Shown here: positions 1 to 64,000 of the stretch, piece after piece
Layout: the number at the start of each line of letters is the position of its first letter
Numbering within the stretch: the stretch's first letter is position 1
Assembly (NCBI GenBank): GCA_900468535.1
Contig: UBTY01000025.1
Coordinates: 1 to 64,000 of the forward strand
DNA: 64,000 nt
Direction: 5' to 3'
Source of the DNA: Hyphomicrobiales bacterium
Lineage (GTDB): Bacteria > Pseudomonadota > Alphaproteobacteria > Rhizobiales > Rhizobiaceae
The notes under the pieces: generated by a model
Seen by the model: only the letters and a program-made list of their open reading frames with translations
What the model was told of the DNA's origin: nothing
The model's database searches: none
Program-made: the position numbers and the translations under genes

Positions 1-214
1 CCTTTCGCCCGCCCTTCTCGGAGGACTCGTGCGTATCGGCCTTGCCTCTGCCGGATCCGGACTTGTTGCCGCCGCCGCTTTCCTTGTTGACCGTCGCCCA
101 GGCGCGCCGCTCGGCCTCTTTGGTGGAAACGCCGCGATCCTCGTAGCCCTCCTCGATATGCTCGGCTTTTCGTTTCTGCTTGTCCGTGTAAGCGGATTTG
201 TCGCCTCTAGGCAT
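1..214 (-). CDS. Small hydrophilic protein (plasmid-stabilization-protein type), 3' end cut by window edge
   Basis: The visible 71 codons start at an ATG (212-214) behind a good AGGAG ribosome site. The protein is very hydrophilic and rich in Lys, Glu, Gly and Ser. It begins MPRGDKSAYTDKQKRKAEHI, continues with an AWATVNK segment, and becomes Gly/Ser/Lys-rich (KESGGGNKSGSGRGK). Short proteins of this appearance are common in rhizobia and are often labelled plasmid stabilization protein, but I know of no demonstrated function. There is no membrane segment or signal peptide. The C-terminus lies beyond base 1, so total length is unknown. It is the last of a run of small minus-strand genes (299-1024) and may be a separate transcript, since 84 bases separate it from the gene upstream. 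Confidence 0.7.
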   Translation of the reverse strand, partial: MPRGDKSAYTDKQKRKAEHIEEGYEDRGVSTKEAERRAWATVNKESGGGNKSGSGRGKADTHESSEKGGRK

Positions 215-298
215 GTCGATCTCCTTTCGTTGAAAGAAGGTCAATGACGAGGCGGGCGAAAGGTTCCGAGCGCTCTTTCGGCGCTGGAATGCGCAGAT

Positions 299-472
299 TT
301 AGGGACGGTAATATTTGCGGGAAACGGCAATGACACGCGCCACTATCGACAGGCGCTGTGCTGAAATCTGGCTGGTTTCGCGGAAGAACAGGCCGACCAT
401 ATTATCCACCGCGATCACAAGGACCATGGCGAGGACGAGGTAGGAGATTGCGGCGAAAACCACGAGGTACAT
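299..472 (-). CDS. Small membrane protein, 57 aa, function unknown
   Basis: This is a 57-residue protein. Its N-terminal half is one long hydrophobic helix (MYLVVFAAISYLVLAMVLVI, roughly residues 2-30). The tail is short, basic and polar, ending SRKYYRP, so an N-out/C-in single-pass topology is likely by the positive-inside rule. The start lies only 6 bases after the stop of the 25-codon gene upstream. Its own ribosome site is weak, which suggests translational coupling to that gene. I do not recognise a family. The clean hydrophobic/basic pattern, the intact frame and the tandem arrangement support a real microprotein, but there is no functional clue. Confidence 0.5.
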   Translation of the reverse strand: MYLVVFAAISYLVLAMVLVIAVDNMVGLFFRETSQISAQRLSIVARVIAVSRKYYRP

Positions 473-478
473 TGCATC

Positions 479-556
479 TCACACGGGGGCGATGAACAGG
501 TAGCACCCTGCCACGATCAGGGAAACCAGAATGGCGTCAAAATAGCTTCTGTTCAT
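479..556 (-). CDS. 25-aa membrane microprotein
   Basis: A 25-codon frame starts at ATG 554-556 behind a strong GGAGG sequence (minus strand, about 8 bases upstream). It encodes essentially one transmembrane helix with a short polar head (MNRSYFD) and ends CYLFIAPV. The same frame stays open farther upstream, but that extension is Arg/Cys-rich with no ribosome site and looks spurious, so I chose the internal start. It is followed after 6 bases by the 57-aa membrane protein, so the two probably form a small operon. No family is recognised. Confidence 0.45.
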   Translation of the reverse strand: MNRSYFDAILVSLIVAGCYLFIAPV

Positions 557-760
557 GACGATCCTCCATCGATGCACGCAGAAAACATTCGAGCCCGATT
601 TTTGTTCCATCCACGGTCGAGCCGAGATGAATTTTCTGCGAGTTGGAATCATGTCATGAACGCGCCGATCACAACGATAGAGAGCGATTGCTTCAGGCGT
701 GTGACGGGCTAGGAAAGGGCGCCTATCGGCGCCCTTGGAAATGAACAACAACCTTGTGCG

Positions 761-1024
761 TCAGGCGGACTTTCGAACCGAAGCGCGCTTCGCTTCCGTC
801 TTCGGAACGACCTTGGCGGCGCCGTTCGATTTGGGTGCACTCGCTGCACGCTTGGCGCGATTCTTTACTTCTTTGCCGTCGACCGAGGCGGCCGATCCTT
901 CAAGCGCCGTGCGTTCCCGCTTGGCCTGTTCCCAATGGAGGTAGTCCCGGCCGCTTGGGCGACCTTCTTCTTCCCAAAGCGCATAGGCGCGCTTTTTGAT
1001 CCACTCTTCCTGAGTTTCCGTCAT
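761..1024 (-). CDS. DUF2934 family protein
   Basis: This is an 87-residue basic protein. Residues 1-35 carry the DUF2934 pattern: an N-terminal helix with WIKKRAYALWEEEGRPSGRD followed by YLHWEQA. The remainder is a low-complexity Lys/Ala/Ser tail, possibly nucleic-acid binding. I start at MTETQEEW (ATG at 1022-1024). Six more codons upstream remain open but add nothing typical of the family. DUF2934 proteins are abundant in rhizobia and often sit near general-stress genes; their function is unknown. It is transcribed away from the cls gene that begins 209 bases to the right. Confidence 0.8.
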   Translation of the reverse strand: MTETQEEWIKKRAYALWEEEGRPSGRDYLHWEQAKRERTALEGSAASVDGKEVKNRAKRAASAPKSNGAAKVVPKTEAKRASVRKSA

Positions 1025-1233
1025 CGCCGATCTCCAGTGCAAGGATGCGAATGTCTAACGCGATACCAACAGTAGAGTTCCAGACGAATCACCCTCTTTC
1101 AAGCTATTTTTGATGCACTGCGGCAATATATTTGCGCCGCAATATCAGGGATTTTGAGCGCGGGCTCCGGCGCGGACCAGAGCCGTCCTTTTGATGCAAT
1201 TGAATGGCGAGCCGTACCCGCTATATTTCGCGC

Positions 1234-2697
1234 ATGTTTTATCTGATATCGACCTACTGGCCGCATATATTATTCGTTCTTTCGATTGCCATGGGAGCGG
1301 CGGCGGCAATACACGCCACCATGACCAAGGAGGAAGTGCGCGCCGCACTTGGCTGGGTCGGCGTCATTCTGCTGTCGCCCATCGTCGGCGCGATTGTCTA
1401 TGCCGTCGCCGGAATAAACCGCATTCGCCGTGCCTCGCTTAGTCTGCGCCGCGACGCCCTGATACCCGAGGCGGATCTCGACGAACTGGAGAGCTTCGAT
1501 GCGGATGCGGAGCTTGTCATCAGTGGCTTCGGCCGGCGGTTTGCAGCCTTGCAGACGCTGGGAGATCGCGTCGCCCGCAACCCGATCGCGACCGGCAACA
1601 CCATCGACATGCTGGAAACCGGCGACGACTGCTACAACGCCATGCAGTCGGCGATCGACAACGCCCAACGCTCCATCCTCCTGGAAACCTACATATTCGA
1701 CCGCGACCGCATTGGGCTCCGCATTGCCGACGCCTTGATTGCCGCGGCCAAGCGCGGCGTTGAGGTAAGAGTACTGATCGACGCGGTAGGCGCCCGCTAT
1801 TCGGTCCCGAGCATTCTCGGCCATCTCGATCAAGGTGGCGTGCAGGTGGCGGTCTTCAACGGAAACGTCATCATGGGTTTGCGGCTGCCTTACGCCAATC
1901 TCCGCACCCACCGAAAGATCCTCGTCGTCGATGGTGGTTTGGTGCTGACGGGTGGCATGAACATCCGCGAAGGCTTCTCGCGGGAGACCGTGGGCGACAG
2001 TTTCGCACGCGATACGCATTTCATGGTGACCGGGCCTGTTGTTGCGGACATTTTCAACGTCGCTGCCGAAGACTGGCGCTTCACGACGGGAGAGGAGCTT
2101 ACGACGGAAGCGTGGCGGATAGCGCCGCCAGAACGGGCCGTGGGCGATCCCGTGTTTATCCGCGCCGTTGCCTCCGGGCCTGACAGAAGCATCGAAACAA
2201 ACCACAAGATGCTGATGGGGGCTTTTTCGGTCGCGCGCAAATCGATCAGGATCATGTCGCCCTATTTCCTGCCGGATCGCGAACTGATCAGCGCGCTGGC
2301 GACGGCGGCGCGCCGTGGTGTGGAGGTCGATATCGTCGTCCCGCAGGTCAATAACCTGGTGCTGGTCGATCGCGCGATGACCGCGCAGTTCGACCAGATC
2401 GTCGCCAATTACTGCCGCATCTGGCGGGCGAGCGGTGCCTTCAGCCACTCGAAGCTGTTGTCGATCGACGGGGTCTGGTCCTACGTCGGATCCTCCAACC
2501 TCGATCCGCGGTCGCTGCGCCTGAATTTCGAGATCGATCTGGAGGTGCTCAATGAGGGCTTCGCCAATGAGATCGACGAACATATCGACGAAGCGATCAA
2601 GTCTGCGTCACCCGTCACCTTGAATGGGTTGCGATCCCGCCCATTTCCCGTGCGGCTGCTGGACAAGATTTTGTGGCTTGGATCACCGTACCTGTGA
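1234..2697 (+). CDS. cls: Cardiolipin synthase, phospholipase D superfamily
   Basis: This enzyme joins two phosphatidylglycerols (or related lipids) into cardiolipin at the inner membrane. The protein is about 487 aa, the usual size for bacterial ClsA-type enzymes. Two N-terminal transmembrane helices lie at about residues 3-30 and 38-60. Two HxK(x)4D phospholipase D motifs follow: HRKILVVDGG in the first half and HSKLLSIDG in the second. Each has the downstream Gly/Ser/Asn element (GGMNIR, GSSNLDPRS). I start at MFYLIS (1234). An ATG at 1204 in the same frame would add ten residues; neither start has a good Shine-Dalgarno. The EEP-family gene 88 bases downstream is a frequent partner in rhizobia and may share the transcript. 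Confidence 0.9.
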   Translation: MFYLISTYWPHILFVLSIAMGAAAAIHATMTKEEVRAALGWVGVILLSPIVGAIVYAVAGINRIRRASLSLRRDALIPEADLDELESFDADAELVISGFGRRFAALQTLGDRVARNPIATGNTIDMLETGDDCYNAMQSAIDNAQRSILLETYIFDRDRIGLRIADALIAAAKRGVEVRVLIDAVGARYSVPSILGHLDQGGVQVAVFNGNVIMGLRLPYANLRTHRKILVVDGGLVLTGGMNIREGFSRETVGDSFARDTHFMVTGPVVADIFNVAAEDWRFTTGEELTTEAWRIAPPERAVGDPVFIRAVASGPDRSIETNHKMLMGAFSVARKSIRIMSPYFLPDRELISALATAARRGVEVDIVVPQVNNLVLVDRAMTAQFDQIVANYCRIWRASGAFSHSKLLSIDGVWSYVGSSNLDPRSLRLNFEIDLEVLNEGFANEIDEHIDEAIKSASPVTLNGLRSRPFPVRLLDKILWLGSPYL

Positions 2698-2785
2698 CAG
2701 TTTTTCCGCGATCGGACATGGCAAGTTTCAGCAGGGCGCCTATACTGCCATAGGTGCCCCTGTTTAACGGAACCTCATCACCGCA

Positions 2786-3646
2786 ATGCATGCCCGTAAC
2801 GATAGCCTCCCCGCCAGCATTCTTGCCTCGATCCGAAACCGCAAGAAAAGGCTGGCCGCGCTGCATCCGGAGAAAGCGCCGCGCGCGCAAGGCACTCTCA
2901 TTGCGTCCTATAACGTCCACAAGTGCGTGGGCAACGATCGGCGCTTCGATCCGGAGCGAACCAGCCGTGTGATCCACGAGATCGACGCCGACGTCATTGC
3001 GCTGCAGGAGGCGGACACGCGCTTCGGGGAGCGAACCGGGATTCTCGATCTGAACCGGTTGGAGAGGGAAACCGGACTGCTGCCGGTCCCGGTGACCGGC
3101 ATGAGCAAGGCCCATGGCTGGCATGGCAATGTCGTCCTCTTCAAGAAGGGTCTCGTGCGAGACGTCCACCAGATCAACTTGCCTGGCCTAGAGCCGCGCG
3201 GCGCGCTGGTCGCGGAACTTGAACTGGAGGCAGGCGGCGCGTTGCGCATCATTGCCGCCCATTTCGGCTTGCTCCGACATTCCAGGGCGCAGCAGGCCAA
3301 GGTTCTCGTTGAACTGATGGGGCAGAAATCCGATACGCCGACCATTCTCCTCGGAGACCTGAACGAATGGCGCCTCGGCGACCGGTCGTCGCTGCACACG
3401 TTCCAATCCGTTTTCGGACCTCAACCCGTTGCCGTTCCGAGCTTTCCCGCCCGTCTGCCGGTTCTTGCGCTGGATCGCATCATGGCAAATCGCAGGGGTG
3501 TGGTAACGACCGTCGAGGCGCATGATACGCCGTTGGCACGCATTGCCTCCGACCATCTTCCGATCAAGGCGGTCGTTAACCTGAGCGGCGAGGAGGAGAA
3601 TGTGGTTGGCAAAGCCTCTCGCCCAAAAGCCGGCCATGCCCGATGA
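2786..3646 (+). CDS. Endonuclease/exonuclease/phosphatase (EEP) family hydrolase
   Basis: This is a 286-aa protein with the metal-dependent EEP (DNase I / sphingomyelinase) fold. The motifs appear in order: SYNVHKC (first strand, Asn ligand), ALQEAD (catalytic Glu), HFGL, GDLNEW (Asp/Asn pair) and a terminal SDHLPI (catalytic Asp-His). It has no signal peptide, so it should act in the cytosol. Substrate cannot be told from sequence; the family includes nucleases and lipid phosphodiesterases. Its position just after cls suggests a role in phospholipid turnover, but that is inference. About 45 N-terminal residues before the first motif and about 20 residues after the last are basic and probably disordered. 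Confidence 0.8.
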   Translation: MHARNDSLPASILASIRNRKKRLAALHPEKAPRAQGTLIASYNVHKCVGNDRRFDPERTSRVIHEIDADVIALQEADTRFGERTGILDLNRLERETGLLPVPVTGMSKAHGWHGNVVLFKKGLVRDVHQINLPGLEPRGALVAELELEAGGALRIIAAHFGLLRHSRAQQAKVLVELMGQKSDTPTILLGDLNEWRLGDRSSLHTFQSVFGPQPVAVPSFPARLPVLALDRIMANRRGVVTTVEAHDTPLARIASDHLPIKAVVNLSGEEENVVGKASRPKAGHAR

Positions 3647-3741
3647 TAGCAGAGCAAACTGCAGCAAAGACAGACGCTTGACTCCATAGCGGGACATGGC
3701 AGTTTCAGCGGCATTCGATTGAGCATTGGAGAGGCTCGACC

Positions 3742-4785
3742 ATGCCGAGGCCGCATGCGCCAGGAAAACCGAAACTGCGCGAGCTCGTGCGACGCGGCAC
3801 GGCGTTGATCGCATCGGCGATCCTGTCGTCGGCCATCGGGCTCACGACGGCACATGCGACCGACCTGCCCCAGCAGAGCGATGCCTCGAAGCAGCAAGTC
3901 AGCGACTTGCTGAAGAAGCTGCAGACGGGCTATGCGGGCGCCAAGAGCCTGAAACAGCGACGCTTCGCGTTTGACGACCTGATGGAACAGGCTCCGGAAG
4001 CGTCACGCATTCAGGTCAGGCAGGTGGACGCGGGTGGCGTGGATGCCGAACTCATCTGGCCGGCGCGATTGCATCACCCCATGGGCAAGCGCGTGATCCT
4101 TTACGTTCACGGCGGCGGTTTCTTTGCCGGCTCACCCGAGACGCATCAGGCGCTCGCCGGTTCGCTGGCAAAGGCGGCATCGTCAGATGTTCTCCTGATC
4201 GACTATCGACTTGCGCCGGAGTATCCGTTTCCCGCCCAGATCGATGACACGCTGACGGCCTATCAGTGGCTTCTGGATTCCGGCTACGAGAACGACAACG
4301 TGGTCATCGCCGGCGACTCGACGGGCGCCACCCTGGCGATCGAGGCCGTGTTGCGACAGATCACTTTGAGAGGGCCATTGCCTGCGGCCGTCATCGCCAT
4401 GAGCCCTGTGGTCAATCTGCTGCCGCAGGACCAGCGGGACGGCGCCTCCGACCCATTGACTGCCAGCTTCCTGTCGGACGACGCCCGTTCGGCCTATCTC
4501 GGCGCACGGTCTCCGAGCGATCCGCGGGTGTCGCCACTCTATGCCGACATGAAGGGCTTTCCGCCGCTTCTGGTCCAGGTTGGCTCTGATGACGCTTTGC
4601 TCAACGACACGCTGCAGCATGCCGAGAAAGCCCGGCAGGCCGGCGTCGATGTTACCTTGCAGCAATGGCCGGGAATGACCCACCAATGGCAGCTCTTCCC
4701 ATTCTGGCTGGATGATGCCCGCCAGTCCAACCAGAAAGCAGCCGAATACGCCCTGCAGCATTTCTCCGACAGGCCGAAGGAGTGA
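3742..4785 (+). CDS. Exported alpha/beta hydrolase, HSL-type esterase/lipase
   Basis: This is a 347-aa protein. The N-terminus is basic, followed by a hydrophobic stretch and Ala-rich cleavage region (about residues 22-40, ending near AHAT), consistent with a Sec signal. The catalytic domain has the hormone-sensitive-lipase oxyanion motif HGGGFFAG (about residues 122-129). The nucleophile elbow is GDSTGA, the acid region DPRVSP, and a late His lies in MTHQWQLFP. Such enzymes hydrolyse short to medium acyl esters. The product is probably periplasmic. It stands alone between the EEP gene and the convergent diguanylate cyclase; 95 bases separate it from the upstream gene, so a shared transcript is possible but unproven. 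Confidence 0.8.
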   Translation: MPRPHAPGKPKLRELVRRGTALIASAILSSAIGLTTAHATDLPQQSDASKQQVSDLLKKLQTGYAGAKSLKQRRFAFDDLMEQAPEASRIQVRQVDAGGVDAELIWPARLHHPMGKRVILYVHGGGFFAGSPETHQALAGSLAKAASSDVLLIDYRLAPEYPFPAQIDDTLTAYQWLLDSGYENDNVVIAGDSTGATLAIEAVLRQITLRGPLPAAVIAMSPVVNLLPQDQRDGASDPLTASFLSDDARSAYLGARSPSDPRVSPLYADMKGFPPLLVQVGSDDALLNDTLQHAEKARQAGVDVTLQQWPGMTHQWQLFPFWLDDARQSNQKAAEYALQHFSDRPKE

Positions 4786-4832
4786 ATTAAGCGACGTTGC
4801 GGCTGCCATCGGCCGCGCAGCCGCTCCTCAGG

Positions 4833-6293
4833 TCACATAGCCTGGACGCGGGACAAGCCGCGCTTGCTGTCGGCGTAGTGAGCGCGCTTCTGCTCGTACA
4901 TGGCAAGATCCGCCCGCCGAACCGTTGCTTCCATCGTCTCGCCTGAATCGCTGGTCGCGATGCCGAAGGATATGCTCAGCGGCGCATTCGAGTAGAACTG
5001 GTTGTTGATCTTCAGCAGCTCGTTGATGGTATCCATCATTGCACCTGCGGCCTGTCGATCCGCGCCGGGCATCAGTACGGCGAATTCGTCGCCGCCGATG
5101 CGGGCCGCGTGGTTGGGAAGCGAGACGGCGCCGTTCAGCACCTCTCCGAGCCGCCGTAGAAGTGCGTCGCCGGCATCGTGGCCAAGCTGGTCGTTGGCGT
5201 CCTTGAGGCCGTTGAGGTCGATGATGATCGCCGATACGGGCCGCAATGTCTTGCGCTCCAGTCGGTTCAGCTCATCCACATAGAACGCGCGGTTATGCAG
5301 CTTCGTCAGCACGTCGTGTTTGCCGAGATATTCCAGATAGGCTTCCGCCTTCTTGCGCGCCGTAATGTCGGTGAGCGCCACCTGGATCAGCGACCAGTCC
5401 TTCTCACGTCCCGGCAGAACCGAGAATTGCAGCAGAACGAAACGTTCGGAGCCGTCGAGCGCATAGTTGATGACCTCGCGTTGGTGCATCAGATTTCCGT
5501 TCCACAACTCGATCAGTTGCTCGCGGAAATGCTTTTCCATCTCGTCACGGAAAATGTTGTTCAGGCTTTGGAGAAGCGTCTTGCGGTCGGGCGCGCAGAA
5601 CAGGTCAAGCGTCGCCTGGTTGACATTGATCACCTTGATCTCGCTCATGCACTGCCGCACGAATTCCGGGTGGACGTCGGTGAACACGCGAAAGTCGACG
5701 ATGCCGCGATCGCGTACATCCTGCAGCAGGGTCTTGATGCGGCTGAAGTCCTCGACCCAGAGCGAGACCGGGGAGTGCTCGAATATGCCTTCGGCATACT
5801 GACGGTTCTCACGCTCGTTCCGCCGCGCCTGTTCCCGGTCGCTGACATCCTCGGTCGTCAGAAGGAGCCGGGCCAGCGTTTGCTCGTGTCCGGGAAGCAC
5901 CGCGCCGCGCAGCTGGATGTCGAGCCGTCGGCCGGAGAGAGAATAGTTGACGGCGCTGCCGCTGAACTCCGTCTTTCCTTCCCAGAGGGCCGCCAATTCG
6001 TTGACATGGCTTTCCAGCATCTCGTCGCGAAACACCCTGCCGAGATTGCTCGTCAGGTGATCGATGTCTTCGGCTTCGAAGAGCTCGAGCGTCTTGGCGT
6101 TGACACGCAGGACCCGGATCTGCGCGGAACAGGTTGCGACCCGTGACGGATCTTCCCTCAGGAATGAGCGGATGTCTTCGACGCCGGCCGAACGCCAGGC
6201 ATCGAACTGGGTTTTGACCCCGCTGAAATCCTCGATCCACATCGCGATTGGCGCCAGATCGAAAACGTCAGTGTCGGCCGAGTCAGCTGTCAT
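4833..6293 (-). CDS. Diguanylate cyclase with two PAS domains
   Basis: This is a 486-aa cytosolic protein with two tandem PAS-like sensor modules (about residues 8-150 and 165-310). They resemble each other closely: both have a (S/M)WIEDFSxxK or LWVEDFSRIK opening and an IFRDEM segment. A GGDEF domain follows (about residues 320-480). The active-site signature GGDEF lies at about residues 400-404, so the enzyme should make cyclic di-GMP. I do not see a clear RxxD inhibitory site before it. There is no membrane segment, so the signal is presumably intracellular (ligand or redox). No EAL domain is fused. The gene stands alone, convergent with the hydrolase and upstream of nothing obvious. Confidence 0.9.
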   Translation of the reverse strand: MTADSADTDVFDLAPIAMWIEDFSGVKTQFDAWRSAGVEDIRSFLREDPSRVATCSAQIRVLRVNAKTLELFEAEDIDHLTSNLGRVFRDEMLESHVNELAALWEGKTEFSGSAVNYSLSGRRLDIQLRGAVLPGHEQTLARLLLTTEDVSDREQARRNERENRQYAEGIFEHSPVSLWVEDFSRIKTLLQDVRDRGIVDFRVFTDVHPEFVRQCMSEIKVINVNQATLDLFCAPDRKTLLQSLNNIFRDEMEKHFREQLIELWNGNLMHQREVINYALDGSERFVLLQFSVLPGREKDWSLIQVALTDITARKKAEAYLEYLGKHDVLTKLHNRAFYVDELNRLERKTLRPVSAIIIDLNGLKDANDQLGHDAGDALLRRLGEVLNGAVSLPNHAARIGGDEFAVLMPGADRQAAGAMMDTINELLKINNQFYSNAPLSISFGIATSDSGETMEATVRRADLAMYEQKRAHYADSKRGLSRVQAM

Positions 6294-6435
6294 GGGGTCA
6301 CCGCTAGAGCGTCAATCGCAAGCGCGGTCGAGGCGCGCGCCTGATCGGGAGATTGCGTCAACTCTTACTAGCGATTGGTAAACCATAGATTGACGTTGGC
6401 GGCACGATATTGCCCGTGCCGCCAGTTGGCTGGCG

Positions 6436-7482
6436 TCACGATGCAGTGCGAAACAGCTTCCAGCGCGTTGGCCGGAAAGCGATCCGGCTGCGGTCGAGAC
6501 TGTCGATCTGGGCAGGAGGAAGCTCCAGCTCGATCGGCGGATGGTCCTTGCCGATGTTCAGTTCGATGTGACGGGTACCAGCCACGCGCCTGCTGCTCGT
6601 CATCAGTCCCGCGATGCAGCCGCCGCAGCCGTCCCTGAGTTCAATGTCGTGCGGGCGGAAATAAAGCTGCGCCTCGCCATCGGGCTCGCCTTCGGCCTTC
6701 AATCCGAGGGGGCGATCCTCGAACCATATCTCGCCATCCGCAATCCGGACCTGCAGACAGTTGGACTGGCCGACGAAACCGAACACGAAAGGCGAGTTCG
6801 GGTTGTCATAGACATCATCGGGGGTTCCGACCTGTTCGATCGCACCCTGGCTCATGACGACGACGCGATCCGCCAGTTCCATCGCTTCATCCTGGTCGTG
6901 CGTCACGAAGACGGTCGTGTGGCCAGTGCGATCGTGAATCTCACGCAGCCATTTGCGTAGATCCTTGCGGACCTGGGCGTCGAGCGCACCAAATGGTTCG
7001 TCGAGCAACAGCACGTTCGGCTCGACCGCCATGGCGCGCGCCAGCGCGACGCGCTGACGCTGACCGCCCGAAAGCTGCGTGGGATAGCGCTTTTCCAGAC
7101 CGGAAAGCTGCACCAGCTCCAAGAGTTCGAGCGCGCGGCGACGGATTTCCGCCTTCGGCGGCCGGCGTGCTCCGTGGCGCACCTTGAGGCCGAACGAGAC
7201 GTTGTCGAGAACCGTCATATGCCGGAACAATGCATAGTGCTGGAAGACGAAGCCGATATTGCGTTCCTGTACCGTCTTTCTGGAGGCGTCCTCGTTGCCG
7301 AAGAACACCTTACCATCGGTCGGGCTTTCAAGGCCGGCGATCAACCGCAGAAGCGTCGTCTTGCCAGAACCGGATGGCCCGAGCAGAGCGATGAGCTCGC
7401 CAGACCGTATATCGAGCGACACATCGTGAAGAGCCGGAAAACGCTCGAATTCCTTGCGTATGTTTTGGACGCGAACTTCCAT
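6436..7482 (-). CDS. cysA: Sulfate/thiosulfate ABC transporter ATP-binding protein CysA
   Basis: This is the ATPase subunit of the sulfate importer, 348 aa. Walker A is GPSGSGKTT, the Q-loop lies in FVFQHYALF, the signature is [14 protein letters not shown], Walker B is [11 protein letters not shown], and the switch His is in [10 protein letters not shown]-terminal regulatory (TOBE-like) domain from about residue 240 contains the FRPHDIEL element typical of CysA. It begins 10 bases after cysW and is the last gene of the sbp-cysT-cysW-cysA operon. It couples ATP hydrolysis to sulfate or thiosulfate uptake for cysteine synthesis. Sequence alone cannot separate sulfate from thiosulfate specificity. 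Confidence 0.95.
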
Positions 7483-7492
7483 TCTATTTCCT

Positions 7493-8365
7493 TCAATGCC
7501 GCCGGCTTGCGGCGATTTCTTCGCTGTAGCGCATTTCGAGGAGCGTCTTCAAAACGAGCGTGACCAAAGCAAGCAGGGCAAGCAACGTGGCAACAGCGAA
7601 GGCACCGGTGAAATTGTATTCGTTATAAAGGATTTCGACCTGCAGCGGCATCGTGTTGGTTTGGCCGCGAACATGGCCCGAAACAACGGATACCGCGCCG
7701 AACTCGCCCATGGCGCGGGCGTTGCACAGCAATACGCCGTAGAGCAGCCCCCATTTGATGTTCGGAAGGGTGACATACCAGAACGTCTGCCAACCATTGG
7801 CGCCGAGCGATATCGCCGCCTCTTCATCGCCCGTTCCCTGTTCCTGCATGAGCGGGATCAATTCCCGTGCCACGAAGGGAAAGGTGACGAACATCGTCGC
7901 GAGGATCAGGCCCGGGACAGCGAAGAGGATCTTGATGTCGTGCGCGCTCAACCAGCTGCCGAGATAGGTATTGGCCCCGAACAGCAGGACGAAGACCAGG
8001 CCGGCGATGACAGGCGATACCGAAAACGGCAGATCGATAAGGGTCGTCAGGAACGCCTTGCCCTTGAACTCGAACTTGGCGATTGCCCAGGCGGCAGCAA
8101 CGCCGAAGACCAGGTTCAGCGGAACGCTGATGCCCGCCACGATCAGCGTCAGCCTGATTGCGGAAAAGGTTTCCGCATCCTGCAGTGCGTCGAAGAATGC
8201 GGCTCCGCCCTTGCGGAACGCCTCGACGAAGACGGCCGCAAGCGGCAAGAGCAGGATCAAGGTCAGGAAGACGAGCGACGCCAGGATCAGCGTCCAGCGC
8301 GCCACCCGATGTTCGGTGACGACGGAGCGAACCTTTGTTGTCGTGATGGTGCCATCAAGCGCCAT
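7493..8365 (-). CDS. cysW: Sulfate ABC transporter permease CysW
   Basis: This is a 290-aa inner-membrane permease with about six transmembrane helices. The cytoplasmic EAA loop reads [16 protein letters not shown], followed by the LPNIKWGL segment that contacts CysA. CysW-type hallmarks are [19 protein letters not shown] and the [15 protein letters not shown] motif after the EAA loop. It overlaps the end of cysT by 11 bases, so translation is probably coupled. It forms the heterodimeric channel with CysT. Confidence 0.95.
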
Positions 8366-9212
8366 AACCGTACCTCCGCCTGCTCCATCCCTGGATGAGG
8401 TTGATCACCAGCAGCAGCACGAACGACAGCACCAGCATGACTGCGGCAATGCCTGTCGCGGCTGCGTAGTTGTATTCCTCGAGCTTGATCACGATCAGCA
8501 GAGGCGCGATTTCCGATTTGAACGGCAGGTTGCCGGCGATGAAAATGACCGAGCCGTACTCTCCGACGCCGCGAGCGAAGGCGAGGGCAAAGCCGGTCAA
8601 TACAGCGGGCGCCAGCCCCGGCAGCAGAACACGGAAGATTGTCTGCAGGCGCGTCGCGCCGAGCGTGGCCGCGGCTTCTTCGACTTCCTTGTCGATCTCT
8701 TCCATGACAGGCTGGACCGTTCGAACCACGAAGGGCAGGCCGACGAAAACGAGGGCGATGACGATACCGAGCGGCGTAAATGCGATCTTGATTCCGAGCG
8801 GTGTCAGAAACTGTCCAACCCAGCCGTTCGGCGCATAGAGGGTGGCGAGTGCAATACCGGCCACTGCCGTCGGCAAGGCGAAGGGCAGGTCGACCATCGC
8901 GTCGATCACGCGTTTGCCGGGGAAGCGATAGCGGACGAGCACCCACGCAAGCACGATGCCGAACACGGCGTTGACACAGGCGGCTGCAAAGGCAGTTCCG
9001 AAGCTGATGCGCAGAGCGTTCAGCGTGCGCGCATCGAGTGCGATGGCCCAGAAACTCGCCCAGCCGAGCTCGCTCGACCTCCAGGCAAGGCCAGAGAGCG
9101 GGATGAGGATCAAGAGGGTGAGCCAGGTCAAGGTGAGGCCGAGCGCCATTCCAAATCCTGGAATGACGCTCGGCCGCCTGAACCGCCACCGTGAGGGGCT
9201 ATGTGCTGTCAT
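8355..9212 (-). CDS. cysT: Sulfate ABC transporter permease CysT
   Basis: This is the partner permease of CysW, 285 aa with about six transmembrane helices. It has the CysT/CysU family pattern: [18 protein letters not shown] in the third helix region, the EAA loop [21 protein letters not shown], and [17 protein letters not shown]. The start ATG is at 9210-9212, 8 bases after the stop of the sulfate-binding protein gene. Its ribosome site is weak, which fits coupling within the operon. The downstream end overlaps cysW. Confidence 0.95.
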
Positions 9213-9220
9213 GCGATGTA

Positions 9221-10246
9221 TTATTGGGCCGGCTTGTAGATTTGGTCAAATACACCGCCGTCGCCGAAGAATTTCGGCTGGGCTTCCTTCCAACCACCGA
9301 AGTCGTCGATCGTTGCGAGCGTCAGCTTCGGGAACCGTGCAATGTCGGCAGGATCGGCAGCTTCCGGCTTGGTCGGACGGTAGAAGTGCTTGGCAGCGAT
9401 CTTCTGGCCTTCGTCGGAATAGAGATAGTTGAGGTAGGCTTCGGCCACCTTGCGCGTGCCCTTCTTGTCGACGTTGCCGTCAACGACTGCAACCGGCGGA
9501 TCCGCGCGGATCGAGAAGCTCGGCGTCACGATCTCGAACTGATCAGGTCCGAGCTCTTCGAGAGAGAGGTAGGCTTCGTTCTCCCAGGCAAGCAACACGT
9601 CGCCGAGGCCACGCTGTACGAAGGTCGTCGTCGCACCGCGCGCGCCGGTATCGAGAACCGGAACGTGCTGAAGCAGCTTGGTGACGTATTCCTGCGCCTT
9701 GGCGTCATCGCCGCCATTGGCCTGCTTGGCCCATGCCCAGGCAGCCAGGAAGTTCCAGCGGGCGCCGCCCGAGGTCTTCGGGTTCGGGGTGATGACCTGA
9801 ACGTCGTCCTTGACCAGATCGGCCCAGTCCTTGATGCCCTTCGGGTTGCCCTTGCGGACGAGGAATACGATCGTCGAGGTGTAGGGCGTGGAATTGTTCG
9901 GGAACTTGGTCTTCCAGTCGGCCGGGATCTTGCCGGTCTTCTTGGCGATCGCGTCGATGTCACCTTCGAGAGCGAGGGTAACGACGTCGGCCTCAAGGCC
10001 GTCGATGACCGAACGGGCCTGCGCGCCGGATCCGCCGTGCGACGCCTGGATTGTAACGGTCTCGCCCGTGTCCGCCTGCCACTTCTTCGCGAATGCGGCG
10101 TTGAAATCCTTGTAGAGTTCCCTCGTCGGATCGTAGGAAACGTTCAAGAGGGCCTGGTCCGCGAACGCGGGCGCAACAGCGCTGATTGCTACGCTACCTG
10201 CAAATACCGCGGCTGCCAGAAGCCGCGTAATCCGTACTGATTTCAT
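9221..10246 (-). CDS. sbp: Periplasmic sulfate-binding protein
   Basis: This is the solute receptor of the sulfate importer, 341 aa. A Sec signal peptide covers about residues 1-28 and ends APAFADQ. The mature part begins [13 protein letters not shown], a hallmark of Sbp/CysP proteins, with HGGSGAQ and [10 protein letters not shown] oxyanion-binding segments. I chose the internal ATG at 10244-10246 because it has an excellent AGGAGGT ribosome site and leads directly into the signal peptide; a further nine codons upstream are open but unneeded. It is first in the operon. The leader (10247-10424) presumably holds the sulfur-responsive promoter, but I recognise no operator there. Confidence 0.95.
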
Positions 10247-10424
10247 CGGGAACCTCCTTCGTTCATGAGCCAAACTCTACCAAGTTGGTCGTATAATGAA
10301 ACGAAGATTGTTTCTGTTCCGCGGCTGCCAGCCGGAATGGAGTGCCATTTCGGGCCGGCTTTTGAAATGAACTTGCTCGCATCTCTCATGACTGCACGGG
10401 AGGTCTAGAGAGCGTGAGGGGCTG

Positions 10425-10880
10425 TCAGGTCCGGGAGTCGGCCAGAAAGTCGGAGTAGAGTTCCTCCGAGGTTTTTGCCTTGCGCATCGCCATGAGGATG
10501 CCTGGCGACTGTAGCTGGCGGGCAATTGCTGCGAGCGCGTTCAGATACTCGCCGCGCTGCGGCTCGCCGAAGAGAAGGGCAAAGGCGATGTCGGTCGGCA
10601 GGTCGTCGACGGCTTCGAAATCCACAGGCTTCGCAAACCGCAACAGCAGGCCGCGAGGATGGGTCATGCCCTCCACGACTGCATGCGGCACGGCGACACC
10701 GTTGCCGATGCCCGTCGAGCCCAGGCTTTCCCGGCTTTCCAGGGCATGAAGGATCGCCTTCTCCTCGATCCCGAATGCGCGCGCCGCCTTTTCCGCGATC
10801 GCTTGCAGCCCACGCCACTTCGTCGTTACGGAAACGCCGATGAACACGTGTGCCGGCTGAATGATCTTCGTGAAGTCCAT
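10425..10880 (-). CDS. PTS EIIA type-2 domain protein (PtsN-like)
   Basis: This is a stand-alone 151-aa EIIA domain of the fructose/nitrogen-PTS family. The phosphorylatable His lies in GVAVPHAVVEG (about residue 66), preceded by the conserved ESLGSTGIGNG segment. A C-terminal LFGEPQRGEYLNALAAIA region matches EIIANtr. Rhizobia lack a full sugar PTS, and such proteins regulate potassium, nitrogen or carbon metabolism. The canonical ptsN sits beside rpoN; this copy has no rpoN neighbour, so it is probably a paralogue. It lies downstream of, and diverges from, the polyol dehydrogenase gene. The ribosome site is weak. Confidence 0.8.
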   Translation of the reverse strand: MDFTKIIQPAHVFIGVSVTTKWRGLQAIAEKAARAFGIEEKAILHALESRESLGSTGIGNGVAVPHAVVEGMTHPRGLLLRFAKPVDFEAVDDLPTDIAFALLFGEPQRGEYLNALAAIARQLQSPGILMAMRKAKTSEELYSDFLADSRT

Positions 10881-11038
10881 AGAAATTCTCTGCTTGTCTG
10901 CTGGCCACGCGATGGCTCGCGCGACGCTCGCCGTTCATATGTTCAATTCGGGTAAATGGTCGAGGGGGTGCGGGGTCGGGAAATATAAAGGAGGCATAAA
11001 TGCCGCAGCCATCCCCAGAATGTCGCTTTATGGGCAAT

Positions 11039-11079
11039 TCATCATTTGATGAGCAAAAGCTATTCAAGTGCGATTGAAT
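11039..11079. promoter_or_regulatory. Two inverted repeats upstream of the polyol dehydrogenase gene
   Basis: The 282-base gap between the EIIA gene and the divergent dehydrogenase gene holds two perfect inverted repeats: TCATCA-TT-TGATGA (11039-11052) and ATTCAA-GTGCGA-TTGAAT (11062-11079). They lie 84-124 bases before the dehydrogenase start, a plausible place for an operator. No regulator gene is adjacent, so the binding protein is unknown. Either repeat could be chance in this AT-richer stretch. Confidence 0.3.
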
Positions 11080-11162
11080 TTCGAACGCGTGGGGTCTTAT
11101 AGTCATTCCAAAGCCGCGCTGATTTGATCGGCGCGGGGAGGCAACGGGAAGGAAGCAGAACA

Positions 11163-12206
11163 ATGGCCAAAGTCCGTGCGCTGGTGCTCGAGCGCCAGCA
11201 TGAACTCGCGCTCCGCGATATCGATCTACCGATGGACACCGGTCCCGGCCAGGTGAAGATCAAGATCCACACGGTCGGCGTCTGCGGCTCGGATGTCCAT
11301 TACTATACGCATGGCAAGATCGGCCCCTTCGTGGTCAACGAGCCGATGGTGCTCGGCCATGAAGCGGCCGGCACCGTGGTCGAGGTCGGCGCAGGCGTGA
11401 CGCATCTCAAGGTCGGCGACCGTGTCTGCATGGAGCCCGGTATCCCTGATCCGAACTCCAAGGCGAGCCGGCTCGGCATGTACAATGTCGACCCCGCTGT
11501 CACCTTCTGGGCAACGCCGCCTGTTCATGGCGTCCTGACACCGGAGGTCGTCCATCCCGCCAACTATACCTACAAGCTTCCCGATAACGTGAGTTTCGCA
11601 GAAGGCGCCATGGTCGAGCCCTTTGCGGTCGGCATGCAGGCCGCGACGAAAGCGAAGATTGCGCCCGGCGATACCGCCGTCGTCCTCGGCGCCGGCCCGA
11701 TCGGGACGATGGTGGCGATCGCTGCTCTCGCCGGCGGTTGCGCCCGCGCCATCGTCGCCGACCTTGCGCAGCCGAAGCTCGATATCGCTGCGCAGTATCA
11801 GGGCGTCATTCCGGTCAATATCCGCGAGAAGAACCTCGTCGAGGAAATTGCGCGCCTGACCGACGGCTGGGGCGCCGATGTGATCTTTGAATGCTCCGGC
11901 TCGCCGAAGGCCTGGGAAACCATCATGACGCTGCCACGACCGGGCGGTGTCATCGTTGCCGTCGGCCTGCCCGTCAATCCTGTTGGTTTCGATGTCTCGA
12001 CAGCCTCGACGAAGGAAATCCGCATCGAGACGGTGTTCCGTTATGCCCACCAATACGAGCGTTCGATCGCGCTGCTCGGTTCCGGCCGTGTGGATCTTAA
12101 GCCGCTGATCTCGGAGACATTCGGCTTCGAGGATTCCATCAAGGCCTTCGATCGCGCCGTCGAGGCGCGTCCTGACGATGTGAAGCTGCAGATCGTCATG
12201 GAGTAA
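11163..12206 (+). CDS. Zinc-dependent polyol dehydrogenase (xylitol dehydrogenase / D-xylulose reductase type)
   Basis: This is a 347-aa medium-chain dehydrogenase that oxidises a polyol (probably xylitol or a similar sugar alcohol) with NAD. Catalytic zinc ligands appear as CGSDVHYY (Cys), GHEAAG (His, Glu) and VEPFAVGM (Glu). The nucleotide-binding motif is GAGPIG. The Cys cluster for structural zinc is missing; instead there is [11 protein letters not shown]...GMYNVDP, as in the xylitol/sorbitol dehydrogenase branch (pattern EPG-P...G-YN). The start is ATG 11163-11165 behind GGAAGGAAG. No transporter or kinase gene for the same pathway is adjacent. A GNAT gene converges from the right. Confidence 0.85.
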
Positions 12207-12227
12207 CGCGACGCCGATGCCAGGTGG

Positions 12228-12249
12228 GGCGGCTCCAGCAAGAGCCGCC
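12228..12249. terminator. Stem-loop between convergent genes
   Basis: A perfect 8-bp stem GGCGGCTC/GAGCCGCC with a 6-base loop lies between the stop of the polyol dehydrogenase gene and the convergent acetyltransferase gene. No T-run follows on either strand, so it is at best a weak bidirectional terminator or an RNA 3'-end protector. Confidence 0.4.
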
Positions 12250-12256
12250 AGACCAA

Positions 12257-12760
12257 TCAGATGCTGCGGCAGAGGAAGATTTCCGTGTGCCGGATCTCTT
12301 CGGGAATAGGTCTGAATGGCTCGCAACGTCGAAAGGCGAAGGCTTCGTACAAGGCGACGGCCTGTGTCATGTAGATCGCCGTGTGCACCAGTGCCTTTCG
12401 GTGAGCGGCCCTGCTGATCGCCTCCAGTGCCGCCGCCATCAAGGTATGGCCGATGCGTCGCCCGCGAAAGGCGGGATCCACATAGAATTTGTGAATCTCG
12501 CCCGCCTCCGTATCAAAGGCGGCGAGACCGATACAGCCGGCCGCCGTGCCGTTCCAGTTCGCAATGAGCATCGATGCATTCGCCGAGCCGAATTTCTCGG
12601 CAAGGCTATCGCCGGTCTGGCCGTGATAGAGGCCGATGATCAGGTCCGCCGGAACGCCAAAGGCTTTGCCCTGAGCCACATCCAACTCGCCAAGCGCCCG
12701 ACAGAATGAGGCGCAGGTCTCGAAGTCTTCTTCAGTTCGCGCCGGTGCGATCGAGATCAT
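12257..12760 (-). CDS. GNAT family N-acetyltransferase
   Basis: This is a 167-aa acyl-CoA-dependent acetyltransferase. The acetyl-CoA binding motif A is visible as IHKFYVDPAFRGRRIGHTLM (R/Q-x-x-G-x-G/A pattern: RGRRIG), followed by a motif-B-like helix and an IYMTQAVALYEAFAF segment typical of small-molecule GNATs. The substrate is unknown. I start at MISIAPARTEED (ATG 12758-12760, GAAGG upstream); the longer open frame adds a basic, unconserved stretch. It is followed on the same strand, upstream, by the cyclase gene (42-base gap), so the two may be cotranscribed. Confidence 0.8.
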   Translation of the reverse strand: MISIAPARTEEDFETCASFCRALGELDVAQGKAFGVPADLIIGLYHGQTGDSLAEKFGSANASMLIANWNGTAAGCIGLAAFDTEAGEIHKFYVDPAFRGRRIGHTLMAAALEAISRAAHRKALVHTAIYMTQAVALYEAFAFRRCEPFRPIPEEIRHTEIFLCRSI

Positions 12761-12801
12761 CCTTCGTCCCTCTGTTGTCTTCAGCCTAAGATATGACGGC
12801 G

Positions 12802-13638
12802 TCAGTTCGACCGCGCCTCGTCGGCATCGGCCCACGCGCACTCGAATGCCAGGACCGGCTTCGCAAATCCTTTGAGACTTCGCCGCGATGCGTTGGCGAA
12901 GAGGTCGGCCGCGCCGTGTTCCCGAAAGACATTCTCCGATACGAGGATCTGATCGCTGTTGGCCTCCGCGCAGAGCCGAGCGGCCAGTTGCACGGTTGAT
13001 CCGAAGAGGTCACGGCTATCCTCGATCGGTTCGCCGCAATCAAGCCCGATCCTGACATGGATGGGTTCCGGTGTGCCGCTGTTGTAGGTCCTGAATTCGC
13101 GCTGGATGCTCATCGCACAGCCGACAGCCGCGTGCGTGGAAATGAAAGCAGCCATGATGCCGTCTCCGGTGTGCTTGACCTCTCGGCCCTGACATTGCGC
13201 CAGGCAGCGACGAACGATGGCGTCATGCGCCCGTACCAGTTCGGCTGCCATCCGGTCGCCGAGCCGCGTGGTCATCTCGGTTGACCCGACAATGTCGGTA
13301 AACAGGATTGCCCGATGACCGGCATCCCGTTCGACGCCCGTCTCGCCGGCCTTTTGTTCCGGCTCATTGATGCGCCCAAGAAATGCCTCGACCGCCGACA
13401 GCGCGACCTCGACCACTTCGCCGGCGATAAAGCCATGTGCTTCGCGATGCACGCATTGCGCCGTTTCCGCATCCGGCGCATCGATCAGGCAGAATGCCGT
13501 TCCGCGCCGCTGGTCATACCAATAGGTCAGGAACCTCACCCCGTACCGATCTTCGACAGCCAGATCCCTGCGATGCGCATCGGCTATGTCTTCAGCGGAG
13601 GTACCCGCAAGATCATGCCGGTCCATGAAGATAGCCAC
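12802..13638 (-). CDS. DUF4242 domain fused to class III adenylate/guanylate cyclase
   Basis: This is a 278-aa two-domain protein. Residues 1 to about 85 match DUF4242 (SCO4226-type nickel-binding fold): MDRHDL, ADAHRRDL, FLTYWYD, FCLIDAPDAE and HREAHG. Residues 105-270 form a class III nucleotide cyclase domain, with metal-binding FTDIVGST, substrate region GDGIMAAF and transition-state elements near GSTVQLAARLC. It probably makes cAMP (or cGMP) in response to something sensed by the DUF4242 domain, possibly a metal or redox signal; that link is inference. No membrane segments are present. Rhizobia encode many class III cyclases, so redundancy is likely. Confidence 0.85.
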   Translation of the reverse strand: MAIFMDRHDLAGTSAEDIADAHRRDLAVEDRYGVRFLTYWYDQRRGTAFCLIDAPDAETAQCVHREAHGFIAGEVVEVALSAVEAFLGRINEPEQKAGETGVERDAGHRAILFTDIVGSTEMTTRLGDRMAAELVRAHDAIVRRCLAQCQGREVKHTGDGIMAAFISTHAAVGCAMSIQREFRTYNSGTPEPIHVRIGLDCGEPIEDSRDLFGSTVQLAARLCAEANSDQILVSENVFREHGAADLFANASRRSLKGFAKPVLAFECAWADADEARSN

Positions 13639-13723
13639 GTTCGTGCGTCCTTCGGAGAGCCCCTCAGCATTGGCCGTATCCTACGCCGATGCCATCGCGA
13701 GGTCCACAGCGCGGGGCGTCAGG

Positions 13724-14608
13724 TCATACGGTGGAAGTAGCCGCTGCCTCGCATAGCCAAACACGGAAGGCCGACATCGCCGGCGTCTCCGACCGGGACT
13801 GCAGGCGGGTCAGCCAGTAGCTGCCCATGGTGACCGTGATGTCGAAGGGCTGGCGGATTGCCTCGGCAAGCAAGTGCCGGGAAAACATCAGCGGCGGCGC
13901 CAAGGCAACGCCCGCGCCCTGCAGTGCTGCTTCCATCATGGCGAGCGAGGAATCGAAGACGATGTTCTTCAACGGCGGCAGGCTGGCCTCCAGCCCTGCG
14001 GATGCGAACCACTGCGACCACTCATCGGCGCGGTACGAACGCAGCAACGTCTGCTTCAAGAGGTCAGCCGGCGAGTTCAGTTGTGTCGCGATCTCGGGCA
14101 CGCAGAGCGGCGACAGCGGCGCTTCGAGCAGCCGCAACGCCTCGATGCCGTGCCACGCGCCCGAGCCGAAACGAACCGCATAATCCAAACCTTCGGCGGC
14201 GATATCGACCCGGTTGTTGTTCGTCGAGAGCCGCAGGTCGATGAAAGGGTGGTGTGCCTGGAAGGCCCGCAGCCTCGGCAACAGCCAGCCGACCGCAAAG
14301 GTGCCGACGGCGCCGACGCGCAGCACCTCGCGATAGTGCCCACCCTCGAATTGCTCCAGTGTGCCGGCGATCCGGTCGAAGGCATCGCGGAGCGCCGGTA
14401 GCAGCGTCTCGCCTTCGCTGGTCAGCATCAATCCGCGCGGCAGTCGTTCGAACAGCGTCACGTTCAGCCGCGTTTCCAGGCTCTTGACCTGATGGCTGAC
14501 GGCAGCCTGCGTGACGCAGAGCTCGATCGCCGCCTTGGTGAAGCTGAGGTGCCTAGCGGATGCTTCAAAAGCTCTGAGCGCGTTCAGCGGCAGATGCGGA
14601 CGAACCAT
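13724..14608 (-). CDS. ampR: LysR-family regulator AmpR
   Basis: This is a 294-aa LysR-type regulator with the AmpR/GcvA N-terminus (LPLNALRAFEASARHLSFTK) and a helix-turn-helix around residues 20-40 (ELCVTQAAVSHQVKSLE). The C-terminal effector domain has the AmpR-like pattern VRFGSGAWHGIEA. AmpR senses muropeptides released when cell-wall synthesis is blocked and activates ampC. It is divergent from the class C beta-lactamase gene (212-base gap), the classic arrangement. An inverted repeat in the gap (14624-14642) is a candidate binding site. Confidence 0.88.
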   Translation of the reverse strand: MVRPHLPLNALRAFEASARHLSFTKAAIELCVTQAAVSHQVKSLETRLNVTLFERLPRGLMLTSEGETLLPALRDAFDRIAGTLEQFEGGHYREVLRVGAVGTFAVGWLLPRLRAFQAHHPFIDLRLSTNNNRVDIAAEGLDYAVRFGSGAWHGIEALRLLEAPLSPLCVPEIATQLNSPADLLKQTLLRSYRADEWSQWFASAGLEASLPPLKNIVFDSSLAMMEAALQGAGVALAPPLMFSRHLLAEAIRQPFDITVTMGSYWLTRLQSRSETPAMSAFRVWLCEAAATSTV

Positions 14609-14623
14609 GTCACCCCCAATTTT

Positions 14624-14642
14624 TCTAATGCCTCATGTTAGA
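14624..14642. promoter_or_regulatory. Candidate AmpR operator in ampR-ampC intergenic region
   Basis: A perfect inverted repeat TCTAA-N9-TTAGA lies 16 bases upstream of the ampR start and about 178 bases before ampC. LysR-type regulators bind interrupted palindromes with T/A at the ends, and AmpR must bind in this gap to control both genes. The site would overlap the ampR leader and could mediate autoregulation. It does not match the exact enterobacterial AmpR box, so the assignment is inference. Confidence 0.45.
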
Positions 14643-14819
14643 TATCGTCGTTTGAGGCGGCTGCCTAGCGTTCGTATACAGACCCGTCTGAACCCATCCG
14701 CGTCGCCGAGATCGCAAAATTGCGGGATTTTCTGCGGGATGCAGGCAGCTGCATTGGTCGATCAGCCCGCGGCGGCGGCGCTGCGGCAATCCTACGAACC
14801 CCGAGGCACCATATCTGTT

Positions 14820-16004
14820 ATGAGAAATATTTCGCAATCCATGTTTGGAATTCTCGCCGCGGCGTCAGTCCTTATTGGCGTCGGCGCGCACGCGGCGGAG
14901 CGTAATGAAGAGCTTGCCCGCGTTGTGAACGCCGTTGCCGTTCCTCTCATGGCGGAGAACAATATCCCCGGCATGGCGATTGCGGTCACCGTCGGCGGAA
15001 AGCGGTATATCTACAATTACGGCGTGGCATCGAAAGCCGACGGGCGGAAGGTGACCGACGCGACGCTGTTTGAAATCGGCTCGGTCAGCAAGACCTTCAC
15101 CGCGACCCTTGCGGGTTATGCCCAGGCGAGCGGCGATCTGGCTTTTGCCGACAGCCCGGCTAAATACCTTCCGGAACTCACCGGCAGTCGCCTTGCCGGA
15201 GCGACGATGCTCGATCTCGGAACCTACACCGCAGGCGGCCTGCCGCTGCAGTTCCCCGACGACGTGACCGATCACAAGGCGATGGTCGGCTACTACAAGA
15301 GCTGGAAGCCGGCTTATGCGCCGGGAACGCGCCGTGTCTATTCCAATCCGAGCATCGGCCTGTTCGGCTATGCCGCCGCCAAGGCGATGGGGTGGCCGTT
15401 CGACGATCTGATGCAGCAGAAGCTGTTTCCGGCGCTCGGCCTCAGCCATACCTTCATCTCGGTTCCGAAGGCTGACAACGACAACTATGCCTACGGCTAC
15501 TCAAAATCCGACAAGGCTATCCGTGTTTCGCCTGGCGTCCTGGATTCGGAGGCATACGGTGTGAAGATGACGGCAAGCGACATGCTCCGCTTCGTCGAAG
15601 CCAACATGGACGGCTCCGATCTCGACACGACAATGCAATCGGCGATTGCTGCGACCCATACGGGCTATTACAAGGTCGGCGGCATGACACAGGGCCTCGG
15701 TTGGGAAATGTACCAGTACCCGACGACCCTCGACCAGCTTCTGGCGGGCAACTCGGCCGACATGACCCTGAAGGCCAACGAGATCGAGAAGCTGTCGCCG
15801 CCACGGCCGCCGGTGAAGGACGCGCTCCTCAACAAGACCGGGTCGACCAACGGCTTCGGCGCCTACGTCGCCTTCGTGCCATCCAAGCGCATCGGTATCG
15901 CACTCTTCGCGAACAAGAACTATCCGAACGGCGAACGCGTCAAAGCCGCCTACCGGATATTGGCGACACTGGATGACGATCTGCCCACCCCGAACGCCGA
16001 CTGA
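14820..16004 (+). CDS. ampC: Class C beta-lactamase AmpC
   Basis: This is a 394-aa periplasmic serine beta-lactamase. The signal peptide covers about residues 1-26 (ends GAHAAE). Catalytic elements are all present: SVSK with nucleophile Ser90 and Lys93, the YSN triad (Tyr174), and KTGS (Lys339). Spacing matches class C enzymes. It hydrolyses cephalosporins and penicillins and is expected to be inducible through AmpR. I start at ATG 14820; the frame is open farther upstream but only the chosen start leads straight into the signal peptide. No ampD or ampG homologue lies nearby. Confidence 0.92.
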   Translation: MRNISQSMFGILAAASVLIGVGAHAAERNEELARVVNAVAVPLMAENNIPGMAIAVTVGGKRYIYNYGVASKADGRKVTDATLFEIGSVSKTFTATLAGYAQASGDLAFADSPAKYLPELTGSRLAGATMLDLGTYTAGGLPLQFPDDVTDHKAMVGYYKSWKPAYAPGTRRVYSNPSIGLFGYAAAKAMGWPFDDLMQQKLFPALGLSHTFISVPKADNDNYAYGYSKSDKAIRVSPGVLDSEAYGVKMTASDMLRFVEANMDGSDLDTTMQSAIAATHTGYYKVGGMTQGLGWEMYQYPTTLDQLLAGNSADMTLKANEIEKLSPPRPPVKDALLNKTGSTNGFGAYVAFVPSKRIGIALFANKNYPNGERVKAAYRILATLDDDLPTPNAD

Positions 16005-16659
16005 GCGCCTGATGAAAGGGGACCGGCTCGCCGTGTCCCTCAATGGCGTCAACCGGTTAGGCCAGCTTTCGTTCACGCGGTGCCGATCATAGCGATAATG
16101 AGCCGTCCCGTCACGGATACACCGCAAGGCGTTGCGGCGAGGCGGGACCGGCGCCGGATGTGGAGGAAGGACGTGAGCTTCCGCATCGGGGGTTTGCAGA
16201 AAATGGTCTCCCTCCGGGGACGGCGGCCCGCGCGAATGCGGCGTCGAGTTGAGCCCCGGACGTGCCTGTGTGGCACACATGGTCGGCGGCGGCGCGAAAG
16301 CGCCGACCGAAGGCGGCAGAGGGGCCGGAGTTGCAAACAAAAACCGCCGAACGGGGCGCTGGGAGGCGCCATATTATTTTACTCCAGCGAGGCAATTTCC
16401 AGCGCCCCGTCCGAGTGCCATGCAGGAGCAAACCCACGGGCCGAACCGGCCGCGTGAAGCGAAGCCGTGCCTATATCAGGCGCATTCGATGAACTCCGCC
16501 CGGTTGCGGGCAAGCCGGATGGAAGGCGAGGGACACCGCATCAGCGCCGTCGAGATGCAGCGCGCAAAATCGAATGGCGGAGCGCATCGCTGCATGAATC
16601 GGGTGGCTAACGCAGCCGTCTCGGTCGACCATATCGTTCTCAAGACAGAGGAACGTAGC
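16005..16659. other. Non-coding stretch with clustered hairpins
   Basis: No convincing gene lies here. Between 16166 and 16380 there are several stable stem-loops: GGAAG/CTTCC (16166-16183), GTCTCC/GGGGAC (16206-16221), GTGCC/GGCAC (16262-16276) and GGCGC-GAAA-GCGCC with a GNRA loop (16281-16308). A terminator-like hairpin (16355-16380) follows. This could be a structured small RNA on the plus strand or simply GC-rich spacer. I find none of the landmarks of RNase P RNA, SRP RNA or tmRNA. Open frames here have Arg-rich, gene-unlike composition. Confidence 0.35.
16355..16380 (+). terminator. Terminator-like hairpin
   Basis: A GGCGC-TGGGAG-GCGCC stem-loop is followed directly by ATATTATTTT. It would end a plus-strand transcript, either a long ampC mRNA (351 bases past its stop) or a separate RNA from 16166-16354. 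Confidence 0.4.
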
Positions 16660-16746
16660 ATGTCATCCTTCTTCCTGGCACTACATGTCATCGCCGCCGG
16701 ACGCGGTGAAGGGCTGCGTCCGGAACTCGTTGAAGCCCTCAAGTAA
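16660..16746 (+). CDS. Possible 28-aa small protein
   Basis: A 28-codon frame begins MSSFFLALHVIAAGRGEGLR and ends ELVEALK. A GAGGAAC sequence lies about 6 bases before the ATG. The N-terminal half is hydrophobic and the rest is amphipathic. I recognise no family. Its support is only the ribosome site and the composition, which differs from the Arg-rich frames around it. It could equally be chance. Confidence 0.25.
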   Translation: MSSFFLALHVIAAGRGEGLRPELVEALK

Positions 16747-16914
16747 CAATTGCACACTGACTTTCCGTCCGATATTTCCCCGCCGGCCATCAGATCTGCT
16801 GGCAATACGCTTCCCATCGGAAAGGCAGTTGGCGAGCCGAACGGCTTCAACAGGCGCGAGAAGAATTAAGAATGCCCCCGGGTGGCGGCTTCGGGCGCTT
16901 TCTTGCGGGCTGCG

Positions 16915-18282
16915 CTAAACCGCCGTCAGGTCTCCCAGCAGCGTCGGGATCAACTCTGACACGGTCGGATGAATTGGCACCGCCCATTTCAACACCGGAT
17001 AGGGGGTCTTGGCATTCATGGCATCGATGAAGCCGTGGATCGCCTCGTCACCCTCGATCCCGAGGATCGCAGCACCGAGGATCTGTTGTGTTTCGGCGTC
17101 AGCGATCACCTTCATGAAACCCTTGGTTTCGCCGCGCTCGTTGGCGCGACCGACGCGGCTCATCGGGCGGGTGGAGACCATGATCTTGCGGCCGGTGGCG
17201 CGCGCTTCCTTCTCGCTGATGCCGACACGCCCGAGTGGCGGATCGATGTAGAGCGCATAGGCGAGGATGCGGTCGCTGAGCTTGCGGTCCTCGCCGTCGA
17301 GCAGGTTGGCGGCGGCGATCTCGAAGTCGTTGTAGGAGGTATGAGTAAAGGCCCCATGACCATTGCAGTCGCCGAGTGCCCAGATGCCCTCGACATTGGT
17401 GGCAAGCTTGTCGTCGACGGTGATGTAACCGCGCTTGTCGATGGCGACGCCGGCCTTCTCGAGCCCGAGGTCATCGGTGTTAGGCGTGCGTCCCGTGGCA
17501 ACGAGCACATGGCTTGCCTCGATCGGCGGCTGCCCCTTGCCGATGCGGACTTCGATCCCGTTTGCCGTCTTTGAAAAGCCGATACCATCGGCATCCGTGT
17601 GGACGGCAATACCTTCCGCTCGCAGGATATCTGCGATCGCATCGGAGATATCGGCGTCCTCGCGCGACGCGAGCTTCGGGCCGCGCTCGATGACAGTCAC
17701 CTCGGCGCCGAAGCGCCGATACATCTGTGCGAACTCGAGCCCGATGTAGCTGCCGCCGATGACTGCGAGATGTCGTGGAAGCTGGTCGAGATGAATGATC
17801 GAGGTGCTCGTCAGATAGTCGATATCGTTGATGCCAGGCATGTCGGGAATGGTCGGCCGCGCGCCGACATTCAGGAAGATCTTCGGAGCGGTCAGCCTCT
17901 CGCCATTGACGCTCACCGTATGGGCATCCTCGAAGCGGGCGTGGCCGTAGATGACGGTCATACCCTCCATGCCGGCAAACCAGTTGATCAGGCCGTTGCG
18001 GGCGTTCATCGTCACGGTCTCGGCGCGCTTGCGCACCACCGTCATGTCGATACCGATGGCGCCCGGGATCAGCACCCCATAGTCGGCGGCACGTCGGGCC
18101 ACATGGGCGGCGCGGGCGCTGGCCACCAGTGTCTTCGTCGGCATGCAGCCGGCGTTGACGCAGGTGCCGCCGAGGAACTTGCGCTCGATCAACGCCACCT
18201 TCATGCCCTTCGCGACCATGCGGGCGGCGAGGAAGGGACCGGACTGGCCGGCTCCGATCACGATGGCGTCGAAACTTGGCAT
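16915..18282 (-). CDS. FAD-dependent pyridine nucleotide-disulfide oxidoreductase (mercuric reductase / Lpd-like)
   Basis: This is a 455-aa class I flavin disulfide reductase. The N-terminal FAD motif is AIVIGAGQSG, the redox-active disulfide lies in GGTCVNAGCMPTK (C-x4-C), the NAD(P) motif is VIGGSYIGLEFAQ, and the second FAD motif is GIWALGDCNGHGAFTH. A C-terminal dimerisation domain ends with IHPTVSELIPTLLGDL, with the HPT active-site His shared by glutathione and mercuric reductases. It lacks an N-terminal heavy-metal domain and the vicinal C-terminal Cys pair of MerA, so mercury is not its likely substrate. Its start (ATG 18280-18282) overlaps the stop of the DUF4126 gene by one base, so the two are translationally coupled. 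Confidence 0.85.
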   Translation of the reverse strand: MPSFDAIVIGAGQSGPFLAARMVAKGMKVALIERKFLGGTCVNAGCMPTKTLVASARAAHVARRAADYGVLIPGAIGIDMTVVRKRAETVTMNARNGLINWFAGMEGMTVIYGHARFEDAHTVSVNGERLTAPKIFLNVGARPTIPDMPGINDIDYLTSTSIIHLDQLPRHLAVIGGSYIGLEFAQMYRRFGAEVTVIERGPKLASREDADISDAIADILRAEGIAVHTDADGIGFSKTANGIEVRIGKGQPPIEASHVLVATGRTPNTDDLGLEKAGVAIDKRGYITVDDKLATNVEGIWALGDCNGHGAFTHTSYNDFEIAAANLLDGEDRKLSDRILAYALYIDPPLGRVGISEKEARATGRKIMVSTRPMSRVGRANERGETKGFMKVIADAETQQILGAAILGIEGDEAIHGFIDAMNAKTPYPVLKWAVPIHPTVSELIPTLLGDLTAV

Positions 18283-18740
18283 CACACTGCTCCCACGATG
18301 ATCAGCGCGCCGATGATCGCAACCGCGTCCTCGATCAGCGCGGCCGGTGTATCCTTGCCGAAGGCGGCGGCAAGCTTGCCGCGGGCAGCCGCTCCGCCGA
18401 AGGTGCCAACCGCGGCGCCGACAACGCCGGCAATGAGCCCGCCGATCAGCGAGCCACCGGATGCTCCGATGGTGGCGCCCGTCAGCGCGCCCATGATCAG
18501 GCGAGCGGCAAACTGCATCGGGACCTTGCGGGACGGTGTCGAGGGCAACTGGTCGGTAATCAACTCGACGACGGCAAGCAGGCTGAACACCCATGGAGTC
18601 CACCGATATCCCATGAAGGCAAGCGGTGTCTGCGAAACGTCAAACCAGCCGAGAGCGGCGCCCCAGGCAACGACGGCCGGCGCCATCATGGCTCTGAGTC
18701 CTGCGATAATTCCAATCAGAAATGCGAGAAACAAAAGCAT
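18282..18740 (-). CDS. DUF4126 family membrane protein
   Basis: This is a 152-aa hydrophobic protein with about four membrane segments. It has Gly/Ala-rich glycine-zipper-like runs in the middle (GALTGATIGASGGSLIGGLI). The pattern GIIAGLRAMMAPAVVAWGA at the N-terminus is typical of DUF4126. I start at MLLFLAFLIG (ATG 18738-18740). The last codon overlaps the start of the flavin oxidoreductase gene (TGATG), which suggests the two products work together at the membrane, although no function is known for the family. Confidence 0.75.
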   Translation of the reverse strand: MLLFLAFLIGIIAGLRAMMAPAVVAWGAALGWFDVSQTPLAFMGYRWTPWVFSLLAVVELITDQLPSTPSRKVPMQFAARLIMGALTGATIGASGGSLIGGLIAGVVGAAVGTFGGAAARGKLAAAFGKDTPAALIEDAVAIIGALIIVGAV

Positions 18741-18896
18741 GTGCAATCCCCCATGCCGCGTGCAATTCAATCGCGGTCACGGGAGGCTTGCATATTGTCG
18801 CGCAGGTTTCAATTTGCGCGATGGTCTACTTGACGCAATTGCCGAAGGCGAGGACCGTACGGCCGGGGATAAGCCCGACAATAGTCGGGCATGCGG

Positions 18897-20354
18897 TTAC
18901 TTCTGCTGCAAAAATTCTGTACGCTTACGCTCGTCCATGCGCTCCACGAGCAGCGAGTAGGCGACATAGTACTTGTAGATATTGCTGACGTATTGAACGG
19001 TCTCGCGTCCGACGATGGCGGCCGCGCCATTTTCAACGTTGCCAAACCAGACGTCAGGATCGAGCCCCATCGTCTTTGCTTTCTCGCGGAATTTGCGAAG
19101 ATTTCCCGGCCCGGCATTGTAGGCAGCGAAAGCGAAGAGCTGCCGGTCCTTGGGTTGGAGATTCTCATCGTCGATATATGTTTTGATCAGGTGGCGCAGG
19201 TATTTCGCGCCGGCCTCCACGTTCCGGTCAGGATCCTTGTCGATGCCGCTGATGCCGATGTCCTTGTCCTTGGCGGTCGAAGGTAGCATTTGCATGATAC
19301 CGACGGCACCGCGCGGCGAGCGCCGCGACTGTTCGAGTTGGGATTCCTGATAACCCTGCGCGATCAGCATCAGGTAATCAAACGAATATGTCTCGCCGTA
19401 CTTTCGAAAAATCTCGATCAGCTCCTGGAACCGCTGCACATCAGACGGCGAATAGGCGCGCTTGACGATCTTGTCTTGCTTGAAGAAGGTCGTGCGCAAG
19501 ATGTTGCCGAATGTCGTGCCGACCTTGTGCGCTGCCACGAAGGCATTGAGTTCGGCTTTCAGCTGTGGGCTGTTTTTGCGGATCGCCCACGCGATCTTGC
19601 CTTCCGAGGACACCACCACGTCGTCGCGTACTTTCAGGTCGGGAAAGACATGGGTCCAAATTGCTGCCTTGTAGGAGTCGACGACAGTGAAAGGAAGAAG
19701 GCCAGCATTGACCATCTCCATCAGGTCCTCGTCCTCGAGGCTCTCATCCATCGGATCGATGATGATCTCCTTCTTTCCTCTGGAGACGAGTTCCTCGTTT
19801 CTAGTGAGAAGGTGCTCGTAATAGCTGCTCGACTTGCGCACCGCGACGTGTTGGCCTGAGAGCTCATCAAGGTTGGCCACGCTTGGGCTGGTTGGCGATG
19901 TCACCAAGACTTCCTTCGCATCGGCATAGAGCGGATCGGTGAAATCGACCTCCTTGGCTCGCTCGTCCGTGATCGTGAGATTGGCCATGACAATGTCGCC
20001 AAGTCCCTCGTTTAGAGCGGAGAGCAGCTGGTCTCGCGGCGTCGGCACGAAAATGACGTTGACGCGATCGATCTGCTTTTTCCGGTCCTTGTTGAGTACC
20101 TTTTCGAGTTCGCTGCCGAACTCGACTGCGGTGCCAAACTGGCGCCCCTTGTCGACGAAGTAGATCGTCTTGCTGAAGGGGACGAGCACGCGAACGATGC
20201 GGCGCTGCTTCATGGCGTCGAGATCGATGACATGTCTTTCAATAAGTGCGGGCTTCTCCGAAGGGGCAGCCGTATTCGGGAGGGCGCCTGACGCAGGGAG
20301 ATACGACGAAGACAAGGCAACTGCCAGAACCAGACATTTTGGAAGCGATTTCAT
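18897..20354 (-). CDS. MltF-like membrane-associated lytic transglycosylase
   Basis: This is a 485-aa exported protein. A signal peptide covers about residues 1-23. Residues 50-300 form a family-3 solute-binding domain (LNEGLGDIVMANLTITDERA and VDFTDPLY are typical of amino-acid-binding proteins). Residues 320-460 form an SLT lytic transglycosylase domain. Its catalytic Glu lies in QGYQESQL (about residue 335), followed by GAVGIMQMLPSTA and FAAYNAGPGNL. The enzyme cleaves peptidoglycan strands; the binding domain may sense wall fragments. It lacks an obvious lipobox Cys. It is a single gene with its own promoter region (20355 onward). Confidence 0.88.
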   Translation of the reverse strand: MKSLPKCLVLAVALSSSYLPASGALPNTAAPSEKPALIERHVIDLDAMKQRRIVRVLVPFSKTIYFVDKGRQFGTAVEFGSELEKVLNKDRKKQIDRVNVIFVPTPRDQLLSALNEGLGDIVMANLTITDERAKEVDFTDPLYADAKEVLVTSPTSPSVANLDELSGQHVAVRKSSSYYEHLLTRNEELVSRGKKEIIIDPMDESLEDEDLMEMVNAGLLPFTVVDSYKAAIWTHVFPDLKVRDDVVVSSEGKIAWAIRKNSPQLKAELNAFVAAHKVGTTFGNILRTTFFKQDKIVKRAYSPSDVQRFQELIEIFRKYGETYSFDYLMLIAQGYQESQLEQSRRSPRGAVGIMQMLPSTAKDKDIGISGIDKDPDRNVEAGAKYLRHLIKTYIDDENLQPKDRQLFAFAAYNAGPGNLRKFREKAKTMGLDPDVWFGNVENGAAAIVGRETVQYVSNIYKYYVAYSLLVERMDERKRTEFLQQK

Positions 20355-20572
20355 CCTGTGTCCCCCAACGAAGCGGTTTTGCGCTTGGTCACTCGGTCCA
20401 CGGACTATGCGGCTGATACGCCCCGCTGGGGAAGTACGTTACAGTTAACTCCCGCGGCACATAATGTAACATATGTCATATCTCCCCTGGGTGATCGGCC
20501 TCGCAGCCATGAGGAGAGCTATCGCGGCCTTTGCGCTGAAGGAGATAAGGACACCGAAAGGGCGCCGCCAAA

Positions 20573-20600
20573 GAAAAAACCCCGCATTATGGCGGGGGCG
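20573..20600 (-). terminator. Rho-independent terminator, probably of gcdH
   Basis: On the minus strand a CCCCGC-type 6-bp stem with a short CATAAT loop is followed by TTTTTT. It lies about 110 bases after the stop of the minus-strand acyl-CoA dehydrogenase gene, whose transcript it should end. Confidence 0.75.
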
Positions 20601-20633
20601 AAAAGGAAGACGATAGCTTGAACATCAGCCCCT

Positions 20634-20654
20634 AAAACGCGGGAAACGCGTTTT
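20634..20654. repeat. Perfect inverted repeat AAAACGCG/CGCGTTTT
   Basis: An 8-bp perfect stem with a 5-base loop (GGAAA) lies between gcdH and its stronger terminator. The stem carries A-runs and T-runs at its outer ends, so it could act as a terminator in either direction. It is 55 bases past the gcdH stop. Confidence 0.45.
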
Positions 20655-20708
20655 GGTTCCGAGTGTTCTCTGAGGGCGGAGGCCCAATGGATGAGCGCAT
20701 GGCCTTGG

Positions 20709-21896
20709 TCAATTGGCAAAGGCTGCAATGCCGGTCACGGCGCGGCCGAGGATCAGCGCGTGAACATCGTGCGTCCCCTCGTAGGTGTTGACCACCTCGA
20801 GGTTGACGAGGTGACGGGCGATGCCGAATTCGTCGGAGATGCCGTTGCCGCCCAGCATGTCGCGGGCAAGTCTGGCGATATCCAGCGCCTTGCCACAGGA
20901 ATTGCGCTTGACGATCGAGGTCAGCTCCACCGGCGGATGCCCGTCTTCCTTCATGCGGCCGAGTCTTATGCAGCCCTGCAGGCCGAGCGAGATTTCGGTT
21001 ATCATATCGGCGAGCTTCTTCTGGATCAGCTGGTTGGCGGCCAGCGACCGGCCGAACTGCTTGCGGTCAAGCACATATTGCCGAGCCTTGGCATAGCAGT
21101 CCTCGGCAGCGCCGAGAGCGCCCCAGGCAATGCCGAAGCGGGCCGAGTTCAGGCAGGTGAACGGTCCCTTGAGGCCGGTGACATTGGGCAACAGGTTCTC
21201 TTCCGGCACAAAAACCTCGTCCATCACGACTTCGCCGGTGATCGACGCGCGCAGACCGACCTTGCCATGAATTGCCGGCGCCGACAGGCCCTTCCAGCCC
21301 TTCTCGAGGATGAAGCCGCGGATGATGCCATCCTCGGTCTTCGCCCAGACGACGAAGACATCGGCGATGGGCGCATTGGAGATCCAGGTCTTGGCGCCGG
21401 AGAGGCTGTAACCGCCATCGACCTTGCGTGCCCGCGTCACCGTCGAGCCCGGGTCCGAACCGTGGTTCGGTTCGGTCAGACCGAAGCAGCCGATCCACTC
21501 GCCGGTCGCAAGCCTCGGCAGGTACTTCTGCTTCTGCGCCTCCGATCCAAAGGCATCGATCGGCACCATGACGAGAGAGGACTGCACGCTCATCATCGAG
21601 CGATAGCCGCTGTCGACACGCTCGACCTCGCGGGCGATCAGCCCGTAGGCAACGTAGCCGAGGCCCGCGCCACCATATTCCGGGGCAATCGTTGGCCCAA
21701 GCAGTCCAAGCGCGCCCATTTCGCGGAAGATCTCGGGATCGGTCTTTTCATGACGGAAGGCTTCGAGGACACGGGGCACCAGCTTGTCCTGGGCATAGGC
21801 GTGGGCGGTCTCCTGCACCATGCGCTCTTCGTCGGTCAACTGCTCCACAAGCCGGAAAGGATCGGCCCAGTCGAAGATCTCGCGGGTATGCTGCAT
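20709..21896 (-). CDS. gcdH: Acyl-CoA dehydrogenase, glutaryl-CoA dehydrogenase type
   Basis: This is a 395-aa FAD enzyme that oxidatively decarboxylates glutaryl-CoA to crotonyl-CoA in lysine/tryptophan breakdown. Acyl-CoA dehydrogenase signatures include [34 protein letters not shown] and, at the C-terminus, [18 protein letters not shown] with the catalytic Glu in YEGTH. The glutaryl-CoA branch is suggested by [17 protein letters not shown] near residue 90 and by the overall best fit to that branch. The start (ATG 21894-21896) has a GAGGAGGAAC ribosome site. A LysR gene lies just upstream on the same strand and may be its regulator. Confidence 0.85.
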
Positions 21897-21992
21897 GGTC
21901 GTTCCTCCTCCTTCACCTTCCGATGCGAACATTCTTCGGGCATAGACCCGCAGGTTGGAAGGGTCAACTCGCCAGGAGATGTCGGCGCCAAT

Positions 21993-22913
21993 CTAACGCT
22001 TGGCCCAGGGCGGCACGAACCTCACATCCTCGCCGGTCACCGCTTCCCGTAGAAAATCGATGACCGCCCGAACCCTTGGCGACTGGCGAAGATCTCGAGG
22101 GCATGTGATCCAGTAGTGCCGCCTCAGATCGACCTCTTCGGGCAGTACTCGTTCCAGTTCGGGGTAGCGGCTGGCGAAGAAATAGGGAAGCACGCAAAGC
22201 CCAAGGCCATTTCGGGTCGCCGTCAGCTGCGCGAAGATGCTTGAACTCTGGAACTGCGGCCTGATGCGCGGATGCACGTCGCCGAGATAGTCGAGGCCGG
22301 GCGCGAAGATCATTTCCTCGATGTAGCTGATGAAGGGATGCTCAAGGAGGTCGTCGCGGCAGGCGATCGGCGCGCTTCGCCGCAGATAGTCCCGCGAGCC
22401 GTAGACCTGGAGATGGTAGTCGGTTAGCTTGTCGGAAAAATAAGGTCCACCCTTCGGCTCGTCGAGGACGACGGAGATATCGGCCTCCTTGCGCGACAGA
22501 GACATGATCTGCTGGATCGTGACCAGCTCGAGCGACAGATTGGGGTGGCGGGCGACGAACTGCGGCAAAACGCGTGCGAAGAAAAAGTTCGAGAAGCCCT
22601 CCGGCGCACTCAGGCGAACGACGCCGCGCTGCGTCGTCGCGCCGTCGGTAAGATCTGCGCGCAGCCGTTCGGTTTCCTGCTCCATCTTCTCGGCGGTCTC
22701 GACGAAGCGCGCACCCATCGCCGTCATCACGTAGCCACGCGGGTTGCGCTCGAAGAGCTTGACCTTCAGCGCGAACTCCAGCCTGTCGATACGTCGGGAG
22801 ACGGTGGCATGACTGGTGCGCAATTGCCGCGCGGCGGTCGACAGCTGGCCGGTGCGGGCAACTGCCAGAAAGAACTGAAGGTCGTCCCAGGTAAATTGCG
22901 GCGGATTGTTCAT
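21993..22913 (-). CDS. LysR-family transcriptional regulator
   Basis: This is a 306-aa regulator with an N-terminal winged helix (WDDLQFFLAVARTGQLSTAA, helix-turn-helix RTSHATVSRRIDRLE) and a periplasmic-binding-protein-like effector domain from about residue 90 (SAPEGFSNFFFARVLP). The HATVSRRI recognition helix is of the subgroup common in rhizobia and beta-proteobacteria. The start is set by GGGAG five bases before ATG 22911-22913. It is followed by gcdH 96 bases downstream in the same direction and diverges from the Liv-type transporter operon, so either could be its target. Confidence 0.85.
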   Translation of the reverse strand: MNNPPQFTWDDLQFFLAVARTGQLSTAARQLRTSHATVSRRIDRLEFALKVKLFERNPRGYVMTAMGARFVETAEKMEQETERLRADLTDGATTQRGVVRLSAPEGFSNFFFARVLPQFVARHPNLSLELVTIQQIMSLSRKEADISVVLDEPKGGPYFSDKLTDYHLQVYGSRDYLRRSAPIACRDDLLEHPFISYIEEMIFAPGLDYLGDVHPRIRPQFQSSSIFAQLTATRNGLGLCVLPYFFASRYPELERVLPEEVDLRRHYWITCPRDLRQSPRVRAVIDFLREAVTGEDVRFVPPWAKR

Positions 22914-23236
22914 CTTAGCTCCCAATCGGCACTGGCATGCTCACGCTGCTGGTTATTCGTCTTTCGTCTAATGCGGCCCGGGCTGCCCCCAGCCGTGCTC
23001 CGCCCTAGCTTTCAACGAAAGCGCCCTAACGATCTGCATTCATTGGGTCGGAGGCCGTGCTTGAGCGATAGTTCTGTTCAAAAACGAACAGATACTGTTT
23101 GGAATTAGTTGTAAAGCGGCCTTGCCTGAATGGATTAATTCCATGATCGTGAGGCATGGGCTGGCTGCTTTGAGGAGGGCGGCTGGCCAAATTTGAACAG
23201 ACCCGCATTCTGGCCAATCTCTGGGAGGAGAGAAAT
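22914..23236. other. Divergent promoter region between LysR gene and Liv-type operon
   Basis: This 323-base gap has no gene. It holds the inverted repeat at 23073-23092 and an extra half-site GAACAGA at 23195-23201. The last bases contain the strong ribosome site GGGAGGAG of the solute-binding protein gene. Both flanking genes read outward from it. Confidence 0.5.
23073..23092. promoter_or_regulatory. Candidate operator TCTGTTC-N6-GAACAGA
   Basis: A perfect 7-bp inverted repeat with a 6-base A-rich spacer lies 145 bases before the solute-binding protein gene. A third copy of the half-site GAACAGA sits at 23195-23201, closer to the gene. Symmetric sites of this size are typical of dimeric regulators. 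The divergent LysR regulator is the obvious candidate, but the link is inference. Confidence 0.45.
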
Positions 23237-24442
23237 ATGCGAAAGAGTCTCATTGCGTCGCTGGCATTTCTACTTGCAAGCAGTACAGCTGTACTCGCCG
23301 ATGGTGCATCCGACGGCAAGGTAAAGATCGGTATCCTGAACGATCAATCCGGCGTTTATGCCGACTTCGGAGGCAAGTCCTCGGTCGAGGCAGCCAAGAT
23401 GGCGGTCGAGGATTTCGGCGGCAAGGTGCTTGGCGTTCCCGTCGAGATCGTTGATGCCGACCATCAGAACAAGCCCGACATCGCCTCCAACATTGCCCGC
23501 CAGTGGTATGACACCGAGCAGGTCGACGCGATCATGGAACTGACCACCTCTTCGGTGGCGCTCGCGGTTCAGGCGGTGGCAAAGGAAAAGAAGAAGATCG
23601 ATATCGTCACCGGCGCGGCGACGACCGACCTGACCGGCAAGGCATGCTCGCCCTACGGCTTCCACTGGGCCTATGACACGCACGCCCTTGCCGTCGGCAC
23701 AGGCGGCGCGCTCGTCAAGCAGGGTGGCGACAGCTGGTTTTTCCTGACGGCCGACTATGCGTTCGGCTACTCCCTGGAACAGCAGACGAGCGACTTCGTG
23801 AAGGCCAACGGCGGCAAGGTGGTCGGATCGGTTCGCCACCCGCTCTCGACGCAGGACTTCTCCTCGTTCCTGCTGCAGGCCCAATCATCCGGCGCCAAGG
23901 TGATCGGCCTTGCCAATGCCGGTCTCGATACTGCGAATGCGATCAAGCAGGCAGCTGAATTCGGAATTACGCAAGGTGGCCAGCATCTGGCGGCATTGCT
24001 GTTCACACTGGCCGAGGTGCATGGCCTTGGCCTTGAAGCAGCCCAGGGCCTGACGCTGACCGAGGGCTATTACTGGAACCTCGACGACAAGAGCCGCGAA
24101 TTCGGCAAGAAGTTCTTCGCCCGCACCGGCAAGATGCCGAACATGATCCATGCGGGTACCTATTCGGCGGTCCTTCAGTATCTCAAGGCGGTCGACAAGG
24201 CCGGTACGGATGATACCGAAGCCGTCGCCAAGCAGTTGCACGAATTGCCTGTCGACGATGTCTTCGGTCGCGGCGGCACTGTTGGCCCGAACGGTCGCAT
24301 GATCCACGACATGTACCTGCTGCAGGTCAAGAAGCCTGCGGACAGCAAGGAACCGTGGGACTACTTCAACGTGCTTGCGACCATTCCAGGCAAGGAAGCC
24401 TATATCGATCCCGCCAAGAGCGGCTGCACTCTGGCGAACTGA
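23237..24442 (+). CDS. Branched-chain amino acid-type ABC transporter, periplasmic binding protein
   Basis: This is a 401-aa solute receptor of the Leu/Ile/Val (type I) class. The signal peptide covers about residues 1-21 (AVLADG). The mature start KVKIGILNDQSGVYADFGGK is the hallmark of the family. It has GPNGRMIHDMYL near the C-terminus, and two Cys (GKACSPYG and SGCTL) that could form a disulfide. It is the first gene of a five-gene transporter operon, 3 bases before the first ATPase gene. The substrate is unknown: members of this subfamily take up amides, aromatic compounds, urea and amino acids. Downstream genes hint at a catabolic pathway with a beta-hydroxy acid. Confidence 0.9.
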   Translation: MRKSLIASLAFLLASSTAVLADGASDGKVKIGILNDQSGVYADFGGKSSVEAAKMAVEDFGGKVLGVPVEIVDADHQNKPDIASNIARQWYDTEQVDAIMELTTSSVALAVQAVAKEKKKIDIVTGAATTDLTGKACSPYGFHWAYDTHALAVGTGGALVKQGGDSWFFLTADYAFGYSLEQQTSDFVKANGGKVVGSVRHPLSTQDFSSFLLQAQSSGAKVIGLANAGLDTANAIKQAAEFGITQGGQHLAALLFTLAEVHGLGLEAAQGLTLTEGYYWNLDDKSREFGKKFFARTGKMPNMIHAGTYSAVLQYLKAVDKAGTDDTEAVAKQLHELPVDDVFGRGGTVGPNGRMIHDMYLLQVKKPADSKEPWDYFNVLATIPGKEAYIDPAKSGCTLAN

Positions 24443-24445
24443 CCG

Positions 24446-25227
24446 ATGGCGGTCTCCGCAACCCAATCGAGCGCAACACCGCGGGTGGTTCTCTCCGCCC
24501 GCGGTCTGCGCCGCGACTTCGGTGGCTTCATCGCGGTCAAGAATGTCGATCTCGACGTATACGATGCTAGCGTGCATGCCCTGATCGGCCCCAACGGCGC
24601 CGGCAAGACCACGGTCTTCAACCTGCTGACGAAGTTCCTGCAGCCAACATCAGGTTCGATAACCTTGATGGGCACGGACATTACCAGGACGGCACCCGAC
24701 AAGGTGGCGCGTATGGGGCTGGTGCGATCGTTTCAGATTTCTGCCGTCTTTCCGCACCTGAGCGTGCTCGACAACATCCGCGTTGCGCTGCAGCGGCCCA
24801 ACAATCTGTCGACGCAGTTCTGGCGTCCGTTGTCAGCGCTCGACGCCCTGAACGACCGCGCCGAGCAACTGCTGGCCAAGGTCGGTCTCTCTAAGGAGCG
24901 CGACGCGATCGCGGCTGACCTGTCCTATGGCCGCAAGCGTGTGCTTGAGATCGCAACGACGCTTGCCCTTGATCCAAGGGTGCTCCTGCTCGACGAGCCG
25001 ATGGCAGGCATGGGTCACGAGGATGTCGGCGTCGTCTCGGTGTTGATCCGCGAGGTGGCGCGAGACCGCGCCGTACTCATGGTCGAGCACAACCTGTCTG
25101 TCGTCGCCAACATCTGCCAGCATGTAACCGTGCTGCAGCGCGGAGAGATCCTGGCGGAGGGCGACTATGCGACGGTCAGTGCCGATACGCGGGTGCGCCA
25201 GGCCTACATGGGCTCGGAGGAGGGGTG

Positions 25228-25228
<1 letters not shown>
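24446..25228 (+). CDS. ABC transporter ATPase, LivG type
   Basis: This is a 260-aa ATPase. Walker A is GPNGAGKTT, the Q-loop region is RSFQISAVFPHL, the signature is degenerate (LSYGRKRVLEIATTLA), Walker B is VLLLDEPMAGMG, and the switch His is in VEHN. LSYGxxR in place of LSGGQ is usual in LivG proteins. A C-terminal extension of the LivG type is present. It sits 3 bases after the binding-protein gene and overlaps the next ATPase gene by one base, so the subunits are made together. Confidence 0.92.
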
Positions 25229-25929
<701 letters not shown>

Positions 25930-25933
25930 TCGG

Positions 25934-26821
25934 ATGACGATGATCTTCGGCATTCCGTTGCAGGCATTCATGGGTCAGTTGCTGATTGGCTTGATCAACG
26001 GCTCCTTCTATGCCCTGTTGAGCCTTGGCCTTGCCATTATCTTCGGCCTGCTGCGCGTCATCAACTTCGCCCATGGCGCGCAGTACATGCTCGGCGCCTT
26101 CGCCGCCTATCTTCTGCTTGCCTATGCTGGCATTGGCTACTGGCCGTCATTGATCCTGGCACCCATTATCGTCGGAGTGGCCGGTGCTGTGATCGAGCGG
26201 CTGTTCCTGCGCCGGCTCTATGATCTTGATCCGCTCTATGGCCTGCTCTTCACCTTTGGCCTGGCGCTCGCCGTGGAAGGTACTTTTCGCTATCTCTACG
26301 GCTCTTCTGGCCAGCCCTATGCGCCACCAGCAGCCCTTACCGGTGCGGTCAATGTCGGTTTCATGTTCCTGCCGATCTATCGCGGCTGGGTGGTCGTCGT
26401 GTCGCTGGCGGTCTGCCTGGGCACCTGGCTTCTGATCGAGAAGACCAAGCTCGGCGCCTATCTCAGAGCTGCCACGGAGAATGCGACGCTCGTCCAGGCG
26501 TTCGGCGTCAACGTGCCGGTGCTGCTGACAATGACCTACGCGCTTGGCGCCGGTCTTGCCGCCTTCGCGGGCGTGCTGGCAGCACCCATCTATCAGGTCT
26601 CGCCGCTGATGGGCTCCAGCATGATCATCGTCGTCTTTGCTGTCGTCGTGGTCGGCGGAATGGGCTCGATCATGGGTGCGATCATCACCGGTTATGTCCT
26701 CGGCATCGCCGAGGGCCTGACCAAGGTCTTCTATCCGGAGGCGTCCAACATCGTGATCTTCGTCATCATGGCGATTGTTCTTCTTATCAGGCCCGCGGGC
26801 CTCTTCGGCCGGGATGCATGA
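25934..26821 (+). CDS. ABC transporter permease, LivH type
   Basis: This is a 295-aa permease with about eight transmembrane helices. Family markers are INGSFYALLSLGLAIIFGLL near the N-terminus, INFAHGAQYMLGAF, and the VVVGGMGSIMGAI segment in the C-terminal third. LRAATENATLVQAFGVNV is the cytoplasmic loop that docks on the ATPase. It overlaps the second permease gene by 4 bases. Confidence 0.92.
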   Translation: MTMIFGIPLQAFMGQLLIGLINGSFYALLSLGLAIIFGLLRVINFAHGAQYMLGAFAAYLLLAYAGIGYWPSLILAPIIVGVAGAVIERLFLRRLYDLDPLYGLLFTFGLALAVEGTFRYLYGSSGQPYAPPAALTGAVNVGFMFLPIYRGWVVVVSLAVCLGTWLLIEKTKLGAYLRAATENATLVQAFGVNVPVLLTMTYALGAGLAAFAGVLAAPIYQVSPLMGSSMIIVVFAVVVVGGMGSIMGAIITGYVLGIAEGLTKVFYPEASNIVIFVIMAIVLLIRPAGLFGRDA

Positions 26822-27813
26822 CGATGACCGAGATCACCGAAACCCTCAGGACGGAGAAAAGCCGGACCGCGCTTTCGGTGCAGGCAGCCTTCCTCGTCAT
26901 CGGCTTGCTGCTCCTGCTTCTGGCGCCGTTCTTCTTCTATCCGATCTTCCTGATGAAGCTCTTGTGCTTCGCGCTGTTTGCCTGTGCCTTCAACCTGCTG
27001 CTCGGCTACACCGGCCTTCTGTCGTTCGGCCATGCGACGTTCTTCGGCGGGGCCGCCTATTTCACGGCACATGCGGTGAAGGAATGGGGATTTTCGCCAG
27101 AACTCGGCATCCTCGTCGGCGTTGCGGGCGCAGCGGTGCTCGGCCTCGTCATGGGCTTCTTCGCGATCCGTCGCCAGGGCATCTATTTCGCAATGATCAC
27201 GCTCGCTTTGTCGCAGATGTTCTTCTTCTTCTGCCTGCAGTCGGCGTTCACGCACGGCGAAGACGGCATTCAGTCCGTGCCGCGCGGCCATCTGTTCGGC
27301 CTCGTCGACCTCAGCAGCTCGACCAACATGTATTACTTCGTTCTTGCCGTCTTCATCGTCGGCATCCTGATCATCTGGCGCTTCATCAACTCGCCGTTTG
27401 GAATGATCCTGAAGTCGATCCGTGAGAACGAGCAGCGGGCAATATCGCTTGGCTATTCCGTCGCGCGCTACAAGCTCGGGGCCTTCGTGATGTCGGCAGC
27501 GCTGGCGGGGCTGGCGGGCGCAGTGAAATCGCTGGTCTTCCAGTTCGCGACACTGACTGATGTGGCCTGGCAGATGTCGGGCGAGGTGATCCTGATGACG
27601 CTGCTTGGCGGCATCGGCACGCTGATCGGTCCGCTGTTCGGCGCGGGCCTCATCGTCACGCTGGAAAACTATCTGGCAACATCGGAATTCCCGGTGACGA
27701 TCATCACGGGCGTCGTGTTCATGATCTGCGTGCTGATCTTCCGCCGCGGCATCATCGGTGAGTTCTACGCGTCGCGCCTCGGTCGGAAACTCGGCTTCGT
27801 CTATCGCCGCTAA
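26818..27813 (+). CDS. ABC transporter permease, LivM type
   Basis: This is a 331-aa permease with a longer N-terminus than LivH and about nine hydrophobic segments. LivM marks are AFNLLLGYTGLLSFGHATFF, YFAMITLALSQMFF, the coupling loop SIRENEQRAISLGYSV, and GGIGTLIGPLFGA. It completes the five-subunit importer. Thirty-two bases later comes a short ORF, then the dehydrogenase gene, so the operon probably continues. Confidence 0.92.
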   Translation: MTMTEITETLRTEKSRTALSVQAAFLVIGLLLLLLAPFFFYPIFLMKLLCFALFACAFNLLLGYTGLLSFGHATFFGGAAYFTAHAVKEWGFSPELGILVGVAGAAVLGLVMGFFAIRRQGIYFAMITLALSQMFFFFCLQSAFTHGEDGIQSVPRGHLFGLVDLSSSTNMYYFVLAVFIVGILIIWRFINSPFGMILKSIRENEQRAISLGYSVARYKLGAFVMSAALAGLAGAVKSLVFQFATLTDVAWQMSGEVILMTLLGGIGTLIGPLFGAGLIVTLENYLATSEFPVTIITGVVFMICVLIFRRGIIGEFYASRLGRKLGFVYRR

Positions 27814-27845
27814 CGTGCCCGCCAGTCGTCTCTGCGAGGACCGGA

Positions 27846-27968
27846 ATGCTATCTCTCGACCGACCGCGACCGCGACATACCTATCCCTTCGGTACATTTG
27901 ACACCAATTCGCCGACGATCATGATTGCCGAGAAGGCGGCCGCCATGATCCTCGAAGACAACAGATAG
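27846..27968 (+). CDS. Possible 40-aa small protein within the transport/catabolic operon
   Basis: A 40-codon frame starts ATG 27846 after a GAGGA ribosome site and ends 9 bases before the dehydrogenase gene. The sequence starts MLSLDRPRPRHTYPFGTFDT and contains an Ala/Met-rich helix (IMIAEKAAAMILEDNR). It has no membrane segment. It fills the gap between the last permease gene and the dehydrogenase almost exactly, which favours a coupled small gene. It could also be the decayed C-terminus of an enzyme that once lay here. No family is recognised. Confidence 0.4.
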   Translation: MLSLDRPRPRHTYPFGTFDTNSPTIMIAEKAAAMILEDNR

Positions 27969-27977
27969 GAGAACGGC

Positions 27978-28862
27978 ATGGCACGGATCGCATTCATCGG
28001 ACTTGGCAACATGGGTGGGCCGATGGCCGCCAACCTCGTCAAGGCGGGCCATGAGGTGACCGGCTTCGATCTCGCCGCAACCGTTCTGCAGGCTGCGGAA
28101 GCAAATGGCGTGGCGCCTGCGAGCCATATCAGTCAGGCCGTCTCGGGTGCGGAGATCGTGGTGACGATGCTGCCGCAGGGAAAGCATGTCTTGACGGCCT
28201 GGCCTGATATCCTGGCCTCGGTCGCGAGCGGCACTCTCATAATCGATTGTTCGACCATCGATGTCGACAGCGCGCGAAAAGCTCATGAGCTGGCTAGGGC
28301 AGCCGGATGCCTGTCGCTCGACGCTCCGGTTTCCGGCGGCACGGGCGGGGCCTCTGCCGGGACCCTGACGTTCATGGCGGGCGGTTCCGACGAGGCATTC
28401 GGGAGGGCGCGGCCGGTTTTGGAAGCCATGGGAAAGAAGATCATCCATTGCGGCGAGGCGGGTGCAGGGCAGGCGGCCAAGATCTGCAACAACATGATCC
28501 TCGGCATATCGATGATCGGGGTCTGCGAAGCGTTCGCGCTCGGAGAGAAGCTCGGTCTGTCGCATCAGGCATTATTCGACGTTGCATCGACATCCTCAGG
28601 ACAGTGCTGGTCCGTCAGCACCTACTGCCCGGTGCCGGGACCGGTTCCCGCTTCGCCGGCCAATAATGACTACAAGCCGGGCTTTGCCGCAGCTCTCATG
28701 CTGAAGGACCTCCGTCTTTCCCAGGAAGCCGCGCTCTCTACGGGTGCATCGACGCCGCTCGGCGCGGAGGCCGCGCAGCTCTATGCCCTCTTCGAAAAGC
28801 AGGGCAACGGAGGGCGGGATTTTTCGGCCATCATCGAAATGTTGCGCGGCAGGAGCATATAG
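27978..28862 (+). CDS. 3-hydroxyisobutyrate dehydrogenase-like beta-hydroxyacid dehydrogenase
   Basis: This is a 294-aa NAD-dependent enzyme. It has a Rossmann motif GLGNMGGPMAANL, the substrate-binding DAPVSGGTGGA, and the catalytic Lys in GQAAKICNNM. A C-terminal helical domain ends KDLRLSQEAA...RDFSAII. This fits the 3-hydroxyisobutyrate dehydrogenase (MmsB) group, which acts in valine breakdown; related enzymes use tartronate semialdehyde or other beta-hydroxy acids. No methylmalonate-semialdehyde dehydrogenase gene is present, so the valine assignment is uncertain. The ribosome site AGGAGAAC is good. The gene probably shares an operon with the Liv-type importer. Confidence 0.8.
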   Translation: MARIAFIGLGNMGGPMAANLVKAGHEVTGFDLAATVLQAAEANGVAPASHISQAVSGAEIVVTMLPQGKHVLTAWPDILASVASGTLIIDCSTIDVDSARKAHELARAAGCLSLDAPVSGGTGGASAGTLTFMAGGSDEAFGRARPVLEAMGKKIIHCGEAGAGQAAKICNNMILGISMIGVCEAFALGEKLGLSHQALFDVASTSSGQCWSVSTYCPVPGPVPASPANNDYKPGFAAALMLKDLRLSQEAALSTGASTPLGAEAAQLYALFEKQGNGGRDFSAIIEMLRGRSI

Positions 28863-28947
28863 CGCCCGGGTGACTTGACACGCCCACCGATATCAGCGAC
28901 GGCCCCGGCAACTACAGCGCCACGGTGGCCGACAAGAGGAATACGAC

Positions 28948-29865
28948 ATGCAGCTTCAACCCACGGCATCGGGCGTCAAGAACGCCGTCCTAGTCGGGGT
29001 CGCCTTGATGCTGCTTGGAGATCTTCTCTTTGCGCTGAACGATGCCATGGGTAAGTGGCTGGTGACGAACTTTTCGCTCGGGCAGGTGCTTCTCATCCGC
29101 TCGCTCGGCTGCTTCATCATACTCGGACCGCTGCTGGTCAAGCAGGGGCCGGAGAAGCTGTTTCGCGTCGAGCGAAAGGGCCTGCAGGTCCTGCGTGTCC
29201 TGTTCGCCACGCTTGATGTCGGCCTCTTCTATGCTGCCGTTGCCTACCTCCCGCTCGCAGACGTCATGACGTTCTATATGGCCGGACCGATCTATGTCGC
29301 CGCCCTCTCTCACTTCTTCCTGAACGAGCGTATCGGCTGGCGCCGCTGGCTCGCCGTCCTCGTCGGCTTCTGCGGTGTTGTGATCGCGCTGCGTCCATCT
29401 TCGGCGATGCTATCCTTGCCATCGCTGTTCGGCATTGTCGGCAGCCTGTCGTTCTCGATGTCACTGGTGCTCAACCGGCATCTGCGCAACACCAGCGACA
29501 CGACGCTGGTAACCTGGCAGATGCTGGCCGCGCTTGTCGTCGGCGTCGTGCTGTCGATCGGGTCATGGCAACCGACCACGCCGATCGAGCTCGGCAGCAT
29601 GCTGGCGCTCGGCGTCGTCGCGTCCTGCGCGCATCTGCTCATCACCCGCTCGCTGAAGCTTGCGCCCGCTTCGCTGCTGGCGCCGCTGCAATACACCCTG
29701 TTGATATGGGCGATTGCATTCGGATACGCTTTCTTCGGCGACATTCCTGATATGTACGTGATTGTGGGAGGGGCAATCATCGTTGTGGCGGGATTGTTTA
29801 TCTTCCATCGGAAGAACCTGTTGGAGACTGTCCCGGCCGAAGCGGTGCCGGTGGATGGTCACTGA
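28948..29865 (+). CDS. EamA/DMT-family transporter
   Basis: This is a 305-aa membrane protein with about ten helices arranged as two EamA repeats (about residues 12-145 and 160-290). Each begins with a DxxxALNDAMGKWL- or SLVLNRHL-type segment. The first-repeat end FFLNERIGWRRWLAVLVGFCGVV is typical of the drug/metabolite transporter superfamily, which exports amino acids, cofactors and small metabolites. The substrate is unknown. It follows the dehydrogenase gene by 85 bases on the same strand. Confidence 0.85.
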   Translation: MQLQPTASGVKNAVLVGVALMLLGDLLFALNDAMGKWLVTNFSLGQVLLIRSLGCFIILGPLLVKQGPEKLFRVERKGLQVLRVLFATLDVGLFYAAVAYLPLADVMTFYMAGPIYVAALSHFFLNERIGWRRWLAVLVGFCGVVIALRPSSAMLSLPSLFGIVGSLSFSMSLVLNRHLRNTSDTTLVTWQMLAALVVGVVLSIGSWQPTTPIELGSMLALGVVASCAHLLITRSLKLAPASLLAPLQYTLLIWAIAFGYAFFGDIPDMYVIVGGAIIVVAGLFIFHRKNLLETVPAEAVPVDGH

Positions 29866-29925
29866 ACAGGCCGCCGGCCTTAGAAATTCTTGAAGTCGAA
29901 CTCCATTGAAGAAGAGGACAGCGAT

Positions 29926-30630
29926 ATGCCAACGCAAAAAGTAGCGCTCGTAACAGCTGGTGGGAGCGGAATGGGAGCAGCGGCGGCACGCCGGCTCGCA
30001 GCGGATGGTTTCAAGGTTGCCATTCTGTCGTCCTCGGGCAAGGGCGAGGCATTGGCCGCGGAACTTCAGGGTGTGGGCGTCACCGGTTCGAATCAATCGA
30101 ATGAGGACATGCAGCGTCTCGTCGATCTTGCCATGTCGAACTGGGGGCGGATCGATGTCTTGGTCAACAGCGCGGGCCATGGACCGCGGGCGCAGATCAT
30201 CGAGATCACCGATGAAGATTGGCACAAGGGGCTCGATGTCTACCTGATGAACGTGATCCGACCGACACGGATCGTCACGCCGATCATGCAGGCGCAGAAG
30301 TCCGGCGCGATCGTCAACATCTCCACAGCCTGGGCGTTTGAGCCCGCCGCGATGTTTCCGACCTCAGCAGTCTTCCGTGCGGGCCTCGCTTCCTACACCA
30401 AGATTTATGCCGACACCTATGCGGCCGATAACATCCGTATGAACAACGTGCTGCCGGGCTGGATCGACAGCCTGCCGGGCACCGAGGAGCGACGCGAATC
30501 CGTCCCGATGAAACGCTATGGAACGAGCGAGGAGATTGCCGCTACCATCGCTTTCCTCGCGTCGGAAGGCGCCGGCTACATTACTGGCCAGAACATCCGC
30601 GTCGACGGTGGCCTGGGGCGTTCGGTCTGA
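29926..30630 (+). CDS. SDR-family protein with atypical active site
   Basis: This is a 234-aa short-chain dehydrogenase fold protein. The cofactor motif TAGGSGMGAAAARRLA matches the TGxxxGxG consensus. LVNSAG replaces NNAG, and the catalytic Ser lies in VNISTAWA. The expected YxxxK pair is not seen: the equivalent segment reads TSAVFRAGLASYTK, with Ser and Arg where Tyr and Lys should be. The C-terminal part (NNVLPGWIDSLPG, YITGQNIRVDGGLGRSV) is normal. The start is MPTQKVALV with GAGGA upstream; twelve more codons before it are unlikely. The enzyme may use altered chemistry or act non-catalytically. It ends the Liv-type gene cluster. Confidence 0.8.
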   Translation: MPTQKVALVTAGGSGMGAAAARRLAADGFKVAILSSSGKGEALAAELQGVGVTGSNQSNEDMQRLVDLAMSNWGRIDVLVNSAGHGPRAQIIEITDEDWHKGLDVYLMNVIRPTRIVTPIMQAQKSGAIVNISTAWAFEPAAMFPTSAVFRAGLASYTKIYADTYAADNIRMNNVLPGWIDSLPGTEERRESVPMKRYGTSEEIAATIAFLASEGAGYITGQNIRVDGGLGRSV

Positions 30631-30657
30631 GGCGAAACCGGCGCCGCGCCCTGCTTT

Positions 30658-30709
30658 TTCCGATAGGGATCGATAGATGATCTCTATCGGAATTTTATAG
30701 TTTATCTAT
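30658..30709. promoter_or_regulatory. OxyR-type operator region upstream of ahpC
   Basis: A perfect 9-bp inverted repeat TTCCGATAG-N17-CTATCGGAA (30658-30692) contains ATAG/CTAT half-sites. An ATAG-N7-CTAT element (30673-30687) matches one half of the OxyR tetramer site. A second, imperfect ATAG...CTAT pair follows at 30697-30709. The region lies 78-129 bases before ahpC, and an oxyR gene sits downstream. The outer repeat plus TTTT could also end the upstream SDR transcript. Confidence 0.6.
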
Positions 30710-30786
30710 TTCATTTATGGCGGACGCCTGTTTATGTTGCGCCGCGAAAGCGATATCTCGCTTCGCAGCAATTTACAGGAGTCCGC

Positions 30787-31350
30787 ATGTCCCTCATCAA
30801 TACCGCTATCAAGCCCTTCAAGGCCCAGGCTTACAAGCAGGGCAAGTTCATCGAAGTGACCGACGTCGACACGAAGGGAAAGTGGGCGGTTTTCTTCTTC
30901 TATCCTGCGGACTTCACGTTCGTCTGCCCGACCGAGCTCGGTGATGTCGCCGACCACTACGCCGAACTTCAGCGTCTTGACGTCGAGGTCTACTCTGTTT
31001 CGACCGACACGCATTTCACGCACAAGGCGTGGCACGACAGCTCCGAGACGATCGGCAAGATCCAGTACACCATGATCGGCGACCCGACCGGCACCGTCAC
31101 GCGCAACTTCAACGTCATGCGCGAAAGTGAAGGCCTTGCTGACCGCGGCACCTTCGTCGTCGATCCCGACGGTGTGATCCAGGCCATGGAAGTGACGGCA
31201 GAAGGTGTGGGACGCAACGCTGCGGATCTGCTGCGCAGAATCAAGGCAGCCCAGTATGTCCGCGCACATCCGGGCGAAGTATGCCCTGCAAAGTGGGAAG
31301 AGGGCGAAAAGACGCTCGCTCCGTCACTGCACCTCGTTGGCAAGATCTGA
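30787..31350 (+). CDS. ahpC: Alkyl hydroperoxide reductase subunit C (peroxiredoxin)
   Basis: This is a 187-aa typical two-cysteine peroxiredoxin that reduces hydrogen peroxide, organic peroxides and peroxynitrite. The peroxidatic Cys47 lies in [11 protein letters not shown] and the resolving Cys166 in GEVCPAKW. It has the bacterial AhpC spacing and the same length as E. coli AhpC. The start is behind an AGGAG site. It is the first gene of ahpC-ahpF-oxyR. A strong stem-loop separates it from ahpF and probably lowers ahpF expression relative to ahpC. Confidence 0.97.
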
Positions 31351-31356
31351 TTGATC

Positions 31357-31390
31357 AGCGAGCCGCTTCCTCGATTGGAGGCGGCTCGCT
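31357..31390 (+). repeat. Intercistronic stem-loop between ahpC and ahpF
   Basis: A perfect 10-bp stem AGCGAGCCGC/GCGGCTCGCT with a 14-base loop begins 7 bases after the ahpC stop. It has no T-run, so it is more likely an mRNA-stabilising or partial attenuation element than a full terminator. Excess AhpC over AhpF is expected from the enzymology. Confidence 0.6.
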
Positions 31391-31439
31391 ACGACTATGC
31401 CGCATGCGCGGCGGATGAATATATTTAGCGGAGTGCGCA

Positions 31440-33020
31440 ATGCTCGACGAAGGCCTGAAATCCCAGCTCAAAAGCTATCTGGAACGCGTTGTCCGCCCGA
31501 TCGAGATCGTGGCGTCGCTGGACGACAGCGCGAAATCACGCGAGCTGTCGGAGCTTCTGAACGCATTGGTGTCGCTCTGCGACAAGATCTCCGTGACGGA
31601 ATTGCATGGCCAGAACGAGCGCGCGCCTTCGTTTGCGCTGACGAGCCCTGGGCATGACATCAACCTGCGCTTCGCGGGCATTCCGATGGGACACGAATTC
31701 ACATCGCTTGTTCTGGCACTGCTGCAGGTTGGCGGCCATCCGCCGCGCGTCGAACAGGCGATTGCGGACCAGATCAGGGATCTGGACACCGACCTGACGT
31801 TTGAAACATATTTCTCGCTGTCATGCCAGAACTGCCCCGATGTCGTTCAGGCTTTGAATCTGATGACCGTATTGAACCCGCGGATCAGGCATGTCGCCAT
31901 CGACGGCGCGCTCTTCCCGAAGGAGGTCGAGAGCCGGCAGATCATGTCGGTACCCACGGTCTATCTCAACGGTCAGGTCTTCGGGCAGGGCCGCATGGAA
32001 ATCGAGGAAATCGTCTCCACGCTGGATACGAATGCTGCCGCGCGCGCGGCCGAGCGCCTCAACGATCGCGCCCCCTATGACGTTCTTGTGGTTGGCGGCG
32101 GTCCTGCCGGCGCGGCTGCTGCAATTTATGCGGCGCGAAAGGGAATCCGGACGGGTGTGGCTGCGGAACGCTTCGGCGGGCAAGTGCTCGATACCATGTC
32201 GATTGAGAACTTCATTTCGGTGCGTCATACCGAGGGACCGCACTTCGCTGCTGCCTTGGAGGAACACGTTCGGGACTATGATGTCGATATCATGAACCTG
32301 CAGCGCGCCAGCAAGCTGGTTGCCGGCAAGGGGCTTGTGTCCGTCGAACTCGAGAACGGAGCCGTGCTTCGATCGAAGACCGTCATTGTCGCCACGGGCG
32401 CGCGCTGGCGGCAGATGGGTGTGCCCGGCGAAGACAGCTACCGTAACAAGGGCGTTGCCTATTGCCCGCATTGCGACGGTCCGCTGTTCAAGGGCAAGCG
32501 GGTGGCAGTCATCGGCGGCGGAAACTCCGGCGTGGAAGCGGCGATCGATCTCGCCAACATCGTGCAGCACGTGACCTTGATCGAATTCGACTCGAAGCTG
32601 CGCGCCGATGAGGTGTTGCAGCGCAAGCTTGAGAGCCTGCCCAACGTCGACGTTCTGCTCTCGGCTAAGACAACCGAAGTATTAGGCGATGGCCAGAAGG
32701 TAACGGGTCTCGTCTACGAGAACCGCATTGCCGGGCAGCGACACACGCTGGATCTGGACGGGATCTTCGTCCAGATCGGCCTCCTGCCCAATACCGAGTG
32801 GCTGAAGGGCACTGTCGATCTCTCGCCACGGGGCGAGATTGTCGTCGATCATCACGGCCAGACGTCGGTGCCCGGCGTATTTGCCGCCGGCGATTGCACG
32901 ACAGTGCCTTACAAGCAGATCGTGATTGCCTTGGGCGAGGGCGCGAAGGCGTCCCTCGGTGCGTTCGACTATCTGATCCGCCACGCGGAGACGACGGCCG
33001 ATGCGGTTAAGGCCGCCTAA
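31440..33020 (+). CDS. ahpF: Alkyl hydroperoxide reductase subunit F
   Basis: This is a 526-aa flavoprotein that transfers electrons from NADH to AhpC. The N-terminal tandem thioredoxin-like domain holds the CQNC disulfide (Cys129/Cys132). The thioredoxin-reductase-like core has the FAD motif [15 protein letters not shown], the second redox pair CPHC (Cys342/Cys345), the NAD motif [15 protein letters not shown], and [16 protein letters not shown]. Length and all cysteine pairs match the E. coli enzyme. It lies 89 bases after ahpC and 15 bases before oxyR. Confidence 0.97.
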
Positions 33021-33035
33021 CGTCAGCGATAGAGA

Positions 33036-33980
33036 ATGACACTTCGAGAGCTTGAGTATCTGATCGCCCTGGCGGAGCACCGGCATTTCGGCAAGGCGGC
33101 GGAAGTTTGCCTTGTCACCCAGCCGACACTCTCGACACAGATACGCAAGCTCGAGGAGGCGCTGGGAGCGCCGTTGATCGAACGGACGCCCCGCGCGGTG
33201 ATGCTGACGCCATTCGGGCAGGATGCAGTCGAGCGGGCTCGCCGCATCATGGCCGAGATAGGCGAGATGAAGGCTGCGGCGCTCCGCAGCCAGAATCCGG
33301 GCTGCGGCACCCTGAAGCTCGGGATATTCCCGACACTTGGGCCGTATCTCCTGCCGCATGTCGTTCCGCGGCTGCGGGCAGCCTTCCCGGATCTCGAAAC
33401 CCTGCTGACGGAGGAAAAGAGCGATAGCCTGCTGATGCGGCTGCGGGATGGCACCCTCGATGCTGCTATCCTTGCTCTTCCTGTCAATGACGAGCGGCTG
33501 AAATCCGAGCTGCTTTTCGAGGAGCGATTTCTGCTGGCCGTGCCAGCGGCTCACCACCTTGCGAAGCGTACTCACCTCTCCCTGAACGAGCTTCAGGGGC
33601 TTGATCTCATGCTTCTAGAAGACGGTCATTGCCTGCGGGATCAGGCGCTCGATGTCTGCCGGCTGTCAGGCGCATCGGAACGGGCGTCCTTCCGCGCCAC
33701 CAGCCTGGAAACCTTGCGCCAGATGGTCAGCGCCGATGTCGGAATAACCCTCCTGCCCGAACTGGCGACTCATTATCCGGTTCGCGGCAATATCCGCCTT
33801 CTCAATTTCGAAGATGCTTCGCCAAGTCGTCAGCTCGCGCTCTTCTGGAGAAGTGGCTCGGCCATGGGAGGCTTCCTGAAGGATGTCGCGGCGCTCGTGC
33901 GCGACGTCGCGCAGGACCTGCTTGCGGAAGCGCCTGACGGTCAATCCGAAACGCGGCTGCGCGCAGGCGCAGCTGGCTGA
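33036..33980 (+). CDS. oxyR: Peroxide-sensing LysR regulator OxyR
   Basis: This is a 314-aa LysR regulator. The N-terminus is LRELEYLIALAEHRHFGKAA with the helix-turn-helix VTQPTLSTQIRKLEE. The redox centre is conserved: GHCLRDQALDVC has Cys199 and Cys208, the same numbering as in E. coli OxyR. Oxidation by peroxide forms a disulfide between them and switches on target genes. It lies on the same strand 15 bases after ahpF, so it is probably cotranscribed with ahpCF and acts on the ATAG/CTAT sites before ahpC. A feedback loop is therefore likely. It ends 10 bases before a convergent gene. Confidence 0.93.
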   Translation: MTLRELEYLIALAEHRHFGKAAEVCLVTQPTLSTQIRKLEEALGAPLIERTPRAVMLTPFGQDAVERARRIMAEIGEMKAAALRSQNPGCGTLKLGIFPTLGPYLLPHVVPRLRAAFPDLETLLTEEKSDSLLMRLRDGTLDAAILALPVNDERLKSELLFEERFLLAVPAAHHLAKRTHLSLNELQGLDLMLLEDGHCLRDQALDVCRLSGASERASFRATSLETLRQMVSADVGITLLPELATHYPVRGNIRLLNFEDASPSRQLALFWRSGSAMGGFLKDVAALVRDVAQDLLAEAPDGQSETRLRAGAAG

Positions 33981-33990
33981 AACCCGGCGG

Positions 33991-34518
33991 CTACTTCCAT
34001 TCCCAAAGGACGGCTGACGAATAGGGGCGCTGTTGCACGAGAAGCGTCGGATCCTCCATGTCGTTCTCGTAGGTTGTCGCATCGGCCTCGCCATTCAGTC
34101 CGATGAACAGCATCTTCATCGACGTTGACCGCTCACTTCCCTTTTTGCGGTAGGAGAGATGCACGGCGCAGCTCGGATATTGCCAGTTGCGCGTCAGCCG
34201 CTCGGCAAAGGCTTCCTCGTTCAGCCCGTCGGTTCGGCCGGTCGCGGCGAAGAACTCACCAAGGCCCAGAAAGCCGGAGAAAAGCTTGTAAGCGGTTTCC
34301 TGCTGCATCTGGACGCCCTGACCGGTCGAGGTGTCGCGGCGATAGAAAAGACTGTCGCTCACGCCGCGCTGCTTCTTCAGCGAATAGCTGATGAGGTTCT
34401 GCTTGGCGAGAAGCTCCATTGCCAGCTCATAAGTCTGGAAGCGCTCCGGCTCGGCATGAAGCGCCTCGATACGCGACTTCAGGTCTAAAACATATTCACG
34501 ATAACGCGCCGCAGCCAT
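33991..34518 (-). CDS. Conserved-looking hypothetical protein, 175 aa
   Basis: I do not recognise this family. The protein is soluble. It starts MAAARYREYVLDLKSRIEAL (an amphipathic helix), has LAKQNLISYSLKKQRGVSDS and a central GFLGLGEFFAATGR. It ends with a beta-rich part (SCAVHLSYRKKG, KMLFIGLNG) and a final SSAVLWEWK. There are no catalytic motifs, signal peptide or membrane segments. The start ATG (34516-34518) has AAGGGA about 12 bases upstream. It converges with oxyR and diverges from the small RNA at 34741, with about 220 bases between. Confidence 0.6.
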   Translation of the reverse strand: MAAARYREYVLDLKSRIEALHAEPERFQTYELAMELLAKQNLISYSLKKQRGVSDSLFYRRDTSTGQGVQMQQETAYKLFSGFLGLGEFFAATGRTDGLNEEAFAERLTRNWQYPSCAVHLSYRKKGSERSTSMKMLFIGLNGEADATTYENDMEDPTLLVQQRPYSSAVLWEWK

Positions 34519-34672
34519 GCTCGATGTCCCTTTTGATTGGCGCCTCCTAGCAGAAAAGAAACCGTTTTCCAAAGCCGGTGTCACGATCCGCACGATCATT
34601 CTCCTATTTTCGACAAGAGAGGTCGTGCAATGCGGAAAACAGCGCAAAGTCGACATTCAGCTGCGCGCTACG

Positions 34673-34734
34673 CGCATAGCGCATAGCTGCCCTGCAGGTT
34701 CGTGCCTATCATTTGGGCGAAAATCCTGTATTCT
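34673..34734 (+). promoter_or_regulatory. Promoter region of small RNA A
   Basis: A 24-base block CGCATAGCGCATAGCTGCCC-TGCA (34673-34696) recurs with only two mismatches before small RNA B (41777-41800). In both loci exactly 32 bases separate it from a -10-like element (TATTCT at 34729-34734 here, TATAGT there). Transcription would begin near 34741, at the first hairpin. No canonical -35 box is seen, so an alternative sigma factor or an activator bound at the block is plausible. Confidence 0.55.
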
Positions 34735-34740
34735 CATTTT

Positions 34741-34897
34741 CATCGAAGCGCTGCACCTCCTCCCGCAGCCCTTCGTATTCGCAAGCGCTCTACTCCTCCT
34801 CCCAAGGGCGCCTGTGGGAACAGTAGCACTCCTCTTCCCAGCTGCTGTTCGGTTATTTTCGAAAGCCTGCCGCACCTCCTCCCGCGGCAGGCTTTTT
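34741..34897 (+). ncRNA. Small RNA A with four CCUCCUCCC-type hairpin loops (alpha-r14/cuckoo-like)
   Basis: Four stem-loops follow one another. Three display an intact CCTCCTCCC or CTCCTCCTCCC motif in the loop: GAAGCGCTGC/GCAGCCCTTC (34745-34774), GCGCTCT/AGGGCGC (about 34785-34811) and AAGCCTGCCGC/GCGGCAGGCTT (34863-34894, followed by TTT). The third hairpin, GAACAGTAGC/GCTGCTGTTC (about 34818-34850), has a weakened loop CTCCTCTTCCC. The last hairpin doubles as a Rho-independent terminator. Loops complementary to Shine-Dalgarno sequences define the alphaproteobacterial alpha-r14/NfeR and CcsR (cuckoo RNA) groups, which repress translation of many mRNAs, often for transporters. Small RNA B is a paralogue 7 kb away. 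Confidence 0.8.
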
Positions 34898-35125
34898 CGT
34901 TTCTGGCCACCAATTTTGCTTGCCACGAAGGCTTGCGGCTTTCTCTTTTCAGAAAAGCAACGGCTGCGATCGGAGTTCGGCGATTGCTGCGTTCGCCGGA
35001 TTGGCCTCGGGTCTGAGCATCTGCCTCGTTCGAAAGGTGTAAATTTCATCCCAATTGCGGGCAGAACCTGGCATTTACAAGGTTCACGATTTCGCCACAA
35101 TTCTGATGCGCCAGTGGAGGGAAAG

Positions 35126-35965
35126 ATGGCAGATCCAGTATATCCAATGAATTCCGAGAGCTTGTTGACCGATACGGATGCTGCACGTGCCGTGGCGAAG
35201 TCCTATTCGGAGGCTTATCAGCACAACGAGCCATATCCGCATATCTGCATCGACAACTTCCTACCGCCGGATATTCTGGAAAAGGTGCTTGCCGATCTTT
35301 CCTCGCTGCCGGCTGCCGAGAGCAGCTTCGCTCGTGCGCAGGAGAACAAGAAGACGTCGTACCTGCCTGAGCGGCTGCCCAGCTATACGAAGAACCTGTT
35401 CTATGCCCTCAACTCGAGGCCCTTCCTGCTTTTCCTGGAAGACCTCACCGGCATCGAGGGGCTGATCCCCGACCCGTTCTTCTTCGGCGCCGGTATTCAC
35501 GAAGTTGCGAATGGTGGCCATCTCGATATCCATGCCGACTTCAATCTTCACTCGAAAATGAAGCTCGAACGGCGGATCAACGTGCTGATCTATCTCAACA
35601 AGGATTGGCGCGAGGAGTGGGGCGGCTCGTTCGAAGTCTGGGACAAGGAGATGAAGGGCAAGGTGAAGGGTTTCGTACCGCTCTTCAACCGCATGGTCGC
35701 CTTCTCGACAACATCTGAGTCCTTCCATGGCAACCCTACCGTCGTTGCCCAGCCGGACGGGCGCTCGAGATTCTCCATCGCGCTCTACTATTACACGGCG
35801 ACATGGGACGATACGCGCAAGTCACACTCTACGCTTTTCAAGCCGCGCCCGAATTCCAAGGACAAGCGCGACTACGCGGAGCAGCGGCGAGAGCTGCTGA
35901 AGGAAGTCACGCCCCCCATGCTGTTTCGCAAGATCATCGGTCCCCTGACCCGGTTTGGCTTCTGA
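35126..35965 (+). CDS. 2-oxoglutarate/Fe(II)-dependent oxygenase (prolyl-hydroxylase-like)
   Basis: This is a 279-aa soluble oxygenase of the 2OG-Fe(II) group. The iron ligands are His136 and Asp138 in DIHADFN and a distal His201 in SFHGNP. The 2-oxoglutarate Arg is in GRSRFSIALYYY. RRINVLIYLNKDW...GGSFEVWD is the strand segment typical of the P4H-like branch that modifies proteins or sugars. A Lys/Arg-rich C-terminal tail follows. I start at MADPVYPMN (ATG 35126) behind GGAGGG; the frame is open far upstream through the small RNA but that part is not coding. It stands alone. The substrate is unknown. Confidence 0.8.
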   Translation: MADPVYPMNSESLLTDTDAARAVAKSYSEAYQHNEPYPHICIDNFLPPDILEKVLADLSSLPAAESSFARAQENKKTSYLPERLPSYTKNLFYALNSRPFLLFLEDLTGIEGLIPDPFFFGAGIHEVANGGHLDIHADFNLHSKMKLERRINVLIYLNKDWREEWGGSFEVWDKEMKGKVKGFVPLFNRMVAFSTTSESFHGNPTVVAQPDGRSRFSIALYYYTATWDDTRKSHSTLFKPRPNSKDKRDYAEQRRELLKEVTPPMLFRKIIGPLTRFGF

Positions 35966-36058
35966 CACCGGCTGTCGGTGTCGGAATGCCTTAAAATCAG
36001 CGTCGCCCTTGGCGGCGCTGATTTCGGTCTTCTTGCCAGAGCTCACATGTGCGTTGCG

Positions 36059-37882
36059 TTACGTTAGCGCGTTTGGATCGTAGTCCCACGCGTCCGTCAT
36101 TTCGGCATCCACTTCGCATACGACGCCGTCGGGATCATAGACTATTGTCACCTTGCCTCTCAGCTCGGCAGCCAACAAACTTTCGATGAGGCGCGAGCCA
36201 AAGCCGCGCTTTGACGGGGCCACAACAGTCGGGCCGCCAGCCTCTTGCCAGCGCAGGCGCAATCTTGGCGGATCTCCCGCCTCTATCCACCACGAGAGGA
36301 AAACCTGGCCGCTCGGGACCGATAGCGCTCCGTACTTTGCGGCATTCGTCGCCAGCTCATGGAGTGCCAACGAGATCGAGACCACGGCTCTCGGGGCCAC
36401 CTGCAGGTGCGGTCCGGTGATCTTGAAACGCTCCGCTGAATATGGTGACAGCGATTGCTCGACGACGGCCGCGAGAGCTGCGCGTTCCCAGTTGGCATGA
36501 GTCAAAAGGTCGTGGGCGCGCGACATCGACGCCAGACGCTCTTCGAAGGCGTCGACACCCGTACGATAGGCCTCGTCTCTTCCAAAGGTCTGGCGCGCGA
36601 TTGCCATGACGGTCGCCAGCACGTTCTTGACGCGGTGGTTAAGCTCCCCGACCAGCATGGATTGAAGGCGCTCCGCCTCCTTGCGCGCGCTGATATCATG
36701 AGCGATTTTCGACGCGCCGACGATCCTTCCGTAAGCATCATAGATGGGCGATACGCTGAGCAGGACATCGACCTGGCTGCTGTCGCGGCGCCGCCGCTTG
36801 GTTTCATAGGATTCGACCTTGCGCCCAGCGCGGATCTCCCTGATGATCGCGGGCTCTTCGTCGAGACGGTCATCCGGCACGAGCATCAGGACGGAACGGC
36901 CGATCGTCTCGTCGGCTCGGTAGCCATAGAGTTTCTCGGCGCCAATATTCCAGCTGGTAATGTTCATGTTCAGGTCGGTGCTGAGAATGGCGTCATCCGA
37001 CGACGCGATGATGGCAGCCAGCCTGCGTTCGACTTCCTGGGCGCGCTTTCGCTCGGTGATGTCGACGATCACAGCCGTCGCCTGACGGATCTTTCCTGTG
37101 CTGTCCCGCAGGGCCGACACCGAGTTGGACACCCAGACAAGGCTTCCGTCCTTCCGGACATAGCGTTTCTCAATCTCGAAGCTCTGTCCGGTTGCCAGCA
37201 TCTGCTCCAACAGGCGTGCGTTCTCCTCCCAATCCTCCGCCAGGGTCAGATCCTGTATCCGCATCGTCAGCAACTCGGCTTCCGTATAGCCGACGATCTC
37301 TGACAAGCGGCGATTAGCGAGAAGGATGCGTCCCTCGAGATCCAACTGTCCGATGCCGGCTGCGGTTTGCGAAAAGATCGCGCGAAGCTGCTCCTCGCTC
37401 TCGCGCAGCGCCATCTCGGATCTGATCCGCTCGGTCGTTTCATTGACGATACAAAGGACGCCGAGCGGTTTTCCCGTTTCATCGCGAATCGGCGAATAGG
37501 AGATGTCGAAATAGACGGTCTCGGGGTAGCCATGTCGTTCGATGTAGAACGGTCGGTCCTTCGCCGAGACCGTCTCGCCATGGTCGAGAACGCGGCGAAG
37601 CATTGGCTCCAGATCGCTCCACAACTCGCCCCAGTTTTCCCGTGCCGGGCGGCCGAGCGCTTGTGGGTGCTTGCTGCCGATCGTCGGCCGGTAGGCGTCG
37701 TTGTAGAGGGCGATGAAATCCTCCCCCCAGAACATCACGATCTGGGCATCGGCCGACAACATGATGTCGACGGCCACCTTGAGACAATCCGGCCAAGTCT
37801 CTGTCGGGCCCAGGCCGCTTTCAGCCCAGTTGCGGTTGCAGAACGCATCTGCCATCTCGCTTGCCCTGTCGTTATTCGGCAA
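36059..37882 (-). CDS. PAS-domain HWE-family sensor histidine kinase
   Basis: This is a 607-aa cytosolic kinase. It has three PAS-type sensor modules (about residues 20-150, 165-280 and 285-400) and then an HWE kinase core. The phospho-acceptor is in ELNHRVKNVLATVMAIA (His about 413), the N-box is ALHELATNAAKYGAL, and WQE lies in LRLRWQEAGG. The C-terminal KRGFGSRLIES segment is the HWE G-box. The first module has the GPTETWPDCLK opening seen in many rhizobial light or redox sensors. No transmembrane segment and no response regulator gene is nearby, so it is an orphan kinase, perhaps feeding the general stress response (inference). Confidence 0.88.
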   Translation of the reverse strand: MPNNDRASEMADAFCNRNWAESGLGPTETWPDCLKVAVDIMLSADAQIVMFWGEDFIALYNDAYRPTIGSKHPQALGRPARENWGELWSDLEPMLRRVLDHGETVSAKDRPFYIERHGYPETVYFDISYSPIRDETGKPLGVLCIVNETTERIRSEMALRESEEQLRAIFSQTAAGIGQLDLEGRILLANRRLSEIVGYTEAELLTMRIQDLTLAEDWEENARLLEQMLATGQSFEIEKRYVRKDGSLVWVSNSVSALRDSTGKIRQATAVIVDITERKRAQEVERRLAAIIASSDDAILSTDLNMNITSWNIGAEKLYGYRADETIGRSVLMLVPDDRLDEEPAIIREIRAGRKVESYETKRRRRDSSQVDVLLSVSPIYDAYGRIVGASKIAHDISARKEAERLQSMLVGELNHRVKNVLATVMAIARQTFGRDEAYRTGVDAFEERLASMSRAHDLLTHANWERAALAAVVEQSLSPYSAERFKITGPHLQVAPRAVVSISLALHELATNAAKYGALSVPSGQVFLSWWIEAGDPPRLRLRWQEAGGPTVVAPSKRGFGSRLIESLLAAELRGKVTIVYDPDGVVCEVDAEMTDAWDYDPNALT

Positions 37883-38085
37883 AGAGGCCGCCCTCCCGTA
37901 ATTGTCCTTGGCAATTCAACGGTCTGAAGGCTTTTCGTCAATAGCAATCTTCGGGGAAAACGGCGCGCGCTAGGTCGACCGGCCGAGTTGTTTTCGACAT
38001 GATGAATCCCGAGACAACCATGGGTCATCCGAGATGGAACCGGCGCCGCCTAACGGAACGGCGCAGGCTGTTGCACAAAGCGGGT

Positions 38086-39123
38086 CTAATGCGGAGCCAC
38101 GACGGCGCTTGCCAGTCGTTGCAGGTTGAGAAGACCAATCGGTTGGCCGCTTTGGTCGGTGACTGCCACGTCGACCGCCGGTGTCTTGGCAAGGACGCGG
38201 ATCGCTTCCTCGATAGTCGTTCCGCACGCCACGGTTGTTCCGTTCATCTGGAAGCCCGGCGTCAGCGGCGCCATGACGGCGTCGACGTGGATCACGCGAC
38301 CGCGGTTTACCTCGCGAACGAAATTGGCGATGTACTCGTCCGCAGGGCGAAGCACGATGTCCTGGCTCGTGCCCTGCTGAATGATCTCGCCGTCGCGAAG
38401 AATGGCGATCTGGTCGCCCAGCCGAAGCGCCTCGTCGAGGTCGTGAGTAATGAAGACGATGGTCTTCTTGATCTCCTTCTGAAGATCAAGAAGCACCGTT
38501 TGCATGTCCATGCGGATCAGCGGATCAAGCGCCGAGTAGGCCTCGTCCATCAGAAGCACGGGGGCGTCGTTGGATAGCGCGCGCGCCAGGCCGACGCGCT
38601 GCTGCATGCCGCCGGACAGCTGGTTCGGGTACTTCTTTTCAAAGCCCTTGAGGCCGACCCGTTCGATCCAGCTCATCGCGATGTCGATGCTCTTTGACCT
38701 CGGTATGCCTTGAACCTCGAGGCCGTAGATGGTGTTGTCGAGGACGTTGCGATGCGGCAGCAGTGCGAACTTCTGAAACACCATCGCTGTCTGATGGCGG
38801 CGGAAGGTGCGAAGCTCCGTCGGGTTCATCTTGACCACATCCTCACCGCCCACGAGCACTTCGCCGGCGGTCGGATCGATCAGCCTGTTGATGTGGCGGA
38901 TCAGGGTCGATTTGCCGGAACCCGAAAGGCCCATGATGACCTGGATGCAGCCGGCGGGCATGTCGATATTGATGTTCTTCAGGCCGAGGATAAGCCCTGC
39001 CTTGGCGTTCAGCTCGGCCTTCGTCATGCCGTTCTTGACCGCCTCCACATAGGCTTGGGCATTCGGGCCGAAGATCTTGTAGAGATTGCGAACTCTGATG
39101 CCGTCGAATGCCGGATTAGCCAT
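38086..39123 (-). CDS. choV: Choline ABC transporter ATP-binding protein ChoV
   Basis: This is a 345-aa ATPase of the glycine-betaine/choline (OTCN) class. Walker A is GLSGSGKST, the signature LSGGMQQRVGLARAL, Walker B VLLMDEAYSALDPL, and the switch FITHDLDEAL. A C-terminal CBS-like regulatory region (ADEYIANFVREVNRGRVI onward) is present. The N-terminal segment VRNLYKIFGPNAQAYVEAVK is typical of ProV/ChoV. The start ATG 39121-39123 overlaps the end of choW by 8 bases; an upstream extension is Ser/Arg-rich and not coding. It drives choline import with ChoW and ChoX. Confidence 0.92.
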   Translation of the reverse strand: MANPAFDGIRVRNLYKIFGPNAQAYVEAVKNGMTKAELNAKAGLILGLKNINIDMPAGCIQVIMGLSGSGKSTLIRHINRLIDPTAGEVLVGGEDVVKMNPTELRTFRRHQTAMVFQKFALLPHRNVLDNTIYGLEVQGIPRSKSIDIAMSWIERVGLKGFEKKYPNQLSGGMQQRVGLARALSNDAPVLLMDEAYSALDPLIRMDMQTVLLDLQKEIKKTIVFITHDLDEALRLGDQIAILRDGEIIQQGTSQDIVLRPADEYIANFVREVNRGRVIHVDAVMAPLTPGFQMNGTTVACGTTIEEAIRVLAKTPAVDVAVTDQSGQPIGLLNLQRLASAVVAPH

Positions 39124-40003
39124 GAACGATCTCCCGATGTTTCTGGAGTCGCTGTCCGTATGCCTGGCTGACCCGATCGAAGATGATGGCAATGCCGACG
39201 ATGGCAAGCCCGTTGAATATTCCGAGCGTGAAGTACTGGTTGGCGATTGCCTTGAGCACGGGCTGGCCAAGGCCCTGAACACCGATCATCGAGGCCACGA
39301 CGACCATCGCCAACGCCATCATGATCGTCTGGTTGATGCCAGCCATGATCGTCGGAAGCGCCAGCGGCAGCTGCACATTCTTCAGCTTCTGCCAGTTCGA
39401 GGAGCCGAATGCATCGGCGGCTTCCAGAACGTCCTTGTCGACCAGCCGGATCCCCAGGTTGGTCAGGCGGATCATCGGTGGGATGGCGTAGATGACCACC
39501 GCGATCAAGCCGGGGACTTTACCGATGCCGAGCAGCATGACGACGGGGATCAAGTAGACAAAGCTCGGCATCGTCTGCATCACGTCGAGCAGCGGATTGA
39601 CGATGCGCTGGAACCGATCCGAGCGGGACATCAGAATGCCGATCGGGATGCCGATGGCAATCGACAGGATCGTACAGACGAAGATCATGGAGATCGTCCG
39701 CATGGTATCGTCCCACATGTCGAAGTAGCCGATTGCCAGCAGCGTGAAAAGACAGCCGAGGACGACCTTGACGCTTCGGCTCGCGGCCCAAGCAATGGCC
39801 ATGATGATCAGCGTGATAATCGGCCAGGGCGTTTGCGTCATGAAACGTTCCGACGCGATGAGAAACTTCTGCAGCGGCGAAAAGAAGGCTTCGATGCCAT
39901 CGCCGTAAGTGCGCGTGAAAGCGCGAAAACCATCATCAATGGCCTTCTTGAGATTCCGAAGGGAATCGTCGTCCATGTGCGGGAATTTGTATAGCCATTC
40001 CAT
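39116..40003 (-). CDS. choW: Choline ABC transporter permease ChoW
   Basis: This is a 295-aa permease with about six transmembrane helices of the ProW/OpuAB family. The coupling segment is EAADAFGSSNWQKLKNVQLPLA, preceded by PLLDVMQTMPSFVYLIPVVM, a signature of glycine-betaine/choline permeases. An N-terminal cytosolic stretch (KAIDDGFRAFTRTYGDGIEA) precedes helix 1. It is followed by choV with an 8-base overlap. Confidence 0.92.
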   Translation of the reverse strand: MEWLYKFPHMDDDSLRNLKKAIDDGFRAFTRTYGDGIEAFFSPLQKFLIASERFMTQTPWPIITLIIMAIAWAASRSVKVVLGCLFTLLAIGYFDMWDDTMRTISMIFVCTILSIAIGIPIGILMSRSDRFQRIVNPLLDVMQTMPSFVYLIPVVMLLGIGKVPGLIAVVIYAIPPMIRLTNLGIRLVDKDVLEAADAFGSSNWQKLKNVQLPLALPTIMAGINQTIMMALAMVVVASMIGVQGLGQPVLKAIANQYFTLGIFNGLAIVGIAIIFDRVSQAYGQRLQKHREIVHG

Positions 40004-40101
40004 CCGGTTCCCCTTTATTTTTATAAGAAGCCGAGATCGTGCGATTATATATCTTTTCGGCGATCAGTGCGGCGCGTTTTCACGCGCCGCCACCGCTTCG
40101 A

Positions 40102-41103
40102 TCAGAGCGAAGCCTTGATCTTTTCCGCAGCCGCCGGGGAGACCCACTTCGACCAGACGTCGGCGCTCTCCTTGAGGAAGTGCTTTGCACCTTCCTCGCC
40201 GCTCGCCTGGTTTTCCGTCATCCAGGCCATCAGCTTGTTGACGGTTTCGTTGCTCCAGGAACGATTGTTGAGATAGCCCATGACGTCAGGACCGGCCTTC
40301 TCGGAAAACGGCTTCGCGACAAGGGTCACGACGTGGTCAACAGGCCAGGCATTCGGCTTCGGATCCGGGCAATCGGCAACCGTGTTGCAGCGCTTCCATT
40401 CGGCAGCGTCCGCCGGAACGCCGGCTTCGAGCTTCACCATCTCGTACTTGCCGAGCAGAGCGGTCGGGGACCAGTAGTAACCGACCCATCCCTTCTTGCG
40501 TTCATAGGCTTTGGCAACAGAGCCATCGAGACCAGCCGCCGAGCCCGTGTCGACGAGCGTGAAGCCGGCCTTCTCCGCGTCGAACGCCTTGTAAAGCTGC
40601 GCCGTTACGACCGTGCCGCCCCAGCCCTGCGGGCCGTTGTAGATCGCGCCCTTGCTGGAATCTTCCGGATCCGGGAACAGTTCAGGGTGCTTCAGGACGT
40701 CACCAATCGACTTGATGTCGGGATGTTCGTCGGCAACGTATTTCGGAATCCACCAGCCCTGAACGCCGCCATCCGGAAGGGCGGTAGCAGCCTGGACGAG
40801 CTTGCCCTCATCGACGCCGCGCTTGACCACATCGGGAAGAAGATCGACCCAGGCCTCAGGCGCGATGTCGGGCTGGCCCTTTTCCGCCATGGAGGTGATG
40901 GTCGGAACGGTATCGCCAACGGTGATCTCAGCCTGGCAGCCATAGCCTTCGTTGAGGATGATTTTGTCGATGTTGGAGAGAACTTCCGCACTCTGCCAGT
41001 TCATGCTGGCGATGGTGACGGTGCCGCATTCGGCGGCGTTGGCAACGGAGATGCCTCCCAGTAGGCTGAACATGAGGCATGTGGATGCAAGCAACTTATT
41101 CAT
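40102..41103 (-). CDS. choX: Periplasmic choline-binding protein ChoX
   Basis: This is a 333-aa receptor. The signal peptide covers about residues 1-22 (SVANAAE). The mature protein carries ChoX/ProX features: VTIASMNWQSAEV at the start, GWWIPKYVADEHP, GWVGYYWSPTALLGKYEM with aromatic residues that cage the trimethylammonium group, and Cys pairs. The start ATG 41101-41103 has AGGGAACC upstream; about 36 further open codons are not coding. It is first of choX-choW-choV, which supply choline for glycine betaine (osmoprotectant) or carbon use. Betaine synthesis genes are not in the window. Confidence 0.92.
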   Translation of the reverse strand: MNKLLASTCLMFSLLGGISVANAAECGTVTIASMNWQSAEVLSNIDKIILNEGYGCQAEITVGDTVPTITSMAEKGQPDIAPEAWVDLLPDVVKRGVDEGKLVQAATALPDGGVQGWWIPKYVADEHPDIKSIGDVLKHPELFPDPEDSSKGAIYNGPQGWGGTVVTAQLYKAFDAEKAGFTLVDTGSAAGLDGSVAKAYERKKGWVGYYWSPTALLGKYEMVKLEAGVPADAAEWKRCNTVADCPDPKPNAWPVDHVVTLVAKPFSEKAGPDVMGYLNNRSWSNETVNKLMAWMTENQASGEEGAKHFLKESADVWSKWVSPAAAEKIKASL

Positions 41104-41548
41104 TCTGGTTCCCTTTTTCTTAGCGGCGAGATTTCCGGGAGCCCACATGCCGCGTCTGCGGGCTCCGATCAGCATCAGGTTCTCCCACTCATCCTGATTG
41201 TTTTCTCCCACGCGAACCGTCGGCTAATCGCAAACCGCGCCGCAGTTTTTCGTTATTTTCTACTGCCTCGATAGCAGCTGCTACGGAGCCCGGGTATTCA
41301 AGTAACGACTTAACCATGCCTATGGGGGACTGTCTCGCTTTTTCCCGCATGCAAGAGCAAACGATCCGTGAGCCCTCTTTGAAGAATTTGATCGTCAGCG
41401 TCAGTCGTTATGCATTCCCCGCATAGGTGGCGTGACGACTTGCTGCTGTTAGACGGAGGGGATTGCGCCTATATGAGCGTCATCGAAGCAAACAAAGCGC
41501 CAAGGACTGGCAGCTGAGCTTCGAAAGCCCACGGAAAGGGGATTTATC
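41104..41548. other. Divergent intergenic region between choX and the DUF1127 gene
   Basis: There are 445 bases without a gene. A perfect 12-base palindrome TAGCAGCTGCTA lies at 41272-41283 and could be an operator for choXWV. Just before the DUF1127 gene there is a CTATAT (about 41470) that could be its -10 element, but no matching -35 is clear. Confidence 0.35.
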
Positions 41549-41695
41549 ATGAACGTAGCACGCTCTTTCAACAATTGGCGCAAGTATCGTCAGACGGTCT
41601 CCGAGCTGGGCCGCATGACCACGCGCGAACTTCACGATCTTGGTATCGCACGCGCTGACATCCCCAGCGTTGCTCGGGCTGCTATCGCCCGCTAA
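41549..41695 (+). CDS. DUF1127 small protein
   Basis: This is a 48-aa basic protein. It has the DUF1127 pattern: an N-terminal amphipathic helix (ARSFNNWRKYRQTVSEL), then MTTRELHDLGIARADIP and a short tail. GRMTTRELHDLGI is the family signature. DUF1127 proteins such as Rhodobacter CcaF1 bind RNA and affect small-RNA maturation. The start ATG 41549 follows AAAGGGGA. A Rho-independent terminator lies 31 bases after the stop, and small RNA B begins about 93 bases beyond that. The pairing with a CCUCC-loop RNA matches the CcaF1-CcsR arrangement and supports a functional link (inference). Confidence 0.9.
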   Translation: MNVARSFNNWRKYRQTVSELGRMTTRELHDLGIARADIPSVARAAIAR

Positions 41696-41725
41696 GTTCG
41701 GCTGGACCTTATCGGCTCCGCTGTC

Positions 41726-41752
41726 GGCGTCCGCAATGCGGGCGCCTTTTTT
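41726..41752 (+). terminator. Rho-independent terminator of the DUF1127 gene
   Basis: A 9-bp stem GGCGTCCGC/GCGGGCGCC with an AAT loop is followed by TTTTTT. It separates the DUF1127 mRNA from small RNA B, which therefore needs its own promoter or read-through. Confidence 0.85.
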
Positions 41753-41776
41753 GTTTCCTACGAGCATCCCGGCAAT

Positions 41777-41838
41777 CGCATAGCGCATGGCTGCCTTGCA
41801 AATTTCTGCCTACGAATTGAGCGATGATCGTGTATAGT
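41777..41838 (+). promoter_or_regulatory. Promoter region of small RNA B
   Basis: The block CGCATAGCGCATGGCTGCCT-TGCA (41777-41800) is 22/24 identical to the one before small RNA A. A -10-like TATAGT lies at 41833-41838, the same distance from the block as in locus A. Transcription would start near 41845. The shared architecture implies common regulation of both RNAs. Confidence 0.55.
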
Positions 41839-41844
41839 CAAAAG

Positions 41845-41999
41845 CATCGAAGCGATGCACCTCCTCCCGCGTCGCTTTGCTCTGCAAGAGACCTACTCCT
41901 CCTCCCAAGGTCTTTTGCTGAACAGCAACCTCCTCCTCCCGTTGCTGTTCGACCATTCAAGGAAAGCCTGCCGCACCTCCTCCCGCGGCAGGCTTTTTT
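41845..41999 (+). ncRNA. Small RNA B with four CCUCCUCCC-type hairpin loops (alpha-r14/cuckoo-like)
   Basis: Four consecutive stem-loops each show a CCTCCTCCC or CTCCTCCTCCC motif in the loop: AAGCGA/TCGCTT (about 41850-41880), CAAGAGACCT/AGGTCTTTTG (about 41885-41918), GAACAGCAAC/GTTGCTGTTC (about 41922-41950), and a terminator hairpin AAGCCTGCCGC/GCGGCAGGCTT followed by TTTT. All four loops are intact here, unlike locus A. The terminator stem is identical to that of small RNA A. The loops are complementary to ribosome-binding sites, so the RNA should repress translation of GGAGG-type mRNAs. It follows the DUF1127 gene. Confidence 0.82.
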
Positions 42000-42043
42000 G
42001 CTTTTGGGGTCCGGCCTGATCATCAATGGCTAGCGGCATCACG

Positions 42044-42328
42044 TCAGTGTGGATTGCGGATCGCGCCCCTACAGATCAATCGGTTGTGAACATAGGCGGG
42101 TCCAACGACGGCGGCGGCCACGTCCACCGCTAGCTCGTCGTCGCCGCGGCAGCGCACGAAGCCTTCCAGAACAACGAAATCACCCAGGATCGAGACGATG
42201 ATCTGAGTGCTATCGAATTCGGCCGCCGCCTCTAGGGCGCTACGCACCGCAGCCCTGGTCGCCGCCGAGCAGTGGCCCGCTTCGGCGCTGTTTCTGGATT
42301 GTTCGTAACCATCGAAACGCATTACCAT
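42044..42328 (-). CDS. Small BON-like domain protein
   Basis: This is a 94-aa protein. Its second half has the alpha-beta pattern of a BON domain: an ALEAAAEFDSTQIIVSILGD strand-turn, FVVLEGFVRCRGDDELA, then a VDVAAAVVGPAYVHNRLICR helix-strand. BON domains bind phospholipid or other envelope ligands, but no signal peptide is visible here. Two Cys are present. The start (ATG 42326-42328) has a strong GAGGAGG ribosome site, the exact complement of the loop motif in the neighbouring small RNAs, so it could be one of their targets. Confidence 0.65.
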   Translation of the reverse strand: MVMRFDGYEQSRNSAEAGHCSAATRAAVRSALEAAAEFDSTQIIVSILGDFVVLEGFVRCRGDDELAVDVAAAVVGPAYVHNRLICRGAIRNPH

Positions 42329-42785
42329 CTTTGCCTCCTCGTTGCGTACGGCGTTGCCGGATGGTGCTTGTCGGCGCCTTCGGGCTTCGCGACTGTCTGA
42401 TGCATCAATGCGCAGGCAGCGCTTTCGATCCATCCGACCATTGTCATCAGAGAGATCCCGTTCACGCTCCTCTGCGGAACGGCCTGCAATAGGGGCCGCC
42501 AGCGGCCCAAGAGGCGGATCTTAGTCGTGTTGGCGGGGCGCCGAAATTAACTTTGACATGGCGTACGCGTTTCTCATGCGGCCACGAGAGAAACCACCAC
42601 GCGGATTGGAGAAAAAGGCTCGCCGAAACGGCGAGCCAAGCAATGTAGCGGTTGTTGGGGAACCGTCGCAGAGAGCCGACGGAGCACATCCGTACGGCTT
42701 CCGCATCTAAAGAATGCTGCCGTGATGTCCATGGGCGGGCGGGGGCCTTCTTTGGGTACAAAGCTGTCCCCCCGCCTAGGCGGCG
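42329..42785. other. Gene-free stretch between BON-like gene and LLM oxidoreductase gene
   Basis: In 457 bases I see no supported gene. It holds the terminator at 42612-42637 and a palindrome CCGCCTAGGCGG (42772-42783) directly after the oxidoreductase stop. The remainder is unremarkable and includes the leader of the BON-like gene. Confidence 0.45.
42612..42637 (-). terminator. Rho-independent terminator on the minus strand
   Basis: A perfect 9-bp stem GGCTCGCCG/CGGCGAGCC with a 3-base loop is followed on the minus strand by TTTTT. It would end the transcript of the minus-strand LLM oxidoreductase gene, about 150 bases after its stop codon. Confidence 0.8.
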
Positions 42786-43808
42786 TTATCGCCAGCCGAG
42801 CGCCGGAGCGATGTGGGTCAGGATCGATTCAATGACATGGGCGTTGTAGGCAACGCCGAGCTGGTTGGGCACGGTCAGGAGCAGAGTATCTGCTTCCGCA
42901 ATGGCTTCGTCCTCGGCAAGCTGGCGAACGAGGGCATCTGGCTCCGCCGCATAGCTGCGGCCGAAAATGGCCCGGGTTGTATCATCGATGAAGCCGATCG
43001 TGTCGGCCTCCTTGTTGCCACGGCCGAAATAGGCGCGGTCTCGATCGCTGACGAGCGCAAAGATGCTGCGGCTGACGGAGACGCGCGGCTCTCGCTGATG
43101 GCCGGCAGCCTTCCAGGCTTCTCGATAGGCCCGGATCTGCTCGGCCTGCTGCACATGGAAGGGCTGGCCGTTTTCATCGTCCTTCAAGGTTGAGCTCTGG
43201 AGGTTCATGCCATGCTGTGCCGCCCACACGGCCGTCGCATTGGAACTCGAACCCCACCAGATGCGCTCGCGCAAGCCTTCCGAATGTGGCTCCAGACGAA
43301 GGGCGCCGGGCGGATTGGGGAACATCGGACGCGGATTCGGCTCGGCGAAACCCTCGCCCTTCAGGACGTCGAGGAACACTTCTGTATGGTGCCGCGCCAT
43401 GTCGGATGCGGTCGTTCCCTCGCCGGGCTGATAGCCGAAGTAACGCCAACCGTCGATCACCTGCTCGGGCGAGCCGCGGCTGATGCCGAGCTGAAGCCGA
43501 CCTCGCGCGATAAGGTCCGCGGAACCGGCGTCCTCGGCCATGTAGAGCGGATTTTCGTAACGCATGTCGATGACCGCAGTGCCGATCTCGATCCTGCTGG
43601 TCCTGGCGCCGACTGCCGCAAGCAGCGGGAAGGGCGACGCCAGCTGGCGGGCAAAATGGTGGACGCGGAAATAGGCGCCGTCCGCGCCAAGCTCTTCAGC
43701 GGCGACGGCGAGATCGATGGATTGGAGGAGCGCGTCTGACGCGGAGCGCGTTTCGGATTGGGGCGAGGGCATCCAATGCCCGAAGGAGAGAAAGCCGATC
43801 TTTTTCAT
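42786..43808 (-). CDS. LLM-class flavin-dependent oxidoreductase
   Basis: This is a 340-aa bacterial-luciferase-like monooxygenase fold protein. Family marks are the N-terminal KKIGFLSFGHW strand, AAEELGADGAYFRVHHFA, RIEIGTAVIDMRYENPLYMAEDA, GRLQLGISRGSPEQV and an IWWGSSSNATAVWAAQHGM segment. Such enzymes use reduced FMN or F420 to oxidise small molecules; no partner reductase gene is adjacent. The substrate is unknown. I start at ATG 43806-43808 with AAGG upstream. It is divergent from the DeoR gene, with about 214 bases between. Confidence 0.85.
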   Translation of the reverse strand: MKKIGFLSFGHWMPSPQSETRSASDALLQSIDLAVAAEELGADGAYFRVHHFARQLASPFPLLAAVGARTSRIEIGTAVIDMRYENPLYMAEDAGSADLIARGRLQLGISRGSPEQVIDGWRYFGYQPGEGTTASDMARHHTEVFLDVLKGEGFAEPNPRPMFPNPPGALRLEPHSEGLRERIWWGSSSNATAVWAAQHGMNLQSSTLKDDENGQPFHVQQAEQIRAYREAWKAAGHQREPRVSVSRSIFALVSDRDRAYFGRGNKEADTIGFIDDTTRAIFGRSYAAEPDALVRQLAEDEAIAEADTLLLTVPNQLGVAYNAHVIESILTHIAPALGWR

Positions 43809-44022
43809 CAATGATTACCTTGCCAAGAGACGCTCGAACACAGTCCGGCCGGTAGGGCCCGCTGCAGATGGCGCGACCCTATCGCGCGGTGAATGTCGAA
43901 GCGAGGAGTTTCTGGCGCGCCGGTTGCTTGCAGAACGGACCGGCTTTGCTAGCACTTGCAGCCTCTGATATGCATGTCTCCCAAACATGGGCACGCAAGA
44001 CCGGAAAGGGCTGTTGGAAATG

Positions 44023-44811
44023 TTCCTCAGCGATCGCCAAACCGAAATCGTCGATATGGCCAAGGCAAACGGACGCGTCTTTGTCGAAGATCTGGCGGCG
44101 CATTTTTCGGTTACGCCGCAAACCATCCGGAAGGATCTGAACGACCTGTGCGACGCGCAGGTGCTGACGCGGGTTCACGGCGGGGCGCTGTTTCCGAGCG
44201 GTACCGAGAATGTGAAGTACGAGGCACGCCGGCAGATCGCGGCCGGTGAAAAGCAGTCGATCGGCCTGGCTGCGGCGGCGCTCATCCCGAACAACGCTTC
44301 GCTGTTCATCAACATCGGGACCACGACGGAGGCGGTTGGCGAGGCGCTGATCAATCACCGCGAGCTGATGGTCATCACCAACAATATCAATGTCGCCAAT
44401 CGGCTGAGGCTGCTGCCGTCGATGGAAGTCGTGATCGCCGGGGGCGTGGTCCGTGCATCCGATGGCGGTATCGTCGGCGAGGCCGCCGTCGATTTCATTC
44501 GTCAGTTCAAGGTTGATTATGCCGTGATCGGTGCATCCGCGATCGATCAGGATGGCGCGTTGCTGGACTACGACTTTCGCGAGGTCAAAGTGGCTCAAGC
44601 CATCATCGCCAATGCACGCCATGTCATCTTGGTTGCCGACTCGACCAAGTTCGAGCGCACGGCGCCGGTCAGGATCGCGCAGTTGTCGCAGGTGAATACC
44701 TTCATCACCGATCACTGCGAGATCGATTCGATCCAGGATCTTTGTCGGGAGAATGGTGTGCGACTGATCGAGACCGACAGGCGGTTGCAATCCATGCAAT
44801 CGGCCGAGTAA
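44023..44811 (+). CDS. DeoR-family transcriptional regulator (GlpR-like)
   Basis: This is a 262-aa repressor with an N-terminal helix-turn-helix of the DeoR type (RQTEIVDMAKANGRVFVEDL, FSVTPQTIRKDLNDL) and the TRVHGGAL wing. A C-terminal sugar-phosphate-binding domain includes FINIGTTTEAVGEAL, GGVVRASDGGIVGE and LVADSTKFERTAPVRI. The match to GlpR (glycerol-3-phosphate regulator) is good, but no glp genes are nearby, so the ligand is uncertain. I start at MFLSDRQ; an ATG at 43987 would add twelve residues. Divergent from the LLM gene, which may be its target. Confidence 0.85.
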   Translation, partial: FLSDRQTEIVDMAKANGRVFVEDLAAHFSVTPQTIRKDLNDLCDAQVLTRVHGGALFPSGTENVKYEARRQIAAGEKQSIGLAAAALIPNNASLFINIGTTTEAVGEALINHRELMVITNNINVANRLRLLPSMEVVIAGGVVRASDGGIVGEAAVDFIRQFKVDYAVIGASAIDQDGALLDYDFREVKVAQAIIANARHVILVADSTKFERTAPVRIAQLSQVNTFITDHCEIDSIQDLCRENGVRLIETDRRLQSMQSAE

Positions 44812-44845
44812 GCTTTTCCCTTTAACGATTTTGCGATCCCTTGCC

Positions 44846-45304
44846 ATGAGCCTTGAAACAGTCCGCGCTTTCTTCAGCGCAAACGCCCCTGATATCGAGA
44901 TCATCGAAACCGCCGAAAGTTCGTCGACGGTGGCGCTGGCCGCTGAGGCGCACGGGGTTGATCCCTCGCAGATCGCCAAAACCATTTGCCTACGGGTCGG
45001 CGACGAACCGATCCTCGTCGTCGCGGGCGGTCTTGCGCGGCTCGATAACCGGAAGTTCAAGGACGCCTTTGGCGCGAAAGGACGCATGCTGCAGGCCGAG
45101 GAGGTGGTTGCGGTGACCAGTCATCCCGTGGGTGGCGTTTGCCCCTTCGGTCTGCCGACGCCCTTGCCGGTCTATTGCGATGTGTCGCTGCGCCGCTTCG
45201 ATGTCGTCGTACCAGCGGCCGGATCCACCAATTCGGCGGTGCGCATCGCGACGGAACGCCTGGCGGAACTCACCAACGCAACCTGGGTGGATGTCTGCCA
45301 ATAG
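44846..45304 (+). CDS. YbaK/ProX-type aminoacyl-tRNA deacylase
   Basis: This is a 152-aa single-domain protein of the YbaK/EbsC/ProX group, which removes mischarged amino acids (Cys or Ala) from tRNA(Pro) or similar. Visible marks are ALAAEAHGVDPSQIAKTICL (conserved Lys), DEPILVVAGGLARLDNRKFK, VTSHPVGGVCPFGLP and VVVPAAGSTNSAVRI. It lies 35 bases after the DeoR gene on the same strand. I start at ATG 44846, since a TTG farther upstream adds only a few residues. Confidence 0.85.
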   Translation: MSLETVRAFFSANAPDIEIIETAESSSTVALAAEAHGVDPSQIAKTICLRVGDEPILVVAGGLARLDNRKFKDAFGAKGRMLQAEEVVAVTSHPVGGVCPFGLPTPLPVYCDVSLRRFDVVVPAAGSTNSAVRIATERLAELTNATWVDVCQ

Positions 45305-45388
45305 GCAAAACTCGCTTTCTGCTTCAAACGGGAGAAATCCTACCTATATAGGTCGGGACTGCTGTTTCCACCGGAAGGAGAATTTGAG

Positions 45389-46390
45389 ATGCCTGCTGCT
45401 GTTTCGCGTTTTGCCAAGATCGCGGCGATTGCCGTCTTGACGGGCGCTACGGTGTTCGCTTCGATTGGAGAGGCTGATGCCCGGCGCGCGGGTGGTTCCG
45501 GATTTGGAAGCCGCGGCACGCGCACATTTCAGGCGCCTCCCGTGACCCGAACGGCACCGTCTACCGCGGCCCCGATCGAGCGGTCGATGACGCCCGGGCA
45601 GCAGACGAATGCACCTTACAGCACGCAACAGCCTTCCACAGCCCAGCGTCCCGGTGGCTTCTTCGGCGGCGGCTTCGGCCGGTCGATGATCGGCGGCCTG
45701 GTTGCGGGCGGCCTGCTCGGCATGTTGCTTGGCCATGGCTTCGGCGGCGGCTTCGGCTTCCTCGGTATGTTGCTGCAGATCGCGCTGATCGCGATGGCTG
45801 CATCCTTTGCCCTGCGCTATTTCGCCAATCGACGCCAACCTTCCTACGGATCGGCTGCGTCCGCGCCATCATACAACACAAGGCCGAACGCCGGATCGTC
45901 TTTCACGATCCCGTCCATCGGTTCTGGAGCCGGCGACGGCCAGAGCCAGGCAAACTCAGGCCCAAGTGACGAGATCGGACTGAAGCAGGGCGATCTCGAC
46001 CGCTTCGAGGGCCTGTTGACCGAGGTCCAGACCGCCTACGGCTCGGAGGATTATCCGACGCTGCGTCGACTTACGACGCCGGAGGCCATGTCATACCTCG
46101 CGGAGGAACTGGGAGAGAATGCCACCAACGGCGTTCGCAACCAGGTCTCCGACGTCAAGCTGCTGCAGGGCGATATTGCCGAAGCCTGGCGGGAGGATGG
46201 CGCCGACTACGCCACGCTCGCGATGCGATATTCATCGGTGGACGCGCTCGTCGAGCGCACAAGCGGTCGCGTCGTCAGCGGTGACGTCAGGTCGCCGACG
46301 GAAACGACCGAGGTCTGGACATTCGTGCGCAAGCCCGGCAACGACTGGAAGCTCGCGGCCATCCAGGGAACCGAGCAGCGCGCGGCCTAA
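45389..46390 (+). CDS. Tim44-like domain protein with signal peptide and glycine-rich membrane segment
   Basis: This is a 333-aa protein. An N-terminal signal-like segment covers about residues 7-30. A Pro/Thr/Gln-rich linker (about 45-90) precedes a Gly/Phe-rich stretch with a membrane helix (GGFGFLGMLLQIALIAMAAS, about residues 120-145). The C-terminal Tim44-like domain (about 200-330) includes DLDRFEGLLTEVQTAYGSED and TTEVWTFVRKPG. Proteins of this kind are common in Rhizobiales; the mitochondrial homologue tethers the import motor, and the bacterial role is unknown. Of note, the next gene encodes a J-domain protein, as Tim44 works with Hsp70/J-proteins in mitochondria. Confidence 0.8.
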   Translation: MPAAVSRFAKIAAIAVLTGATVFASIGEADARRAGGSGFGSRGTRTFQAPPVTRTAPSTAAPIERSMTPGQQTNAPYSTQQPSTAQRPGGFFGGGFGRSMIGGLVAGGLLGMLLGHGFGGGFGFLGMLLQIALIAMAASFALRYFANRRQPSYGSAASAPSYNTRPNAGSSFTIPSIGSGAGDGQSQANSGPSDEIGLKQGDLDRFEGLLTEVQTAYGSEDYPTLRRLTTPEAMSYLAEELGENATNGVRNQVSDVKLLQGDIAEAWREDGADYATLAMRYSSVDALVERTSGRVVSGDVRSPTETTEVWTFVRKPGNDWKLAAIQGTEQRAA

Positions 46391-46403
46391 CCGGCCGGGC
46401 GCT

Positions 46404-47099
46404 CTAGCCCTCCTGCGCAGCGGCGGCCGGCACAACCCAAAGCGGGCGTTCTTCCCGCTTTGGAGAGAGCGTAGCAACCGCGTCCTCTCCTTCGATCGAG
46501 GCTTCGTCGCCTTCCCGAAGGTCAACTTCATAGCTGTAGTCGTAGAGCATTTCGCAGGCGCGCTCGCTGGCCTTGATCTTGGCCTCGGTCTCATTGACGG
46601 CCGTGGTGATCGCCTTGATCCGCGCTCTCAGCATCGAGCCGAGAATGTCGGTCGTCGGCCGCTTTTCGAGCCGCTCAAGATGATGCTCGATGCGGGCGGC
46701 GTGGCGTTCGAGTTCGCGTTTGCTGAACCTCGCCTTGCGCATCTCTTCCGACAGATCCGAACGCATGCGGGCCAAAGGGTCGAATGAGCCAGGCTCGCGC
46801 TCGTCGAGCGTCAGCTCGTTGACGAGCTTTTCGATGACGATCAGGGCCTGGAGGTCTACCGGATCGGCCAGTTCCACATCGTAGCCAGTGTCGTCGAACA
46901 CCTTTCGGCGCACGGGATCCAGCAGAAGTTCATAGGCTTTCTGCACCCTGCCGAAGGCGGCCGGGTCGCCGCCGGAATCGGGGTGTGTTGACTTGGCTCG
47001 CCGCCGATAGGCCGCCTTGATCTGATCGTCGCTCGCGTCGCGCCGAACGCCGAGAATCTCGTAGGGATTGGTCACTATCTCTCCGCTTTTGTCGGACAT
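46404..47099 (-). CDS. J-domain (DnaJ-like) protein
   Basis: This is a 231-aa protein. Residues 12-75 form a J-domain (NPYEILGVRRDASDDQIKAA, KSTHPDSGGD with the HPD loop, QKAYELLLDPVRRKVFD). The rest has no zinc fingers or typical C-terminal DnaJ domain but contains a long charged helix (about residues 110-160, with KARFSKRELERHAARIEHHL) and an acidic tail. J-domain proteins stimulate Hsp70 (DnaK). It converges with the Tim44-like gene (14-base gap) and diverges from the giant-protein cassette, with about 400 bases between. Confidence 0.88.
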   Translation of the reverse strand: MSDKSGEIVTNPYEILGVRRDASDDQIKAAYRRRAKSTHPDSGGDPAAFGRVQKAYELLLDPVRRKVFDDTGYDVELADPVDLQALIVIEKLVNELTLDEREPGSFDPLARMRSDLSEEMRKARFSKRELERHAARIEHHLERLEKRPTTDILGSMLRARIKAITTAVNETEAKIKASERACEMLYDYSYEVDLREGDEASIEGEDAVATLSPKREERPLWVVPAAAAQEG

Positions 47100-47496
47100 C
47101 GCGCCGGCGCCCGCGAGGCGGGCCGTGGCATGGTTTCCCTTCTTCTACCATCACTGGGGCAGAGTTTGGACAAAAGAATCCATTGCGAGACGCTGTCTCC
47201 ACCGAAGTTCGCCGGAACCGCGAGTGATTGGTTGCATAAAATTGCCAATGCAATTTTTAGGATTTATTTGTTGAGGTGGTGGTGATAACTAAAATGTATA
47301 AATTGTCATTTCGGATGCATTTGTTGCGTCTATTTCAATAGAGTACTGATTAAAATCAGTATTTTTCTGCGTTTACTGCGATTTCATAAATAGAAAAGCG
47401 AGCTAATCCAGCGATTGGCGCTTTGTAATTCTGATTTGCCTACCATCAATGATCTCATGTTGTCGCGAAGCCATCGGCTCGGCGGGAGGTATTGCT
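47100..47496. promoter_or_regulatory. AT-rich leader upstream of the giant-protein cassette
   Basis: From about 47228 to 47410 the sequence is strikingly AT-rich (roughly one-third G+C by eye) against a GC-rich background. It holds three small inverted repeats: TTGCAT-N10-ATGCAA (47232-47253, followed by TTTTT), CTATT-TC-AATAG (about 47330-47341) and ACTGAT-TAAA-ATCAGT (47345-47360, followed by ATTTTT). AT-rich promoters in rhizobia are often silenced by MucR/Ros or H-NS-like proteins. Two repeats resemble terminators, others could be operators. It separates the J-domain gene from the cassette. Confidence 0.5.
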
Positions 47497-47820
47497 ATGC
47501 CCACATTGCGCCTGGTAAGGCCGCACAAGCATATTGTTCTGACGATCGCGGGCGGTTCGCTCGTTACAAAGGGCGATTGGAAGGTCTTGGAGGCCGATCC
47601 CACCTCGGCTTTGTTGGAGAGCAGCGGACAATGGGAGAACTGGATACTCGGCAGTCCCGGAAACTCCAACAACATGCGGCTCTACGACAAGAGCGACCAC
47701 AAGGTCATGCTCCTCAAGGGCTACACCGAGGGCAATAGTTCCGGTGATGGTGAAATCATGCTTCCGGGGTTCGGAGGCACGTTTGGTGACGATCCGTTTC
47801 AATGGTTCCTCGGTTCCTGA
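47497..47820 (+). CDS. Unknown small protein at head of giant cassette
   Basis: This is a 107-aa protein with a very strong GGGAGGT ribosome site before ATG 47497-47499. It appears soluble and beta-rich, with PTLRLVRPHKHIVLTIAGGS at the start, WKVLEAD, SGQWENWILGS and a glycine-rich C-terminus (GDGEIMLPGFGGTFGDD) that ends FQWFLGS. It has no Cys, signal peptide or membrane segment. I recognise no family. It lies 90 bases before the first giant gene, with an imperfect hairpin in between, and is probably the first cistron of the operon. Confidence 0.6.
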   Translation: MPTLRLVRPHKHIVLTIAGGSLVTKGDWKVLEADPTSALLESSGQWENWILGSPGNSNNMRLYDKSDHKVMLLKGYTEGNSSGDGEIMLPGFGGTFGDDPFQWFLGS

Positions 47821-47850
47821 CGCAGGCTGGCTCCTGCGAGGGGCGCGTCA
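47818..47850 (+). repeat. Stem-loop between the small gene and the first giant gene
   Basis: TGACGC-AGG pairs with CCT...GCGTCA around a CTGGCT loop, with a 9-base bulge. It includes the stop codon of the 107-aa gene. No T-run follows, so it may tune read-through or mRNA stability rather than terminate. Confidence 0.35.
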
Positions 47851-47910
47851 CACTGACTTCTGAATGGCCTCCCAGGCGAGGTGTTCCACTCCATCGATGA
47901 GGGTATCGAT

Positions 47911-50900
47911 ATGGAAGGCGTCATCGCGCGGCTGGCGGGCCGCCTATATGCCATCAACGCAGATGGCCAACGCAGCCGGATGCAATTCGGGCTGGATATC
48001 ACGGGCAAGCTGGTGTTCGATAATTTCTTCGGCGCCGACAGCACCTTCCAATACATTGAACTCTTTGATGGCGATGAAACGAAGTTGCGCTTCAGCCTTC
48101 GGACGCGCGGTCGTTTTCATTACTATGCCAAAGATCAGCAGATCGTCCTCGCTATGCTGAGGTCGTTCCAGATGGCCAGCTTACTACCGGACGGTCCCGG
48201 CCTTTCCTGCGTGCTGAGATGGACACTGTCCCAGACCGGCATGTTCAATGCGGATGGCTCGCTCAACGTTTTCACATACTACGCTTCCAACTACGCTGGG
48301 GACGCCTTTCCAGGCGATGACGCCGAAATCAGCGGCTATCGTTCACTCAAGCAGCTTTCCAATCCTTCGCCTTCCGACAGCTTCGAACGTGCCATATTCG
48401 CAACAAATGCGCCGGTTGCGATTTCGCCTGATGCCTATCCATTGCTGGCGCGAATGCTTGGCCAGCCAACTGGCATCGGGTTCAGGGATGTAAAGCGGAT
48501 TCCTCCGAAAGCGGATGGCAAATACAAACAACCGCGCGCCATTGGCCTCAGGCCGGCCGGCATACGCCGGAAAGCCCACGACGGCGACAACGACTTCTTG
48601 ACCTTCGGCGGTCGGGTGCAGGTCGAGCCGACATCCGCCAAACCTGGTTCGGCAAACATCGTTGTGGACAGCCGTAGCGCTTCCCGCGTTGCGATCGAGA
48701 TCACGAAGCCGGTCGATTTCCACCTGATACCCGACGTATTCAATCAGCCGGATCTCGACGATCCCAGGAAGATAGACAGCGCGCTTCATTCCTGCGTCGA
48801 GATTACGGCGCTGTCGCCACACCTTTTTGCCGACCTCTGGAACGAGCGCGTCGCACAACCCTACCTCTCCGCATTGAGAACTGTCGACGATGCTCACGAA
48901 ACGTCTTTCGTCCCCCTGCTGCAGAATGTCGGCAACTCCAAAGGGGAGAGCGGAGAGTTCGATGCTCTGTTCGACATGGTGCAGCCCGACGCTCGCAGCG
49001 ATGATGTCGGCGATATTGTCCTGGCTGTCCTTCGCCCGACGCAGGCGGCGGCTGTTTTCACCGCCGATGCGGTCTTTCCGGGTCTTTTCACCCATGACGG
49101 CCTGCCGGTCCGCCGCCGGGTAAAGGTGCGCGTCGAGCGGGAGGCGATAAGAGACACCTTCTGCTGGTTCGACGCGTTGCCTAGAGCGTCCAGCATACTG
49201 GAAATCAGGGTTGAGATCGTTGCTGACACTGATGCGGGCGAGGAGCCGTCTTCCGCCCTCCGCTTCGGGGCGCTGGATTTCGACGTGCCCGGACATGCGA
49301 AGGAGCAGGCCGGTCGCCTGGAAATGCGCCTTGCGGTAACGTTTGATCCCGCCGACTCGGCTTTCCCGCACTATGCGACTTCCAAGCGTGATCCGAAAAG
49401 GCAGGCCGGACGCCCCCGGCTGCCCTATCCGGGTGAAGCAATTCCGAGAATTGTCGTTCATATCGACCAGTTCGATCTGGCTGATGTCCGTCCGGGTGCG
49501 CAGGACGCGTCAACGGACAGCGGACGCGCATTCGATGCCGTGCTCGAGCCGCTCAGGCGCCGCGACGTGGACACCTCTGATCCGGAGTTCCCAAGGGTCA
49601 CGCGCGAAAAGCGGATAGCGGGCAACCTATCCCGCGATGTGCCGTTGGTGCTCGTCGACAGGCCCAAGGTGACGTCAAAAGAGGATTCGCTACGGACGCC
49701 CTTCTTCCTGACCGGAGAAGAGGTGACCGCCACCGGCAGCAATCGCCGCCTCGCGCTTGTGCTGCATCGTAAACCACTCAGAAACACTGCCGGGACCCCC
49801 TCGACGGGCGAAATGAAATCTGGAGATCGGACGATCGTCATCGACGCGGAGCCATTGACCGTTGCAATGGCCAACGTCCCCACATTCGGGCTCGATCTCA
49901 CGCAAAGCGAAGACAGCGACGGCGAGATCGCGAACTGGGAAACCTCGGAGTTCGGCGGCGGCAAATGGGAGATCGCCGGCGTCACGGATGGTTTCAACCT
50001 GTCCTTTCCGCCGCAGGCAACGGGAGAGGCGTTCGAGAAGGGTGCGCCGTGGCCCCCGATCTCGCCGACAGGCGCCGAGATTACCGTCGATTACCGACTG
50101 GGGACGCTTGCGCGCATGTCGCTGCAATCGTCCTATTTCAAGCAGCAGTATGCAGAGGCACCGTGGAACCTGCGCCGGATACTTGGTTCCGCCGGCGATC
50201 GGGCGCCAGGCGCTGGGCTGGCGACCGCCAGGTTCGAGTTCCTCTACGGTCTTGCGAGCCGGTTGACATCGCCAGGCCTGCGGCTAGCGGAGATCGGTGC
50301 GCGCATCGGGGGACTGCGTACGCCGCTTCCGGCGCGCCCGAAGGGGATTGCCCGTTCTCTGACGGGCACGAGCCGGCAGCCGCTCGTGGAAGCGGAACTC
50401 TACGATCGCCAGCGGGACCTCGCGGCTGGCTTCTCGAAAGTCTATGAAACGCGCCTCGCACAGTTCGGGATCTACCGCGAGGGCACCGAGGGCCCATTGT
50501 CAGTGGATGACAAGGTCGCTTTCGAATTGCGGGCGAATGCCGAAGTCGATCCCGATCCCTGGGATCCGCAAAGCAAATCCACCAATCTGAAGGGCGGAGC
50601 CACGCGCGGCTTCGAGTCGAAGAACATTTTTCAGGAGGTGATGAAAAAACCGGCGAGCACACGCGGGCAGATCATCGAGCCAAGCTTCACCGCGCTTGGC
50701 GGCTCGGGCTTTATGCGCGCCTTCTTTGCGAATGGGAAGACGCGGATCGTCTCCAACACGGTCGTTGGACGAACCGATACCTACACGTTGGAGCGCATCG
50801 GTCGCATCGGCGTGTTCTGGAACATCGCAAAGCACGTTATCGTCTATGAGCGGACGGTCTTGCCGCCGGACCAGTTTGCCGAGGAGCAGGAGGGGCAGCA

Positions 50901-53900
50901 TCTCGGTCGTCCCGTGGTGCGTAAAGTTCAGGAGTATGTGGAGCTTCTGGAGCCGGATCGCGCCTATCCCGAAAAGAGCGGCGGACAGAAGGCACGGGGT
51001 TTTGTCGAAGCCTGCCTGTTTCCCACCCGCCGTATCCCGGTGAAAAGCAGCTGGGGCCGCGATGTCGAGGCCGGCTGGATCGTGCCCCTTTGGAGGAGCG
51101 ATGCAGATCGGGATCTCTTTCCCAAGCCGGATATCAGGCTTCGGCTGGCGAGCGCAAATACGGGCGCGTCAGCGGCCGTTCTTTCTCGCCTCAGCGATCC
51201 CAGCCAGCTGGTCTTCTTTACCTCGGTGCGGGAGGAGGACGGCGATCTGCCCGATCAGTGGCTGCCGGTCGCGGGTGTGGATTTTGTCAACGCGCCGGCA
51301 CCTTCACCCACAGGGCGACCGGTCATCGACCGGGCAGATCCCGACGGGCGGCAGCCGGATGACCGCATGCGCGATCCTATGTTCGATCGCTGCACGTTCG
51401 ACGTGGATAGCGGCAGCGCTCCGGCGAACCTGATCGCAGCGAGAGCCGCCGGCGAACCGATCGGTGCCGTGGTCGAAACCGTCTCGATGATGCGATCGAA
51501 GCCGACCGGAGCCGGAGGTGGGCCTGGCCAAGCGATCGCATTGAGAGCGCATCTGCAGGCGATGGCTGATGATGCACGCGTCCTGGAAGCGCGGCTGAAT
51601 GAAGCCATATCGACTGCCAGGGGCATCGTCGCGGGACTATGGAACGCGTCCCGTGCTGGCGATCCGGTTGAGGATGCCATCGCCCAGCTTGAGGCACTGA
51701 AGGGCGAGGTCCGCCAGCGGGCGGCTTCCGCACGACAGTCCACCGGCGCGGCGGCTTCCGAGGCGAAGACAGCCTTGGATGCCGCTCGATCGAAATGGAC
51801 CGACGAGGCAGCGAGCTTTCAAGGCACGGCGACCAAAGCCATCGAGGAAACGTTGAACCGCCGCCTGGATGCCTTGATCAAGGCGCTCGGTGATCTGCAG
51901 GCGGATCCACATCTCTTCGAGGGCGCAACGGCGAGCAGTGCCAAAAATGTCGCCCGACAGATCGAGCAGGCGCTAGCCTTGCCACGGTCGCAGCTGCTGA
52001 CTGGGATCAACCGAGTTTCGGCCGCCTTCGAACAGCTCGATCGCGGCGTTGCGGGGTTGCTTGGTGGGATATCGGATGCAGCGCGCAGCGTTGCGGATTC
52101 TGCTGCAGGCGTTGAAAGAACCATCGTGTCGCTCCCGGATGCCGGGCAGGTTCTGTCTGCATATGATCAGTTTCATCGCCTGACGATGGATACCATCGAT
52201 AGCATTCTAGACAACGCGCGGCGTGGCCTTCCGCCGGTCGTGATGAACGAGAAGATCTTCCCGGTCGGATCGAGCTACGTTTCGTTGAGCGTGTTGCTGG
52301 GCGCGTTGCGAACAGCGCTCGTCCAGGTGCATGCCACTGCTTTTTCCGAGGCGCAGAAGGCTGAGGCGAACTTGAGCGGTGTGCGTGCGGCGGTGGGGGA
52401 GGCGCTCCATCGCGCTGTCGATGCCATCGAGGCCGCCGGCAGCGGTATGACGGCGCTGAATGCTGCCGTGGACGGTTATCGGCAGCAAGCCGCGGCGAGT
52501 CTTGGGGCATTCACGACCGGTCTCGGTGACGTTTGCCGAGACTGTCTGGCGGTGCTTTATGAAATATGCCGGAAGCCGGCGGATGACCTTCGCAAGCGTG
52601 TCGAGGGCGAGCTTCAGAAGCTGACGGACAAAGCCGTGTCATCGAAGCTTGCGATCGCCGCCGCAACGAAGAGCGCAATGAATGACCTCGGTGGTTTGCT
52701 CGATGGCGTCGGTCGGTCGATGGCCGACGAAGAGAAGGCGATCGGCGATGTGATCGATGGGGCCGCTGTCGCTGCGACAACGACGATCACCGGGCTGGAG
52801 GGCAGCCTCATTCAGGCGATCGATGCCGGTATTTCGGTCCTTCGGCGGGACGGCGGGGCGATCAAGGAGGCAGCGGAGAGACTTGAAGACGGGGCGAAGG
52901 CTATCGCCAGCGGCTTACAGCAGCAGATTCCGCCCTCTGTCGCAGAAAACATCCGCGCTTTAGAGGAGGGATACAAACGGCTCTCGAATGCGCCTTCCTT
53001 CCAGAATCCCAGCGACACGCTGGCGCTTGTGCGGGCTGCGGGGGCGTCCCCGATCCTTCCAAATCTGAGTTTCAATCGGGATCGCATAGCCTATTTCTTC
53101 GATGATGCGCGTGACGCGATCCGCACGTCGCCTGTCGTCGCGCTGATGAACCGGCTCGACGACGATCTGAAGGCGCTGGGCATTCGCTTGCCGACCGACG
53201 AAATTCTCGACCGTTTCGCGCCGAAGGGGTTGGAGAACTTCGACTTCAGCCAGATCTTTCCCGATCTCGCGGGTCTCAAGCTGGACGGCTTGTTCAAGAA
53301 CTTTCATTTGCCGGCGTTTGCCAGCGACAAGATCAAGATCAGCCATGGCTTCGATAAGGCCAGTCTGAGCGGCTGGGCGAAAGCCGAGGCGAGCACATCG
53401 CTTGGAGATCGATCCGAGATATTCGAATTCGGTCCCCTCAATTTGTCGATGGTCTCCGGCACGTTCGCGGCACTTGCCGATTTCGCAATCGACCCGCAGG
53501 GACTTTCCAAACGGACAACGAAAGCAGAGATCACGGGTGACTGGGAGCTGGCTTTCAGCGGCCATCCACTCGTCACGCTTGAAGAGACGCGCGTCTTCTT
53601 CGAGGACGGCAAGGGTCTCGATGTCGACATCGATCCGCGCCGCGTGCGGCTCGATAATTCGATTAAGTTTCTCTCCGATCTCATCAAGTCGTTCAGCGAC
53701 CCGAACTCGGGATTTTTCCTTGAGATGCTGGAGGCGAACGGCGTTCCGGCCGGTATCTCGGCGCGTATCGAACTGCCGCTGCCGCCGCTGTCGTTTGGTG
53801 CCTTTTCGGCAACCGGCATGCGCTTCGCCACATCGTTTGAATTGGTGGCGTTGAAAAAAGGCGAGGGCAGGCCGGGAGAATTCGCGCTGGCAACCAGCAT

Positions 53901-54393
53901 GGCGCTTGGGCGCAAAAGCGAACCCTTCGTGTTGCGGGTATGGCTCTTCCTTGGTGGCGGCTGGTTCGAGGCGCGCGCACGGTATTTTCCGACCAGCGGA
54001 AGGCTCTCGAGCGCCGTGTCGATCGGCCTTACCGCAGGTGTCGGCATGGATTTCGCCTTCGGGCCGTGCAGCGGCTTCGTCTATGCAATGCTCGGCGCCT
54101 ACGCCGAGTTCGAAACGGACGGTTCCGTCGGCAAGAGCTTTTCGATTGCCGTTATCTTCCTGGTTCGCGGCGGTGTCGTGATCCTCGGGCGCTTCAATAT
54201 CGGCCTCTCGATGCTTTTGGAACTTGTGTACCGCGACGATGGCAGCGCGGTGGCTCGCGGAACCCTGGAGGTTAGTTTCAAGATCTGCTGGTGCTGCGAG
54301 ATCAAGGTTCGCCAAGCGATCACCTACTACCTCTCCGGCGCTCAGAAAAACGCCGCCACCGCCTCCGGCGACCATCTCGACAACTTCGCGTGA
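47911..54393 (+). CDS. Giant protein of unknown function, 2160 aa
   Basis: I recognise no family. Roughly residues 1-1200 look like mixed, beta-rich domains without catalytic motifs (for example RMQFGLDITGKLVFDNFFGA near residue 25). Residues about 1210-1690 are Ala/Glu/Lys/Arg-rich and strongly helical, with heptad-like runs (MADDARVLEARLNEAI, IKEAAERLEDGAKAIASGL) as in coiled coils or tape-measure-like proteins. The last 350 residues are beta-rich and hydrophobic (FVLRVWLFLGGGWFEARARY near 2005, VGKSFSIAVIFLVRGGVVIL). Near the end is a Cys-rich signature ICWCCEIKVRQ. No signal peptide is seen. I chose ATG 47911 (GAGGG upstream); a GTG at 47881 is the alternative. It ends 7 bases before the second giant gene. 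Confidence 0.7.
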   Translation: MEGVIARLAGRLYAINADGQRSRMQFGLDITGKLVFDNFFGADSTFQYIELFDGDETKLRFSLRTRGRFHYYAKDQQIVLAMLRSFQMASLLPDGPGLSCVLRWTLSQTGMFNADGSLNVFTYYASNYAGDAFPGDDAEISGYRSLKQLSNPSPSDSFERAIFATNAPVAISPDAYPLLARMLGQPTGIGFRDVKRIPPKADGKYKQPRAIGLRPAGIRRKAHDGDNDFLTFGGRVQVEPTSAKPGSANIVVDSRSASRVAIEITKPVDFHLIPDVFNQPDLDDPRKIDSALHSCVEITALSPHLFADLWNERVAQPYLSALRTVDDAHETSFVPLLQNVGNSKGESGEFDALFDMVQPDARSDDVGDIVLAVLRPTQAAAVFTADAVFPGLFTHDGLPVRRRVKVRVEREAIRDTFCWFDALPRASSILEIRVEIVADTDAGEEPSSALRFGALDFDVPGHAKEQAGRLEMRLAVTFDPADSAFPHYATSKRDPKRQAGRPRLPYPGEAIPRIVVHIDQFDLADVRPGAQDASTDSGRAFDAVLEPLRRRDVDTSDPEFPRVTREKRIAGNLSRDVPLVLVDRPKVTSKEDSLRTPFFLTGEEVTATGSNRRLALVLHRKPLRNTAGTPSTGEMKSGDRTIVIDAEPLTVAMANVPTFGLDLTQSEDSDGEIANWETSEFGGGKWEIAGVTDGFNLSFPPQATGEAFEKGAPWPPISPTGAEITVDYRLGTLARMSLQSSYFKQQYAEAPWNLRRILGSAGDRAPGAGLATARFEFLYGLASRLTSPGLRLAEIGARIGGLRTPLPARPKGIARSLTGTSRQPLVEAELYDRQRDLAAGFSKVYETRLAQFGIYREGTEGPLSVDDKVAFELRANAEVDPDPWDPQSKSTNLKGGATRGFESKNIFQEVMKKPASTRGQIIEPSFTALGGSGFMRAFFANGKTRIVSNTVVGRTDTYTLERIGRIGVFWNIAKHVIVYERTVLPPDQFAEEQEGQHLGRPVVRKVQEYVELLEPDRAYPEKSGGQKARGFVEACLFPTRRIPVKSSWGRDVEAGWIVPLWRSDADRDLFPKPDIRLRLASANTGASAAVLSRLSDPSQLVFFTSVREEDGDLPDQWLPVAGVDFVNAPAPSPTGRPVIDRADPDGRQPDDRMRDPMFDRCTFDVDSGSAPANLIAARAAGEPIGAVVETVSMMRSKPTGAGGGPGQAIALRAHLQAMADDARVLEARLNEAISTARGIVAGLWNASRAGDPVEDAIAQLEALKGEVRQRAASARQSTGAAASEAKTALDAARSKWTDEAASFQGTATKAIEETLNRRLDALIKALGDLQADPHLFEGATASSAKNVARQIEQALALPRSQLLTGINRVSAAFEQLDRGVAGLLGGISDAARSVADSAAGVERTIVSLPDAGQVLSAYDQFHRLTMDTIDSILDNARRGLPPVVMNEKIFPVGSSYVSLSVLLGALRTALVQVHATAFSEAQKAEANLSGVRAAVGEALHRAVDAIEAAGSGMTALNAAVDGYRQQAAASLGAFTTGLGDVCRDCLAVLYEICRKPADDLRKRVEGELQKLTDKAVSSKLAIAAATKSAMNDLGGLLDGVGRSMADEEKAIGDVIDGAAVAATTTITGLEGSLIQAIDAGISVLRRDGGAIKEAAERLEDGAKAIASGLQQQIPPSVAENIRALEEGYKRLSNAPSFQNPSDTLALVRAAGASPILPNLSFNRDRIAYFFDDARDAIRTSPVVALMNRLDDDLKALGIRLPTDEILDRFAPKGLENFDFSQIFPDLAGLKLDGLFKNFHLPAFASDKIKISHGFDKASLSGWAKAEASTSLGDRSEIFEFGPLNLSMVSGTFAALADFAIDPQGLSKRTTKAEITGDWELAFSGHPLVTLEETRVFFEDGKGLDVDIDPRRVRLDNSIKFLSDLIKSFSDPNSGFFLEMLEANGVPAGISARIELPLPPLSFGAFSATGMRFATSFELVALKKGEGRPGEFALATSMALGRKSEPFVLRVWLFLGGGWFEARARYFPTSGRLSSAVSIGLTAGVGMDFAFGPCSGFVYAMLGAYAEFETDGSVGKSFSIAVIFLVRGGVVILGRFNIGLSMLLELVYRDDGSAVARGTLEVSFKICWCCEIKVRQAITYYLSGAQKNAATASGDHLDNFA

Positions 54394-54400
54394 GGGTTCC

Positions 54401-57400
54401 ATGAAAATCGTTCTTCTATGTGATCTCGTCGCAGCGCCGGGCGGCGGCCAGAATATCTTCGGGATCCGCCTCTCTGGCGCCGGCCTTCGCCTGTCTCCCG
54501 GGGACGATCCGGCAAAAAGCGATCTTTTCAAACGCGCAGCTGCTACGCCGCTTCCCTTATCGCCCGACCAGGGGCTGGACGACTATCTCGATATCCTCGG
54601 CGAGGATGCCGGCCCGCTCTTTCCCTGGATCGGCGGTGAACTTGGTTTCTCGTCATTCTGCGCGACTGCCCCTTCGGCTGGCCTTCCGAGCGGAAATATC
54701 ATCGCATCCGACGAGCAGGAATTGTTGCTCCCCGCCGGCAGCGAGACAGGAGAGCCGGATTTCGAGCTCGCCGATCAAAGCTGGCGCTGGCTTCTCTACA
54801 CGGCCCTGCGCGATCTCGGCGGACCGGATCGCACGAATTGCTTTTCAGATCTGCGCCCCTTCGTGCTCGCGGGGTTGAACGATAGCAACCATCGCAAGCG
54901 GCTCGATGAGATCGACGGCGACAAAATGTGCTTCCAATACGAGGCCTTTCTGGCTGGGCTCGCCTCGATGGCTGCGCCGATCCCGCACGGGCGCCTCAAC
55001 CTGGTCCGGTTCACCCGCCTCGACAGCCTGCCTAACGTCCAGTCGGGGGAACGGACCTTGCTGGTTGCCGCGCCTCGTCTGAAGCCGCGCAAAAGCAGCA
55101 CGGTGTTCGAGCCGGATATCAGCGATCCCTCGAAGATCGTTTGGGAGACCACGCCGGCTGGTGTCGTTGCGACGATACCCTATGCGACGACTTTCAACGG
55201 CCTGCCGATCGAGGCGATCTGCCGTGCGGTGGATCCACGGGCATCAGGGAGCAGTGACACCAGCTTTCTCGATCGCGATACGTTCTGGGTGCGCAGGACC
55301 CATACCGGCGACGCGTCGGATCCGAGAAAAGGTGTGGCCTTTGATGACGCCATGGCGAGGCTGCCCGCGAAGCTATCAGAGGCATTCAGCCTGGCGGAGT
55401 TGCTCGTCGGCGCGATCGAGAACGACGCGGCCACGCAGGATACCCCGATCGCCAGCGCCATTGCTGGCGGCGACAAGCGAAAAGGTGCCGGGCTTCTGTC
55501 GGAGGCCGTCCTGATAGCGCTTCGCGATATCGTAGGGCCGGGTTGCATCGCATTGGATGCACCGCATGTCGGCGATGCGAAGCTGGTGACTGGGCCAAAT
55601 GGATCACCCGTGCATGCGGCGATCATCGAGCAGGTCAACGAGGCCGTGCCGTACGGTTTGCGCCTGCAAGATACGGATGCAATTGCCACAGCCGTGACCA
55701 ACGCGGATCGCGTCTTCCGCAACGCTTTTCGTCTGAAGACGCCCGATCAGGAGGCCCAGCTTGGCCGATGGTTCGACATCCTTGCGTCGGTATTGGGGCC
55801 GGCTTTGGGCTTGCCAAATGACGGAGTCGAATTTGCCAGTGCGCTGGCCGATGCCATGGCTGACAACGTCGATCAACCGGAGGCGTTCGAGCCGGCGTTG
55901 CTGCGCAAGGTCGTCGATGGGGCAATCACCGCCACTAACGCAGCGGCGATCCAGATTGCCGTCTGGCGCGACGCTGTTTCCGGGCAGGAGAGTTTGCGAC
56001 CGTGGTCCTCTGCTGCCGAGACTGCCTTTGGCTCTCTTTTTGAACAGGGTTTCAACGTTGTCAGGATACTGAAGGCTTCCAACATCGACCTGGCATGGAC
56101 CGATCCAGAGGGGATCTGGCGAAACGCGGGAGCGCCGGATCAGACAGACCTGGATATTCTTTGCGGAGCTGACAGTGATGGTGACCGCGGAAGTATTCGT
56201 GACTCTGTCATCTCCAGCCTTTTCGGTACGCTCTGCGAGAGCGACGCCAGCGGGATGACCCCGCTCGAAGCCAGATACGAGAGCTGCCATGGCCGGATCG
56301 GCAAGCTTCCAGCCGGCGCGCGGGAGGCAATCGCAACCGGGGTCGACACAATACTCAGAGCACAGAGGGGCGATTGGTTCCCGCAGCCGACAGTCGATAG
56401 CGATGGAGACACGCTGCTATCGGGCAATCTGGCGGCGGATGCACATCCCGTGATGCTCCAGGTCGATCGTCTTGTCGTGGCAGCACAAAGCACGACAGAT
56501 CTGAACGACGACATGGCGGGCTACGGGATGATGATGCGCCGCTCGGCCCCCTCCGAGGACTGGCGTTGCCTGACGGCGGGATTTGCGGAGATCAATCCTG
56601 ACGCCGGCTATGGTGTGGGACCTAAGCCGGTCGAGTTTACCAATGCTCCGCCGACAGTGCTTTCAGCATTGCCGATTGGTTATGTTGGACGTGCTCCGCA
56701 AGCAATCCTGCCTTATGACAACAGGCCGGTGATCGGCGACTCGCAGGGAGCCATGAAGCCGGACGACCAGCCTTCCGGTGACGTTCCGCTGGTACGCATA
56801 ATCCGCCAGGTGCAGCCGCGTGTCCAGGAAAGGCCGCCGGCTGAAACGCTGCTGCCGTTTCTCGCTTACGGCGCGACCTACGAGATCGCACCTTTCGGTA
56901 TCTCCAATCAGGGCGGTCTACCGATCGAGATCCGAGACAATGATTTTCCTGCCATGTTCGATCCCTCGAAGCTCGCTGAGGAACATTTCTCGCCGCCGCC
57001 GGAAGCAATCCGCCGTTTCACCTATCTGCGGCGGACCGGGATCGGATCGCTTCGCGTCGATCCTGCAGCAACGGGTCGAGAAGCATTTCATCCCTTACTG
57101 CCTGGAAAGGATGTGAAGCCGATTGCGGAAGAGATTTCAGTCCCGACGGTCGCCGTCGAGCCATGGAACACATCGGCTTCGACCGGGAGCCGGCCGCTGA
57201 AGATGAAGACCGCCCTCCTGCTTTCAAACGGCGATGGCGATCCATTCAGTCAGACTGCGGGGAAACTGGTGCTCACGATCGAGGCGCCAGTCACGCCTAT
57301 CGAGGATTTCGACCGCTGGATTGCGCTCGATGAGGCTTTGCTCAATCAGAATAGCGCCGAGAAGCTCAAGTTGCGGGATTTCCGAAAGGCCGTCCGAACG

Positions 57401-60184
57401 CGGCATGCCGCGTTGACAGCGGAGCTCCACGAGTTGGAACAACAACGGCGTCGTGCCGACTCCGGTGCCCTCAAGGCTAGGTCTGAAGAAATCAAGAAGG
57501 AACTTGTCATCCAGGATCCCGCAGTGGATGCGCTCGCGATCTCAGTGCGGCGCGTGCGACGGGATGGGGCGCTTGTGGCGGATTCGAGCGCACCCTTTGC
57601 GCCGGTATTCGTACCGTGGGGCTGGAACTGGGATGCCGATACGAGTGCGCAGAATCCCTTTGCCAGCCGACCGTCGATCAACCTCACTTGCGTCGTCCAG
57701 CGGGAGGCTAAAACTGCGTTCGACAGCGGCAGCAGAACAGTTACGGTCGCATCGGGTGACGTCGTTGTCGTGCAGCTCTTCTCTGCAGTCAGGACGGAAC
57801 GGTTTTCCGGCAAGGTCGATCCCGCCGGTGAACGCCGCTTCGACAAGGTTGTGCGGGAAGCATCGATTGGCGATGTGGATGTTGTCGACCCAGCCGACGG
57901 ACGGCAATACCGACTGTTCAGCATTCATGAGTTTGCCGTCGAGGCGGCTGCCAGCCAGCTGCCGGAGCCAGCAGAGATCGCACAACGGATTTCCGGGACG
58001 ATCGTGAGCGGTGGCGGCTCGCCTGATGAGCGGGAGGGCGATTTCCGACTGGACTTCATCCGGTCGACGTCTGCAAGAATGGATGCAATCGGTGCGATTG
58101 CTGTCGGTGCACAGGCCTGGCGCTGGACAGGGCGGCCCGTACCGCCGTTCCCTTTCAAGAAGGAAGGAACCTTCAATGATTTTCCGTCGGTGCCGCCAGC
58201 GGATCCATACGACGATGACATAAGCAAGCGGGCAGCTCCGCCATCGCCCAGCGAATATCCCTTTCTTTGGGATGTCGCCGGATTTGCCGAACGGCTGGGC
58301 GAGACGTTGGACGATACGCCAACGGCCGTGCCCATTACCGAGATGATCGGATCGTCGCCAACCAAGACACTGCCGATCCGGATCGCGCTTAACTCGACGG
58401 GTCGGCGCGAGAGCACCCGATATCTGCGCTTTGCGGCTACGGCGTATTCGCGCTACGCAGCCGCCTATCGGGCGGTTGGAGCTCCGGTGCTGCCGGTCAA
58501 GGCGCGTTGGGAAAGCGCCAGCGGCTGGTCGACGCCGTGGTACCGAATGTTTCGTCCGGCCCGCAGCACGAGAGATCTGCCACCTCCGACTGTCAGGGCG
58601 GTTCTTCCCTTGACGCGTGCTCTGGCGGAAGGGGATGAGGCATCTCCGGTTGCCGGGGTGCTGGCGGTGGTCGATGGGGCTTGGTTCGAGCATTCCGGGC
58701 TGGGCGATTGGATGCTCGGCGGTGTCGACATCGCACAGCGGACAACGTTCCGCGAGAAAAGTGCCTCGATCAGCGTGAGTGCGGTCGAGATGGGGCCTGA
58801 TCCTTTGGTTCGAGCCTATGGTCTGAGCTCAACATCGCCAGCGGTAAAGAAGACACCGAGGAGCCATGACGAGTTGCGAAACGTCGCGCCGCTGACCGTT
58901 GCGGGGCCGCTCGGCCACAGCTTCGACACCGGAACCGCAACGGGATTGTTTCTCAACAGTTCGTTCGTCATCAGCCCACCTGAGTTCACGCATGAAGATC
59001 CGGATGCCTGGTGGATGGCCAAGCTCTCGTTCCGCCGGCTGGTGCTTGCCGAGGCAACTGACGGCTATTGGCAGGACGTGTCATTACTTCCGGCAAAGTC
59101 CACTTCGTCGCAGATTTCAATCACCCAGCCCGCTACGGGGCCGGAGAAAGAGACGGCAACGGCAACGTTCACCTTTGCCGCAAGCCTTGCCCGCGGTCAG
59201 AAGGATGGGACGAAACTAGTCAGCAAGGCATTTTCGGTTGCAGCCAAATGGTCGGGCGGCGCGTGCAGTCTCACGATCGACGGCGCTGCCAACAAGACGT
59301 TCGCGCTTCCAACGCTGGCGTTCGATCTCCGCGTTGTCGCCGTCCGCCGCGTTTCAGAGATCGAACGCGACGGCGGAGCCGTATCGTACGCCTGGTTCGA
59401 CATCTTCCTATTGGTCAAGCCCTCGGGCGGGCATTGGAGGCTTGCCTGGCAAACCGAGTGGTTTGATGCGCTGCAGTCAGACGAGCTTCCGGATGCCGAT
59501 CCTGCGACGACAGAACTGACCGTCAATCTCACGCGGACGGCGGAGGGAGCCCAAACCGGCGAATTACGGGTGAGCCGATCGCTTCAGATATCCGAACCTA
59601 CCGAAGGGCGTTGGGCGCAGTTCATGCCAAACATGGCAGCGCTAGTGCGGTCGAGCCGCGTATCGCTTGCAGGCCTCGCGATGCAGGTGGATCCTGACAA
59701 CACCAAGAATCTGCTGTTGAGCGCAGGCGGCAGGCAATGGGGCTGGCTCGGCACGAATGGACTGCTTTCGGAGCGTGTCAGGGGGCGGGAGAACCAGGGG
59801 CTTTTCAATTTGCTGCTGGTGACGAAAAGCATAACCAGCGTGTCCGGAGAACCGGACGAGATATTTGTCGGGCTGTTTCACTCGCCGGAAGGCTACGACA
59901 GCAACAAGAAAGCCGTCGGTTTGCAGCCGTTCGCGCTTCATGCCGGTGGAGAACTTACCGGCCAGGCACTCATCGGCAGAATTCTCACCGCTCGATCCGG
60001 GCGTGCGAACCTGCAGCAGGCCGATATCCAGAGATGGCTCGAAGATCCATGGGGGCAGTTCTTCCCGCCCGAGAATGGTGAACCTGTGGATCCCGCAAAA
60101 GTCTTCGGAGGCCAGGAACAGGCGGACGTTCCGTTGCAAATTATCGAGATCTACGCACCGATAGCGATTATCGGGACTGCCTGA
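54401..60184 (+). CDS. Second giant protein of unknown function, 1927 aa
   Basis: I recognise no family. The start ATG 54401-54403 has GAGGG just before it and lies 7 bases after the first giant gene, so the two are surely cotranscribed. The N-terminus is MKIVLLCDLVAAPGGGQNIF, with no signal peptide or membrane segment. The protein appears built from mixed alpha/beta and beta-rich domains; one short coiled-coil (residues about 987-1035: TAELHELEQQRRRADSGALK) divides it. There are repeated Trp/Tyr-rich beta segments in the C-terminal third (PDAWWMAKLSFRRLVLAEAT, GGHWRLAWQTEWFDAL). It ends VPLQIIEIYAPIAIIGTA. Length and gene order suggest it forms a complex with the first giant, but this is inference. 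Confidence 0.7.
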   Translation: MKIVLLCDLVAAPGGGQNIFGIRLSGAGLRLSPGDDPAKSDLFKRAAATPLPLSPDQGLDDYLDILGEDAGPLFPWIGGELGFSSFCATAPSAGLPSGNIIASDEQELLLPAGSETGEPDFELADQSWRWLLYTALRDLGGPDRTNCFSDLRPFVLAGLNDSNHRKRLDEIDGDKMCFQYEAFLAGLASMAAPIPHGRLNLVRFTRLDSLPNVQSGERTLLVAAPRLKPRKSSTVFEPDISDPSKIVWETTPAGVVATIPYATTFNGLPIEAICRAVDPRASGSSDTSFLDRDTFWVRRTHTGDASDPRKGVAFDDAMARLPAKLSEAFSLAELLVGAIENDAATQDTPIASAIAGGDKRKGAGLLSEAVLIALRDIVGPGCIALDAPHVGDAKLVTGPNGSPVHAAIIEQVNEAVPYGLRLQDTDAIATAVTNADRVFRNAFRLKTPDQEAQLGRWFDILASVLGPALGLPNDGVEFASALADAMADNVDQPEAFEPALLRKVVDGAITATNAAAIQIAVWRDAVSGQESLRPWSSAAETAFGSLFEQGFNVVRILKASNIDLAWTDPEGIWRNAGAPDQTDLDILCGADSDGDRGSIRDSVISSLFGTLCESDASGMTPLEARYESCHGRIGKLPAGAREAIATGVDTILRAQRGDWFPQPTVDSDGDTLLSGNLAADAHPVMLQVDRLVVAAQSTTDLNDDMAGYGMMMRRSAPSEDWRCLTAGFAEINPDAGYGVGPKPVEFTNAPPTVLSALPIGYVGRAPQAILPYDNRPVIGDSQGAMKPDDQPSGDVPLVRIIRQVQPRVQERPPAETLLPFLAYGATYEIAPFGISNQGGLPIEIRDNDFPAMFDPSKLAEEHFSPPPEAIRRFTYLRRTGIGSLRVDPAATGREAFHPLLPGKDVKPIAEEISVPTVAVEPWNTSASTGSRPLKMKTALLLSNGDGDPFSQTAGKLVLTIEAPVTPIEDFDRWIALDEALLNQNSAEKLKLRDFRKAVRTRHAALTAELHELEQQRRRADSGALKARSEEIKKELVIQDPAVDALAISVRRVRRDGALVADSSAPFAPVFVPWGWNWDADTSAQNPFASRPSINLTCVVQREAKTAFDSGSRTVTVASGDVVVVQLFSAVRTERFSGKVDPAGERRFDKVVREASIGDVDVVDPADGRQYRLFSIHEFAVEAAASQLPEPAEIAQRISGTIVSGGGSPDEREGDFRLDFIRSTSARMDAIGAIAVGAQAWRWTGRPVPPFPFKKEGTFNDFPSVPPADPYDDDISKRAAPPSPSEYPFLWDVAGFAERLGETLDDTPTAVPITEMIGSSPTKTLPIRIALNSTGRRESTRYLRFAATAYSRYAAAYRAVGAPVLPVKARWESASGWSTPWYRMFRPARSTRDLPPPTVRAVLPLTRALAEGDEASPVAGVLAVVDGAWFEHSGLGDWMLGGVDIAQRTTFREKSASISVSAVEMGPDPLVRAYGLSSTSPAVKKTPRSHDELRNVAPLTVAGPLGHSFDTGTATGLFLNSSFVISPPEFTHEDPDAWWMAKLSFRRLVLAEATDGYWQDVSLLPAKSTSSQISITQPATGPEKETATATFTFAASLARGQKDGTKLVSKAFSVAAKWSGGACSLTIDGAANKTFALPTLAFDLRVVAVRRVSEIERDGGAVSYAWFDIFLLVKPSGGHWRLAWQTEWFDALQSDELPDADPATTELTVNLTRTAEGAQTGELRVSRSLQISEPTEGRWAQFMPNMAALVRSSRVSLAGLAMQVDPDNTKNLLLSAGGRQWGWLGTNGLLSERVRGRENQGLFNLLLVTKSITSVSGEPDEIFVGLFHSPEGYDSNKKAVGLQPFALHAGGELTGQALIGRILTARSGRANLQQADIQRWLEDPWGQFFPPENGEPVDPAKVFGGQEQADVPLQIIEIYAPIAIIGTA

Positions 60185-60272
60185 TGAAGCGTTGGCGCGC
60201 AGGTTTCACTGCGATCTGGAAAAGAGTCTATGCCGCTTTGACTGCTTAATCGATATAATGGCGCTGCTCGCG

Positions 60273-60301
60273 TTGACGCTTTTGCTCAAATCGAGTTTTA
60301 T
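60273..60301 (+). promoter_or_regulatory. Probable sigma-70-type promoter of panCB
   Basis: TTGACG (60273-60278) and TTTTAT (60296-60301) are separated by 17 bases. They lie 43 bases before the panC start codon, in the 159-base gap after the giant cassette. This gives panCB its own promoter, independent of the cassette. Confidence 0.5.
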
Positions 60302-60343
60302 CCGCCGCCTTCCGGCTGGTGCCGGAACGGGAGGAGATGACAC

Positions 60344-61213
60344 ATGCGCCTTATCGAGACCGTCGCCGAACTGCGCGACTGCCTTGGCAATTTTCGACGT
60401 GAAGGCAAGACCGTCGGCTTCGTGCCGACCATGGGCTTTCTGCACGTCGGGCACATGACATTGGTTTCGCAGGCGAAGGCGCAGAACGACGTGACTGTCG
60501 TATCGATCTTCGTCAATCCGCTGCAGTTCGGCGCGAACGAAGATCTGGCGCGCTACCCGCGCGATCTCGCGCGCGACAGCGCACTTCTAGATGCGGCTGA
60601 TGTCGACGTGTTGTTCGCGCCGTCCGTTTCGGAAATGTACCCGCATCCGATGAAAACTGTGGTGGACGTTCCCGAATTGGGCCGGGAGCTCGAAGGGGCC
60701 GTGCGACCAGGCCACTTTGCCGGCGTCGCGACAGTCGTCACGAAGCTCTTCAATCTCGTGCAGCCGGATGCCGCCTATTTCGGTGAGAAAGACTACCAAC
60801 AGGTGGCGCTGATCCGCCGGATGGTCGACGATCTGGCGCAGCCGGTTCGTGTCGTGCCGGTTCCGACCGTTCGCGAGCCCGACGGATTGGCCTGCTCCTC
60901 ACGCAACGTCTATCTCAACCCGCAGGAGCGCGCCGCTGCCGTTATCGTTCCCCGGGCTCTGGAAGAAGCGGAGCGGCTTTACCGGGAGGGTTGCGACGAT
61001 CCGGCCAGCCTCGAGGCAGCATTGACGCAGTTCATCGGCGCCGAACCACTGGCTATCCCCGAAGTCGTCGCTGTTCGCGACCCCGTGACGCTGGCGCCGT
61101 TGACCAGTTTGCAGGCCGGACCGGTGCTCGTTGCGCTTTTCGTTCGCATCGGCAATACGCGCCTCCTCGATAACCGCGTCATCGGCGCCACGAACCAGAC
61201 GAGGGCTGCCTGA
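60344..61213 (+). CDS. panC: Pantothenate synthetase PanC
   Basis: This is a 289-aa enzyme that ligates pantoate and beta-alanine with ATP in the last step of pantothenate (vitamin B5, CoA precursor) synthesis. The nucleotidyltransferase HxGH-like motif is in [14 protein letters not shown]. Further marks are [47 protein letters not shown] and [12 protein letters not shown]. The ribosome site GGGAGGAG is strong. It overlaps panB by one base (TGATG). Confidence 0.96.
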
Positions 61214-62034
61214 TGAGTACGCACGGTAGTCAGAAGCGGCTGAACACCAGCTCTATCCGCAAGATGAAGGGCAAGGCGCGGGTAGTCTGCCTGACGGCCT
61301 ATACGACGCCGATCGCCAAGCTTCTCGATCCGCATTGTGACCTGCTGCTGGTGGGCGACTCCGTCGGCATGGTCCTCTATGGAATGGAAACGACCGTGGG
61401 CGTGACGCTGGACATGATGGCCGCCCATGGGCGCGCCGTGATGCGTGGCGTTCAGCATGCATGCGTCATTGTCGACCTGCCGTTCGGGAGCTACCAGGAA
61501 TCAAAGGAGCAAGCCTTCCGCAGCGCGGTGAGGTTAATGCAGGAAACCGGCTGCGACGGCGTCAAGCTCGAAGGCGGCGAGGAAATGGCCGAGACCATCG
61601 AATTTCTGGTGGCGCGCGGTATCCCTGTCTTCGGACATGTCGGCCTGATGCCGCAGCTCGTCAACACGTCGGGTGGCTTTCGTTCGCTGGGGCATTCGGA
61701 CGAGGAGGCGGAGAAGATCCGGCGCGATTCCCAGGCGGTCGCGCAGGCCGGCGCTTTTGCGATCGTGATCGAAGGCACGGTCGAGCCGCTTGCGCGCGAA
61801 ATTACGGTATCGGTCGGTGTTCCGACCATCGGTATTGGCGCATCGCCGGCTTGCGACGGTCAGGTGCTCGTCTCAGATGACATGCTTGGCCTCTTCAACG
61901 ACTTCAAGCCGAAATTCGTGAAGCGGTTCGCCGAGCTTGGCCCGATGGTGTCGAGTGCGGTGGAAAGTTATGCCGAGGACGTGCGAGCCGGTCGTTTCCC
62001 GGCCGCCGAGCATACGTTTCAGGTCCGGAAATAG
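61213..62034 (+). CDS. panB: 3-methyl-2-oxobutanoate hydroxymethyltransferase PanB
   Basis: This is a 273-aa enzyme that makes ketopantoate from alpha-ketoisovalerate and methylene-tetrahydrofolate. Diagnostic segments are [49 protein letters not shown] and the Glu-bearing [11 protein letters not shown], then [20 protein letters not shown]. Its length is normal for the family. It follows panC directly and probably ends the operon, because the next gene converges from the right with a 7-base gap. Confidence 0.96.
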
Positions 62035-62041
62035 CGCGCGG

Positions 62042-63247
62042 TCATTTCGAGCCTTGGCTGAGCCAGGCATCGATACCCCTGCCGCCTGCGCGGCCCATCG
62101 CAAAACAGGCCGTCAGGAGATAGCCGCCTGTCGGGGCTTCCCAATCGATCATTTCACCGGCAACGAACAGTCCGGGCACGGCTCGCAACATGTAGCAATC
62201 ATCGATGCTGTTCCAGTCGACGCCGCCCGCGGAGGAAATCGCTTCCGCGATCGGGCGAGGTCGGGCGAGCGGGATCGGCAGGTCCTTGATGAGCGCGGAC
62301 AGCGCGTCCGGCGATCCTTCGCCGCCAACCTCGCGGATAAGGGCAACCTTCACGCCGTCAAGGCCAGCACCCTTGCGCAGCCGTGTGGATAGGCTGGCCT
62401 TGGCGTCCTGCCGTGCAAGGTCGCGTGCGATCCTCTCCTGCGAGCGGCCGGGCGCGAGATCGAGCCAGAGGTTTGTCGATCGCCCGGATGCCAACTCATC
62501 GCGCAGCGCGGCCGAGTGAGCATAGACAAGGCTCCCTTCGATGCCGTGCTTCGTGATGACGAACTCGCCCGGAATTGATCCGGCCGGCGAACGCGCAACG
62601 ACCGATTTTATGGGATGACCCGCGAACCGATCCGTGAAGTGAGGGCTCCAATCGACGTCAAATCCGCAGTTCGCAGGCTGGAACGCCTGCAGGCCGACAC
62701 CTCTGTCGGCGAGCGCCGGTGTCCAGGCGCCATCCGATCCCAGCCGGGGCCAGCTCGGGCCGCCAAAGGCAAGGAGAGCGGCGTCGCACCGCACGGTCAC
62801 CGCGCCAGCCGGCGTCTCGACGCGAAACCCCTCATCCGCGAAACCGATCCATCGATGGCGCGTAAGGACGGTCACCCCTCGCGCTTCCAGGCGTTTCAGC
62901 CACCGGCGCAGGAGAGGAGACGCTTTCATCTCGACAGGAAAAACTCGTCCCGAGGAGCCGGCGAATGTCTCGGTCTCCAATGAGGCCGCCCAACTGCGCA
63001 CCTCTTCGGGCCTGAACGCATCAAGGGCTTTACGAAGCCTCTCGCTCGATTGCCCGAAGCGGGTCGCGAAATGCTCATACGGCTCGGAATGTGTGATGTT
63101 CAGGCCGGATTTGCCCGCCAGCAGGAATTTCCGGGCGACGGTCGGCATCGCCTCATACACCGTCACGGCGTGGCCGAGTTCCGACAAAATCTCGGCGGCC
63201 GCCAAACCGGATGGGCCGCCGCCGAATATCGCCACCTGTTTTTGCAT
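62042..63247 (-). CDS. HI0933/YhiN-type NAD(P)/FAD-dependent flavoprotein
   Basis: This is a 401-aa flavoprotein of the HI0933-like (TIGR03862-type) group. The FAD motif is AIFGGGPSGLAAAEIL at the N-terminus, followed by LAGKSGLNITHSEP (the family mark). FGGPSWPRLGSDG and a C-terminal GLFVAGEMIDWEAPTGGYLL ending in AMGRAGGRGID are also typical. The function is unknown; redox maturation or degradation roles have been suggested for relatives. It converges with panB. A DUF2735 gene lies upstream on the same strand. Confidence 0.85.
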   Translation of the reverse strand: MQKQVAIFGGGPSGLAAAEILSELGHAVTVYEAMPTVARKFLLAGKSGLNITHSEPYEHFATRFGQSSERLRKALDAFRPEEVRSWAASLETETFAGSSGRVFPVEMKASPLLRRWLKRLEARGVTVLTRHRWIGFADEGFRVETPAGAVTVRCDAALLAFGGPSWPRLGSDGAWTPALADRGVGLQAFQPANCGFDVDWSPHFTDRFAGHPIKSVVARSPAGSIPGEFVITKHGIEGSLVYAHSAALRDELASGRSTNLWLDLAPGRSQERIARDLARQDAKASLSTRLRKGAGLDGVKVALIREVGGEGSPDALSALIKDLPIPLARPRPIAEAISSAGGVDWNSIDDCYMLRAVPGLFVAGEMIDWEAPTGGYLLTACFAMGRAGGRGIDAWLSQGSK

Positions 63248-63360
63248 TCACGAGCTTCCGATCTGGTTATCGGCCCTTCTCATGACGCGCGCCGTTCCTC
63301 CACGCAAGCTGATTTCCTCCCGCCGGATGGCGAACGGGCTGGCTTGCGGCAGTCAATGGA

Positions 63361-63561
63361 TCAGTCGACCAGACGTGGTTTGAAGCTCGGCTTCGTCGGA
63401 GCCGCTTCTTCCTTCATCGCGTCTTCATGGTACCAGCAGCTGTCATAGACACACGGCTCGAGCTCAGCCTCGATCTCGATTGCCGGACGCGCGGACTTCG
63501 AGAAGCGCTTCGCCGGAAACGCGTAAATCACTGCTGACTCGTGGTGCACTCCGATGGCCAT
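63361..63561 (-). CDS. DUF2735 family small protein
   Basis: This is a 66-aa protein with the DUF2735 pattern: an ESAVIYAFPAKRFSK segment followed by a DSCWYHEDAMKEE motif. DUF2735 proteins are restricted to Rhizobiales and have no known function. The start ATG (63559-63561) has AGGAGGC upstream on the minus strand. Two Cys are present. The upstream gap (63562-63722) is AT-rich and probably holds its promoter. Confidence 0.8.
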   Translation of the reverse strand: MAIGVHHESAVIYAFPAKRFSKSARPAIEIEAELEPCVYDSCWYHEDAMKEEAAPTKPSFKPRLVD

Positions 63562-63715
63562 GTGATGCCTCCTGGTTCAGTCATTTTTGAGACAATAGCA
63601 CAGATGCTTATAAAATGCTCTATTTGATTGAAAAAAAGGCACGAAATGTCGGAATCTTGAGCGTTCCGCTTTTGCTTAGGATTATATCAGGATTCAGTCA
63701 TGTCCTTATGTTAAT

Positions 63716-63740
63716 CAAATGCTTAATAATTATGCATTTG
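63716..63740. repeat. Perfect inverted repeat CAAATGC/GCATTTG
   Basis: A 7-bp perfect inverted repeat with an 11-base AT-rich spacer spans the stop codon of the minus-strand 84-aa gene. It could help end that transcript or act as an operator for the DUF2735 gene. No clear T-run follows. Confidence 0.35.
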
Positions 63741-63977
63741 CCCATTCGTGATGAAAGTTTGATGCGCTGACTCCGAGCCCCGGCGCGAACGTTTCCGAGC
63801 CGCGAACCATTTCGTCGCCTCGATGATAAACGATTGACTCCGCTCATTGTTCGCCCGCCTGGCCGTTAAAATATCCTTCACAATCGGGCTGTCGAGCCTA
63901 TCAAGGGAAATGGATTTCTCGACCTGTTTTCCGAGCCTGTTTTTGAACTGGCACGCTACGTGCATATCCTTTGGCAT
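63723..63977 (-). CDS. Unknown basic protein, 84 aa
   Basis: I do not recognise this protein. It has 84 residues and is basic (RKRSRRGS, RLGKQVEKS), without membrane segments or signal peptide. Its middle reads DSPIVKDILTARRANNERSQ, then SFIIEATKWFAARKR, a possible amphipathic helix that could contact nucleic acid. The start ATG 63975-63977 follows TAGGGG closely; a second ATG five codons in is another option. It is at the window edge, so upstream context is missing. Confidence 0.4.
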   Translation of the reverse strand: MPKDMHVACQFKNRLGKQVEKSISLDRLDSPIVKDILTARRANNERSQSFIIEATKWFAARKRSRRGSESAHQTFITNGQMHNY

Positions 63978-64000
63978 CCCCTAGGTGGGCGTTGGTGCCA

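What the first reader, a model, noticed from the sequence alone, without database searches (positions are those of the whole stretch)
47497..60184. Undescribed three-gene cassette with two giant proteins
Three plus-strand genes (107, 2160 and 1927 aa) sit in tight order (7 bases between the giants) between a J-domain gene and panCB. None shows a domain I can name, no signal peptide or membrane helix is evident, and no transposase, toxin-immunity or phage tail gene is next to them. Frames of this length kept open in GC-rich DNA are under selection. The size and co-expression suggest a large two-component complex, possibly a structural or delivery assembly. This function is inference; the sequence only shows the architecture.
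Basis: partly seen in the sequence, partly recalled or inferred. Interest (0 to 1): 0.85.

Follow-up and report, generated by a model that had tools for sequence, protein, structure and literature searches.

The report
Mobile pair of giant partner proteins
Two very large, undescribed bacterial proteins are encoded side by side wherever they were found, appear to move between bacteria together, and are probably the two halves of one membrane- or lipid-touching machine whose job is still unknown.

Summary
In detail: two giant frames, A (47881-54393) and B (54401-60184), lie 7 bases apart and are real genes (dN/dS 0.13-0.18). The 107-aa gene is not part of the unit. A relatives were found in 47 genome loci from six phyla. 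B lies directly downstream in 44 of 50 loci; the other 6 contigs end within 600 bases of A. No third gene is widely shared. A and B trees agree (Mantel r 0.93). No family library or PDB sequence fits outside generic helical hits. A has a confident central beta domain with no PDB match found, 357-702 residues of amphipathic helix, and a C-terminal sheet of amphipathic strands resembling outer-membrane barrels. Sister families keep the A-B order; 6 of 11 sister A N-termini look Tat-like, including all 5 of the 2277-3311-aa group. Best reading: an obligate two-subunit, membrane- or lipid-acting complex, spread horizontally and Tat-exported in some sister lineages. Its role is unproven; a crude defence-island test was inconclusive.

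The parts
47183..60235 (+). Approximate extent of the inserted unit (AT-rich leader, small gene, A, B)
   Evidence: Homology to nine empty sites of relatives ends near 47177-47183 and resumes near 60230-60246; 11 of 30 held panC loci lack it
47183..47496 (+). AT-rich leader, likely promoter region
   Evidence: Not in the nine empty sites compared; G+C of 47100-47496 is 0.458 against 0.605 for the window. Promoter role is inference
47497..47820 (+). Small 107-aa gene, not part of the conserved unit
   Evidence: Homologues only in L004 and L010 among the loci held
47881..54393 (+). Giant protein A (2170 aa from GTG; 2160 aa from ATG 47911)
47881..49590 (+). A: variable N-terminal region (residues 1-570)
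   Evidence: Low conservation in the 37-row alignment
49603..51585 (+). A: conserved central beta domain (residues 575-1235), confident model, no PDB match found
   Evidence: (pLDDT 83.4, pTM 0.81)
51664..52950 (+). A: long amphipathic helical region (residues 1262-1690)
   Evidence: Period 3.6; generic hits to tape-measure proteins, apolipoproteins, ZorA and myosins
53002..54375 (+). A: conserved C-terminal amphipathic beta domain (residues 1708-2165)
   Evidence: homologous in sister families
54401..60184 (+). Giant protein B (1927 aa), constant partner of A
56378..59080 (+). B: most conserved core (residues 660-1560)

Best explanation
A and B are the two obligate subunits of one large soluble complex, encoded by a self-contained bicistronic module that spreads by horizontal transfer. 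A is the membrane- or lipid-contacting subunit: a conserved beta core carries several hundred residues of amphipathic helix and ends in a sheet or barrel of long strands with one mostly hydrophobic face. B is its partner. In one sister group A carries a Tat-like signal, so the folded complex is probably exported (B hitchhiking) and works outside the cytoplasmic membrane. In the window's family no signal is seen, so it works inside the cell or leaves by another route such as lysis. The patchy distribution suggests a conditional benefit such as competition or protection against an enemy. Shown: pairing, co-evolution, insertion at an otherwise empty site, selection, amphipathic architecture in sequence and model, Tat-like N-termini in sisters (by eye). 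Inferred: physical complex, membrane or lipid contact, hitchhiking, biological role.
For: B directly downstream of A in 44 of 50 loci, 6 of 50 truncated, 0 of 50 with room and no B. In 397 genomes of the order 8 carry A's C-terminal domain and 5 carry B of the window type, the same 5 that have strong A hits; the other 3 carry the sister-type B. A and B tree distances correlate at r=0.934, maximum of 2000 permutations 0.271, 36 loci. The largest other neighbour cluster spans 5 of 57 loci. Empty site in 11 of 30 held loci. dN/dS lowest in the C-terminal domain, 0.094. Of 17 modelled strands tested (4 short ones of the 21 left out), 16 differ by at least 1.7 hydropathy units between faces. VIA-align Z 15.1, rmsd 3.4, 214 aligned, to the outer-membrane channel CymA. 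Helix period 3.6 rather than heptad 3.5. Tat-like N-termini in L061, L063, L064, L065, L066 and L110.
Against: No experiment and no predicted A-B contact. The C-terminal model has mean pLDDT 69 and pTM 0.43, so barrel closure is uncertain; Foldseek's best PDB hits have TM only about 0.2. Amphipathic strands and helices also occur in proteins that never touch lipid. The window-type A has no export signal, and 5 of 11 sister A proteins (L008, L060, L062, L067, L068) show none as called. Pfam's TAT_signal model reached E 0.01 in only 1 of 16 sister proteins. B was not modelled. Neighbour genes gave no consistent functional clue.
Confidence: 0.45

Rival explanations
1. A two-component weapon or toxin-like particle: A inserts into or perforates a target membrane, B shields or aims it; released by lysis in the window type and Tat-exported in some sisters.
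For: Patchy accessory distribution, two-gene unit, amphipathic barrel-like C-terminus. Some neighbours hit PG_binding_1 (3 of 77 upstream, 3 of 69 downstream), YkuD (2), subtilase (2) and caspase (1) (no control).
Against: No convincing toxin domain: the only toxin-linked names shown are weak hits of one member each on A, MLKL_N E 0.0043 and LXG E 0.069 (25 of 29 families shown); none. No immunity-like gene recurs. Best Tc-toxin match of the central domain is Foldseek E 0.012 with TM 0.08.
Confidence: 0.2
2. An anti-phage defence system that senses infection and disrupts membranes with A.
For: Sporadic, horizontally moved two-gene module. Some loci sit beside SIR2, AAA ATPase/endonuclease, methylase or Dpd genes. 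Upstream neighbours gave 25 PADLOC families at E 1e-5, about 17 distinct names.
Against: 77 proteins of 14 control regions gave 37 PADLOC families, so no excess is shown. The control is crude: its proteins were the longest ORFs, 15 of its 25 shown families are DpdF models, 12 families are not shown, and its genomes are from one order. No PADLOC model fits A or B (best E 0.0068, helical stretch).
Confidence: 0.18
3. A lipid-transfer, lipid-storage or hydrophobic-cargo carrier, similar in principle to apolipoprotein B or bridge-like lipid transfer proteins.
For: Amphipathic strands plus amphipathic helices; apolipoproteins among the top profile hits of the helical region.
Against: Helical hits are generic (myosins and ZorA score too). 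No AsmA, TamB or VPS13 model among the Pfam families shown (at E 1, 25 of 29 shown). Patchy distribution does not suit housekeeping lipid transport.
Confidence: 0.2
4. A phage-tail or injection-type structural assembly with A as tape measure.
For: Tape-measure proteins are the top profile hits of the helical region.
Against: No phage record matches A; no PHROG below E 0.03; no neighbour family recurs in more than 5 of 57 loci; the match is confined to the helical stretch.
Confidence: 0.05
5. A is a conventional outer-membrane or surface beta-barrel protein.
For: C-terminal model resembles porins.
Against: No Sec-like signal in the window type; the same domain occurs in Streptomyces, which lacks an outer membrane (general knowledge).
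Confidence: 0.05

Closest known systems
Outer-membrane beta-barrels (CymA, OmpG)
   Same: Meander of long amphipathic strands; VIA-align Z 15.1 and 12.8 over 214 and 206 residues
   Different: No signal peptide, homologues in Streptomyces, only the end of a giant protein, 8% sequence identity
Apolipoprotein A1/A4/E (PF01442)
   Same: Long run of amphipathic helices; one homologue is annotated with this name
   Different: Far below Pfam's cut-off in the two proteins with scores shown (15.5 and 30.2 against 90 bits); restricted to the helical stretch
Phage tape-measure proteins
   Same: Helical stretch, top PDB profile hits
   Different: No phage record match and no convincing PHROG
Tc toxin complexes (TcA with TcB-TcC)
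   Same: Giant multi-subunit proteins (recalled)
   Different: No sequence match and no significant fold match of the one domain tested
Tat-exported hitchhiker complexes (PaoABC; start of the abstract of PMC4273604 seen)
   Same: Signal on one subunit only in the Tat sister group
   Different: PaoABC is an aldehyde oxidoreductase; here both subunits are giant and of unknown function

Membership tests
Outer-membrane porin-type barrel | Meander of amphipathic strands | tested here: met
   barrel closure not established
Outer-membrane porin-type barrel | N-terminal Sec signal peptide | tested here: not met
   Hydropathy scan; window-type A
Outer-membrane porin-type barrel | Restricted to bacteria with an outer membrane | tested here: not met
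   Same domain in Streptomyces
Apolipoprotein A1/A4/E PF01442 | Score above curated cut-off | tested here: not met
   15.5 bits and 30.2 bits (first member) against 90
Phage tail / tape measure | PHROG match or recurring tail-gene neighbours | tested here: not met
Tc toxin complex | Recognisable toxin-complex sequence domains | tested here: not met
   None for the window proteins nor among families shown for relatives
Tc toxin complex | Shared fold of the core | tested here: inconclusive
   Foldseek E 0.012, TM 0.08; B not modelled
Known anti-phage defence system | Match to a PADLOC model | tested here: not met
   Best E 0.0068, helical stretch
Known anti-phage defence system | Enrichment in defence islands | tested here: inconclusive
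   25 families near A/B against 37 in the control, with a crude control
AsmA / bridge-like lipid transfer proteins | Sequence match to the family models in Pfam | tested here: not met
   None for the window proteins at E 1; none among 25 of 29 families shown
AsmA / bridge-like lipid transfer proteins | Hydrophobic groove fold | tested here: inconclusive
   Amphipathic sheet, but coordinates were not inspected
DUF6603 (PF20248) | Match to the Pfam model | tested here: not met
   No match at E 1 in 3 of 3 genomes or records that carry A; none

The most novel reading that the evidence does not exclude
A-B is the founding member of an unrecognised class of giant two-subunit membrane-acting machines, present in at least six phyla, that moves between bacteria as a bare two-gene unit. 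It is built on a new fold, and in one sister group it is exported ready-folded by Tat as a cargo of about half a megadalton.
Probability: 0.3. Interest if true: 0.85.

Novelty: categorically new. Interest (0 to 1): 0.62.

Why it matters
Gene pairs of roughly 7-16 kb are costly, yet the window's pair is kept under purifying selection, and relatives occur in Pseudomonadota, Bacteroidota, Acidobacteriota and others, with a distant form in Actinomycetota. A widespread, constantly paired set of giant proteins that fits no family library used here marks a blind spot of domain-based annotation. The sister group with Tat-like signals offers a testable handle on where the system works. Export of proteins of 2,300-3,300 residues by Tat would stretch current ideas about that pathway's size limit (last point from general knowledge).

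Tried and rejected
Guess DUF4132 (own genome) and DUF6603: no match. Phage origin: no phage record matched A; viral contigs gave only 3 loci, one of which (L059) has the same gene layout as the bacterial locus L037. A first viral scan with the single protein found none.

Upstream neighbours (77 proteins) hit 25 PADLOC families at E 1e-5, about 17 distinct names. The control (77 of the six longest ORFs from each of 14 regions at round-number positions) hit 37 families, of which 25 are shown; 15 of those are DpdF models, leaving 9 distinct names shown and 12 families unseen. The tool gives no per-protein list. I raised the defence rival from 0.15 to 0.18 for this reason. Downstream neighbours were not scanned with PADLOC.

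Homology between A and B: none. Central domain: best VIA-align Z 3.5, best Foldseek E 0.012 in PDB and 0.028 among viral models; a family not listed is not excluded. Window B against sister B: weak (E 0.005 and 0.012 over 106 and 104 columns, hhalign probabilities 7% and 4%), so it rests mainly on gene order and on the same motif aligning twice. The two sister B groups match each other strongly (E 3e-48). Central domain against the Streptomyces group: E 9e-6; against the 2277-3311-aa group: only E 0.036. PDB profile search with the Streptomyces-group B: one hit, E 0.011, to a chromatin protein, not followed.

Literature: seven searches showed no description of this pair; one search returned no paper, and for the rest I read only listings and starts of abstracts.

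Rows dropped: trees use the 36 loci with both proteins among the aligned intact ones; split or partial copies (L006, L036, L044, L051, L054 and others) were left out. Seven loci (near-duplicates, close same-site copies, and the distant L008) were left out of the neighbour sets. Neighbour scans covered 77 of 128 upstream and 69 of 106 downstream ORFs, chosen by hand from mechanically picked longest ORFs, mostly leaving out short ORFs and the window's and L011's own flanks. Searches show 25 of 77 and 25 of 55 families. Sister hits H39 and H43 were not fetched.
Full report
Observation. The three plus-strand frames exist at the stated coordinates. Giant A is open from 47881 to 54393 (2170 aa from a GTG; 2160 aa from the ATG at 47911, which has a GAGGG about 7 bases upstream). 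Giant B is 54401-60184 (1927 aa), 7 bases downstream. The frames are under purifying selection: dN/dS against Rhizobium BG6 is 0.134 for A and 0.150 for B, and against L011 it is 0.167 and 0.177. By domain of A against L011 it is N-terminal 0.181, central 0.129, helical 0.264 and C-terminal 0.094. The 107-aa gene has homologues only in L004 and L010 among the loci then held; L011 carries A and B at the same site without it. The unit is therefore two genes, not three.

No known family. Pfam, PHROGs, NCBIfam and PADLOC gave no match at a curated cut-off, or none better than E 0.007, to the three proteins, and phmmer found no PDB chain for A or B at E 1. Scanning 21 diverse A relatives against Pfam gave 29 families (25 shown), mostly helical and generic: Apolipoprotein and Baculo_PEP_C in 9 of 21 each, the rest in 1-3. 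For the first member, whose scores are shown, Erp_C passed its cut-off (31.5 against 24.3 bits) on the helical stretch. Of 24 B relatives, single members hit PG_binding_1, Inhibitor_I9 and DUF993 at E 1.8e-4 to 2.6e-3. Profile searches of the PDB found nothing at E 1 with the central domain, one hit at E 0.99 with the C-terminal domain and one at E 0.53 with B. With full A they gave 837 hits at E 10; the 60 shown all match the helical region or its edges.

Distribution. In the window's genus, 36 of 36 other genomes sampled lack A; G074, met later, has B beside panC. Across 397 genomes of the order, 8 carry the C-terminal domain of A and 5 carry the window-type B, the same 5 that have strong A hits. 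The other 3 hold the sister-type B. A scan of the genome collection matched 80 stretches, of which 48 encode a relative of A, in 47 distinct loci. By their record titles these come from Pseudomonadota, Bacteroidota, Acidobacteriota, Gemmatimonadota, Planctomycetota and Hydrogenedentota. Plasmid records add Rhizobium, Sinorhizobium and Streptomyces; phage records gave none for A.

Pairing. In 50 loci (47 genome, 3 viral-contig; near-duplicates included) B lies directly downstream on the same strand in 44. In the other 6 the contig ends within 600 bases of A. In none is there room without B. Of 43 loci (drawn from 57) with one long A and one long B, 32 have a gap between -8 and +34 bases, 9 have larger overlaps that reflect the longest-ORF start, and 2 are split copies. 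Distances on the A and B trees correlate at r=0.934 (36 loci; maximum of 2000 permutations 0.271), and 15 of 33 branches are shared (shuffled mean 0.2, maximum 3). The A tree interleaves hosts: a Pseudomonas fluorescens copy beside a Burkholderiaceae metagenome bin, and Rhizobium, Bosea, Variovorax and Pseudomonas in one group. This fits transfer of the pair as a unit within Pseudomonadota; transfer between phyla was not shown.

No third partner. Among 57 loci, clusters other than A and B span at most 5 loci; several are the shared flanks of same-site copies. Peptidoglycan-binding domains occur in 3 of 77 upstream and 3 of 69 downstream neighbours, with 2 YkuD, 2 subtilases and 1 caspase upstream. 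This has no control. PADLOC families were 25 in upstream neighbours and 37 in control regions, but the control is crude and the comparison inconclusive.

Empty site. Of 60 genus genomes searched for the putative panC, all 60 have it, and 30 loci were held. In nine of the 11 measured, 325-429 bases separate the two genes. Homology to these empty sites stops near window 47177-47183 and resumes near 60230-60246. The insert is thus about 13 kb; besides the small gene, A and B no further gene is apparent in it.

Anatomy of A. Conservation falls in two blocks, residues about 600-1235 and 1708-2165. The central block folds with confidence (pLDDT 83.4, pTM 0.81), but no PDB chain examined resembles it (best Z 3.5; best Foldseek E 0.012), nor any viral model at E 0.001. 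It holds many residues invariant in 37 sequences, among them H985, Y989, E990, R991, R1014, K1015 and E1018. The linker is 357-702 residues long, with hydropathy period 3.6 rather than 3.5, as in straight amphipathic helices. The C-terminal block is modelled as a meander of long strands. Its block means of pLDDT are 71-91 between model residues 111 and 444 with dips at 221-240 and 281-290, but the mean is 69 and pTM 0.43 overall. 16 of 17 strands tested (4 short ones left out) differ by at least 1.7 hydropathy units between faces. VIA-align places model residues 232-458 on outer-membrane channels (CymA Z 15.1, rmsd 3.4, 214 aligned; OmpG Z 12.8, 206 aligned), while Foldseek's TM values are about 0.2.

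Sister families. Streptomyces plasmid SNP1 shares only the C-terminal domain at HMM level (E 9e-27). Profile-profile comparison confirms the C-terminal homology to the Streptomyces/Diaphorobacter group (E 3e-24) and to a 2277-3311-aa group in Sinorhizobium, Agrobacterium and Ruegeria (E 1e-20). The central domain also matches the first group (E 9e-6). In all ten sister plasmid loci fetched (L008, L060-L068) and in G311, G367 and G288 a long B-type frame or match lies next to A, some frames split. By eye, Tat-like N-termini (RR motif, hydrophobic stretch, small residues) are seen in 6 of 11 sister A proteins read: L063, L064, L065, L066 and L110 of the long group and L061 of Streptomyces, but not L008, L060, L062, L067 or L068. 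Pfam's TAT_signal reached E 0.0036 in one of 16 sister proteins. A gene annotated TatA/TatE family follows B in L065. The window-type A and B show no such signal.

Interpretation. The pairing, co-evolution and mobility make an obligate two-subunit system very likely. Membrane or lipid contact is inferred from two amphipathic regions. The Tat-like signals of sisters suggest that the complex works beyond the cytoplasmic membrane there and is exported folded, which fits a partner without its own signal. Whether it serves attack, protection or lipid handling is open; I give the composite reading 0.45. Nothing in seven literature searches described the pair (one returned no paper, for the others listings and starts of abstracts only).

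Noticed in passing
L065 18317-18484: A gene annotated TatA/TatE family follows B directly on a Sinorhizobium meliloti plasmid whose A has a Tat-like signal.
   Followed up: partly
L063 17658-18038, L064 18734-19069, L066 18704-19690: Small proteins with Sec-like N-termini lie just after B in the Tat sister group; by eye they do not look alike.
   Followed up: no
L006, L044, L051, L054: A and/or B are split into several frames: decayed copies or sequencing errors.
   Followed up: no
L008 15623-20515: The Streptomyces B carries an inserted peptidoglycan-binding stretch (NCBIfam PG_bind_siph E 7.9e-7, below cut-off).
   Followed up: partly
L005 28526-29101: A 191-aa gene after B has an HG...GC motif reminding me of L,D-transpeptidase-like effectors (recalled, not tested; no Pfam family at E 1e-5).
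   Followed up: no
L064 19397-24609: The Agrobacterium vitis copy lies beside genes annotated dpdE and dpdF, part of a DNA-modification defence system (function recalled).
   Followed up: no
L059 and L037: A viral-contig locus (IMG/VR 2510917021) has the same layout as the Novosphingobium AP12 locus, so its viral label may be a mis-binned host stretch.
   Followed up: no
control set A18 (L120-L133): One control protein matched DpdF at E 5e-262, so a Dpd-type gene was hit by chance.
   Followed up: no
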